Source: Acidimicrobiia bacterium
Lineage (GTDB): Bacteria; Actinomycetota; Acidimicrobiia; IMCC26256; PALSA-555
Reading direction: 5' to 3'
Length of the DNA stretch: 34,581 bases
Assembly (NCBI GenBank): GCA_035948415.1
Contig: DASZJD010000056.1
Coordinates: forward strand, 1 to 34,581
This document shows, piece by piece, positions 1-34,581 of this stretch. The notes beneath the pieces are model-generated. The model was not told the origin of the DNA. It saw only the letters and a program-made list of their open reading frames with translations, and searched no databases. How positions within the stretch are numbered: the stretch's first letter is position 1; each line of letters starts with the position of its first letter. A program made the position numbers and the translations under genes.

Positions 1-243
1 GAGGTCCGCTCTGCCGGTTTCGGCATGCCAAAGCTCAAGGATGGCGAGACTGCGGCCTTCGGCCATCTCGGACTCGAGGTCGACGACCTCGAAGACGCCA
101 AAGCCGAACTGGCAGGCCGAGGGGTCCTCTTGCAGGGCGAATACGAGACTGACGACGTCCACTACATCTTCACGGCGCCGGAGACGACGTTCGGGGTGAC
201 CCTGCACCTCATGGAGCACAAGAACCGCGGGACGAGCGAGTGA
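1..243 (+). CDS. VOC-family protein, C-terminal part (cut by window edge)
   Basis: The frame is open from base 1, so the gene begins before the window; an internal ATG at 25 is probably not its start. The visible 80 residues have the pattern of the second beta-alpha-beta-beta-beta module of glyoxalase/bleomycin-resistance (VOC) proteins: a GHLGLEVDDLEDAKAELAGRG helix region, then strands ending in TTFGVTLHLMEH. VOC proteins bind a metal and act as lyases, dioxygenases or binding proteins; the substrate cannot be read from this fragment. The histidine of GHLGLEV and the glutamate of LMEH are in places where VOC enzymes often have metal ligands. Family call is fairly safe, function open. Confidence 0.7.
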   Translation, partial: EVRSAGFGMPKLKDGETAAFGHLGLEVDDLEDAKAELAGRGVLLQGEYETDDVHYIFTAPETTFGVTLHLMEHKNRGTSE

Positions 244-402
244 GCGCCCAGGGGTGTACCGCTGGCGGGCGTCGGACGGCGGCTATCGAGCGCGCGTACG
301 TCGAAGACGTGAGCTTCCTCGATTTCAGATGCCGAACTCGTGGGCGCCAGGCATCCAGCGACCGCGTCCAGAGGTCACACGCCAACCCGAAGGGAGAAGG
401 CC

Positions 403-690
403 ATGTTCGATTCGTCAAATAACCGCGGTGGCGACAGCGCAGACTTCCTGATCGTCGGGGGCGGGACAGCGGGACGCGCTGCACGTATTCCCGACCACAT
501 TCGCCCCAGGCGAGATGAGCCCCACCGGCGTCGCGTTCGAGATGAACGTCGGGCTGCTCAAGCCGCGGTCACGCGGGCGAGTGACGCTTGTCTCGCCGGA
601 CCCCCGTGTTCCGCCGCGGATTGACGTCAAACTGCTCACCGACCCGAGGGACGTCGCTTCGATGGTCGAAGGGATCCGCTTGGCACGACG
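403..690 (+). pseudogene. GMC oxidoreductase remnant, large internal deletion
   Basis: A good ribosome site (AGGGAGAAGG) precedes the ATG at 403, and the first 24 codons end in the FAD-binding motif DFLIVGGGTAG of glucose-methanol-choline oxidoreductases. Right after it, near 470, the reading frame changes by one and the sequence jumps to the C-terminal part of the same family: ALHVFPTTFAPGEMSPTG, then KPRSRGRVTLVSPDPRVPP and LTDPRDVASMVEGIRLAR. About 300 or more residues of the FAD and substrate domains are missing, and the final His-containing catalytic block is absent too. Two ends of one gene in the right order point to deletion inside a single ancestral gene. It cannot make a working enzyme. 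Confidence 0.75.
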
Positions 691-741
691 AGTTCGTACT
701 GCCCAAGAGCGGCCCCGGTCCACTGACAAGGAGGCAGTCAC

Positions 742-984
742 ATGGCATCACCCAGCGAAGGTAACCAGCTCAGCTTCGAACGGGACATCAAGCCCTTGTT
801 CCGGACGAAGGACCGCGACTCGATGCTTCAGGCGTTTGATCTGTTCGATTACGAGGACGTCGTCAAGCACGCCGACGCCATCGTCGGCGCCCTCCGCAGC
901 GGGCAGATGCCCTGCGACGGCGCCTGGCCCGATTCCCAGGTCGACCAGCTCCAGCGATGGATTGACCAGGGCACGCCGGCCTAG
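742..984 (+). CDS. Small conserved hypothetical protein
   Basis: An 80-residue protein with a strong ribosome site (AAGGAGG, about 7 bases before the ATG). It begins with SFERDIKPLFR and carries DRDSMLQAFDLFDYEDV, ADAIVGALRSGQMPCDGAWP and a closing QRWIDQG. The layout (xFxxDIxPLF at the start, then small helices, MP.DG.WP, and a terminal W..QG) resembles small cytochrome-c-like domains, but there is no CxxCH haem site and only one cysteine. I therefore treat the likeness as a fold hint only. It follows a GMC oxidoreductase remnant, so it may have belonged to an oxidoreductase operon. No signal peptide is seen. Coding potential is good; function unknown. Confidence 0.7.
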   Translation: MASPSEGNQLSFERDIKPLFRTKDRDSMLQAFDLFDYEDVVKHADAIVGALRSGQMPCDGAWPDSQVDQLQRWIDQGTPA

Positions 985-1058
985 ATGGAGCCGAGAATCG
1001 GTACCGCCGCACTCGCCGACCCCAAGGCAAAGCACTTCCTTCGCAAACCGACCCGGTC

Positions 1059-1715
1059 ATGGCGCGCCTCATCGACGCCCATCTGGATTTCCGTCCGCGG
1101 GCTTGGCTGGACGAGTTGCCGCCACTGGACGCGTTCGGCACGCTTATCTTCCAGGTTCTGGGCCAGCAGCTTTCGGTCGCGGCAACGCGAGCGATCCTGT
1201 CACGGCTCGTGGAGAACTTCGGGGGCGGCTGCCCTCACCGGCGGAGCTGCTGGGCGCAGATGCGCAGGTGCTTCGTGGCAGCGGCATGTCGGTACGGAAG
1301 GTCGCGACGTTGCGGGCTATCGCCGCGCGGTTTGTGGACGGGCGTCTCCGCGAGGAGGCGTTGGCCGTGATGACCGACGACGAGGTCGAGGCCGTACTGA
1401 CCAACGTACCTGGAGTCGGGCCATGGACGGCGCACGGATTCCTGCTGATAGCGCTCAACCGGCCCGACGTGTTCCTACCTGGCGACGTTGCACTGCGGCG
1501 CGCGGTCCAGCGAGCGTACGGTTTGGACCACGCCCCGACGGGAGCTGGAGTTGAACCAACTGGCGGAGCGCTGGCGACCGTATCGAAGCCTCGCTGTGGC
1601 CTACTTGTTCACGTCCGAATACGACGCGCAAGCCCAAATGGGCTCAATACGCGCGGCATCAAAGAACTCGAAGGGTTCCGCTAGTCCATATCAAGTCTCA
1701 CACCACGGGCGATGA
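1059..1715 (+). pseudogene. AlkA-like DNA-3-methyladenine glycosylase, two frameshifts
   Basis: Three consecutive pieces in different frames together make one HhH-GPD base-excision glycosylase. Piece one (from ATG 1059, to about 1225) has LDAFGTLIFQVLGQQLSVAATRAI, the usual N-terminal block. Piece two (about 1226-1540, shifted frame) has the helix-hairpin-helix VPGVGPWTAH and the catalytic-Asp segment FLPGDVALRRAV. Piece three (about 1540-1715) has LNQLAERWRPYRSLAVAYLF, the terminal WRP(Y/W)R block. The first shift lies in a GGGGG run at about 1219-1223 and would be repaired by one added G; the second lies near GCCCCGACGGG at about 1531-1541. Both are single-base events, so either a recent pseudogene or sequencing error in an intact gene. 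The enzyme would remove alkylated purines from DNA. Confidence 0.8.
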
Positions 1716-1779
1716 CCAGTTCACCCAGTTCTTGCTCGATGAGCATGCTCGTTGGCAGGTCGTGATGCCCGGCGAACTT

Positions 1780-1841
1780 GGTGGGTGGTTTCGCGTTGTG
1801 ACTTCTCGACTGGTGGGTCGCCACAACGCAAACCACCCACC
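1780..1841. repeat. Long imperfect inverted repeat (hairpin)
   Basis: The left arm 1780-1800 (GGTGGGTGGTTTCGCGTTGTG) and the right arm 1822-1841 (its reverse complement lacking one base) pair over 20 bp with a single bulged base, around a 21-base loop. It sits 66 bp upstream of the lipase start and 65 bp after the glycosylase remnant. No T-run follows, so it is not a typical intrinsic terminator. It may be a leftover of a mobile element end or a structured leader. Confidence 0.6.
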
Positions 1842-1906
1842 GGCTGTCGTGTGGGCTGGATCAAGGGAACGATCCAGAAGATGCTGCTAGCTGAGGTGTC
1901 CCTGCG

Positions 1907-3178
1907 ATGACGTACCGGAGGGCAGTCCTGCCACCCCGGCCCGACCTGAGGAGCCGGCGCAAGCGGGCGGCCGCAAGGATGATGGTTCGCGGCCTGGATC
2001 TCAGTGAGCGACTCATGTCGCAGATGCTCGTCGAGGTGACACCTCCGGCCGACGATCCCTTCTATCGGGTCCCCGAGAACCTGGAAGTGCTCCGCCCGGG
2101 CGAGGTGCTCGACGCTCGGCCGGTTGAGGTCCGAGGGTTTCGCCGCCTGGTCAAAGCCGATGCGTGGCAGGTGAAGTTCCGCTCCACCGACAGCCGTGGT
2201 GCTGCCGCGTCTGGAGTCACCACGGTGATGATTCCCCGGCGGCCCTTCAACGGGCCGGTCAGGCCAATGCTCTCCTATCAGTGCGCCATCGACAGCTTGG
2301 GGGCGGCCGCCGATCCCTCCTACACGCTCAGACACGGCAACCAGTGGGAACTTCCTCTCATGGTCCTGGCCCTCCGCCGAGGGTGGGCGGTCGTGACCAC
2401 CGACTACACCGGACCGCGGCACGCCTTCGGCGTGGGGCTGCTGGCGGCCCGCTTCGTGCTCGACGGCATTCGGGCCGCCATCGCCTTCGAACCGGCTGGC
2501 TTCGACGCCGCCACGCCGATCGGCCTGTGGGGCTACTCGGGCGGAGCTCAAGCAACCGTCGCGGCGGCCGAACAGCACTCGAGCTACGCGCCGGAGCTGA
2601 ACATCGTGGCCACCGCCGCCGGGGCCATCCCGGTCGACCCCACCTCATCGGGACTGCCCGACGACGGCAACATCCTCAGCGGACTGGCGGTCGCCTCACT
2701 CGTCGGTATCAGCCGCGGCTTCCCGGACGTCGACCTGCTCGGCGCCCTCACACCCCAGGGTCAGGCCATGGTGGCGTCGGCGGCCGACATGACCCTCGAG
2801 CAGCTCATCATGAGCTTTCCCTTCCTCCATTGGGGCGACTACCTCACCGTCCCGGGCGTGTTCGAGATACCAGGGTTGCGCGCCGCCTTCGAGGCGATCC
2901 GGCTCGGTCAGGCCACACCCATGACCACGGTGTACCTGTACCACGCGGTGCATGATCAGTATCCAGCCGTCGACGACGTCGACAAGCTCGTCGAAAAATA
3001 CCGTCGTGAAGGGGTCGACGTGACCTACCGCCGGTTTCGATTCGGTGAGCACGTCATCGTGATGTTCACCGGTGTTCCGAGCTCACTCCGATTTCTGAGC
3101 GAGCGATTCGGCGGCCCGGTGAGGCGACGCTTGAGGCGCGCACGGCGCCGCCGAGGAGAACTCGAACCCCTTCGCTGA
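1907..3178 (+). CDS. Secretory-lipase-family alpha/beta hydrolase
   Basis: A 423-residue alpha/beta hydrolase of the LIP type (triacylglycerol lipase family first known from Candida and common in mycolata). The nucleophile elbow GYSGG puts Ser211 at the active site; Asp350 in the HAVHDQYPAVDDV stretch and His382 in RFGEHV complete the likely triad, in correct order and spacing. The block LSYQCAIDSLG and the TTDYTGPRHAFGVG loop are typical of the family. The N-terminus is Arg-rich (MTYRRAVLPPRPDLRSRRKR) without a clear cleavable signal peptide, and the C-terminus is a basic Arg tail, which suggests a cytosolic or membrane-surface enzyme. The ATG at 1907 has no strong ribosome site; Met25 or Met26 are alternatives. 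It likely hydrolyses esters or acylglycerols. Confidence 0.88.
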   Translation: MTYRRAVLPPRPDLRSRRKRAAARMMVRGLDLSERLMSQMLVEVTPPADDPFYRVPENLEVLRPGEVLDARPVEVRGFRRLVKADAWQVKFRSTDSRGAAASGVTTVMIPRRPFNGPVRPMLSYQCAIDSLGAAADPSYTLRHGNQWELPLMVLALRRGWAVVTTDYTGPRHAFGVGLLAARFVLDGIRAAIAFEPAGFDAATPIGLWGYSGGAQATVAAAEQHSSYAPELNIVATAAGAIPVDPTSSGLPDDGNILSGLAVASLVGISRGFPDVDLLGALTPQGQAMVASAADMTLEQLIMSFPFLHWGDYLTVPGVFEIPGLRAAFEAIRLGQATPMTTVYLYHAVHDQYPAVDDVDKLVEKYRREGVDVTYRRFRFGEHVIVMFTGVPSSLRFLSERFGGPVRRRLRRARRRRGELEPLR

Positions 3179-3310
3179 GTGTGTCGGCGGGGGAGTTCGC
3201 ATCGATGACCCGCTGGACCGTCAGGCCAATGCCAAGCGCGAGCACGCTCGCGGCCAGCCGATCCGGGTCGACGCCGAGGTCGATGCCCAGCGCTCGCTGT
3301 TACTGAACCG
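3066..3310 (-). pseudogene. Remnant of TetR-family regulator C-terminus
   Basis: Read leftward from about 3310, one frame gives ALGIDLGVDPDRLAAS, then VLALGIGLTVQRVIDANSP and DTLSEGVRVLLGG, which has the helix pattern and wording of the last two helices of TetR-type ligand-binding domains. A stop codon lies just upstream in that frame and no DNA-binding half is present, so only the tail remains. It runs into the 3' end of the convergent lipase gene. The rest of the 317-bp gap 3179-3495 shows no other gene. The family call rests on pattern only. Confidence 0.4.
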
Positions 3311-3495
3311 CGCAGGCTCGTCGAGTAGCGCACCGGCGTCGGGGATGCGGGCACCTCGCGCCGATGCGGCGTTCGGGCGGCGGCGGGCCCGGGGTGCTCG
3401 ACGCGCCCGGCTAGAGCCCACACGCCTCGGTGGTCGTTAGCTGTACCCGTACGATGATCAAGCCCACCTAGCCACAACCAGCAGAGTGAGATGGC

Positions 3496-3705
3496 ATGCG
3501 ACTGAGTACTCGCAATCAGTTGGCGGCGACCGTGCAGGAGGTGACCGAGGGGAACGTGATGGCCACCGTCAAGGTCGTGCTGGGAGACGGCCAGGAGGTG
3601 ACCGCGGCGATCACACGCGAAGCCGTAGAAGACCTCGGCCTCGCTGCCGGCGACCGAGTGACGGTCTTGGTCAAGGCAACCGAGGTCATGCTCGCCAAGG
3701 ACTGA
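3496..3705 (+). CDS. Mop-like molybdopterin/molybdate-binding protein (TOBE)
   Basis: A 69-residue single TOBE (Mop) domain. It starts with LSTRNQLAATVQEV, the characteristic N-terminal strand of molbindins, continues with GNVMATVKVVLGDGQEV and ITREAVEDLGLAAGD, and closes with VTVLVKATEVMLAKD. Such proteins form hexamers that hold molybdate or tungstate in the cytoplasm and buffer the supply. The modABC genes 700 bp downstream support this role. It is a stand-alone copy of the same domain found in the regulator at 3944 and at the end of ModC. The ribosome site is weak (GTGAG). Confidence 0.88.
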   Translation: MRLSTRNQLAATVQEVTEGNVMATVKVVLGDGQEVTAAITREAVEDLGLAAGDRVTVLVKATEVMLAKD

Positions 3706-3931
3706 ACTTCTTTGCGAACGGACTGCCGGTCGGCCGTTGCGTCGACGCGGCGGGCCGCCTCCGCAGTTCCCATGAGGCCACCCAAGCCCGTGGCATGAGC
3801 GCCACGAGGCCTACGCCTGGGTCCGGGCTTGGCACTCCGAACGCTCCGGGGGGCGCACGCGCCCGGAGTCGGGAATCGGTGAGAGTCGGGTCTTTCGTCG
3901 AGCGGAGCCCGCGTGTGCCCGGTCAGAGCGA

Positions 3932-3943
3932 TAGATTTTGGGC
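3932..3943 (+). promoter_or_regulatory. -10 element for leaderless transcript
   Basis: TAGATT at 3932-3937 matches the TANNNT consensus of actinobacterial -10 boxes. It is separated by exactly 6 bases from the GTG at 3944, and there is no ribosome site. This is the geometry of a leaderless mRNA that begins at the start codon. Confidence 0.55.
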
Positions 3944-4345
3944 GTGAGCGAGTTTCGGATCGGTCAGGCCGCCGAGCTGTTGGGGGTGAGCCCAGACACG
4001 GTCCGGCGTCTCGCTGACGGGGGGGAGCTCCAGACACGCCGGACGGAAGGCGGCCATCGGGTGGTGGACGGGGTGGCGTTGGCTCGGTTCGTGGCCGAGC
4101 ACGGCGGTACCCAGACGACGGGCGCCATCGTGGGCCAGTCGGCACGGAATCGCTTCCCCGGGATCATCACTCGGGTGGTCAAAGACTCAGTGGCGGCGCA
4201 GGTCGAAGTGCAGGCGGGCCCACATCGAGTGGTGTCGCTGATGACGGCCGAGGCGGTGGATGAGCTGGGCCTCGAGCCTGGCATGCGAGCGGTCGCGGTC
4301 GTGAAGGCGACCCAAGTGGTCGTGGAGGTACCCGAGGCGGGCTGA
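3944..4345 (+). CDS. HTH-TOBE molybdate-responsive regulator
   Basis: About 133 residues. The N-terminal third is a MerR/excisionase-type helix-turn-helix (FRIGQAAELLGVSPDTVRRL, then a wing with RRTEGGHRVVDG). The C-terminal half is a TOBE domain (RNRFPGIITRVVKDSVAAQV to VVKATQVVVEV). The combination is a ModE-like design: the TOBE half binds molybdate and the HTH half binds operator DNA. It lies 32 bp before modA, so it very likely controls that operon. GTG 3944 is preferred over an in-frame TTG at 3938 because a -10 box ends 6 bases before it. The domain call is firm; the regulated target is inferred. Confidence 0.85.
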   Translation: MSEFRIGQAAELLGVSPDTVRRLADGGELQTRRTEGGHRVVDGVALARFVAEHGGTQTTGAIVGQSARNRFPGIITRVVKDSVAAQVEVQAGPHRVVSLMTAEAVDELGLEPGMRAVAVVKATQVVVEVPEAG

Positions 4346-4377
4346 GTTGGCCTCGTCCTTTCGAACCAGGAGGTTCT

Positions 4378-5172
4378 GTGCGTCCCCGATTCTCGTTTCG
4401 TGTAGTGGCGACAGGGGTCGCGGCCGTAACAGTGGGCGTATTCGCTGGCTCGGCGTCAGCGACCACGCCCGCAGGTCACGTCGAGGCCAGCAAGCCAACC
4501 GGTTCGATCACCGTGTCCGCGGCCTCGTCGCTGACCGAGGCGTTCACGCAGCTCGGTCGCCAGTTTCAGAAGCAGTACAAGGGCACGACCGTGACATTCA
4601 ACTTCGGGTCCTCGTCAACTCTGGAGACCCAGATTCAACAGGGCGCCCCGGCGGACGTGTTCGCCTCCGCGGACACCGCGAACATGGTCAAGCTGTCCAC
4701 AGCCGGTGACGTGTCAGGCAAGCCGGTCATCTTCGCCCGCAACCTGCTCGAGCTCGCGGTGGCCAAAGGCAACCCGAAGAAGATCAAAACCCTGGCCGAC
4801 ACTCTCAAGCCGGGACTGCAGCTGGTGCTGTGCGCGGCGACAGTGCCGTGCGGCAAGTTCGCGTTGCAGGCTTACCAGCAGGCCGGACTGACGGTGCCGA
4901 AGGTCCCAACGGGCCAAGACGTGAAGGCCACCCTGTCAAACGTGACCCTCGGCTCCGCCGACGCGGCGATCGTCTACGTCACCGACGTGAAGGCAGCCAA
5001 AGGCAAGGTCGTGGGTGTCGTCATCCCACCGGCCCAGAACGTCGTGGCGACCTATCCGCTCGCGGTGGTCAAGTCGTCCGCCAACGCGGCGACTGCTCAA
5101 GCGTTCGTGCAGTACGTCGCGTCCCCGGCCGGGAAGGCCACGCTGTTGAAGTTCGGGTTCCTGAAGCCGTGA
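4378..5172 (+). CDS. modA: Molybdate ABC transporter substrate-binding protein
   Basis: A 264-residue exported binding protein. GTG 4378 has a good ribosome site (CCAGGAGG). Residues 1-28 form a Sec signal peptide ending in SASA without a lipobox Cys, so it is probably released or held by its partners. Diagnostic ModA blocks follow: ITVSAASSLTEAF (oxyanion-binding Ser), TFNFGSSSTLETQIQQGAP, then ADVFASAD and a C-terminal YPLAVVKSS. A Cys pair (LVLCAATVPCGKF) may form a disulphide. It delivers molybdate or tungstate to ModB. The stop overlaps the modB start (GTGA), which shows translational coupling. Confidence 0.93.
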   Translation: MRPRFSFRVVATGVAAVTVGVFAGSASATTPAGHVEASKPTGSITVSAASSLTEAFTQLGRQFQKQYKGTTVTFNFGSSSTLETQIQQGAPADVFASADTANMVKLSTAGDVSGKPVIFARNLLELAVAKGNPKKIKTLADTLKPGLQLVLCAATVPCGKFALQAYQQAGLTVPKVPTGQDVKATLSNVTLGSADAAIVYVTDVKAAKGKVVGVVIPPAQNVVATYPLAVVKSSANAATAQAFVQYVASPAGKATLLKFGFLKP

Positions 5173-5981
5173 CCCGGCGTCCGGGCGGTCGACGAAGGCT
5201 CCGGGCTCGTCGACCGCCTGCCGCCGCTTGCGCACTCGCGGCCCTCGCCGTTGGTTTCTTGGTCCTCCCGGTGGTGGGGCTGGTACAGCGGGCCCCGTGG
5301 TCGCAGATGTGGACCGACCTCACCGACCCGGCGACCAAAGACGCATTGCGCCTCTCCCTCGAATGCTCGCTGGCAGCCACCGCGCTGTCCGCGCTCTTTG
5401 GGATCCCGCTCGCCTGGGTCTTGGCCCGGACGGAGTTCCCCGGGCGGCACCTCACCCGGGCGCTCGTTCTCCTGCCGATGGTGCTGCCCCCAGTGGTGGG
5501 AGGGATCGCCCTGTTCTTTGCTATCGGCCCTCGGGGCTTGCTCGGCCAGTACCTCGACGACTGGTTCGGAGTCCGCCTCCCCTTTACGACGCTCGGGACG
5601 ATCGTCGCCGAGACTTTCGTGGCCATGCCCTTCCTCATCATTACGGTGGAAGCGGCACTGCGCGGCATCGACCGTCGTTACGAAGACGCGGCGAGCACCC
5701 TCGGGGCCGGCCGCTGGACGGTGTTTCGCCGTGTCACCCTGCCGCTCATCGCGCCGTCACTGCTCGCCGGTGCCGCACTCAGCTGGGCCCGAGCCCTGGG
5801 CGAATTCGGCGCCACCATCACCTTCGCCGGCAACCTCCAAGGCAAGACCCAGACCATGCCGCTGGCCATCTTCATCGCCTTTGAGCACGACCCCGCGACC
5901 GCAGTCGCCCTGAGCCTCGTGCTCGTGGCGATCTCGATCGCCGTGCTGGTCGCGCTGCGCGACCGCTGGTTCTTCGCGTGA
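5169..5981 (+). CDS. modB: Molybdate ABC transporter permease
   Basis: A 270-residue membrane protein with five to six hydrophobic segments. The GTG at 5169 overlaps the modA stop by four bases; upstream sequence in the frame is a shadow of modA. The first 17 residues are highly basic, then a first transmembrane segment (ALAALAVGFLVLPVVGLV). The ModB block LPMVLPPVVGGIALFFAIG and the cytoplasmic coupling loop EDAASTLGAGRWTVFRRVTLP (EAA motif, contacts the ATPase) are clear, as is GEFGATITFAGN. It forms the channel for molybdate with ModC. Confidence 0.93.
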   Translation: MTRRPGGRRRLRARRPPAAACALAALAVGFLVLPVVGLVQRAPWSQMWTDLTDPATKDALRLSLECSLAATALSALFGIPLAWVLARTEFPGRHLTRALVLLPMVLPPVVGGIALFFAIGPRGLLGQYLDDWFGVRLPFTTLGTIVAETFVAMPFLIITVEAALRGIDRRYEDAASTLGAGRWTVFRRVTLPLIAPSLLAGAALSWARALGEFGATITFAGNLQGKTQTMPLAIFIAFEHDPATAVALSLVLVAISIAVLVALRDRWFFA

Positions 5982-7036
5982 GCCTCGACGCTGACCTCGA
6001 TCTCCAGCTCGGCACGCTCAACCTCTCGGTCACCGTCGACGCCCAACCCGGCGAGACCGTCGTTCTCCTGGGCCCGAACGGGGCCGGGAAGACCACCTTG
6101 CTCGGCGCGCTCGCCGGGCTCCTCGCCATCGACCGCGGCAACATCACCCTCGACGGCAAGAGCCTCGACGACCCCGCACACAAGATCTGGGTGCCGCCGG
6201 AGCGCCGGCCGATCGGCGTTGTCTTCCAAGACAACCTGCTTTTCCCACACCTGAGCGCCCTCGAAAACGTCGCTTTCGGCCTTCGCGGCCACGGTGCACG
6301 ACGAAGCGAAGCCCGCCGCGAAGCCCGCACGTGGCTCGAGCGCATGGGTCTGGCCGGACACGTCAACGCCCGACCCCGCCAACTCTCTGGCGGACAAGCC
6401 CAACGGGTCGCGTTGGCACGCGCGCTCGTCCGGTCACCCCGACTACTGCTCCTCGACGAACCTCTCGCCGCGCTCGACGCCACCACCCGCCTCGACATCC
6501 GCCGCGACCTACGAGGCCACCTGGACACGTTCGCGGGTCCACGCATACTCGTCACCCACGACCCCATCGACGCGATGATCCTCGCCGACCGTGTCATCGT
6601 GCTCGAACACGGCGAGACCACCCAAGCTGGCACGCTCCCCGAGCTCCGAGCCCATCCCCGCAGCGAATACGCCGCCAACCTCATCGGTGTCAACCTGTAC
6701 CGCGGCACCCTCAACGGCGACCGCATCACCATCGACACAGGGAAAACCCTCGCCGTGGTCAACGACCACAACATCACTGGGGAAGTCTTCGCCACCATCC
6801 GACCCGAAAGCGTCGCCCTCCACCCCGAACAACCCACCGGCAGCCCCCGCAACACCTGGGTGGCAACCGTGGCGACCATCGACCAGTACGGACCACGCGC
6901 CCGAGTCGTCCTCAATGGCCCGATCAGCATCACCGCCGAGATCACCCAAGAGGCTCTCGTCGACCTCGCCATCAAACCTGACGCCCGCCTATGGGTGAGC
7001 GCGAAGGCCACCGAGATCGAGATCGATCCCTTCTAG
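5978..7036 (+). CDS. modC: Molybdate ABC transporter ATPase with TOBE domain
   Basis: A 352-residue ATPase whose GTG start overlaps the modB stop (GTGA). Walker A is GPNGAGKTT (residues 32-40), the Q-loop is VVFQDN, the signature is LSGGQ (136-140), Walker B is LLLLDE (156-161) and the switch His is H194 in VTHD. From about residue 285 there is a C-terminal TOBE/Mop module (RNTWVATVATIDQYGPRARV ... VSAKATEIEIDPF), which in ModC senses internal molybdate and shuts the pump. Family length is normal. It completes the modABC operon; third TOBE copy of the locus. Confidence 0.93.
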   Translation: MSLDADLDLQLGTLNLSVTVDAQPGETVVLLGPNGAGKTTLLGALAGLLAIDRGNITLDGKSLDDPAHKIWVPPERRPIGVVFQDNLLFPHLSALENVAFGLRGHGARRSEARREARTWLERMGLAGHVNARPRQLSGGQAQRVALARALVRSPRLLLLDEPLAALDATTRLDIRRDLRGHLDTFAGPRILVTHDPIDAMILADRVIVLEHGETTQAGTLPELRAHPRSEYAANLIGVNLYRGTLNGDRITIDTGKTLAVVNDHNITGEVFATIRPESVALHPEQPTGSPRNTWVATVATIDQYGPRARVVLNGPISITAEITQEALVDLAIKPDARLWVSAKATEIEIDPF

Positions 7037-7039
7037 AGC

Positions 7040-7230
7040 GTCCCGTCACATCTGGCATCGAGCGCGAGAAGCTCGTGAAACCGTTCCGCTCCCGACCCGG
7101 CCTGCTACGTGACGAAGACGCCGCCGTCGCGCAACACCCGGCGGACTTCAACCGCTACGACGGATTCGTGGCGGTCGACCACCAGGTCGAACGCGGCCCT
7201 CGTAGCCGCCCGAAGTTGAGCGGGCGATCC
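7040..7230 (-). pseudogene. SAM methyltransferase remnant with amber stop
   Basis: Read leftward: SPAQLRAATRAAFDLVVDRHES, then VEVRRVLRDGGVFVT, a stop TAG at 7105-7107, then QAGSGAERFHELLALDA in the same frame. AFDLVV.RHES and EVxRVLRxGGVFxTQQVG are the motif IV to post-motif region of class I methyltransferases, in which the position of the TAG is usually Gln (CAG). A single C-to-T change explains the stop. The N-terminal SAM-binding half is missing. It starts next to the end of the marR gene. Confidence 0.6.
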
Positions 7231-7231
7231 G

Positions 7232-7726
7232 CTAGTTGATGCCGAACGTGTCGATGTGCGACATGATGCGGTCAGCGTCGCGGCCGAGCCGTCGTAGTTG
7301 CTCTGGCGACAGCACGTCGATGACCAGCGATCGCACATGTGCCAGGTGTCCGGGCGCAGCCTCGGCGAGTGCTCGAAGGCCCTTCTCGGTCAGGATGGCA
7401 TTCGTGAATCGTCCGTCGGTGGGGTCAGGCTCACGACGCACGAAGCCGCGCTTCTCCAGGCGCTCGACCAGGTGCGATAAGCGCGACAGCGACGCGTTCG
7501 TGACTTCGGCCAGCGAGCTCATCCGCATTGTCCGCTCCGGACTCTCGGAGAGCATGGCTAGAACCTGGTACTCGACCATCCTCAACTTCGAGTCGCGCTG
7601 TAGCTGCTGATCGATCGACCAGGGGAGCCAGGTCATCAACCGGACGACGGAGAGCCACGAGGCGAGCTCCGTGGCGGTGAGCCACTTCACGGGCGGTTCC
7701 TGAACCCCTGGGCCCCCATCAGTCAT
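7232..7726 (-). CDS. MarR-family transcriptional regulator
   Basis: A 164-residue winged-helix protein. The core RMSSLAEVTNASLSRLSHLV is the recognition helix-turn-helix, ERLEKRGFVRREPDPTDGR is the wing with the family signature Asp-Arg, and the flanking helices (WLPWSIDQQLQRDSKLRMVEYQVL; SPEQLRRLGRDADRIMSHI) form the dimer interface. It lies back to back with the SDR gene at 7894 and probably represses it and itself. Its start has a -10 box six bases upstream and no ribosome site, so it looks leaderless. Confidence 0.92.
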   Translation of the reverse strand: MTDGGPGVQEPPVKWLTATELASWLSVVRLMTWLPWSIDQQLQRDSKLRMVEYQVLAMLSESPERTMRMSSLAEVTNASLSRLSHLVERLEKRGFVRREPDPTDGRFTNAILTEKGLRALAEAAPGHLAHVRSLVIDVLSPEQLRRLGRDADRIMSHIDTFGIN

Positions 7727-7760
7727 GCGATCAGGCTAACCAGTTGACTGGCCGCCTCAA
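7727..7760 (-). promoter_or_regulatory. Promoter of marR gene (leaderless)
   Basis: On the minus strand a -35-like TTGAGG (7755-7760), a 16-base spacer and TAGCCT (7733-7738) are followed by 6 bases and the ATG at 7726. No ribosome site is seen. Confidence 0.5.
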
Positions 7761-7833
7761 GTGACTTCCAAGCTCGAGAGTCGCGCCGGCTCTGATCCTA
7801 TAGCCATCTTTGAGCAGCCTGGGACGCCAGAAA

Positions 7834-7867
7834 CTTGACGATTCAAGTAAATCGGTGTAGGTTCAAG
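7834..7867 (+). promoter_or_regulatory. SDR promoter with MarR operator candidate
   Basis: TTGACG (7835-7840), a 17-base spacer and TAGGTT (7858-7863) form a near-consensus promoter. The -35 box is part of a palindrome CTTGA-CGAT-TCAAG (7834-7847). A second TTCAAG at 7862-7867 lies 20 bp from the first one, two helical turns on the same face. TTGA/TCAA half-sites are common in MarR operators, and the marR gene is divergent, so repression of the SDR gene is likely. Confidence 0.6.
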
Positions 7868-7893
7868 ACAACCGAGCCAGGAGGATGACGGCG

Positions 7894-8775
7894 ATGAACG
7901 TGGCGCTCACCGGTGCAACAGGGTTCATCGGATCTCACGTGCTGACGGAGTTGCTGGAACACGGCCATGAGGTGACGGCGCTGGTCCGCGACGACGCCCA
8001 GGTGGACCCCGTTCGAACCCGCGGCGCGAAGGCCGCCGTGGTCGATCTCTACGATCGATCGGCGGTCGCGGGCCTGCTCAGCGCAGCCGACGCGGCCATC
8101 CACACCGCTAGCCCCGGTGACACAACCAGCGCCGATCTCGACTCCGCCGTCGTTGATGCGGTGATCGATGCCCTGGGAGGTACCGGCAAGCCCTACTTGC
8201 AGATCAGCGGTGGATGGGTCTACGGGTCCAACTCCTCTATCAGCGAGGACTCTCCCTTCAACGCGCCTCCGCTGGTGGCATGGAAGGAGCCGATCGAACG
8301 CCGGGTGCTCAGCGAACGCGGCATGCGCGGCGTCGTGATCGTCTCGGGCGTCGCCTACGGTGACGGCGGCGGAGGCGTTCCAGGGGTACTGCTCGGCTCG
8401 CCCCGGGACGACGTCGGCAACTTGATCATGATCGGCACGGGACAGCAGCACTGGTCGACCGTCCACGTCGCCGACCTCGCGGACTTCTTCCGGCGCGTCC
8501 TGGAAGACGAGTCGGCTCGTGGCTATTACGTCGTTGGCAATGGTTTGAACACAACCGTTGCCGAGCTGACGGAGGCGGCCGCAGTAGCAGTCGGCGCTCC
8601 AGGAGCGGTCCCTGGTTCCGACGAGGAGGCTCGCGCCCGCTTGGGCGACTACTTCGCCGAGGTCCTCCTGCTCGATCAGGGCATCGACGCGGCCAAGGCT
8701 CGAGCCGAGCTCGAATGGCGTCCGACCCGTCCTGGACTCGCTGAAGAGTTCCGCCACGGGAGCTACCGAAAGTGA
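7894..8775 (+). CDS. NAD(P)-dependent epimerase/dehydratase-type SDR
   Basis: A 293-residue extended/atypical short-chain dehydrogenase. The N-terminus MNVALTGATGFIGSHVL holds the Rossmann motif GATGFIG. HTASPGDTTSADLDS follows, then QISGGWVYGSNS, where the Tyr is in the place of the catalytic Tyr but the usual YxxxK Lys is not obvious (KEP follows later). The start at 7894 is chosen over 7885 because CAGGAGG (7878-7884) is then 9 bases away instead of touching. Substrate unknown; such genes next to MarR regulators often act on quinones, aldehydes or flavonoid-like compounds, which is only a guess here. Confidence 0.85.
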   Translation: MNVALTGATGFIGSHVLTELLEHGHEVTALVRDDAQVDPVRTRGAKAAVVDLYDRSAVAGLLSAADAAIHTASPGDTTSADLDSAVVDAVIDALGGTGKPYLQISGGWVYGSNSSISEDSPFNAPPLVAWKEPIERRVLSERGMRGVVIVSGVAYGDGGGGVPGVLLGSPRDDVGNLIMIGTGQQHWSTVHVADLADFFRRVLEDESARGYYVVGNGLNTTVAELTEAAAVAVGAPGAVPGSDEEARARLGDYFAEVLLLDQGIDAAKARAELEWRPTRPGLAEEFRHGSYRK

Positions 8776-8787
8776 TTGGCCGTTGAC

Positions 8788-8832
8788 GGCCGCACGCCGG
8801 AGCAGGCGTGACTGGCACGCCCAGGTGCGGCC
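8788..8832 (+). terminator. Nested hairpin after SDR gene
   Basis: GGCCGCAC (8788-8795) pairs with GTGCGGCC (8825-8832), and inside it GGCGTG (8805-8810) pairs with CACGCC (8816-8821). It lies 12 bp after the SDR stop. There is no T-run, as is common for actinobacterial terminators. The remaining stretch to 9014 shows no gene. Confidence 0.45.
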
Positions 8833-9014
8833 CCGGGGTTCAGACCGTGCGGCTGGCGATGCGCTTCGGCCTCGAGGACACACGAACCAGTAGACATTCA
8901 GATGTCGGTTCCACTTACCGCGCTCGCTGTAGATGAGGTCGGCAACGGCAGTGAGCGGAGCGAGTCTCCAAAGGCTTCGCCCACCGCAGGTGATGAGCGC
9001 GGACGTGGGCGACC

Positions 9015-9629
9015 TCACCGCGGAACGGTGAACGTTGCGCGTATTGCTTGGACGATGGCGCGGAAGTGACAGCCGACGAGGTGGTCGTTGACGACCCCGA
9101 GCGATTGCATCGCGGCGTAGACGGTGGTCGGCCCGACGAAGCGAAAGCCGTAGTTGCGCAGCTCGGCGGAGAGGGCCGTGGACTCTGGGGTGGAGCCTGC
9201 GAGCCCGCCCATGCTGGTGGGCGGCCGCGACGCGCCCGGTTCGTGCTGCCATAAGAGAGCAGCGAGCGAGATGCCCCGCTCACGGAGCCCGACGGTGGCC
9301 TGAGCGTTCGTGATGGTGGCGCGGATCTTGGCTCGGTTCCGGACGATCTCCGTGTCAGCGAGGAGCCGATCGACGTCGGCGTCGCCGAAGCCGGCGATGA
9401 CGGTCGGGTCGAACGATGCGAAGGCCCTGCGGAAGCCGTCCCGCTTGCGCAGGATCGTCAGCCATGACAGCCCGCTTTGGAACCCCTCCAGGCACAGCTT
9501 CTCGAAAACCCGGTCGTCCTCGCCGACCGGCCGGCCCCATTCCTGGTCGTGGTACGACTGGAGGTCGGGTGTCGACGCACCCCACGGACATCGGGGAAGC
9601 TTGTCTTCTCCGATCACGAGGTCGCTCAT
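9015..9629 (-). CDS. tag: DNA-3-methyladenine glycosylase I
   Basis: A 204-residue base-excision repair enzyme that releases 3-methyladenine from DNA. Zinc-site residues of Tag are all present: Cys in LPRCPWG, His in YHDQEWGRP, and His and Cys in NDHLVGCH near the end. The catalytic-region block is KLCLEGFQSGLSWLTILRKR, followed by FDPTVIAGFGDADVDRLL. Upstream residues in the frame are not family-like, so the ATG at 9629 (MSDLVIGEDKLPRCPWG) is chosen. The length is a little above the usual 185-195. It is the intact alkylation-repair enzyme of the window; an AlkA-like gene at 1059 is broken. Confidence 0.95.
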   Translation of the reverse strand: MSDLVIGEDKLPRCPWGASTPDLQSYHDQEWGRPVGEDDRVFEKLCLEGFQSGLSWLTILRKRDGFRRAFASFDPTVIAGFGDADVDRLLADTEIVRNRAKIRATITNAQATVGLRERGISLAALLWQHEPGASRPPTSMGGLAGSTPESTALSAELRNYGFRFVGPTTVYAAMQSLGVVNDHLVGCHFRAIVQAIRATFTVPR

Positions 9630-9676
9630 AGGGAACAGTCTGGCCTGACGGGACAAGGCCGCTTGCGCTACGGGGA

Positions 9677-9727
9677 GCCTCCCGAGGGTGAGTGGATTGC
9701 TGAGCGGCTCCACTCTCCCTCGGAGGC
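9677..9727. repeat. Long hairpin related to IS481 end
   Basis: Left arm 9677-9696 and right arm 9709-9727 pair over 18 bp with one bulge and one mismatch, around a 12-base loop. Read from the right arm, GCCTCCGAGGGAGAGTGG differs from the IS481-end hairpin at 15828-15845 by only one of 18 bases. It lies between the divergent tag and copper-protein genes, 48 bp from the tag start. The rest of 9630-9890 has no gene. Confidence 0.6.
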
Positions 9728-9890
9728 CTTCTTCATCCGCGGACCTTGCCCTCAACAAGGTCTATGGGCATCGCACCGAGGCGCGTTCGCAAGCAAGCGC
9801 TGCTGGTACGGCCTTCTCCACCCCGCTGGGTACTCGCAGCGAACGCGGGTACCGTCATGCGGCTCCTGTATCGCGTTGCAGGGAGGGCCC

Positions 9891-10292
9891 ATGAGTTACG
9901 CCAGGCAGATGCTGGACGCCTCCCCAGGCACCTTCGACCTCGACGCCGGGGTCCTCGCTGTCGCCATCGAGGCGCTCATCGACTGCGCCCAGGCCTGCAT
10001 CGCTGACGTCGATGCTGACTTGAGCGAGCAGAACGTGACCGAGATGGTCAAGTGCGTCCGGCTGTGCCTGGACTGCGCCGATGTCTGCACCGCCACCGTT
10101 GGAGTGACAAGCCGCCAGGCGGACTATGACGCCAACGTCGCCAGACCGCTGCTTGAGGCCTGCGTGGCCATCTGCAAGAGCTGCGGTGACGAGTGCGAGC
10201 GGCATGTCCAGATGCAGCACTGCCGGGTGTGCGGCGAGGCGTGCCGGCGCTGCGAGCAGGCGTGCCGGCAGCTCCTGGACGCCGTGAAATAG
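9891..10292 (+). CDS. Cys-rich four-helix copper-storage protein (Csp-like)
   Basis: A 133-residue cytosolic protein with 15 Cys, most in CxxxC or CxxC spacing along helices: DCAQAC, KCVRLCLDCADVC, EACVAICKSCGDEC and HCRVCGEACRRCEQAC. This is the design of the four-helix-bundle Csp family (formerly DUF326), in which inward-facing Cys thiols bind many Cu(I) ions. There is no signal peptide, which fits the cytosolic Csp3 type. The start ATG 9891 has GGGAGG at 9881-9886; longer upstream frame is not family-like. Function would be to store and detoxify copper. Confidence 0.9.
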   Translation: MSYARQMLDASPGTFDLDAGVLAVAIEALIDCAQACIADVDADLSEQNVTEMVKCVRLCLDCADVCTATVGVTSRQADYDANVARPLLEACVAICKSCGDECERHVQMQHCRVCGEACRRCEQACRQLLDAVK

Positions 10293-10317
10293 GAAGCCGG
10301 CGAAACTCGCCGCACTA

Positions 10318-10368
10318 CCTCTGCTCGAAGCACCCGGTCCAGAACGTCCGGGTGCACCAGCTCAGAGG
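10318..10368 (+). terminator. Two-step hairpin after copper-storage gene
   Basis: Inner arms GCACCCGG (10330-10337) and CCGGGTGC (10348-10355) are a perfect 8-bp stem with a 10-base loop. Outer CCTCTG (10318-10323) and CAGAGG (10363-10368) add a second stem. It lies 26 bp after the stop codon. Confidence 0.5.
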
Positions 10369-10383
10369 CAGAGCGGTGACGCA

Positions 10384-10596
10384 TTAACCGGACCTCATGC
10401 CCGAAGAGCCGCTGCGCCCCCGGGTCGGGTAGACGACGCGTCCCTGAGCGTCGAGGACCGTGACGATGTCGCTAGAGAGCGCCACGAGCGCGCCAACTCG
10501 GGCCTCGTCACGGCCAAAGCCACCGACGACCTCGTGGTCCAACTGGCGCAGGGTCCGCGTGACCGATCGCAACTGAAGCGTCCTGTGGGCCACCAA
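10384..10596 (-). pseudogene. Fragment of PAS-domain signalling protein
   Basis: A 70-codon frame whose middle reads ARVGALVALSSDIVTVLDAQGRVVY, the opening strand-helix pattern of a PAS sensor domain (usually ...SSDIITVLDADGRVRY...), preceded by a helical linker (RTLRQLDHEVVGGFGRDE). The PAS core breaks off after VYPT and continues in a Gly/Ser/Arg-rich run to the stop; no output domain follows. It looks like a small piece left from a PAS/GGDEF or kinase gene. The gap 10597-10705 has no other gene. Confidence 0.4.
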
Positions 10597-10705
10597 AGGG
10601 GATTGAGTTGGGAGAGGTGTTCCGCCGAGGCCCCTCGGCGCGTTGACCGGGCCGCCGCGCCGCGACGTCCGTTCGATGGCGTGACCCGCCGGCGAGGCCC
10701 CTCCC

Positions 10706-10754
10706 TTGACAGGCAGCCGGTCGGCTGCCTATTGTAAGGCAGCCAAAGGGCTGC
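10706..10754 (+). promoter_or_regulatory. Promoter with twin ArsR-type operators
   Basis: TTGACA (10706-10711) and TATTGT (10730-10735) are spaced 18 bp. The whole spacer is a perfect palindrome, GGCAGCC-GGTC-GGCTGCC (10712-10729). A second copy of the half-sites, GCAGCC-AAAG-GGCTGC (10739-10754), begins right after the -10 box. Both have 4-base centres, and the two centres lie about 26 bp apart. Binding would block RNA polymerase directly. The ArsR-domain protein encoded 10 bp downstream is the obvious ligand-controlled repressor. Confidence 0.75.
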
Positions 10755-10764
10755 ATGTTCGGAG

Positions 10765-11592
10765 ATGGTTCGAGAGATGGATGCCGTGTTCCGCGCGCTC
10801 GCCGATCCGAGTCGCCGTCGCCTGCTCGACAGCTTGAACGCCCATAACGGGCAGACGCTTCGGGAGCTGTGCGCCGGCCTCGACATGGCGCGGCAGTCGG
10901 TGAGCAAGCACCTCGCGGTGCTGGAGTCGGCCGGCGTCGTGGCCACGGTTCGGCGGGGCCGGCAGAAGCTGCACTACCTCAACGCCGCGCCGATCGCGGA
11001 CATCACCGAGCGCTGGATCAATCACTACGACCGATCGCGAGTCGAGGCCCTGGCCGATCTGAAGCGAGCACTGGAGGACACGCCCATGCAGAAGCCCGAG
11101 TTCGTTTACACCAGCTACATCCGCACCACGCCCGAGCGGCTGTGGCAGGCGCTCACCGAGCCGGCGTTCACCGAGCGCTACTGGGGCATGGCGTTCGAGA
11201 CCGACTGGAAGACCGGGTCGACGATGATCCTGCACCAGCGGGGCGTGACGGTCGCCGATCCGGCCCAGGTCGTGCTTGAGGCCGACCCGTACCGGCGCCT
11301 GTCGTACACGTGGCACACGATGACGCCGGAGTGGGCCGAGGCCGTCGGCATCAGCGAGGACGTGCGCGCCCGGATCGCCGTCGAGCCCCGCTCGAAGGTG
11401 ACCTTCGACATCGCCGAGGACGGCGACCTCGTCCGGCTGACCGTCGTGCACGACGGCTTTGAGCCGGGGAGCCGGGTGGCCGAGATGGTCGGTGACGGCT
11501 GGCCGCGTGTCCTGTCGGCGCTGAAGACGCTGCTCGAGACGGGCGACGCACAGCCGCCGTGGCCGGAGGACCGAGCGAGCGCGGCGACGTGA
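10765..11592 (+). CDS. ArsR-type HTH fused to SRPBCC (AHSA1) domain
   Basis: A 275-residue two-domain protein. Residues 5-85 are an ArsR winged helix (DAVFRALADPSRRRLLDSL; MARQSVSKHLAVLESAGVV; RRGRQKLHYLN). Residues 108-265 are an AHSA1/START-like SRPBCC cup (EFVYTSYIRTTPERLWQAL; LTEPAFTERYWGM; GDGWPRVLSALKTLLE). The helix-turn-helix has no metal-binding CxC, so the ligand is probably a hydrophobic molecule in the SRPBCC pocket. It heads an operon with DUF899 and DUF2182 genes and has two palindromes on its own promoter. ATG 10777 is an alternative start, since neither has a well-placed ribosome site. Confidence 0.9.
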   Translation: MVREMDAVFRALADPSRRRLLDSLNAHNGQTLRELCAGLDMARQSVSKHLAVLESAGVVATVRRGRQKLHYLNAAPIADITERWINHYDRSRVEALADLKRALEDTPMQKPEFVYTSYIRTTPERLWQALTEPAFTERYWGMAFETDWKTGSTMILHQRGVTVADPAQVVLEADPYRRLSYTWHTMTPEWAEAVGISEDVRARIAVEPRSKVTFDIAEDGDLVRLTVVHDGFEPGSRVAEMVGDGWPRVLSALKTLLETGDAQPPWPEDRASAAT

Positions 11593-11645
11593 GCGCGGAC
11601 CAGCACTCGCGATGAACCGAAGGAACGACTGAGGGAGGCGTTGGG

Positions 11646-12398
11646 ATGAGGGACCACCGGACTGGGACGCGTGAGGAGTGGCAGGCGGCACGGGACGAGC
11701 TGCTAGCGATGGAGAAGGAGCTGACCCGGCGCAGCGACGCGCTCGCCGAGAAGCGGCGGGCGCTGCCGTGGGTGCCGATCGAGAAGGAGTACACGTTCGC
11801 GACGAAGGACGGACCGAGGTCGCTCGCGCAGCTCTTCGACGGGCGCTCGCAGCTGCTCGTCTATCACTTTATGTTCGGCCCGCCCTACGAAGCGGGTTGT
11901 CCGGTGTGCTCGTCGATCGCCGACAGCGTCGACGGGGTGATCGCGCACCTGAACTCCCGCGACGTGACGATGGTCTTCGCGTCGGCGGCGCCGCTCGAGA
12001 AGCTGCAGGCCTACCAGCGTCGGATGGGCTGGGGGTTCAACTGGGTCTCGACGCACGACAGCGACTTCAACGTCGACTTCGGCCATTCGTACACCGATGA
12101 CCAGGCCCGATCGTTTCTGGAGGCCGGGGTGCCGCCGGTCATCGCCGAGGTCAGCGCGATGTGCGGGACGGACCCCGTCGGCTATCTGACGCAGGCGCCG
12201 GGTTTGACGGCCTTCGCGCTGGGGGACGGTGTCGTCCATCAGACCTACGCGACGACCGCCCGGGGCCTCGAGCCGCTGATGGGCTACTACGGCCTGCTCG
12301 ACCGGGCGCCGTTGGGACGCCACGAGGGTGACCCGCCCGAGATGTGGTTCCGACGCCACGACGAGTACGCCGGCGCTGCTGGCTCGTCGAGCCGATGA
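11646..12398 (+). CDS. DUF899 thioredoxin-fold protein
   Basis: A 250-residue protein of the DUF899 family. It opens with a helix (REEWQAARDELLAMEKELTRRSD), then ALPWVPIEKEYTF and a thioredoxin-like core: LLVYHFMFGPPYEAGCPVCSS, with a CPVC pair at the active-site position, DVTMVFASAAPLEKL, and a W-rich region GWGFNWVSTHDSDFNVDFG. The family is thought to be redox or peroxiredoxin-like; no reaction is established. GGGAGG before ATG 11646 supports the start. Its stop overlaps the next gene's ATG (ATGA), so it is co-translated with the DUF2182 membrane protein. Confidence 0.9.
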   Translation: MRDHRTGTREEWQAARDELLAMEKELTRRSDALAEKRRALPWVPIEKEYTFATKDGPRSLAQLFDGRSQLLVYHFMFGPPYEAGCPVCSSIADSVDGVIAHLNSRDVTMVFASAAPLEKLQAYQRRMGWGFNWVSTHDSDFNVDFGHSYTDDQARSFLEAGVPPVIAEVSAMCGTDPVGYLTQAPGLTAFALGDGVVHQTYATTARGLEPLMGYYGLLDRAPLGRHEGDPPEMWFRRHDEYAGAAGSSSR

Positions 12399-13171
12399 CC
12401 GTCCTCCCCCACGACACGCTCGCTCGCCCGCGGCCGTCGCTGGCGAACATCGCCACGTCGGTGGCGATGGCTGGGCTGGTGGGGGCCGCGTGGTTCTGGA
12501 CGGTCGGCCAAGCCCAGCGGATGTCCATGGTCGCGGGGGTGGCGCAGGTGGGCCGCGCCATGCCCTTCGACATGAGCGGAGCGGCCTTCCTCGGGATGTG
12601 GGCCACGATGATGGTGGCGATGATGCTGCCGAGCGTGGCGCCGCTCGTGCTCGCGTGCTCGTCGTGGCGCCCACCACTCGCCGCCACGAGCTCGCGGGTC
12701 GTCTTCGTCGCGGGCTACCTTGCCATCTGGACGGCGACTGGCGTGCTCGCGCTGGTCGCGCTCCGGGCACTCGGCGGGGTCGGCCACGCCAGCGCGTGGG
12801 TCGACCGGGCGGGCGGCGCGGTGCTCGTCATCGCCGGCGCGTACCAGCTCACGCGCTCGAAGCAGGTCTCACTCCGCGTCTACCAGGAAGCGCTCCACGC
12901 ACCCGCGACCTACGCGGCGGACGGTGGCCCCGTCGCGGCGGCGCGGGCCGGAGTGCATCACGGCCGGTGCTGCCTGGCCGGTTGCGGGGCGTTGATGGCC
13001 GTCCTGCTCGTCGTGGGAGTCATGAACGTCGGTTGGATGGCGGCCATCACTGTGATCTGCTTCGCCGAGAAGAACGGGCGTCATGGCGGCGCCATTGCGC
13101 GCTGGGTCGGGTTCGGTCTCCTTGGCCTCGGACTTGCCGTCCTGGTTCACCCGCCCTTCCTCACGGTGTAG
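12395..13171 (+). CDS. DUF2182 membrane protein, putative metal-binding
   Basis: A 258-residue membrane protein with about six hydrophobic segments. The family blocks are clear: FLGMWATMMVAMMLPSVAPL and, near the end, GVMNVGWMAAITVICFAEKN, preceded by a His/Cys cluster HHGRCCLAGCG. DUF2182 proteins are described as predicted metal-binding integral membrane proteins. The ATG 12395 overlaps the DUF899 stop; longer upstream frame is shadow. It is the last gene of the operon begun at 10765, and a membrane partner for the thioredoxin-fold protein is plausible. Confidence 0.9.
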   Translation: MTVLPHDTLARPRPSLANIATSVAMAGLVGAAWFWTVGQAQRMSMVAGVAQVGRAMPFDMSGAAFLGMWATMMVAMMLPSVAPLVLACSSWRPPLAATSSRVVFVAGYLAIWTATGVLALVALRALGGVGHASAWVDRAGGAVLVIAGAYQLTRSKQVSLRVYQEALHAPATYAADGGPVAAARAGVHHGRCCLAGCGALMAVLLVVGVMNVGWMAAITVICFAEKNGRHGGAIARWVGFGLLGLGLAVLVHPPFLTV

Positions 13172-13177
13172 GGCCAG

Positions 13178-13267
13178 CTAGGACTCGCTGGCCGCGACGT
13201 GGGCGTCGAGCTCGTCGAGCGGGATCGACACGGCGTGCTCGATGTGCCCGGCCGCGTACTCGTGCTC
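13178..13267 (-). pseudogene. Rhodanese-domain fragment
   Basis: Thirty codons read EHEYAAGHIEHAVSIPLDEL and then DAHVAASES before a stop. EYAAGHIxxAVxIPLDEL is the classic early block of single-domain rhodaneses; both the DVR segment before it and the catalytic Cys loop after it are missing. It ends 7 bp from the convergent DUF2182 stop. The adjoining 13268-13570 stretch shows no gene. Confidence 0.6.
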
Positions 13268-13572
13268 TGGTGCCGGGGCGGCTGCCCTGTTGGGCCACGG
13301 TGACCGGGCTTGTCCACCGACTTCGGCCCGGCCCAGGTCCGTGCCAAGTCCGCGGAATGTCGGAACAGCGTTGCGCACCCACGACAAACAACGACAAACG
13401 TATGCACAAGGTCAGCGCGAGACCGAGGCTCTGACCAGGGGCTTCGCGCCCGCCGGAAGCGCCCCTTAGAAGGCGACTTTCGGCGCCGGGATGCTCCTCT
13501 TTGGCGGCTACTCCGTTCAGGCCGGGCATGAGCCTGCCCCGGGCGTTCGGTCGCGTTCCATAGACGATCCGA

Positions 13573-13584
13573 TATAGTGGCCCG
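13573..13584 (+). promoter_or_regulatory. -10 element for leaderless HTH gene
   Basis: TATAGT at 13573-13578 fits TANNNT and lies exactly 6 bases before the GTG at 13585. No ribosome site is present, so the transcript probably starts at the start codon. No convincing -35 box is seen. Confidence 0.55.
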
Positions 13585-13914
13585 GTGAGCGCGGGTGAAT
13601 TGGTCCGCAGCGTCCGCCGGCGGCGAGGCCTCACGCAGGCCGAACTCGCCCGCCGTGCCGGCACGTCGCAACCGGTCGTATCGGCCTACGAGCGGGGCCG
13701 GCGCGACCCGACCCTGGGGACGCTCCAGCGCCTGGTTGAGGCTGGCGGCGAGCGTCTGCGGGTCGGCGCCGAAGTCGTGGCCGACGGGCCGGCGCCCGCC
13801 GGCAGCGTCGACGAGCACGCGCGGCGCCTCGTCGACGTCCTGCTGCTGGCCGAGGCGATCCCGGCCCGGCCGCGGCCGCGTGTGCTGCGGGCGCCGCGAC
13901 TCCTCTCGTCGTGA
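13585..13914 (+). CDS. XRE-family HTH protein, probable antitoxin
   Basis: A 109-residue protein. Residues 4-60 are a Cro/C1 helix-turn-helix (LVRSVRRRRGLTQAELARRAGTSQ; PVVSAYERGRRDPTLGTLQRLVEA). The C-terminal part contains a helix (SVDEHARRLVDVLLLAEAIP) and a basic Pro/Arg tail. Its stop overlaps the GTG of the nucleotidyltransferase gene (GTGA), a coupling usual for toxin-antitoxin pairs with the antitoxin first. It probably represses its own promoter and neutralises the downstream enzyme; this is inferred from the layout. Confidence 0.85.
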   Translation: MSAGELVRSVRRRRGLTQAELARRAGTSQPVVSAYERGRRDPTLGTLQRLVEAGGERLRVGAEVVADGPAPAGSVDEHARRLVDVLLLAEAIPARPRPRVLRAPRLLSS

Positions 13915-14459
13915 CGATGCCGACGTTGCCGGAGCGCGTGGTCGCGCTCGAGGGTGCGCTGTCGGAGATCCCGCACGCCTTCGGGGGCGCGCTAGCCCTG
14001 GCCTACTACGCCGAACCGCGGGCAACGATCGACATCGATCTCAACGTGTTCGTGCCCGCTGACCATTACGCGGATGTGGCCGCGCCGCTCATCGAGCTCG
14101 GGGTCGCCGCCGACGCGCCGGAGGCGCGAGCAGCCGTCGCACTCGACGGCCAGGCGCGCGTCATGTGGGACGGGACGCCCATCGACCTCTTCTTCGCGTA
14201 TGACGCCTTCCACGATGCCGCCGCCGTGGCGCGCCGCACGGTTCCCTTCGCCGACTCGACCATCACGATCCTGGCGCCTGAGCATCTCATCGTGTGCAAG
14301 GCGGTGTTCAACCGGCCGAAGGACTGGGTCGACATCGATGCGATGCTCGACGCCGACGTCGCGCTCGACGCGGCCGAGGTGCTGCGGTGGGTCGGCCGCA
14401 TCGCCGGCGACACCGACCCACGCTACGAACGGATCGTCGCGGTCTTGACGCGGCGTTGA
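13911..14459 (+). CDS. Nucleotidyltransferase, AbiEii/MNT-like putative toxin
   Basis: A 182-residue nucleotidyltransferase-fold protein. FGGALALAYYAEPRATIDIDLN holds the GG motif (Gly25-Gly26) and the metal-binding DxD (Asp41, Asp43). PIDLFFAYDAFHD supplies the third acidic residue, and APEHLIVCKAVFNRPKDWVDI is the family's C-terminal lysine/aspartate block. Enzymes of this group next to HTH partners act as toxins that modify tRNA or proteins with nucleotides. It overlaps the XRE gene by four bases. An ATG at 13917 is an alternative start. Fold is firm, toxin role inferred. Confidence 0.82.
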   Translation: MTMPTLPERVVALEGALSEIPHAFGGALALAYYAEPRATIDIDLNVFVPADHYADVAAPLIELGVAADAPEARAAVALDGQARVMWDGTPIDLFFAYDAFHDAAAVARRTVPFADSTITILAPEHLIVCKAVFNRPKDWVDIDAMLDADVALDAAEVLRWVGRIAGDTDPRYERIVAVLTRR

Positions 14460-14596
14460 CGCCGCAATCGACGACCCACGAAATGATTTTGCACGTCCCG
14501 CAGCAGGCTCGCGAGGGCCGGCGGCACGGCTCTGATCCGCTTCCGGAGCGACGTGAGACATTGTCCAGACGCTCGGCTGTGGGGCAGCTATCCCTG

Positions 14597-14646
14597 ACAC
14601 GGACTGGCCAGAAGGATTCAGATCAAGAGTCCGTGTTCCCAACAGC
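14597..14646 (+). terminator. Perfect 9-bp inverted repeat after toxin gene
   Basis: ACACGGACT (14597-14605) and AGTCCGTGT (14638-14646) pair around a 32-base spacer and are followed by TCCC. It lies 138 bp after the nucleotidyltransferase stop. It could be a weak terminator or a remnant of an element end. Apart from this and the recombinase-like remnant, 14460-14796 has no gene. Confidence 0.3.
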
Positions 14647-14657
14647 ACGGCCAGGGT

Positions 14658-14732
14658 GCGCTTCTGCGACTCATGGTCCACCGGACGGCCGCAGATCCCA
14701 CAGCAGAGCAGCGCCCGCGGCAGGTACGGATG
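14658..14732 (-). pseudogene. Possible serine-recombinase zinc-ribbon remnant
   Basis: Twenty-five codons read HPYLPRALLCCGICGRPVDH then ESQKR. The P(Y)xLRGLLxCGxCGRxM pattern is typical of the zinc ribbon in large serine recombinases. Nothing recognisable flanks it. With so short a match the call is tentative. Confidence 0.25.
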
Positions 14733-14796
14733 TGGCGCCCGGGGTGCGCCTTCCGAGCGGCGGGTCGATTGCGGCCAGCGCGCGTTGGTTCCTGAA

Positions 14797-15033
14797 TCAG
14801 TCTTCGGGAAGGGCAGCAAACTCACGCTTGGTCTTTCTGTACCACCCCATTCCTGATATGGGATTTCTCCACCGACCCTTCATCTCCTTCAAGGCACTCT
14901 CGTGCGTTGCATCACCCCTTGCGACCATTTCCTTGAGATGTCGATCTTGCGCTTTTATCACCTCATCGGCGGCCACGCCATGGAGCGGAAAATCGCACGG
15001 TCCACCCAACTGCTTACAGGTCATTGTCTTCAT
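14797..15033 (-). CDS. DUF1059 small protein
   Basis: A 78-residue protein beginning MKTMTCKQLGGPCDFPLHGVA, the hallmark of DUF1059 (MKTMTCxQLGGxCD...), with two Cys that could bind metal, followed by an amphipathic helix (ADEVIKAQDRHLKEMVARGD). The C-terminus (GRWRNPISGMGWYRKTKREF) goes beyond the usual DUF1059 core. A good ribosome site (GAGGAAGCGAGG) precedes the ATG. It is a cytosolic protein of unknown function. It is followed upstream on the same strand by another small gene at 15140-15559. Confidence 0.85.
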   Translation of the reverse strand: MKTMTCKQLGGPCDFPLHGVAADEVIKAQDRHLKEMVARGDATHESALKEMKGRWRNPISGMGWYRKTKREFAALPED

Positions 15034-15139
15034 AAGCCTCGCTTCCTCTCATCGTGTGCGACCGTGGACTCTTTGCAAGCCGCTCCAGCTCAGCAGCACA
15101 GACGACGACGCGGTCTCCAACTCATCGGTCTGGGCATCA

Positions 15140-15559
15140 CTACTCGGCGCCGACGACCTTGAAGTCCTTGCTGACAAAGACGTGATGGGGCCAGTTGACG
15201 CCGATCATGTGGACGTTGTACTCGCCGTTGCTGAGCAGGACGACACGGTTGACGGTCCCTCCCGGGTAGGCGGCCAGCGCGGCGGTCTTGGCCTTATTCG
15301 CTGCTGCTCCTGTGATGAGCGTTCCTGTGCCGGGTGTGAAGTTCGCGGGCACCTGACCGACGACCGTGGCTGGACTTGGTTGACCGCGCTGGAACGGGAT
15401 GACTTTCGCCAGCTTCGCCGGATTCGGGCTAGCCGACGCCCTGCCGCTCGGACTCGCGTCTGCGATCGCATATCCACCGCCCGCCAGCGCAATGGCCGCG
15501 GCGCCGGCAGCGATAGAGGTGGTGAGCTTGTGCCTGCTCAAAATTTGCTTGAGGGTCAT
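15140..15559 (-). CDS. Membrane-anchored or secreted small protein
   Basis: A 139-residue protein. The basic start MTLKQILSRHKL is followed by a hydrophobic stretch (TTSIAAGAAAIALAGGGYAIA) that can be a signal peptide or anchor, and a Ser/Pro/Ala linker. The rest (LITGAAANKAKTAALAAYPG; TVNRVVLLSNGEYNVHMIGVNWPHHVFVSKDFKVVGAE) reads as a PepSY-like fold: an AAxKAxxAALAxYPGGTVxxVxL helix-strand unit, then Y.VH. The ATG at 15559 with AGGGAAG upstream is chosen over the longer frame. PepSY-type domains inhibit proteases or bind the cell envelope; the exact role is unknown. Confidence 0.8.
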   Translation of the reverse strand: MTLKQILSRHKLTTSIAAGAAAIALAGGGYAIADASPSGRASASPNPAKLAKVIPFQRGQPSPATVVGQVPANFTPGTGTLITGAAANKAKTAALAAYPGGTVNRVVLLSNGEYNVHMIGVNWPHHVFVSKDFKVVGAE

Positions 15560-15776
15560 GGTGGTTCTTCCCTTGCATCGTGGGTTGGTGGTTGATTCGA
15601 GTCTGCGATCAGACGGTAAGGGCCGGTTAAGAGGAACCGCAGGAGACAGCCCGTGGAGGACCAAGAATTCGTGAACGGGCCGGCGCGACGTGTGGAATCG
15701 CCCGGACGTCGCGGCCCAGGTCCCCGCGCGCGCACCTTCGTCAGCCGCTGCATCGCCCTCTTCGTCGCGACCTAGG

Positions 15777-15999
15777 TGTGATGACCAGGGACGTTGTTGA
15801 GGCGTCCCGGGTCCCTCGATGAAGAAAGCCTCCGAGGGAGGGTGGTGGGTCCAAACAAGCCACCCGCCCTCGGGAGGCTTTGATGCGCGCTAACGCCAGG
15901 TTGACGCCGCGGAGTCGATTGGCGCTGGTGGATCGGATCCGGGCCGGCCGCCCAGTCGCCGATGTTGCCGCGGAGATAGGCGTCTCGACGGCGACGCCC
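15777..15999 (+). mobile_element. Truncated IS481-family element, left end
   Basis: The element appears to begin with TGTGATGACCAGG at 15777. It contains a long hairpin (15825-15845 with 15860-15881; one bulge, one mismatch) directly before a transposase start ATG at 15883. The encoded MRANARLTPRSRLALVDRIR and AGRPVADVAAEIGVSTAT match the N-terminal helix-turn-helix of IS481 transposases. The frame then passes without a stop into a VOC gene at about 16000, so the catalytic DDE part and right end are lost. The stretch 15560-15776 has no gene. Confidence 0.75.
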
Positions 16000-16215
16000 G
16001 TGACGCTCGTTCCGCCCTCGGATCCCGAGCACGTCTCCAGCTTCCTGAACATCCGTGTTGCCGACATCGCCGCGGTCTAGGAGCAATGGCGCGCTCGCGG
16101 CGCCGAGTTTCTGACCCCACCGATCGACCGTGGCATGGAGATCCGCTGGTACCTGCGCGACCCCGACGGGTACCTCATCGAGGTTGGCCAGTTGGTCGGG
16201 CGGCCCCACGACTGA
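16000..16215 (+). pseudogene. VOC-family gene remnant fused to IS481 end
   Basis: Directly after the IS fragment the same frame reads VTLVPPSDPEHVSSFLNIRV, ADIAAV, a TAG at 16078-16080, then EQWRARGAEFLTPPIDRGME and IRWYLRDPDGYLIEVGQ to a TGA at 16213. This is the C-terminal module of a glyoxalase-like protein with its metal-ligand Glu (LIEVGQ). The stop stands where VOC proteins usually have Tyr (TAC or TAT). The 5' half was lost at the IS junction. Confidence 0.75.
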
Positions 16216-16315
16216 TCCGCCGACCGCGGAGACGGAATGGCGCGGCGACGCTGATTCGTCGGCCGCCAGGCGTCGGGCCTGTCTACGTTCGTGCGGTGCT
16301 CAGAGCGTCGGTCCG

Positions 16316-16738
16316 TCAGGTCTCAGCGGGCGTCTCGACCATGACCATCCACGGCGTGCCGAAGCGGTCGGTGCACATGCCGAACGCCGGCGAGAAGAAG
16401 GTCTCGCCCAGGGGCATCTGGACCTGTCCGTCCGTGGCCAGCGCGTCGAAGATCCGCTTGGCGTCGGCGGCGTCGGGCACCGAACAGTTGACGCACATGC
16501 CGTTGACGTGACCATCGAAGTTCCCGAACGGGTCGTCGGCGCCCATCAGGAGTGCCTCGTCGGAGGTCAACGCCGCGTGCATGATCGAGTCGGGCTTGGC
16601 GCCGGCCGGGGGAGGCCCGGCGTCGGCGGGGACATCGGCCATGGTGAGCAGCATGAGCTCGCCGCCGAAGATCGCCTGGTAGCGGGTGAAGGCTTCGCGG
16701 CAGTTGCCGGCGAAGGCGAGGTACGGGCGAAAGGCCAT
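16316..16738 (-). CDS. PhnB-like VOC-family protein
   Basis: A 140-residue single-domain VOC protein of the PhnB/YfdG-type (annotated in many genomes as 3-demethylubiquinone methyltransferase-like, although it is not one). It opens with FRPYLAFAGNCREAFTRYQAIFGGEL, has IMHAALTSDEALLMGADDPFG in the middle and ends with FGMCTDRFGTPWMVMVETP. Family members of this type are cytosolic dimers of unknown reaction. AGGAGA upstream of the ATG at 16738 supports the start. It lies tail-to-tail with the VOC remnant at 16000-16215, but the two are different subfamilies. Confidence 0.88.
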   Translation of the reverse strand: MAFRPYLAFAGNCREAFTRYQAIFGGELMLLTMADVPADAGPPPAGAKPDSIMHAALTSDEALLMGADDPFGNFDGHVNGMCVNCSVPDAADAKRIFDALATDGQVQMPLGETFFSPAFGMCTDRFGTPWMVMVETPAET

Positions 16739-17081
16739 CGGTCGTCTCCTGGGGGTGCTGTCGGTCCGGGCGATCGGTTTGACTCCGCGAGGAGCGGGAA
16801 CTCATCGGTGGACCCCGCACGAATGGGTCTCGGAGCTCGAAGCGGAGTTCGGTAGCACAACGTACGGCAGCGGACCGGCGCCATGGCTGCGCAGGCGCTC
16901 GCCTCGTGATCGCGGCGGAGAGCAGCCGCTCCACCCGCGTCTGCGGCCGTTGTCACCCCGTGGATCTGGATGAGAACCGCGGCCGCTGTGACCGGCCAAG
17001 AAGCGAGCCGCCGGCTCCGAGTGCGACCAGGGCCCACCCGATCTCCAGTCTCGCCGGGCGATGGCGTGGTCGTGGCACGGG
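16739..17081. other. Intergenic stretch, no gene seen
   Basis: All frames are open for long runs because of high GC, but none gives a recognisable protein. A short leftward hydrophobic run (GWALVALGAGGSLLG) near 17010-17045 might be the tail of a lost membrane protein; there is too little to call. Confidence 0.4.
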
Positions 17082-18047
17082 TCACGGTGCTCGGAGTGCC
17101 GGCAGGAGCTCGGTTGCGGCCCAGGTGATGAACTGCTCTTGGGTGTCGCCGCCGACTTGTACCAGCGCGACGTGGGTGAACCCGGCGGCCTCGAACTCGC
17201 GAACGCCGGCGGCGTGATGCGCGGCCTCGGGACCGCACGGCATCTGGTGCGCCACGTCGTCCTCGCGCACGGTCCGGCTCGCCTGGTCGAACGACGCCGG
17301 GACCGGGAGCTCGGCGTTGACTCGCCACCCGCCGGTGAACCAGCGGAACTGATCCATGGCTCGCAGCAGCGCGGCGTGACGGTCGGGATCGTAGGACAGT
17401 GCGATCTGGCCGATGCGGGGCTTGCCGGAGCCACCGGCGGCGTCGAACAGCCGGCCGAGATCGGCGCGCGGCTCGACGGCGATCATGGCGTCGCCGTGGC
17501 GCCCTGCGAGGCGACAGCTGGCCGGCCCGGACACCGCGATTCCGATCGGCGGCGCGACCTCCGGCAGGTCCCAGACCTTCGCCGATTCGACGTCGAAGTG
17601 CTTGCCCCGATACGTGACCGTCTCGCCCGCCCAGAGGGCCCGGATGATCTCCACCGCCTCGGTCAGCATCTCGTGGCGTACACCCGCGATCGGCCAGCGT
17701 CCGCCCACGATGTGCTCGTTCAGGTTCTCTCCGGCGCCGAGCCCGAGGGTGAACCGCCCGTCGGACAGCAGCTGCATGGTGGCGGCCTTCTGCGCCACGA
17801 CGGCAGGGTGATAGCGACGGATCGGGCAGGTGACGTAGGTCATCAACGGGATGTGGTCGGTCGCCTGGGCCGCCGCGCCGAGCACGCACCACGCGTACGG
17901 GGAATGGCCCTGCGAGTCGAGCCACGGGAAGTAATGGTCGCTGATGACCGCGAAGTCGAAGCCGGCTTGCTCGGCGAGGACAGCGTCGCGCACGAGCTGC
18001 TTGGGGCCCGCTTGCTCGCACATCATCGTGTAGCCGACCAACGTCAT
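17082..18047 (-). CDS. F420-dependent luciferase-like oxidoreductase (G6PDH-type)
   Basis: A 321-residue TIM-barrel flavin/F420 enzyme. It matches the F420-dependent glucose-6-phosphate-dehydrogenase-like branch: VGYTMMCEQAGPKQL, FDFAVISDHYFPWLD, SQGHSPYAWCVLGAAAQATD, TCPIRRYHPAVVAQKAATM and SDGRFTLGLGAGENLNEHIVG. The His of SDHYFPW and the ENLNEH region are conserved in that group. True substrate may differ from glucose-6-phosphate. The ATG at 18047 has CGGAGGTGGG upstream and overlaps the stop of the dehydrogenase gene before it (ATGA), so the two are co-translated. It faces away from the GntR/ABC transporter genes and may share their pathway. Confidence 0.9.
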   Translation of the reverse strand: MTLVGYTMMCEQAGPKQLVRDAVLAEQAGFDFAVISDHYFPWLDSQGHSPYAWCVLGAAAQATDHIPLMTYVTCPIRRYHPAVVAQKAATMQLLSDGRFTLGLGAGENLNEHIVGGRWPIAGVRHEMLTEAVEIIRALWAGETVTYRGKHFDVESAKVWDLPEVAPPIGIAVSGPASCRLAGRHGDAMIAVEPRADLGRLFDAAGGSGKPRIGQIALSYDPDRHAALLRAMDQFRWFTGGWRVNAELPVPASFDQASRTVREDDVAHQMPCGPEAAHHAAGVREFEAAGFTHVALVQVGGDTQEQFITWAATELLPALRAP

Positions 18048-18931
18048 GACCCACCTCCGTCGTGCTCCAGCGCCCGGATGACGACGGTCAGATCGAGGTC
18101 TCCGAGTCCCTGATCGACGGCCTGTTGCCACTCGTCGGCCAGGCAGGCAAGGGCCGCGGACCGGCTCTCGCCCGCCGCGTCAAGCGCGAGGCGGACGTCC
18201 TTGAGAGCCAGTGACAGCGCGAACTCGGCCGAGAACTCGCCGGTGGCGATCCGGCGCAGCTTCGCCGCCTGCCAGGGCGAGACGAGCGGCCCCGGCCCGA
18301 GGGCGTCGATCACGGTGTCCGTCGCGAGACCCAGCCGGTGAGCCAAGGCCACGGCCATGGCGAGCGCCTCGTTCCCGAACGCGAGCCAGGTGTTGTTGAC
18401 GACCTTCAGGCGGGATCCAGCGCCCGCTGGTCCGACCCAGATGGTTCGCTGCCCGAGCGCGTCGAAGAGCGGAGCGACACGCGGGCGGACCTTCTCGGGC
18501 CCCGACGCGAAGATCGTGAGCGCACCCTGCTCGGCCGGCTCCTTGCTTCCCGATACCGGCGCGTCGACCAGCGTCACGTCCTGACTCTCTGCCTCCACGA
18601 CCGCCGTGACACGCTCGATGCCCGCCACTCCGATCGTGCTCATCTGCGCCCAGATCGAACCCGGGGCGAGCGCCGCGAGCATCCCCTGATCCCGAGCGAT
18701 CGAGACGACGGCATCGGCGTCGGTGACCATCGTGACGACGATCGCGGCGCGGCGGGCGGCATCGGCGGCGCTCTCGGCGACGACCGCACCTGCTTGAGCC
18801 AGGTCACGGGTGACCTCGGGCCGGCGGTTCCACACGACCGTCGGGATCCCCGCGCGCAGCGCGCTGACGGCCATCCCGTGGCCCATCGCGCCGATGCCCA
18901 GCACCGCCACCGGCTCCTGCCTCGCTGCCAT
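18044..18931 (-). CDS. Beta-hydroxyacid dehydrogenase family (HIBADH-like)
   Basis: A 295-residue NAD(P)-dependent enzyme of the 3-hydroxyisobutyrate/6-phosphogluconate type. The N-terminal Rossmann motif is AVLGIGAMGHGMAVSALRAG, the substrate-binding block is LVDAPVSGSKEPAEQGALTI and the catalytic Lys lies in GAGSRLKVVNN. The all-alpha C-terminal domain follows. ATG 18931 is preferred over 18949, since GAGGAGG then sits 4-5 bases upstream. It oxidises a beta-hydroxy acid or reduces a semialdehyde; substrate unknown. Located opposite to the GntR gene, it is the first gene of the leftward pair. Confidence 0.88.
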   Translation of the reverse strand: MAARQEPVAVLGIGAMGHGMAVSALRAGIPTVVWNRRPEVTRDLAQAGAVVAESAADAARRAAIVVTMVTDADAVVSIARDQGMLAALAPGSIWAQMSTIGVAGIERVTAVVEAESQDVTLVDAPVSGSKEPAEQGALTIFASGPEKVRPRVAPLFDALGQRTIWVGPAGAGSRLKVVNNTWLAFGNEALAMAVALAHRLGLATDTVIDALGPGPLVSPWQAAKLRRIATGEFSAEFALSLALKDVRLALDAAGESRSAALACLADEWQQAVDQGLGDLDLTVVIRALEHDGGGS

Positions 18932-19158
18932 CGGCCCCTCCTCGGGCATCCGCCCCCGCGGCGGCGGGCCACCAGCGTCGCGCCGAGAACCCGACCGAGG
19001 AGAGTCCGCTCGCTCCGGGGGAGCCGCCAGAAATCCCGGTTGGAGACGGCGCGTCCTCGTCAGGCCGTGGCCGCTGCGGTGTCACCGGTCCGAGGCCGAG
19101 TTCCGAACGCGGCCGCTCGTGGCGAAGGCGGCGACGCTGCCCGCACCGTCGAGCCCGC

Positions 19159-19197
19159 TTGACAGCGTCGGGCATCTGATATTTGCTATAGCAAATA
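19159..19197 (+). promoter_or_regulatory. GntR promoter with 18-bp perfect palindrome
   Basis: TTGACA (19159-19164) is a consensus -35. From 15 bases on, TATTTGCTATAGCAAATA (19180-19197) is perfectly symmetric over 18 bp and covers every possible -10 position (TTTGCT at 17-bp spacing, TATAGC at 22 bp). The AT-rich island stands out in GC-rich DNA. It lies 33 bp before the GntR-family start, so autoregulation is likely. It is also between the leftward pair and the rightward operon, so it may control both. Confidence 0.8.
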
Positions 19198-19229
19198 GCG
19201 CCTGTGCACCTCGGGACGGAGTCGGAGAG

Positions 19230-19949
19230 ATGAGCGGCAGCCCAGAGCGGAAGCTGAGCACCGGGGCGTCGTTGGCCGATCAGGCGTACGCCGCGCTGCG
19301 GGCCGACATCACCGGCGGTCGCTTCGCTCCCGGGGAGCGGGTCACGGAGCGGGCCTTGGCGTCGCAGCTCGGGATCAGCCCGACCCCGGTCCGCGAGGCG
19401 ATCGCTCGGCTCGAGCACGAGCGGCTCTTCGAGCGCGACGGTCGGGTGCTGAGCGTGGCCGCCCCCTCGATCACCCGGCTCCGCCAGCTGGTGCGGATCC
19501 AGGCCGTGCTGCGAGGGCTGTCGGCGCGCTTTGCCGCCGTGCACGGGTCGGAGACCGAGCTGGCCGAGATCGCGCGCGCCCACGACCAGGCACGACAGGT
19601 GCGGCGAGCCGACCGGGCCGTCGAAGACGTCGCCAGCGAGCTGTTGGCCCGGACCCGGGAGTTCCACGCCAAGATCGACGAGGCGTCGCACAACCCGATG
19701 TTGGTCGACATGATCGCGACGGCGACGGCGTTCGACTGGGCCTTTCGGCTCGAGGCGGCCAGCACCCTCGGTCCGCTCTACCCGGTCCGAGAGGCCTTGC
19801 GTGAGCACAGCGACATCGTGGTGGCGCTGCGGGCTCGCGACGGGGAGCGCGCCGAGCAGCTGATGGTCGCCCACACGCTGAGATCCGGCGAGGAGATGCT
19901 CTCCTTCGCCGGTGTCGGTCACGAGGCAGAGCCGGCGGCTCGTGCCTAG
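19230..19949 (+). CDS. GntR-family regulator, FCD type
   Basis: A 239-residue regulator. The winged helix is at residues 10-78 (SLADQAYAALRADITGGRFA; RVTERALASQLGISPTPVREAI; ARLEHERLFERDGRVLSV). The all-helical FCD ligand domain has REFHAKIDEASHNPMLVDMIATA and REHSDIVVALRARD, with the Asp/His residues that bind a metal and an organic acid ligand in this family. ATG 19230 with GGAGAG upstream is chosen. FCD regulators usually answer carboxylate intermediates of the pathway they control. Its operator is probably the palindrome at 19180. Confidence 0.92.
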   Translation: MSGSPERKLSTGASLADQAYAALRADITGGRFAPGERVTERALASQLGISPTPVREAIARLEHERLFERDGRVLSVAAPSITRLRQLVRIQAVLRGLSARFAAVHGSETELAEIARAHDQARQVRRADRAVEDVASELLARTREFHAKIDEASHNPMLVDMIATATAFDWAFRLEAASTLGPLYPVREALREHSDIVVALRARDGERAEQLMVAHTLRSGEEMLSFAGVGHEAEPAARA

Positions 19950-20134
19950 ACCGATCGGCAGCACGAGAGCAGCCGACGGGGGAGCGCGCGACGCCCGTTC
20001 CCGGGTGGCCGGCGTCGGCTCGGCGTGCTGGCGAGCCGACGAGACCTCGCCGAAGTGATCACGGGTTCTTTCGCTACGAGCGGGTCCCGCCCGCCCGACG
20101 TCCCAGATCCTCGAGTCGCGAACGGGGGAGTCAG

Positions 20135-21271
20135 ATGGTGATCAGGAGCGCCCACCGGGCGACGCGTCGACGCGGCGCGACGCTGGCATTCACGCTGGCG
20201 CTGGCGATCGTGGCCTCGACGCTGGCCCTGGTCTCGACCGCCGGCGCGTCAGCTCGAGGCGACCAGCCACCGGTGCCGCTCGCCACCCTCGTGGCCCGCT
20301 CCCACAAGGAGGGTGGGCTGACCATCTACGGCAACCCGCCGGCGCCCTACTTCAACCCCGTGCTCAGCGCCTTCCAGCGGCAGTACCCGTGGATCAAGGT
20401 CCAGTACTCGGACCTCGGAGACAACCAGGTCTTCTCGAAGTACGAATCCGAGCACGGCCAGGGGGCGGCGAGCGCCGACATCCTCATCGCGAGCGCGCCC
20501 GCGCTCTGGGTTCAGGCGGCTCAGAACGGCGTGATCCAAGCGGTGACGCCGCTCGGGCTCGCCCGCTTCCCGTCGTTCACGAAGCAGGGCCCGGGCCTCT
20601 TTGTCATGTCACCGGAGCCGATCCTGTCGGCGTACAGCGAGAAGCTCCTGCAGCCGTCGCAGGTCCCGCAGACCTACGCCCAGCTCGTGCAGGACGTGAA
20701 GGCGAACCCGAGCACCTACAAGCTGGTGTCGTACCCCATCACCAACCCGCTCGCCTACGGGGCCACCTACGGGCTGATCCACATCCTCGGAGCGAAGACG
20801 GTCTGGCGGGACCTCTCGGTGCTGGGGCCGAACACGAAGACCTTCGACGCCGGCCTCGACGGCCTCCAGTACCTGCTGCAAGGCGGCGCCTCGGTCGGGT
20901 ACATCTCGTCCGGGCTGGCCCAAGGAGTCCTCAAGAGCTTCCAGGGCTTGGCCAACGACGTCTTCATGCAGGACGCGACCCCCCTCGTCCCGCGCGGCAT
21001 CGCGGTCACGCGGGGCTCGCAGAGCCCGGCGTCGGCGCAGCTGTTCGTGGACTTCGTGCTCTCGGACGCCGGACAGCAGGCGCTCTGCGCCGCCGGCTTC
21101 GAGGCGTCGCAGAACGGCTTCACCCCGACGAACGGCTGCACCGCCAGCCTGACCCAGCTGTACAAGACCGTGCCGGCCAGCCACGTGTATCTCGTGCCCT
21201 TCTCGACGGACGTGCTCCGTCAGCAGCCGGCCATCACCGCCCGCTGGAACCGAGCCTTTGGCCGGGGCTGA
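20135..21271 (+). CDS. ABC transporter substrate-binding protein (Fe3+/polyamine type)
   Basis: A 378-residue exported binding protein. GGGGGAG precedes ATG 20135. A long basic Sec signal peptide runs to about residue 40 (ALAIVASTLALVSTAGASA). The mature part starts like group 1 iron/polyamine/phosphonate-type binding proteins: KEGGLTIYGNPPAPYFNPVLSAFQ, then ADILIASAPALWVQAAQNGV, and later SPASAQLFVDFVLSDAGQQAL. Two Cys near the end may form a disulphide. The ligand is unknown; the Tyr-clamp for Fe3+ is not evident, and the neighbouring catabolic genes favour an organic solute. The stop overlaps the permease ATG (TGATG). Confidence 0.88.
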   Translation: MVIRSAHRATRRRGATLAFTLALAIVASTLALVSTAGASARGDQPPVPLATLVARSHKEGGLTIYGNPPAPYFNPVLSAFQRQYPWIKVQYSDLGDNQVFSKYESEHGQGAASADILIASAPALWVQAAQNGVIQAVTPLGLARFPSFTKQGPGLFVMSPEPILSAYSEKLLQPSQVPQTYAQLVQDVKANPSTYKLVSYPITNPLAYGATYGLIHILGAKTVWRDLSVLGPNTKTFDAGLDGLQYLLQGGASVGYISSGLAQGVLKSFQGLANDVFMQDATPLVPRGIAVTRGSQSPASAQLFVDFVLSDAGQQALCAAGFEASQNGFTPTNGCTASLTQLYKTVPASHVYLVPFSTDVLRQQPAITARWNRAFGRG

Positions 21272-23031
21272 TGGCCCGAGGGGGCGCTCGCACCAGCCTG
21301 GTGACGACCGCGCCCGCTCCGGCGCGGCCGGTCCCGGGGATCCGGCGGCGCCGGATCCCCGCCAGCCCGGGCCAGGCGCTGGTCTGGGGACTCGCCGTGC
21401 TCGTCATCCTGGGCCCGCTCGTCCCGCTCGTCTACACGTCGTTTCGGAGCAAGCCGTACTACCTGCCGGGCGGCACGTGGACACTCGGCGCCTACCGGAC
21501 GCTCTTCGCCGATCCCGAGTTCTGGCGGGCGGTCCAGAACACGGTCGTCTTCGCGGCGGTGGCCACCGTGCTGGCGGTGGCGCTCGGCGCGGGCTTCGCG
21601 ATCCTGGTCAGCCGCACGAACATGCCGGGGCGCCGGTGGCTGGGCTGGGCGCTCCTCGTCCCGATCGTCACGCCCCCGCTGGCGCTGATCGTCGGCTGGT
21701 CGTCGATCTACGGGGAGGGCGGCTACCTCACCCAGCTCTTCGGCCGGAAGCTGGGACTGCCGACGTGGAACCTCTCGTCGCTCGGCGGCATGGCCGTGCT
21801 CGGCGCGGTGGTCGCGCTCCCGGTGGCGTTCCTCACCTGCCGGGCGGCCCTCGCCGGCTCCGACGGGTCGCTCGAGCGGGCGGCGCTCAGCGCCGGCGCG
21901 TCGCCGGTGATCGCCCTGCGTCGCGTCACGCTGCCGCTCCTCCGACCCGCGATCCTGAACTCGGCCATCCTGATCTTCGCGCTGCTGCTGGAGACCCTCG
22001 GCATCCCGCTCTTCCTCGGGACGCCGGCAAACATCAACTTCTACGCCAGCTACCTCTACAAGGGCTGGGTGAACGGAGCCACCCCCGACCCGCCGTACGT
22101 GAGCGCCGGCGCGGTGCTCCTGCTCGCCGCCGTCACGATCCTGCTGCTGCTCCGCACCAAGCTGCTCGGGTCCGAGCAGCGCTTCATCGTGACGAGCAGC
22201 CGCCGGTCCAGCGACACGCCGCTGGACCTCGGGCGGTGGCGCTTCGGCGGGACCGCGATCACCGGCGCGTTCGTGCTGCTGGCGAGCGTCATCCCCCTGG
22301 CGGGCCTGGCGCTGATGTCGAGCGTCAAGGAGCTCACCATCCTGGTGCCGCCCTGGCACCTGTGGACCGACGCCAACTGGCACGCCGTCCTCACCGAGGT
22401 GAGCCTGCGACGCTCCATCCAGAACAGCCTGCTCATCGCGGCGGTCGGCGGCGTCCTCACCGTGGTCTTCGTCGCGGTGGCGACCCTCGTCGCCCATCGG
22501 TCGCGCTTCGCCCTCCGACGGACGATGCCGTCGCTGTTGGTCTATCCGCGCGCCATCCCCGGCATTATCCTGGGCGTCGGGTTCTTCTGGGCGTTCCTCA
22601 TCGTCAACGTCCCGGGCGCGTTCCTCCGCAACAGCATCTGGGGCGAGCTGCTGGCCCTCTGCATCCGCAACCTCACCGTGGCCTACGTCGTCCTCTACCC
22701 GAGCCTGGTCAGGATGAACCCCGAGCTTGAGCTGGCGGCCACCGCTTCCGGTGCCGGCTGGTGGACCACCGCTCGGCGGATCGTGCTTCCCGTCCTGCGG
22801 CCCGCGCTCCTGGCGGCGCTGGCGCTCATGTTCATCACCCTGCTCAACGACTACGACCCCGTGGTGTTCTTGCAGAAGACCGGGACCGAGATCCTGGGCG
22901 TCACCATGCTGCACTCCTGGGAGAAGGGCCTTCCCGGTCAGGTGGCCAGCCTCGCCCTCATCCAGGTCGTGATCGTCGGCGCCGTGCTCGCCGGTGCGGG
23001 GCGCGCGTTTCGGAGAGCGACCGTTGCCTGA
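21271..23031 (+). CDS. Fused double ABC permease
   Basis: A 586-residue membrane protein with two permease modules in one chain, the FbpB-like arrangement. Module one (about residues 25-300) carries [22 protein letters not shown] as its EAA loop; module two (about 320-585) carries [22 protein letters not shown]. About twelve hydrophobic segments are visible. ATG 21271 overlaps the preceding stop by one base; the long upstream frame is a shadow. With the binding protein and the ATPase it forms a complete importer, and needs no second permease gene. Confidence 0.92.
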
Positions 23032-24097
23032 GATCTGCCTGCAGGACGTCGTCGCCAGCCACGGAGAGAAGCGGGTCTTGGACGGCGTCAGCCTCCGGGT
23101 CCGAGACAAGGAGTTCGTGACGATCCTCGGACCCAGCGGCTGCGGCAAGACCACGACGCTCATGGTGATGGCCGGCTTCCACCACCCCCAGAGTGGGCGG
23201 ATCACCTGTGGTGATGACGTGTTCTTCGACGGCGGTGCGCACCGGACGCTGGCCGCGGAGCGGCGCAACCTCGGGATCGTCTTCCAGTCGTACGCGCTCT
23301 GGCCGCACCTGACCGTCGCCGGGAACGTCGGCTTCCCGCTCCAGCTCCGTCGCACGAGCAAGCCGGCCCGAGCCGCACGCGTGCAGGAGGTGCTCGACCT
23401 GGTCGAGCTCGGCGACCACGCCGATCGGTACCCGCACCAGCTCTCCGGTGGGCAGCAGCAGCGGGTGGCCCTGGCTCGAGCCCTGTCCTTCTCCCCGTCG
23501 GTGCTCCTCCTCGACGAGCCGTTCTCCAATCTCGACGCCAAGCTCCGCGAACGGGCCCGGGAGTGGCTGAAGGCCCTGCAACGGGAGATCGGAATCACGA
23601 CGGTGTTCGTCACCCACGACCAGCACGAGGCCCTCTCGATGAGCGACCGGGTCATGGTCATGGATGCCGGCCGGATCCTGCAGAGCGGAGCCCCCGAGGA
23701 CATCTACGCGAGGCCCAACTGTCGCTTCGTGGCGGACTTCGTCGGCCAGTGCAACTTCCTCCCCGCCACGGTCGTCGGTGTCACCGATCGTGGATCACTC
23801 ACGGTTGCCATCCCCGGGGTACCCGAGCCGTTCCCGATCACGACCGACCGTCACGCGCGCAGGGGCGAGCAGCTCACCCTCGCCCTCCGACCGGAGCGAA
23901 TTCTGCTCGCACCTCCCTCCGGGACCGAGGCCGTGCCCACCGACGCCACCATCGCCGACGAGTCGTTTCTCGGCGACCACTACCGCTACCGGCTCGTCAT
24001 CGCGGGCACCGAGGTGCTCGCACAGTCCTCCCACCGGGTCGTCGAGCCCACGGTGCGGGCGTGGATCCATCCGCGGGACCTCCGGGTCGTGGACTGA
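23024..24097 (+). CDS. ABC transporter ATPase with TOBE domain
   Basis: A 357-residue ATPase of the PotA/FbpC type. Walker A is GPSGCGKTTT (residues 36-45), the Q-loop is VFQSYALWPHLTV, the signature is LSGGQQQRVALARAL, Walker B is LLLDEPFSNLD and the switch His is in VTHDQHEA. A C-terminal TOBE_2 domain (QLTLALRPERILLAPP) follows. The start is a TTG at 23024, with GGAGAG six bases upstream, overlapping the permease stop by 8 bases; GTG 22994 is less likely. It energises the importer. Confidence 0.92.
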   Translation: MPEICLQDVVASHGEKRVLDGVSLRVRDKEFVTILGPSGCGKTTTLMVMAGFHHPQSGRITCGDDVFFDGGAHRTLAAERRNLGIVFQSYALWPHLTVAGNVGFPLQLRRTSKPARAARVQEVLDLVELGDHADRYPHQLSGGQQQRVALARALSFSPSVLLLDEPFSNLDAKLRERAREWLKALQREIGITTVFVTHDQHEALSMSDRVMVMDAGRILQSGAPEDIYARPNCRFVADFVGQCNFLPATVVGVTDRGSLTVAIPGVPEPFPITTDRHARRGEQLTLALRPERILLAPPSGTEAVPTDATIADESFLGDHYRYRLVIAGTEVLAQSSHRVVEPTVRAWIHPRDLRVVD

Positions 24098-24145
24098 GGC
24101 GCACCGATCAGCAGCGGCCGAACCCGAGAGAGCGAGAGCGCCACG

Positions 24146-25555
24146 GTGGAGGAGATCCGATTCGTCGCCGCGCACGGAGCGCTCGGTGCCGGCATCGACG
24201 CGGCGTCCCTCGACGAGGCGCTGCAGCTCGAGCCGAGCTTCATCGCGTGCGATGCCGGCACGACCGACGCCGGCCCCTACTACCTCGGATCCGGTCAGTC
24301 GGCGTTCCCAGCCGAAGCGGTCCGCAGCGATCTGGCGATCATGATCGACGCCGCCCAGCGTCTCCGCATCCCCGCCATTGTCGGCTCCGTCGGCACCGCC
24401 GGGACCGACGGTCACGTCGACGCCGCCGTGGCCATCGTGGCCGACATCGCCGCCGAACGGGGTCAACCGCTGCGGATCGCCGCGATCTACACCGAGCAGC
24501 AGCCCGAGTACCTCACCCGAATGCTCGACGAAGGCCGCATCGCGCCCCTCGATCCCGCGCCGCCGATCACGGCCGACACCTTCACCGGCAGCGAGCACGT
24601 CGTCGCGATGATCGGCGTCGAGCCGCTCCAAGCCGCCCTCGCCGAGCGGCCGGACGTCGTGGTCGCCGGGCGGTGCAGCGACGCCGCCCTCTTCGCCGCC
24701 ATGCCGATCGCCGAGGGCTTCCCCCCGGGGCTCGCCTGGCACACGGGCAAGATCGTCGAATGCGGCCCCATGGCGATGGTGCGACCCAGGCCCGGCGTGC
24801 TCCTCGCCAGCGTCGGCCACGACAGCGCCACCATCCGGGCGATCGGTCCCAGGGCCCGCCTGACCCCGCTCAGCGTGGCCGCCCACAGCCTGTACGAGAA
24901 CGCCGACCCGTTCCTGTTCCCGGAGAGCTCGGGCACCTTCGACCTCACCGACTCGACCTATGAGGCGGTGGACGACCAGGTGGTGCGAATCGCCGGCACC
25001 CGGTTCCGCCCCGCCCCCCACCTGTCGCTCAAGCTCGAAGGCGCCCAGCTCGTCGGCTACGCCAGCCTCATCGTCGGCGGCATCCGCGACCCGTTCATCC
25101 TCCGTCGACTCGACCCGTGGCTCGACGGCGTCCGCGACCACATCCAGCACCTCGTCGACGCCTTCCTCGGCGATCGGATCTCACGCGCGCAGTACGAGCT
25201 GGTGATCCACCAGTACGGGCGGAACGCCGTCATGGGACGCCTCGAACCGGCACCGCACCTCGTCCCCCACGAGGTCGGCATCGTGCTCGAGGTCCTCGCC
25301 CCGACCCAGGAGCTCGCCAGCGTCATCGCACAGATCAGCCGGCAGCCGCTCCTGCATCACCCCATCCCCGAGTGGACCGGTGGGGTCACGACCTTCGCCT
25401 GCCTGCACAACCCGGCCCACATCGATCGCGGCCCCGTCTACCAGTTCAACCTCCACCACACCCTCATTCCCGAGAGGATCGGCGACGCCTATCGCCTCGA
25501 GACGACCGAAGTCGGCGGAAGCAATCGGAGGGTGAGCTATGCCGACGCTCGCTGA
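24146..25555 (+). CDS. AtuA-family (DUF1446) protein
   Basis: A 469-residue protein of the acyclic terpene utilisation AtuA/DUF1446 family. Characteristic pieces are FIACDAGTTDAGPYYLGSG, PAIVGSVGTAGTDGHVDAAV, VVVAGRCSDAALFAAMPIAEGFP, HTGKIVECGPMAM and DLTDSTYEAVDDQVVRIAG. AtuA lies in the Pseudomonas citronellol/geraniol pathway, but the family's reaction is not known to me and many members lie in other catabolic loci. GTG 24146 has GAGAG upstream. It overlaps the DUF4387 gene by 17 bases and follows the importer by 48 bp, so it likely acts on the imported compound or a CoA derivative of it. Confidence 0.88.
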   Translation: MEEIRFVAAHGALGAGIDAASLDEALQLEPSFIACDAGTTDAGPYYLGSGQSAFPAEAVRSDLAIMIDAAQRLRIPAIVGSVGTAGTDGHVDAAVAIVADIAAERGQPLRIAAIYTEQQPEYLTRMLDEGRIAPLDPAPPITADTFTGSEHVVAMIGVEPLQAALAERPDVVVAGRCSDAALFAAMPIAEGFPPGLAWHTGKIVECGPMAMVRPRPGVLLASVGHDSATIRAIGPRARLTPLSVAAHSLYENADPFLFPESSGTFDLTDSTYEAVDDQVVRIAGTRFRPAPHLSLKLEGAQLVGYASLIVGGIRDPFILRRLDPWLDGVRDHIQHLVDAFLGDRISRAQYELVIHQYGRNAVMGRLEPAPHLVPHEVGIVLEVLAPTQELASVIAQISRQPLLHHPIPEWTGGVTTFACLHNPAHIDRGPVYQFNLHHTLIPERIGDAYRLETTEVGGSNRRVSYADAR

Positions 25556-25865
25556 TCTCGCCTCCCTCATCCGCAGCAAGAACGCCGGACCCTTCGAGCT
25601 CACCTTCGACGTCATGTTCGACGACGACGCGTCGTACGAAGCGGTCGCGCGTGCCGGGATCCTGAGCACCACCTTCTTCTCGAGCACCTACCGCTGCGCG
25701 CCACGACACGTCCGCATCTTCCACTATCCGACCGCCCGCGCCATCAAGGTGACGATCCCCCGCCCGAGCATCCAGGGCACCTTTGGCGATCCGGACCTCC
25801 ACGGGTGCCAACAACACGCTCCGCTCCTCGATCTCCAGCTCGAGGAACCAGACCCGCTCCAGTAA
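25539..25865 (+). CDS. DUF4387-family protein
   Basis: A 108-residue protein starting MPTLADLASLIRSKNAGPFE, then LTFDVMFDDDASYEAVARAG and a C-terminal RIFHYPTARAIKVTIPRP with GTFGDPDLHGCQQHAPLL. This is the DUF4387 pattern, a family that is regularly encoded next to, or fused with, AtuA-like proteins, so the two probably form one enzyme complex. The acidic DDD and conserved His/Cys near the end (DLHGCQQHAPLL) are candidates for a working site. The overlap with the AtuA gene supports translational coupling. The end is normal for the family. Confidence 0.88.
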   Translation: MPTLADLASLIRSKNAGPFELTFDVMFDDDASYEAVARAGILSTTFFSSTYRCAPRHVRIFHYPTARAIKVTIPRPSIQGTFGDPDLHGCQQHAPLLDLQLEEPDPLQ

Positions 25866-26023
25866 GCGGCCACGGCCAGTCGCCGAGCGGGAGCGAACCG
25901 GAGCCGACGTCGAGCTCGTCATCCGGACGCATGCATTGGCCGTACTGCGGCATCCCACGCTCGCTTCGCCGCGGCCCGAAAATCGGGATCGACCTCGATG
26001 GCGATCGAGGGAAGATCGTCGCC

Positions 26024-26941
26024 GTGGACAAACGGGACATCAACCCCGCCGTCGCAGCTCGGATGGTGGCCGAACAGTTTCCGCAGTGGGCGAGTCTTCC
26101 CGTCGTGCCCGTCCCGCTCGACGGCTGGGACAACACGACCTTCCGGCTTGGCGACCGGCTGTGCCTTCGCCTTCCGAGCGCGGCCGCCTACGTCGCCCAG
26201 GTCGAGAAGGAGCATCGTTGGCTGCCCGTCCTGGCCCGCCGGCTGCCCTTGGCGATCCCCGAGCCGGTGGCGCTGGGAGAGCCCGGCGGCGGGTTCCCGA
26301 GGCCGTGGTCGATCTACCGATGGATCGAAGGCAACCCCGCGAGCGTCGACGGGATCGCGGATCTCAGCGTGTTCGCCGATGACCTCGCGGGGTTCCTCCA
26401 CGCGCTCCACGCGATCGACGCGAGCGGCGGACCTCCACCGGGCCCGCACAACTTCTTCCGCGGCGGCCCGGTCGACACCTATGACACGCAGACGCGAGGG
26501 TCGATCGAGCGGCTCGCCGACGAGATCGACCCCGACGCCGCGACGAACGCCTGGGACGCAGCCCTCGCCAGCCGATGGGATCGGGAACCGATGTGGGTGC
26601 ACGGAGACGTCGCCGCCTCGAACCTGCTCGTCGCCGATGGGAATCTGCGGGCCGTCATCGACTTTGGGTGCGCCGCCGTTGGCGACCCTGCCTGCGATCT
26701 GGTGATGGCCTGGACCTTCTTCGCCGGCGACAGCCGAGATGTCTTTCGGAGTGCGCTTCCGTTCGATGCCGCGACGTGGGCCCGTGGCCGAGGATGGGCG
26801 CTCTGGAAGGCTCTCATCACGCTCGCTCACGAGCGGGCAGGAGGCCCCGACGCGGAGGCCGCGGCACGCCGGTTTGGATGGCGGAGCGGCGCTCGCGAGG
26901 TCATCGACGCGGTTCTGGCCGATCACGGCCGCTCGGCATGA
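26024..26941 (+). CDS. Aminoglycoside-phosphotransferase-fold kinase
   Basis: A 305-residue APH/choline-kinase-fold protein. The catalytic loop is WVHGDVAASNLLVADG (Asp as base, Asn for metal), and the metal-binding Asp is in AVIDFGCAAVGDPACDL. The N-lobe has GWDNTTFRLGDRLCLRLP with the ATP-binding strand and ends with HRWLPVLARRLPLAIPEPVAL. GTG 26024 is chosen, with GAGGGA 12 bases upstream; ATG 26066 is another possibility. It may phosphorylate an alcohol or sugar; resistance is only one of many roles in this fold. It follows DUF4387 by 158 bp and could belong to the same pathway or be independent. Confidence 0.88.
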   Translation: MDKRDINPAVAARMVAEQFPQWASLPVVPVPLDGWDNTTFRLGDRLCLRLPSAAAYVAQVEKEHRWLPVLARRLPLAIPEPVALGEPGGGFPRPWSIYRWIEGNPASVDGIADLSVFADDLAGFLHALHAIDASGGPPPGPHNFFRGGPVDTYDTQTRGSIERLADEIDPDAATNAWDAALASRWDREPMWVHGDVAASNLLVADGNLRAVIDFGCAAVGDPACDLVMAWTFFAGDSRDVFRSALPFDAATWARGRGWALWKALITLAHERAGGPDAEAAARRFGWRSGAREVIDAVLADHGRSA

Positions 26942-26983
26942 TCCGCCCGCTTGAGCGTTCCCCGACCGTCGGACCCGAGCGTC

Positions 26984-27004
26984 CCGGCCCGCGGCGCGGG
27001 CCGG
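26984..27004 (+). terminator. GC-rich hairpin terminator candidate
   Basis: CCGGCCCGC (26984-26992) and GCGGGCCGG (26996-27004) form a perfect 9-bp stem with a 3-base loop, 42 bp after the kinase stop. It has no T-run. It marks the likely end of the rightward operon begun at 19230. Confidence 0.5.
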
Positions 27005-27498
27005 ACGACACCGCTCGATGCCGGGAGCGTCGCCGGCGGCGCGCGGGCGCTGGCGCCGCGCGTGGCGACGGATCCACTCGACCGGGCGATGTCGGCCGCC
27101 CCCGCCTTGACGTCCGGCGTGAACCGGAGACCTGTGGGCCGGGCCGGCTGATACGGCGTCCGATCCGGCCGGAGCTCACGAACCCGGGGACCGCTGCGCC
27201 CGTTCGTGGTCTGGCTCGGATTGGGTCATCCCCGTTCGAGAACGCGAACATCGAGGGCCTCTGCCGCGTCGGCTCGAAGCGCACTGCTCGATCCGAGGCG
27301 GCGGCGTGGACCCTGCGGAGATGATGACGGTCACCGGGTTGCCCAGGTTGATGCGTTCCCGGATGTGGGCGGCGGGCGTGGCGCCACGCATCCGGCACCG
27401 GCTCGAGCTCGCCGAGTTGGCCGATCGGCGAGCGGCGGGTGACACGTCGTCGTGGGTCCGCGTATCGTCCATCCCTTTGGCAGGGCGTGAGGGCGGCC
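27005..27498. other. Intergenic stretch, no gene seen
   Basis: About 490 bp with long open frames on both strands but no recognisable product, no ribosome-site/start pair of merit and no strong repeat. A promoter for the membrane glycosyltransferase must lie here, but I see no clear -35/-10 pair. Confidence 0.4.
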
Positions 27499-29478
27499 AT
27501 GGCGAGGTGCTCCCAGGACCACAAGAACCCGGTCGGGCAGCAGTTCTGCGGCGAGTGTGGGGCTTCGCTCAGGAAGTCCGACGCCGGCCGCCGATCCGCT
27601 CGCGTCTCGGTCGTGGCAGCTGAACGCCCCGCGCCCAGTGAGCGCATGACGCTCGCGGACAAGATCGCCGCCGAACGCGTCCGTGGCACGCCGACCACGG
27701 TCGAGCCGGTGGCGACCGTGGAGCCAGTTCCCGCCGAGCCCGTCCCCGATCCCGAGACGGAGCCTGAACCTGAACCCAAGCCGACGACGGCGAGCCCCAG
27801 CTCTCGCAGCCCGACGTTCTGGCTCGCGCTCGGAATCGCGCTCGCCCCCCTCCTGGTCAGCGCGTTCACCGTGCTCACCGCCGGTCGCGACTTCCACGCG
27901 TACTCCGACGACGCGCTCACGGAGCTGAACATCCGTGACGTCGGGCACCATTTCGTCGAGGTGGGCGTGTTCAACCGGTTCGGGTGGCACCACCTCGGCC
28001 CCCTCTTCTTCTACGCGCTCGCGCCGCTGTACCGCCTCCTCGGAAGCAGGTCGTTCGCGCTCCTGATCGGGGCGGTGCTCATCAACGCCGCGACGATCGT
28101 CGGGATCGCGCTCGTCGCCCGGCGGCGGGCGGGCGACGGCTTCGCGGTCGCGGCGCTCGCGGGCAGCATGGTCGTGGCCCACTCGTACGGGGCTTCATTC
28201 CTTCGCAGTCCATGGACCCCAAACATCGTCGTGTTGGCCACCGTGCTGCTCGTCCTGCTGGCGTGGTCCCTCGCCGAGGCCGACATGGTCATGCTGCCGT
28301 GGGCGGCGCTCGTCGCGTCCTGGATCGTCCAGACCCACCTCGCCCCGGCGCCGCCGGTGGCCGCGACACTCGTCGCCGGTGTCGCGATCGGCGCGTGGCG
28401 GATTCGATCGATGTCCGCCCAGGAGCCGCGGGCTGCGATCGGGGGATCGCTTCGGCGCCGTGCGCTGGTGGCGGCAGGGGTGTTGTTCGTCGCGTGGCTC
28501 CCACCCCTGGTGGACGTCGTCACCCACGCGGGTGGCAACGTCCAGGCCGTCATCGACTACTTCCTCAACTCGCCCGGGGGGACGCTGTCCGTCGGGTACC
28601 ACGTGGTCTCGAGCCAGCTCGACCTGCTGCCGCCCTGGCTCGGGAGCAACCCCATCCAGAGCGACCTCTTCCTCCACGTCGTCGAGCCTCACGGGGCGAT
28701 CCCGTGGCTCGGGTTCGCGCTGCTTGGGGGCATCGCCCTGGCCTGGCGCACCCGGCAGTCGCCGGCCCTGCGCTTCGCGCTCATCGCCGCGATCGCCGTC
28801 GTCGTCGAGATCGTCGCCGTCGGTCGCATCGAGGGGAGCCCGTTCTTCTGGGACGTCCTCTACGTCCCCGGCACCGCGATGGTGGCCACCCTTGCCACGG
28901 CCTATGCGGTGTGGCGAGCGGTCGAAAGCCGGACCTCGTGGCCGTGGCTGCGACCGACGGTCACTGCGTTGCTCGTCGCGGCCCTGGCGGTCCCAGCCAC
29001 CATGCTCGCGGTCTCGAGCGCCGACTTCGCCCATACCCGAGACGTAGCCGGGTCCGACGCGATCGCCGCCGCGGCGCCCGGGACACTCCGCTCGCTTCGC
29101 GACACCACCGGGTCCGTGCTCGTACGGGCCACGAACGGCCCGGTCGTCGCGTACCACGACCTGGCCGGGATGGTGCTGCTGCTCGATCAGCACGGCGTCC
29201 ACGCCGTCGTCAGCCCGTCGCTGCACGTCTACTTCCCGAGCACGTCGATCCAGGCCACGAACAGCTTCAGCGCGACCGTCACGATCGTCCGGCTGCCCGA
29301 CGTGTTCCGCTACCGGCCGGTGCGAGGAGAGCGACTCGCCGGAGTCGGTGGCAGCACCGACACGGGGCTCCAACGACTGGCGGTCCACGGGGGCTTCGCC
29401 GTGTTCGTCGCACCCGGGTCCAGCGCGGGCCGCCTCCGGCCCCGTCCGCCACGGAAGCGGAGCGTCGCCCCGTACTAG
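27499..29478 (+). CDS. Membrane GT-C-like glycosyltransferase with zinc ribbon
   Basis: A 659-residue protein. Residues 4-21 are a zinc ribbon (CSQDHKNPVGQQFCGECG; Cys4, His8, Cys17, Cys20). Residues about 66-96 are a Pro/Glu-rich linker (EPVPDPETEPEPEPKP). From residue 107 a membrane domain with about ten hydrophobic segments follows. After the first segment lies YSDDALTELNIRDVG, an acidic pair in the first outer loop like the catalytic loop of GT-C enzymes that use polyprenyl-phosphate sugars, then GVFNRFGWHHLGPLFFYALAP. The C-terminal 200 residues form an outer domain. ATG 27499 gives the zinc ribbon at the very start; the 20 codons upstream look non-coding. Sugar and acceptor are unknown. 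Confidence 0.8.
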   Translation: MARCSQDHKNPVGQQFCGECGASLRKSDAGRRSARVSVVAAERPAPSERMTLADKIAAERVRGTPTTVEPVATVEPVPAEPVPDPETEPEPEPKPTTASPSSRSPTFWLALGIALAPLLVSAFTVLTAGRDFHAYSDDALTELNIRDVGHHFVEVGVFNRFGWHHLGPLFFYALAPLYRLLGSRSFALLIGAVLINAATIVGIALVARRRAGDGFAVAALAGSMVVAHSYGASFLRSPWTPNIVVLATVLLVLLAWSLAEADMVMLPWAALVASWIVQTHLAPAPPVAATLVAGVAIGAWRIRSMSAQEPRAAIGGSLRRRALVAAGVLFVAWLPPLVDVVTHAGGNVQAVIDYFLNSPGGTLSVGYHVVSSQLDLLPPWLGSNPIQSDLFLHVVEPHGAIPWLGFALLGGIALAWRTRQSPALRFALIAAIAVVVEIVAVGRIEGSPFFWDVLYVPGTAMVATLATAYAVWRAVESRTSWPWLRPTVTALLVAALAVPATMLAVSSADFAHTRDVAGSDAIAAAAPGTLRSLRDTTGSVLVRATNGPVVAYHDLAGMVLLLDQHGVHAVVSPSLHVYFPSTSIQATNSFSATVTIVRLPDVFRYRPVRGERLAGVGGSTDTGLQRLAVHGGFAVFVAPGSSAGRLRPRPPRKRSVAPY

Positions 29479-29511
29479 CGAGAAAGCGGGACGTTCTGTC
29501 GCTGACCGAGA

Positions 29512-29542
29512 CCGCCGACGGAGACCGGTGCGCCGTCGGTGG
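29512..29542. terminator. Hairpin between convergent genes
   Basis: CCGCCGACGG (29512-29521) pairs with CCGTCGGTGG (29533-29542), 9 of 10 positions, loop 11 bases. It lies between the stops of the glycosyltransferase (29478) and the sulfotransferase (29577) and could serve both directions. Confidence 0.5.
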
Positions 29543-29576
29543 CACGTCACCGGCCCGTGCTGGCCGCGACTCTCGG

Positions 29577-30749
29577 CTAGGAGGTCGCGCCGCGGCTGGT
29601 TTCGACCACCACGTCGTAACGGTCGACGTATCCCGCGAAGCGTTGCGCCAGCTCGCCGGCGTCCAGCTTGAACTCGGCGAGGTCGTAGCGGTGGGTGCCG
29701 AACTCGCCCTTCGGATGGGCCTCGACGTATGCCGCGACGGCATCACGTGCTGATCCGTCGAGCTCGTCCCCGGTGGCGGCGTAGAGCTCGGCGACCACGC
29801 GCAGCGGATCCCGGACGAGGTCGGCGTACTGCACGTCGACGATTGGGTGCTCAGGGTGCGCATCGCGGAACTGGTCGATGCGCCGTACCGACTCCTCGAG
29901 CATTGCGGTCCAGTGCTCGGCGATGTAGGCGGTGTGATCCGCGTCGGTGAACGTGCCGGAGAGGTTGGTGATCAGGCTGCACACAGACGCGCAGAGGACG
30001 ACGGGGTCTCGGTGCAGCAGCACGAGGCGCGCGTCGGGGTAGACGGCGGTCAGCGCGTCGAGGGCAATCGCATGGTGCGGGCTCTTGAGCGTCCACCGGC
30101 CGCGCACCCCGCCGCTCTGCAGGACCTGGAGCGCCGAGCGGTGGTAGCGGTACGCGGAGCGGTGATCGGTGCCGAGCAGCCACTCGCTGTACGTCGGGAC
30201 GTTCGTGATCGCCTCCCACGAGAGGCTCTTGAAGTCCTGGCTCATCACCGCGATGCACTCCGTTGCGCCGACGGCGTCCTCATGGTGGATCGCCTTCATG
30301 CGCGGGTTGAGGTCCTCGAGCATGGCGGTGCTCAGCCGCGCCGCGTCGACGCGAGGGCCGGATCGGAGGTTCGCCGGCGTCGGCGGCGGGACGCTGTCAT
30401 TCGCCTCCCACCGGAGGAGGGCACGGTTGCGAGGGTCCTGATCGAGCAGCTGGCTCAGGAACGTCGTTCCGGCTCGGAACATGCCGATGACCACGAGGGG
30501 CGCCTCGATGCGCTCGCCGGCGACCTCGGGATGTCCGTGGATCCAGTCCCAGAGGCGCAGCCGGTTGCCGAGGCTGCTCACGACGGTGCTCCGGACGGCC
30601 GCCACCCCCAGCTCACTGAGCCGCGCTTCGTCGTTGATCGACTCGCAGAGGACCTCAAGGCCCTCGCGGAAGTCCGGGGGGCCGAGGTCCTCCAGGCCCT
30701 CCTGCGAGCGCGCCTCGGTGATGAGGTCCTCGGCGACGAGTTCCGGCAT
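29577..30749 (-). CDS. PAPS-dependent sulfotransferase family protein
   Basis: A 390-residue sulfotransferase-3-type protein. The 5'-phosphosulfate loop is VVIGMFRAGTTFLSQLLDQDP (residues about 86-106), and the 3'-phosphate binding block is ARLVLLHRDPVVLCASVCSL. A conserved KSPHHAIALDALTAVYPDA precedes it, and the C-terminal YVDRYDV follows. Actinobacterial members act on lipids, sterols or small hydroxylated metabolites. It lies 15 bp after the MDR gene on the same strand, so it is co-transcribed from the TetR-controlled promoter at 31833. The start ATG lacks a strong ribosome site. Confidence 0.9.
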   Translation of the reverse strand: MPELVAEDLITEARSQEGLEDLGPPDFREGLEVLCESINDEARLSELGVAAVRSTVVSSLGNRLRLWDWIHGHPEVAGERIEAPLVVIGMFRAGTTFLSQLLDQDPRNRALLRWEANDSVPPPTPANLRSGPRVDAARLSTAMLEDLNPRMKAIHHEDAVGATECIAVMSQDFKSLSWEAITNVPTYSEWLLGTDHRSAYRYHRSALQVLQSGGVRGRWTLKSPHHAIALDALTAVYPDARLVLLHRDPVVLCASVCSLITNLSGTFTDADHTAYIAEHWTAMLEESVRRIDQFRDAHPEHPIVDVQYADLVRDPLRVVAELYAATGDELDGSARDAVAAYVEAHPKGEFGTHRYDLAEFKLDAGELAQRFAGYVDRYDVVVETSRGATS

Positions 30750-30764
30750 GCGTTCCGACGACTG

Positions 30765-31796
30765 CTAGCCGCGGGACACGTCGACCACGGTGCGGCCGGA
30801 GGTTCGACGCTGCTCGTGGTCCTCGAGCGCCTCGGGCACCTCGTGCATCGAGACTCGCCGCCCGATGACCGGACGGATCGCGCCGGCCGCGACGAGCTCC
30901 AGTAAGGCGCCGTGCACGTCGCGCCCGACCGCCGGTGGGAAGGTGTTGATGCCGAACTTTCGCAGCTCGATCGGCATCTCGGTGTAGCCGACCATCACGC
31001 CGAGCACGGAGAAGTTCCCCATCGAGACCCTGCGGAGGGGACGCCCGGTGAGCCCCGACTGCGGGTCGTCATTGAAGCCGACCGGCACGTAACGACCCTC
31101 GCGCGCGACGCAGGTCCAGATCGTCTCCGTGCGGTCGCCGCCGATCAGGTCAGCGACGACCTCCGCGCCGCGGCCCTCGGTGAGGTCCATCACGCGATCG
31201 AAGAGGTCGTCGCTCGTGTGGTCGATCGCCGAGGCGCCGAGGTCCTCGCAGAGTCGAGTCTTCTCGGGACCTCCGGCGATCGCGATCACCCGGGCACCGG
31301 CCGCCACCCCGAGCTGGATCATCGCGGTCCCGACCGCGCTCGCCCCACCGACGACGAGCAGCGTCTCGCCCGGTTGCAGGCCTGCCCGCTTGTGGAGCGC
31401 CAAGTAGCCGGTGTGGAAGGGCAGCGTGAAGGCGGCCGCTTCGATGTCGTCGAGCTCGGGTGGTGCGTCGAACACGCTCGACGACGATGAGATGGCGGCC
31501 TCGGCCATGCCGCCGAAGGACTGGTTGGTCATGGCGACGACGCGGCGGCCCATCCACTCCTCGGCGCCGGCGCCGACAGCGTCCACGACCCCGCACACGT
31601 CCATCCCGAGGGTGAACGGGACCTGCCCCATGACGCTGGCGACGGTGCCCCGACAGCGGGCGATGTCGCCGAAGTTCAGGGACGCGGCGGAGACGGCGAT
31701 GCGCACCTCGCCGGGCCCCACCTCGGGGATCGCAATGTCCTCCACCTCGAGCGCGTCCGTCGGCGCGCCGTGTCGAACGACCCGGACTGCCCTCAC
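30765..31796 (-). CDS. Quinone-oxidoreductase-like MDR dehydrogenase
   Basis: A 343-residue medium-chain reductase of the zinc-free quinone oxidoreductase type. The N-terminal GroES-like domain has GEVRIAVSAASLNFGDIARC and FTLGMDVCGVVDAVGAG; the cofactor domain has GETLLVVGGASAVGTAMIQLG (NADP-type AxxGxxG) and ADLIGGDRTETIW. The structural-zinc Cys cluster is missing, as expected. GTG 31796 has GAGGAGG seven bases upstream. It heads the operon with the sulfotransferase and is probably repressed by the TetR protein encoded just upstream. Substrate likely an enone or acyl-CoA/quinone. Confidence 0.92.
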   Translation of the reverse strand: MRAVRVVRHGAPTDALEVEDIAIPEVGPGEVRIAVSAASLNFGDIARCRGTVASVMGQVPFTLGMDVCGVVDAVGAGAEEWMGRRVVAMTNQSFGGMAEAAISSSSSVFDAPPELDDIEAAAFTLPFHTGYLALHKRAGLQPGETLLVVGGASAVGTAMIQLGVAAGARVIAIAGGPEKTRLCEDLGASAIDHTSDDLFDRVMDLTEGRGAEVVADLIGGDRTETIWTCVAREGRYVPVGFNDDPQSGLTGRPLRRVSMGNFSVLGVMVGYTEMPIELRKFGINTFPPAVGRDVHGALLELVAAGAIRPVIGRRVSMHEVPEALEDHEQRRTSGRTVVDVSRG

Positions 31797-31832
31797 GGCT
31801 GGCCTCCTCGCGACTCACCCGAGACCGGCTCG

Positions 31833-31861
31833 AAGGTAATAAGCAAGGGTGCTTACGTCAA
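31833..31861 (-). promoter_or_regulatory. MDR-operon promoter with TetR operator
   Basis: On the minus strand TTGACG (31856-31861) and TACCTT (31833-31838) are spaced 17 bp. The spacer contains the perfect palindrome TAAGCA-CCCT-TGCTTA (31840-31855). The -35 box overlaps the stop codon of the tetR gene. This makes a repressor-controlled promoter internal to the tetR-MDR-sulfotransferase group. Confidence 0.75.
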
Positions 31862-32499
31862 GCGGGGCCCGGCGCAGACATCGCCGCCGCTGACATCGCG
31901 ACCAGGTTCTGCACGAAGGCCTCGTACTCGAGCTGGCGACGCCCCGTGCGGCGGCCCCCGCCGAGCGCGCGGGCGCGGTCGGCCACCGCCCGCAGGATGA
32001 ACGTGGTGATCAGCGCCAATCGCTCGACCCGGACCTCGTCGCTGACGTCGGCCATTCGGCTCGCCAGGAGCGCGTACACCTCGTTGCCTCCGGTCCGGGC
32101 CAGGACGGCCTGCAGCTCGCCGCTGAACTGGGCCGGGTCTTCACCCGCCAGCTCCGCCACGATCAAGAGGCAGCACCGCCCCCTCCACCCGCGCTCTGCC
32201 AGCTCCGCCGCGGGCCGCACGATGGCCTCCATCACCGCAGCCACATCGGTGTCCGGGCGACGCGAGGCGATGTCGAGGAGCTCGCCTTCACGACCGGCGA
32301 GGAAGGCGGCGTGACGGTCGATGACCGCGCACAGCACTCCATCACGCGAGCCGAAGTGGTAGTGAAGTGCGCCGCGGTTTCGCTGTCCGGCCTTGCGAGT
32401 GATCTCGATGAGCGAGGCGTTGAACACGCCGTTCTCGGCGAACGCGCGAGCGGCAGCGTCCAAGAGCTTCTGCCGCGTGTCAGAAGCGTCCGGCGGCAC
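31858..32499 (-). CDS. TetR-family regulator
   Basis: A 213-residue repressor-type protein. Residues 8-55 are the TetR helix-turn-helix (TRQKLLDAAARAFAENGVFN; SLIEITRKAGQRNRGALHYHFGSRDGVLCAVI). The ligand domain is helical and Ala-rich (LLIVAELAGEDPAQFSGELQ; ERLALITTFILRAVADRARAL). It starts with GTG 32499 without a ribosome site. A TAGGAT box six bases upstream suggests a leaderless transcript. It most likely binds the palindrome at 31840 and controls the MDR/sulfotransferase genes, and perhaps the palindrome at 32504 for itself. Confidence 0.92.
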   Translation of the reverse strand: MPPDASDTRQKLLDAAARAFAENGVFNASLIEITRKAGQRNRGALHYHFGSRDGVLCAVIDRHAAFLAGREGELLDIASRRPDTDVAAVMEAIVRPAAELAERGWRGRCCLLIVAELAGEDPAQFSGELQAVLARTGGNEVYALLASRMADVSDEVRVERLALITTFILRAVADRARALGGGRRTGRRQLEYEAFVQNLVAMSAAAMSAPGPA

Positions 32500-32503
32500 C
32501 GAG

Positions 32504-32525
32504 CGATCCTACGTTCGGAGGATCG
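32504..32525 (-). promoter_or_regulatory. tetR -10 box inside a palindrome
   Basis: CGATCCT (32504-32510) and AGGATCG (32519-32525) form 7-bp arms around an 8-base centre. On the minus strand the inner end contains TAGGAT (32506-32511), a TANNNT -10 box, exactly 6 bases before the GTG. The symmetry differs from the MDR operator, so either a different protein or relaxed recognition is involved. Confidence 0.5.
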
Positions 32526-32965
32526 CGGGCGCGGCCGTCGCCAGGCGCGCGATCAAAACCGTCGACGCTTCGCCCGAGCCTCCTCGGTCATGACCTCATG
32601 CACACTGCACGGCAGCCCCATCGAACGACGAGGAGGCGCTGCGACAGCAATCGCTAGGGCGCGTGGCCGCGCCGGGCTCACCGAGGTCGCGCGTCGTCCG
32701 ATCTGCCTCTGGACGCGGTCGCGGTCTCGAAGCCGCCATTGCAGATCGAGCGACCCGCCCGGTAGGTGCGCGGCTGGGGAGCGCCCACCCCGCATCGCGG
32801 CCGTGCTCCGCGACGGACCCGAGGTGCGACGGGCCGACACGAGGACCCTGCTCGTGTGGACAGCCTCGGACGCCAGCGTGCACGACTCTCGTCGGGGGTG
32901 GAGGCCCGGATGCCGCACCTGACCGCGGGAGCGACGCGTCCGACCCGGAGAGGTCCAGATCGCGT
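32526..32965. other. Intergenic stretch, no gene seen
   Basis: About 440 bp. Frames in both directions are Arg/Pro/Gly-rich and match nothing I recognise. The small membrane protein downstream may begin within the last 75 bp, since its frame is open to the left (SDASDPERSRSRV). Confidence 0.35.
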
Positions 32966-33280
32966 GTGCGGAACGGGGTCCTCCTCGCCGGCCTCGCGTT
33001 GGTCGTCGTCGCCGGCATCGTCGTCGCCCTGGTGCTGACCCTCGGGAGCGGGGGGACGAGTGATTGGACCACCGAAACCCGGTGGACTTTGACCGCGGAC
33101 CGCGCGTTTCCCCATATCTGCACCGGGGACGCCACCCCCTACAACCAGTGCTTCTGCAAGTTGTCGCTCATGAGGACGATCTGGCGCTCGCCGATGGACG
33201 AGTATCACCGGAAGCACACGCCCGGGGACGCTCTCCTCGCACGCGCCCAGCTTCCGTTCTGTGTGAGCAGGTTCCGTTAG
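32966..33280 (+). CDS. Small membrane-anchored Cys-containing protein
   Basis: About 104 residues from a GTG at 32966; the true start may be up to 25 codons earlier. A transmembrane or signal segment comes first (VLLAGLALVVVAGIVVALVLTL), then WTLTADRAFPHICTGDATPY and NQCFCKLSLMRTIWRSPMDEY with four Cys in all. The W...R..F...C....YxxCxC....L...(Y/S)...E(Y/F) pattern is seen in small exported actinobacterial proteins of unknown function, in which the Cys probably form disulphides outside the cell. GGAGAGG lies 12 bases before the GTG. No partner gene is evident. Confidence 0.7.
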   Translation: MRNGVLLAGLALVVVAGIVVALVLTLGSGGTSDWTTETRWTLTADRAFPHICTGDATPYNQCFCKLSLMRTIWRSPMDEYHRKHTPGDALLARAQLPFCVSRFR

Positions 33281-33449
33281 TGATCGTCGACGCCTGGCGG
33301 CGTGGAGACGGGCGGGCTGGCCAGGTGCGGGCGTACGGTGCTGAGCCGACGGCGGAGTAGCTTGCGCCAGCACCTACAGCCATCGGTAGCGCGCTCCGAT
33401 CGCAGCGGACGGTGCGGCTCCATGCCGGCGTGCCACCGCGGCTCGCCGG

Positions 33450-33974
33450 TCAGGACGCCGGCGGCTCCCCGCCTGCCCCATTGAGGAACTCGAGCAGGAC
33501 GGGGTGTCGCTGCCCGAGCGCATCGACGTCGGCCGGCTCGACGTCGGCCGGCTCGACGCCGGGCCACTCGGTGCTCGCGCCCAGGTGCCAGCGGCCACCA
33601 GCCGCGAGCCGCGCCGCGTGGAACGTGCCGCCGGCGATGAACAGCTGGCACCGCTGCCCCGCGACGAGGTCGTGCCCGACCACCTCGATGGTGTGCGTGC
33701 CGTCGTCGAAGAGCGCCAGCACCTCGAGGGGGTCGCCGAGATAGTGGTGGTAGAGCTGATCGTTGCGGATGCGGTGAGGCTGCACCGGTCGTTCGGGTGT
33801 GACGAGGAAGATGAGCGCGGTGCCGACGGGGCGCCCGTCGGCGAACGGGGCGGGTAGGCCACCGGGCGCGATGCGCGCCGGGCTCCGGTAGGTCTCGGCG
33901 ACGAACCCGCAGGTTGGATGGGGCTCGAGGTGCAGCAGCTCCCGGAGTTGCGCCGCGCTCAGCCCGTCGCTCAT
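33450..33974 (-). CDS. DUF985-type cupin
   Basis: A 174-residue cupin. It starts LSAAQLRELLHLEPHPTCGF, then VAETYRSP..., and the cupin strands have LIFLVTPERPVQPHRIRNDQLYHHYLGDPLEV, with the His residues of the metal pocket, and AGQRCQLFIAGGTFHAARL. This is the DUF985 (cupin_5) pattern found in bacteria and plants; no reaction is established. ATG 33974 with TTGGAGA is chosen; 84 upstream codons in frame are not family-like. The segment GVEPADVEPADVDALG holds a small duplication (15-bp tandem repeat). Confidence 0.88.
   Translation of the reverse strand: MSDGLSAAQLRELLHLEPHPTCGFVAETYRSPARIAPGGLPAPFADGRPVGTALIFLVTPERPVQPHRIRNDQLYHHYLGDPLEVLALFDDGTHTIEVVGHDLVAGQRCQLFIAGGTFHAARLAAGGRWHLGASTEWPGVEPADVEPADVDALGQRHPVLLEFLNGAGGEPPAS
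33524..33558. repeat. 15-bp tandem repeat within cupin gene
   Basis: CGACGTCGGCCGGCT occurs at 33524-33538 and again at 33539-33553, and a third partial copy begins at 33554. It adds five residues (VEPAD) to the cupin loop in frame. Confidence 0.7.
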
Positions 33975-34023
33975 GTCTCCAAGGTGCCATATGGTCCCCG
34001 GGAGGCGGCCCGTTCGATGCGCG

Positions 34024-34091
34024 CGAGCCCAGGGCCGGGACGCGAGCTGCCGATCCGGGTCGGCTCGGGGCGTGCTCGAGCCCAGGGCCGG
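34024..34091. repeat. Two 15-bp direct repeats, 53 bp apart
   Basis: CGAGCCCAGGGCCGG is found at 34024-34038 and 34077-34091, in the 336-bp gap between the cupin start and the last gene. No gene or promoter is clear in this gap; the repeats could be regulatory or chance in GC-rich DNA. Confidence 0.4.
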
Positions 34092-34310
34092 ATTGGGAGC
34101 CGCGCCGTTGGACCCGGGGCGGCGAAGGGCCGAATGCGCACCATGACGTGTGATGCGGTGGGCGGAGCGCGACGGCTTGTGCGATCGCTGGCCGTGGCCT
34201 CGCGACGTTGAAGGCTCGGGGGCCACGGGCGCGGTGGCAGCCGGTCGGTGTGTGACCGGACTCTGTGCTCGGAGGGCTCGTCTGATGCAGCCAGTGTCGT
34301 GTTGGTTGCC

Positions 34311-34580
34311 TCAGGCCGCGCCTCGAGCCAGCCGTCCCGCCGTCGCGATGCGACCGCGGTCGTGGGGTCGCCTCATGAACAGGATCAGGCGATCCACGTC
34401 CAGCTCGGACAGGCCACGTCGCCCGGCCGAGTCGGCGTTGAGCCAGGCGTCATCGAGCTCGGTGAAGACCGTGACCAGGAAGCGAGATGGATCGCGACCT
34501 GCGACCGCGTGGGCGGAGCGTGCGATCTCGAGCAGCTCGCGTAGCCGCGGATGCGCCGCACGCGTGTTGACCCCGTCGCC
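34311..34580 (-). CDS. Luciferase-like oxidoreductase, C-terminal part (cut by edge)
   Basis: The frame enters from the right edge without a start and runs 89 codons to a TGA at 34311-34313. The text PRLRELLEIARSAHAVAGRD, PSRFLVTVF and LSELDVDRLILFM is the C-terminal helix-strand unit of LLM-class flavin/F420 enzymes (usually ...ARxAxExAGRDPxxxxVTVF...LGVDRVIL). Only the end of the TIM barrel is present, so cofactor and substrate cannot be judged. It is on the same strand as the cupin but 337 bp away. Confidence 0.65.
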   Translation of the reverse strand, partial: GDGVNTRAAHPRLRELLEIARSAHAVAGRDPSRFLVTVFTELDDAWLNADSAGRRGLSELDVDRLILFMRRPHDRGRIATAGRLARGAA

Positions 34581-34581
34581 G

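Follow-up and report, generated by a model that had tools for sequence, protein, structure and literature searches.

The window analysed here, 34,581 nucleotides long, is the entire contig DASZJD010000056.1 (C56) of an Acidimicrobiia genome of 3.4 Mb in 133 contigs. A divergent gap of 280 bp (18950-19229) separates two gene groups in this window, and a perfect 18-bp palindrome, TATTTGCTATAGCAAATA, lies inside it at 19180-19197. The palindrome has no strand of its own, and we predict from its conservation across a whole clade of regulators that it is the operator of the adjoining regulator gene. Its conserved core, TGCTATAGCA, occupies 19184-19193 and is likewise without strand, while a TTGACA hexamer is found on the plus strand at 19159-19164. 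An earlier note on this DNA had described the palindrome, the hexamer and their location between two divergent gene groups, and all three were reproduced exactly. It had also placed the palindrome 33 bp before a GntR/FCD gene; the gene does adjoin it, and the measured spacing from the palindrome end to the ATG at 19230 is 32 bp. The centre of the palindrome is 41 bp from the start of this regulator gene and 239 bp from the start of the divergent dehydrogenase gene.

The regulator gene (19230-19949, plus strand) was assigned by domain matches. Its product consists of an N-terminal GntR winged helix-turn-helix (PF00392, 64.1 bits with a cut-off of 27) and a C-terminal FCD domain (PF07729, 54.1 bits with a cut-off of 24.3). 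When compared with the PDB sequences, it matched 6z74, which we take to be Atu1419, with an E value of 3.4e-21, and McbR was among its solved relatives. McbR is a member of the VanR group of FCD regulators according to the available part of PMC7797058. The C-terminal domain of this group has six helices rather than seven. In the FCD domain, H193 is kept in all 14 aligned members of the regulator clade defined below and H146 and H215 in most of them, and the place of the Asp/Asn metal ligand is taken by T142 in the window regulator. By analogy with Atu1419, as far as it is described in the available text of PMC7797058, H146, H193 and H215 may act as metal ligands.

Behind the regulator, all on the plus strand and all named from family matches, are the genes for an ABC transporter solute-binding protein (SBP, 20135-21271), a two-domain ABC transporter permease whose start codon is uncertain (21268-23031), an ABC transporter ATPase (22994-24097), an AtuA-family protein (PF07287, 24146-25555) and a DUF4387 protein (PF14330, 25539-25865). 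The divergent group on the minus strand contains, again by family match, a 3-hydroxyisobutyrate-dehydrogenase-like gene (18044-18949) and an F420-dependent LLM-class oxidoreductase with an uncertain start (17082-18131). The oxidoreductase frame overlaps an ORF at 16567-18054 on the same strand, for which no family match was found, and it is likely that the oxidoreductase frame is the real gene. For the substrate of the transporter, phosphonate uptake was considered and rejected since the top NCBIfam scores, which were PhnR, PhnU2 and PhnT2, were all under the curated cut-offs; the regulator, for example, scored 54.1 bits for PhnR (TIGR03338), with a cut-off of 271.5. Also, the annotated neighbouring genes in the window showed no phosphonate enzyme. 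Some other genes of the window may be mentioned here. A second pair of ABC permease and ATPase of a similar kind is located at 4830-7036; a single frame at 515-1684 joins a GMC oxidoreductase C-terminal domain to an HhH-GPD glycosylase and is perhaps merged or mis-started; and the region 13911-14459 gave a weak match to the AbiEii nucleotidyl transferase (PF08843, E 2.6e-5).

The length of the palindrome by itself proves little, because 0.44 perfect palindromes of at least 18 bp are expected in the window from its base composition. For an A/T-rich perfect palindrome, with at least 7 A-T pairs of 9, the expected number is 4.5e-5. There are only two 18-mers with at least 14 A/T in the window, and they overlap each other with starts at 19179 and 19180, that is, the palindrome and the same stretch shifted by one base to the left. 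The earlier judgement that a palindrome of this composition is very unlikely by chance agrees with these figures. The palindrome had further been thought to cover the -10 region of a TTGACA promoter, which our analysis does not support: a sigma-70 scan that asked for a -35 and a -10 hexamer 16-18 bp apart found 0 promoters, and the best second hexamers behind TTGACA matched at just 3 of 6 places. The hexamer is listed as a possible -35 with no good -10 found. The genome search that had been proposed for defining a regulon was run as well, and it returned a site that is unique in this genome. No second copy of the 18-mer exists in the 3.4 Mb when as many as 3 mismatches are allowed. The decamer TGCTATNGCA occurs at 1 place, and its reversed-pattern control at 2 places forward and none in reverse. 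The 14-mer, again with 3 mismatches allowed, occurs at 2 places, and its control at 2 forward and 2 in reverse. A wider regulon in the host genome was rejected, as these counts do not exceed those of the controls and the 18-mer is unique. Within the window, no second operator was found in the 185-bp gap ahead of the SBP gene.

Related loci were collected from 395 genomes of the class by a profile search for the regulator and by a separate pattern search with TTTGCTATAGCAAA allowing one mismatch. The nearest regulator homolog, with 55% identity, is in the Actinomycetes bacterium isolate RYN_51 (JAODBJ010000318.1, or G051:C309), where AATTTGCTATTGCATG lies over the regulator start codon. An AtuA gene stands directly behind this regulator and shares 39% identity with its counterpart in the window. 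In genome G430, the sole pattern match lies over the SBP start behind the third-best regulator homolog, which came from the independent protein search, and the promoter of this regulator carries a second site, TGCTATGGCA, between TTGACA and TATCTT, 17 bp apart. The pattern matches of low-GC relatives (e.g. G021, G032 and family f93) were treated as background, and in the extracted pattern loci, which are part of all the matches, tblastn found no GntR relative except in G000 and G430. A phylum search with the single protein at E 1e-35 matched the window alone and understated the clade that was later found by profiles. With a three-row profile, 23 of 396 genomes in the phylum had a match, and in family f49, which is probably Streptomycetaceae in view of the closeness of genes on a Streptomyces chartreusis plasmid, there were 9 of 205. 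Profile A2 was built when the G430 site was already known; the further members were selected on protein similarity. Since the first round of the large searches scored 7 or 13 candidates per genome, absence outside these candidates is unproven.

The comparison set, to which two plasmid records belong, consists of 14 clade regulators and 30 more distant GntR proteins, and a branch with support 98/95 separates the 14 from the rest of the tree. When a site was defined as at most 1 mismatch from TGCTATAGCA, within -300 to +40 of the regulator, all 14 clade members had one and none of the 30 others did. This supports the earlier idea of the palindrome as an operator site for the adjoining GntR/FCD regulator. 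Several of the loci belong to a single family (f49) and have a common ancestry, so the 14 should not be counted as 14 independent events. In the same promoter region, a GTATAC-type palindrome was present for 13 of the 30 outgroup proteins (9 of them with TGTATACA) and for none of the 14. Over the full length of the 14 clade loci (242,938 bp) we counted 34 sites compared to 0.45 expected from first-order Markov resampling, while 28 distant loci (98,242 bp) contained 0 compared to 0.5 expected. Two other sequences were observed in these loci: a different near-palindrome, GGTATATCATATTGG, upstream of the distant regulators L031 and L032, and another perfect 18-bp palindrome, TAGACAGGTACCTGTCTA, at L019:9104-9121.

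For 31 of the 34 sites, the start of a regulator, SBP, MFS or AtuA gene coincides with the site or follows within 450 bp; the nearest gene is the SBP for 12, the regulator for 11, AtuA for 6 and an MFS transporter for 2. The other three, one of them before a permease match and two (L101:3726 and L109:6634) without a listed gene start, count against the operator reading, and so does the single site of the window, since most other clade loci have at least two. The missing site ahead of the window SBP gene and the missing clear -10 also speak against it. AtuA and DUF4387 accompany the regulator in 13 of the 14 clade loci. AtuA (PF07287) is followed directly by DUF4387 (PF14330) in the window (24146-25865), L019, L098-L100 and L102-L109, and neither was found within 18 kb at L101. 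The gene order in S. chartreusis is GntR, MFS transporter, AtuA and DUF4387. In several relatives TTGACA is 3-5 bp ahead of the site, which puts the site within the promoter spacer there; the window departs from this geometry and has no evident -10.

From sequence comparison, we regard it as very likely that the palindrome serves as operator for the adjoining VanR-like FCD/GntR regulator, which would thereby control its own gene and the co-oriented genes. Some other explanations have to be weighed. The regulator may bind the site as an activator, or on behalf of both divergent groups, instead of by simple autorepression. We consider this unlikely. In its favour, a mycobacterial VanR-like GntR protein, Ms0535, activates its own operon according to the available text of PMC4609117, and the sites of L099, L108 and L109 are in divergent gaps. 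On the other hand, the site lies between TTGACA and the start in G430 and several other loci, a position suiting repression; the divergent dehydrogenase is without a match among the other 13 loci in a search with the HIBADH query; and its start in the window is far from the site centre (239 bp) compared with that of the regulator (41 bp).

Divergent gaps can also be bound by regulators other than the local one, and the tie between our regulator and the site comes from comparing sequences, so the palindrome might belong to another, unlinked regulator that acts here by chance. We find this quite improbable because the site tracks the clade (14 of 14 loci, compared with 0 of 30 near the other GntR homologs) and is unique in the host genome. 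That the palindrome arose by chance, or that it forms an RNA hairpin or a terminator, has a negligible probability. The 0.44 palindromes expected from composition would allow for chance, but the 4.5e-5 for an A/T-rich one does not, and the clade-wide conservation already refutes it; chance origin was rejected on both grounds. An RNA element or terminator was rejected too, because the palindrome has no loop and no Rfam match, and the one terminator-like site nearby, on the minus strand with its tail running into the palindrome, has a weak stem of 5 pairs.

For the favoured reading of the palindrome as a self-regulating operator, the following mechanism can be proposed. A regulator dimer would sit on the palindrome with one winged-helix domain on each TTTGCTA half-site, and this dimer, between or over the promoter elements, would block transcription of the regulator gene and of the genes behind it. 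The co-oriented ABC transporter, AtuA and DUF4387 genes would be controlled through read-through. A small metabolite, probably an organic acid, that is taken up or made by products of the cluster genes would then release the regulator: uptake or turnover of the substrate would supply the ligand to the FCD domain and free the DNA.

GntR is a very large bacterial family, and its operators are usually predicted through the GT...AC rule together with an Arg-G contact. For the FadR subfamily, the available portion of PMC4494728 gives TKGT...ACMA as the common operator form and ties the FadR Arg35 place (position 28) to the TKGT/ACMA letters, where Arg prefers G; NanR and BioR are other exceptions to this form that it names. 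In Atu1419 of Agrobacterium fabrum, which belongs to the VanR group of FCD/GntR regulators and has the operator ATGTATACAT, Arg45 contacts the guanine at -3 and a G-to-A change abolishes binding, and its authors describe the contact as a typical feature of the GntR family (available part of PMC7797058). Our clade departs from both. Its pattern TTTGCTATAGCAAA has no GT/AC pair and is not of the canonical GT-N-AC (TKGT...ACMA) form, and the window regulator has Pro51 in place of the canonical Arg45 of the recognition helix, a place that was set by spacing (E40-P51-T52-R55 aligned with E34-R45-T46-R49). Of the 14 clade members, 9 have Pro and 5 have Ala at this place; of the 30 others, 21 have Arg, 2 have Lys, 1 has His and 2 have Pro, and the remaining 4 were not read by the script. 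All 14 clade regulators retain R41, which corresponds to Arg35 of FadR. Among the letters of the site, G(-4) and C(-3) stay the same in all 68 half-sites of the 34 clade sites; 24 of the 34 vary at other core places and none at -4 or -3, within a definition of at most 1 mismatch from TGCTATAGCA that limits the variation seen. The two outgroup proteins with Pro (L031 and L032) have the same SPTPVRE motif and no site. Therefore, having Pro at place 45 is not enough to determine the specificity, and other residues count.

From this we suggest that R41 probably reads G(-4) and that the loss of Arg45 seems to accompany C in place of G at -3. The fuller proposal, that an FCD clade has lost the Arg45-guanine contact, reads G(-4), probably through R41, and C(-3), recognizes TTTGCTATAGCAAA rather than TTGTATACAA, and governs an uncharacterised transporter-AtuA-DUF4387 pathway, is put forward tentatively and with somewhat less than even confidence.

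These features can be set against known systems, as far as they are covered by the available parts of the cited papers. Like Atu1419, a repressor, the window has an FCD/GntR regulator, its own and adjacent genes as probable targets and a short even palindrome in the promoter; unlike Atu1419, where Arg45 reads G3 in TGTATACA, it has Pro51, the base C and TGCTATAGCA (PMC7797058). It resembles the FadR-subfamily operators in having an A/T-rich palindrome beside a FadR-subfamily regulator gene, and its centre spacing resembles their 2-nt class if C replaces G, but it is without their GT/AC pair (PMC4494728). AlkR of Pseudomonas aeruginosa, with the operator ATTGTCAGACAAT, is also a VanR-type FCD regulator with a palindrome near a start codon; its core is an odd-centred GTC/GAC, unlike here, and its R45 mutants bind DNA much less (PMC12042122). 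The PhnR/PhnSTU systems for 2-aminoethylphosphonate (NCBIfam) share with the window a GntR regulator beside a broadly similar ABC transporter; the window differs in its scores below the curated cut-offs and in having AtuA and DUF4387, with no phosphonate enzyme seen in the annotated genes nearby. A literature search found no paper that pairs GntR with GCTATAGC; RegPrecise and most subscription journals, where the motif may stand, were outside its scope. Variants and longer forms of TGCTATAGCA gave no paper on a GntR regulator, by title, among the matches listed. Searches for DUF4387 and AtuA terms gave none with DUF4387 among the matches listed, no described role for the AtuA-DUF4387 pair and no paper joining any two of DUF4387, AtuA and DUF1446.

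A self-regulating GntR operator is ordinary as such, and it is the departure from the family letter code common to the whole clade, together with the tie to AtuA-DUF4387, that we regard as moderately interesting. Such a clade, in which fold and palindrome persist and the key base is swapped alongside the loss of Arg, would offer a clear-cut natural example for the recognition code and, if true, a natural and testable switch of that code. The site may also serve as a sequence tag for the AtuA-DUF4387 pathway with its transporter.
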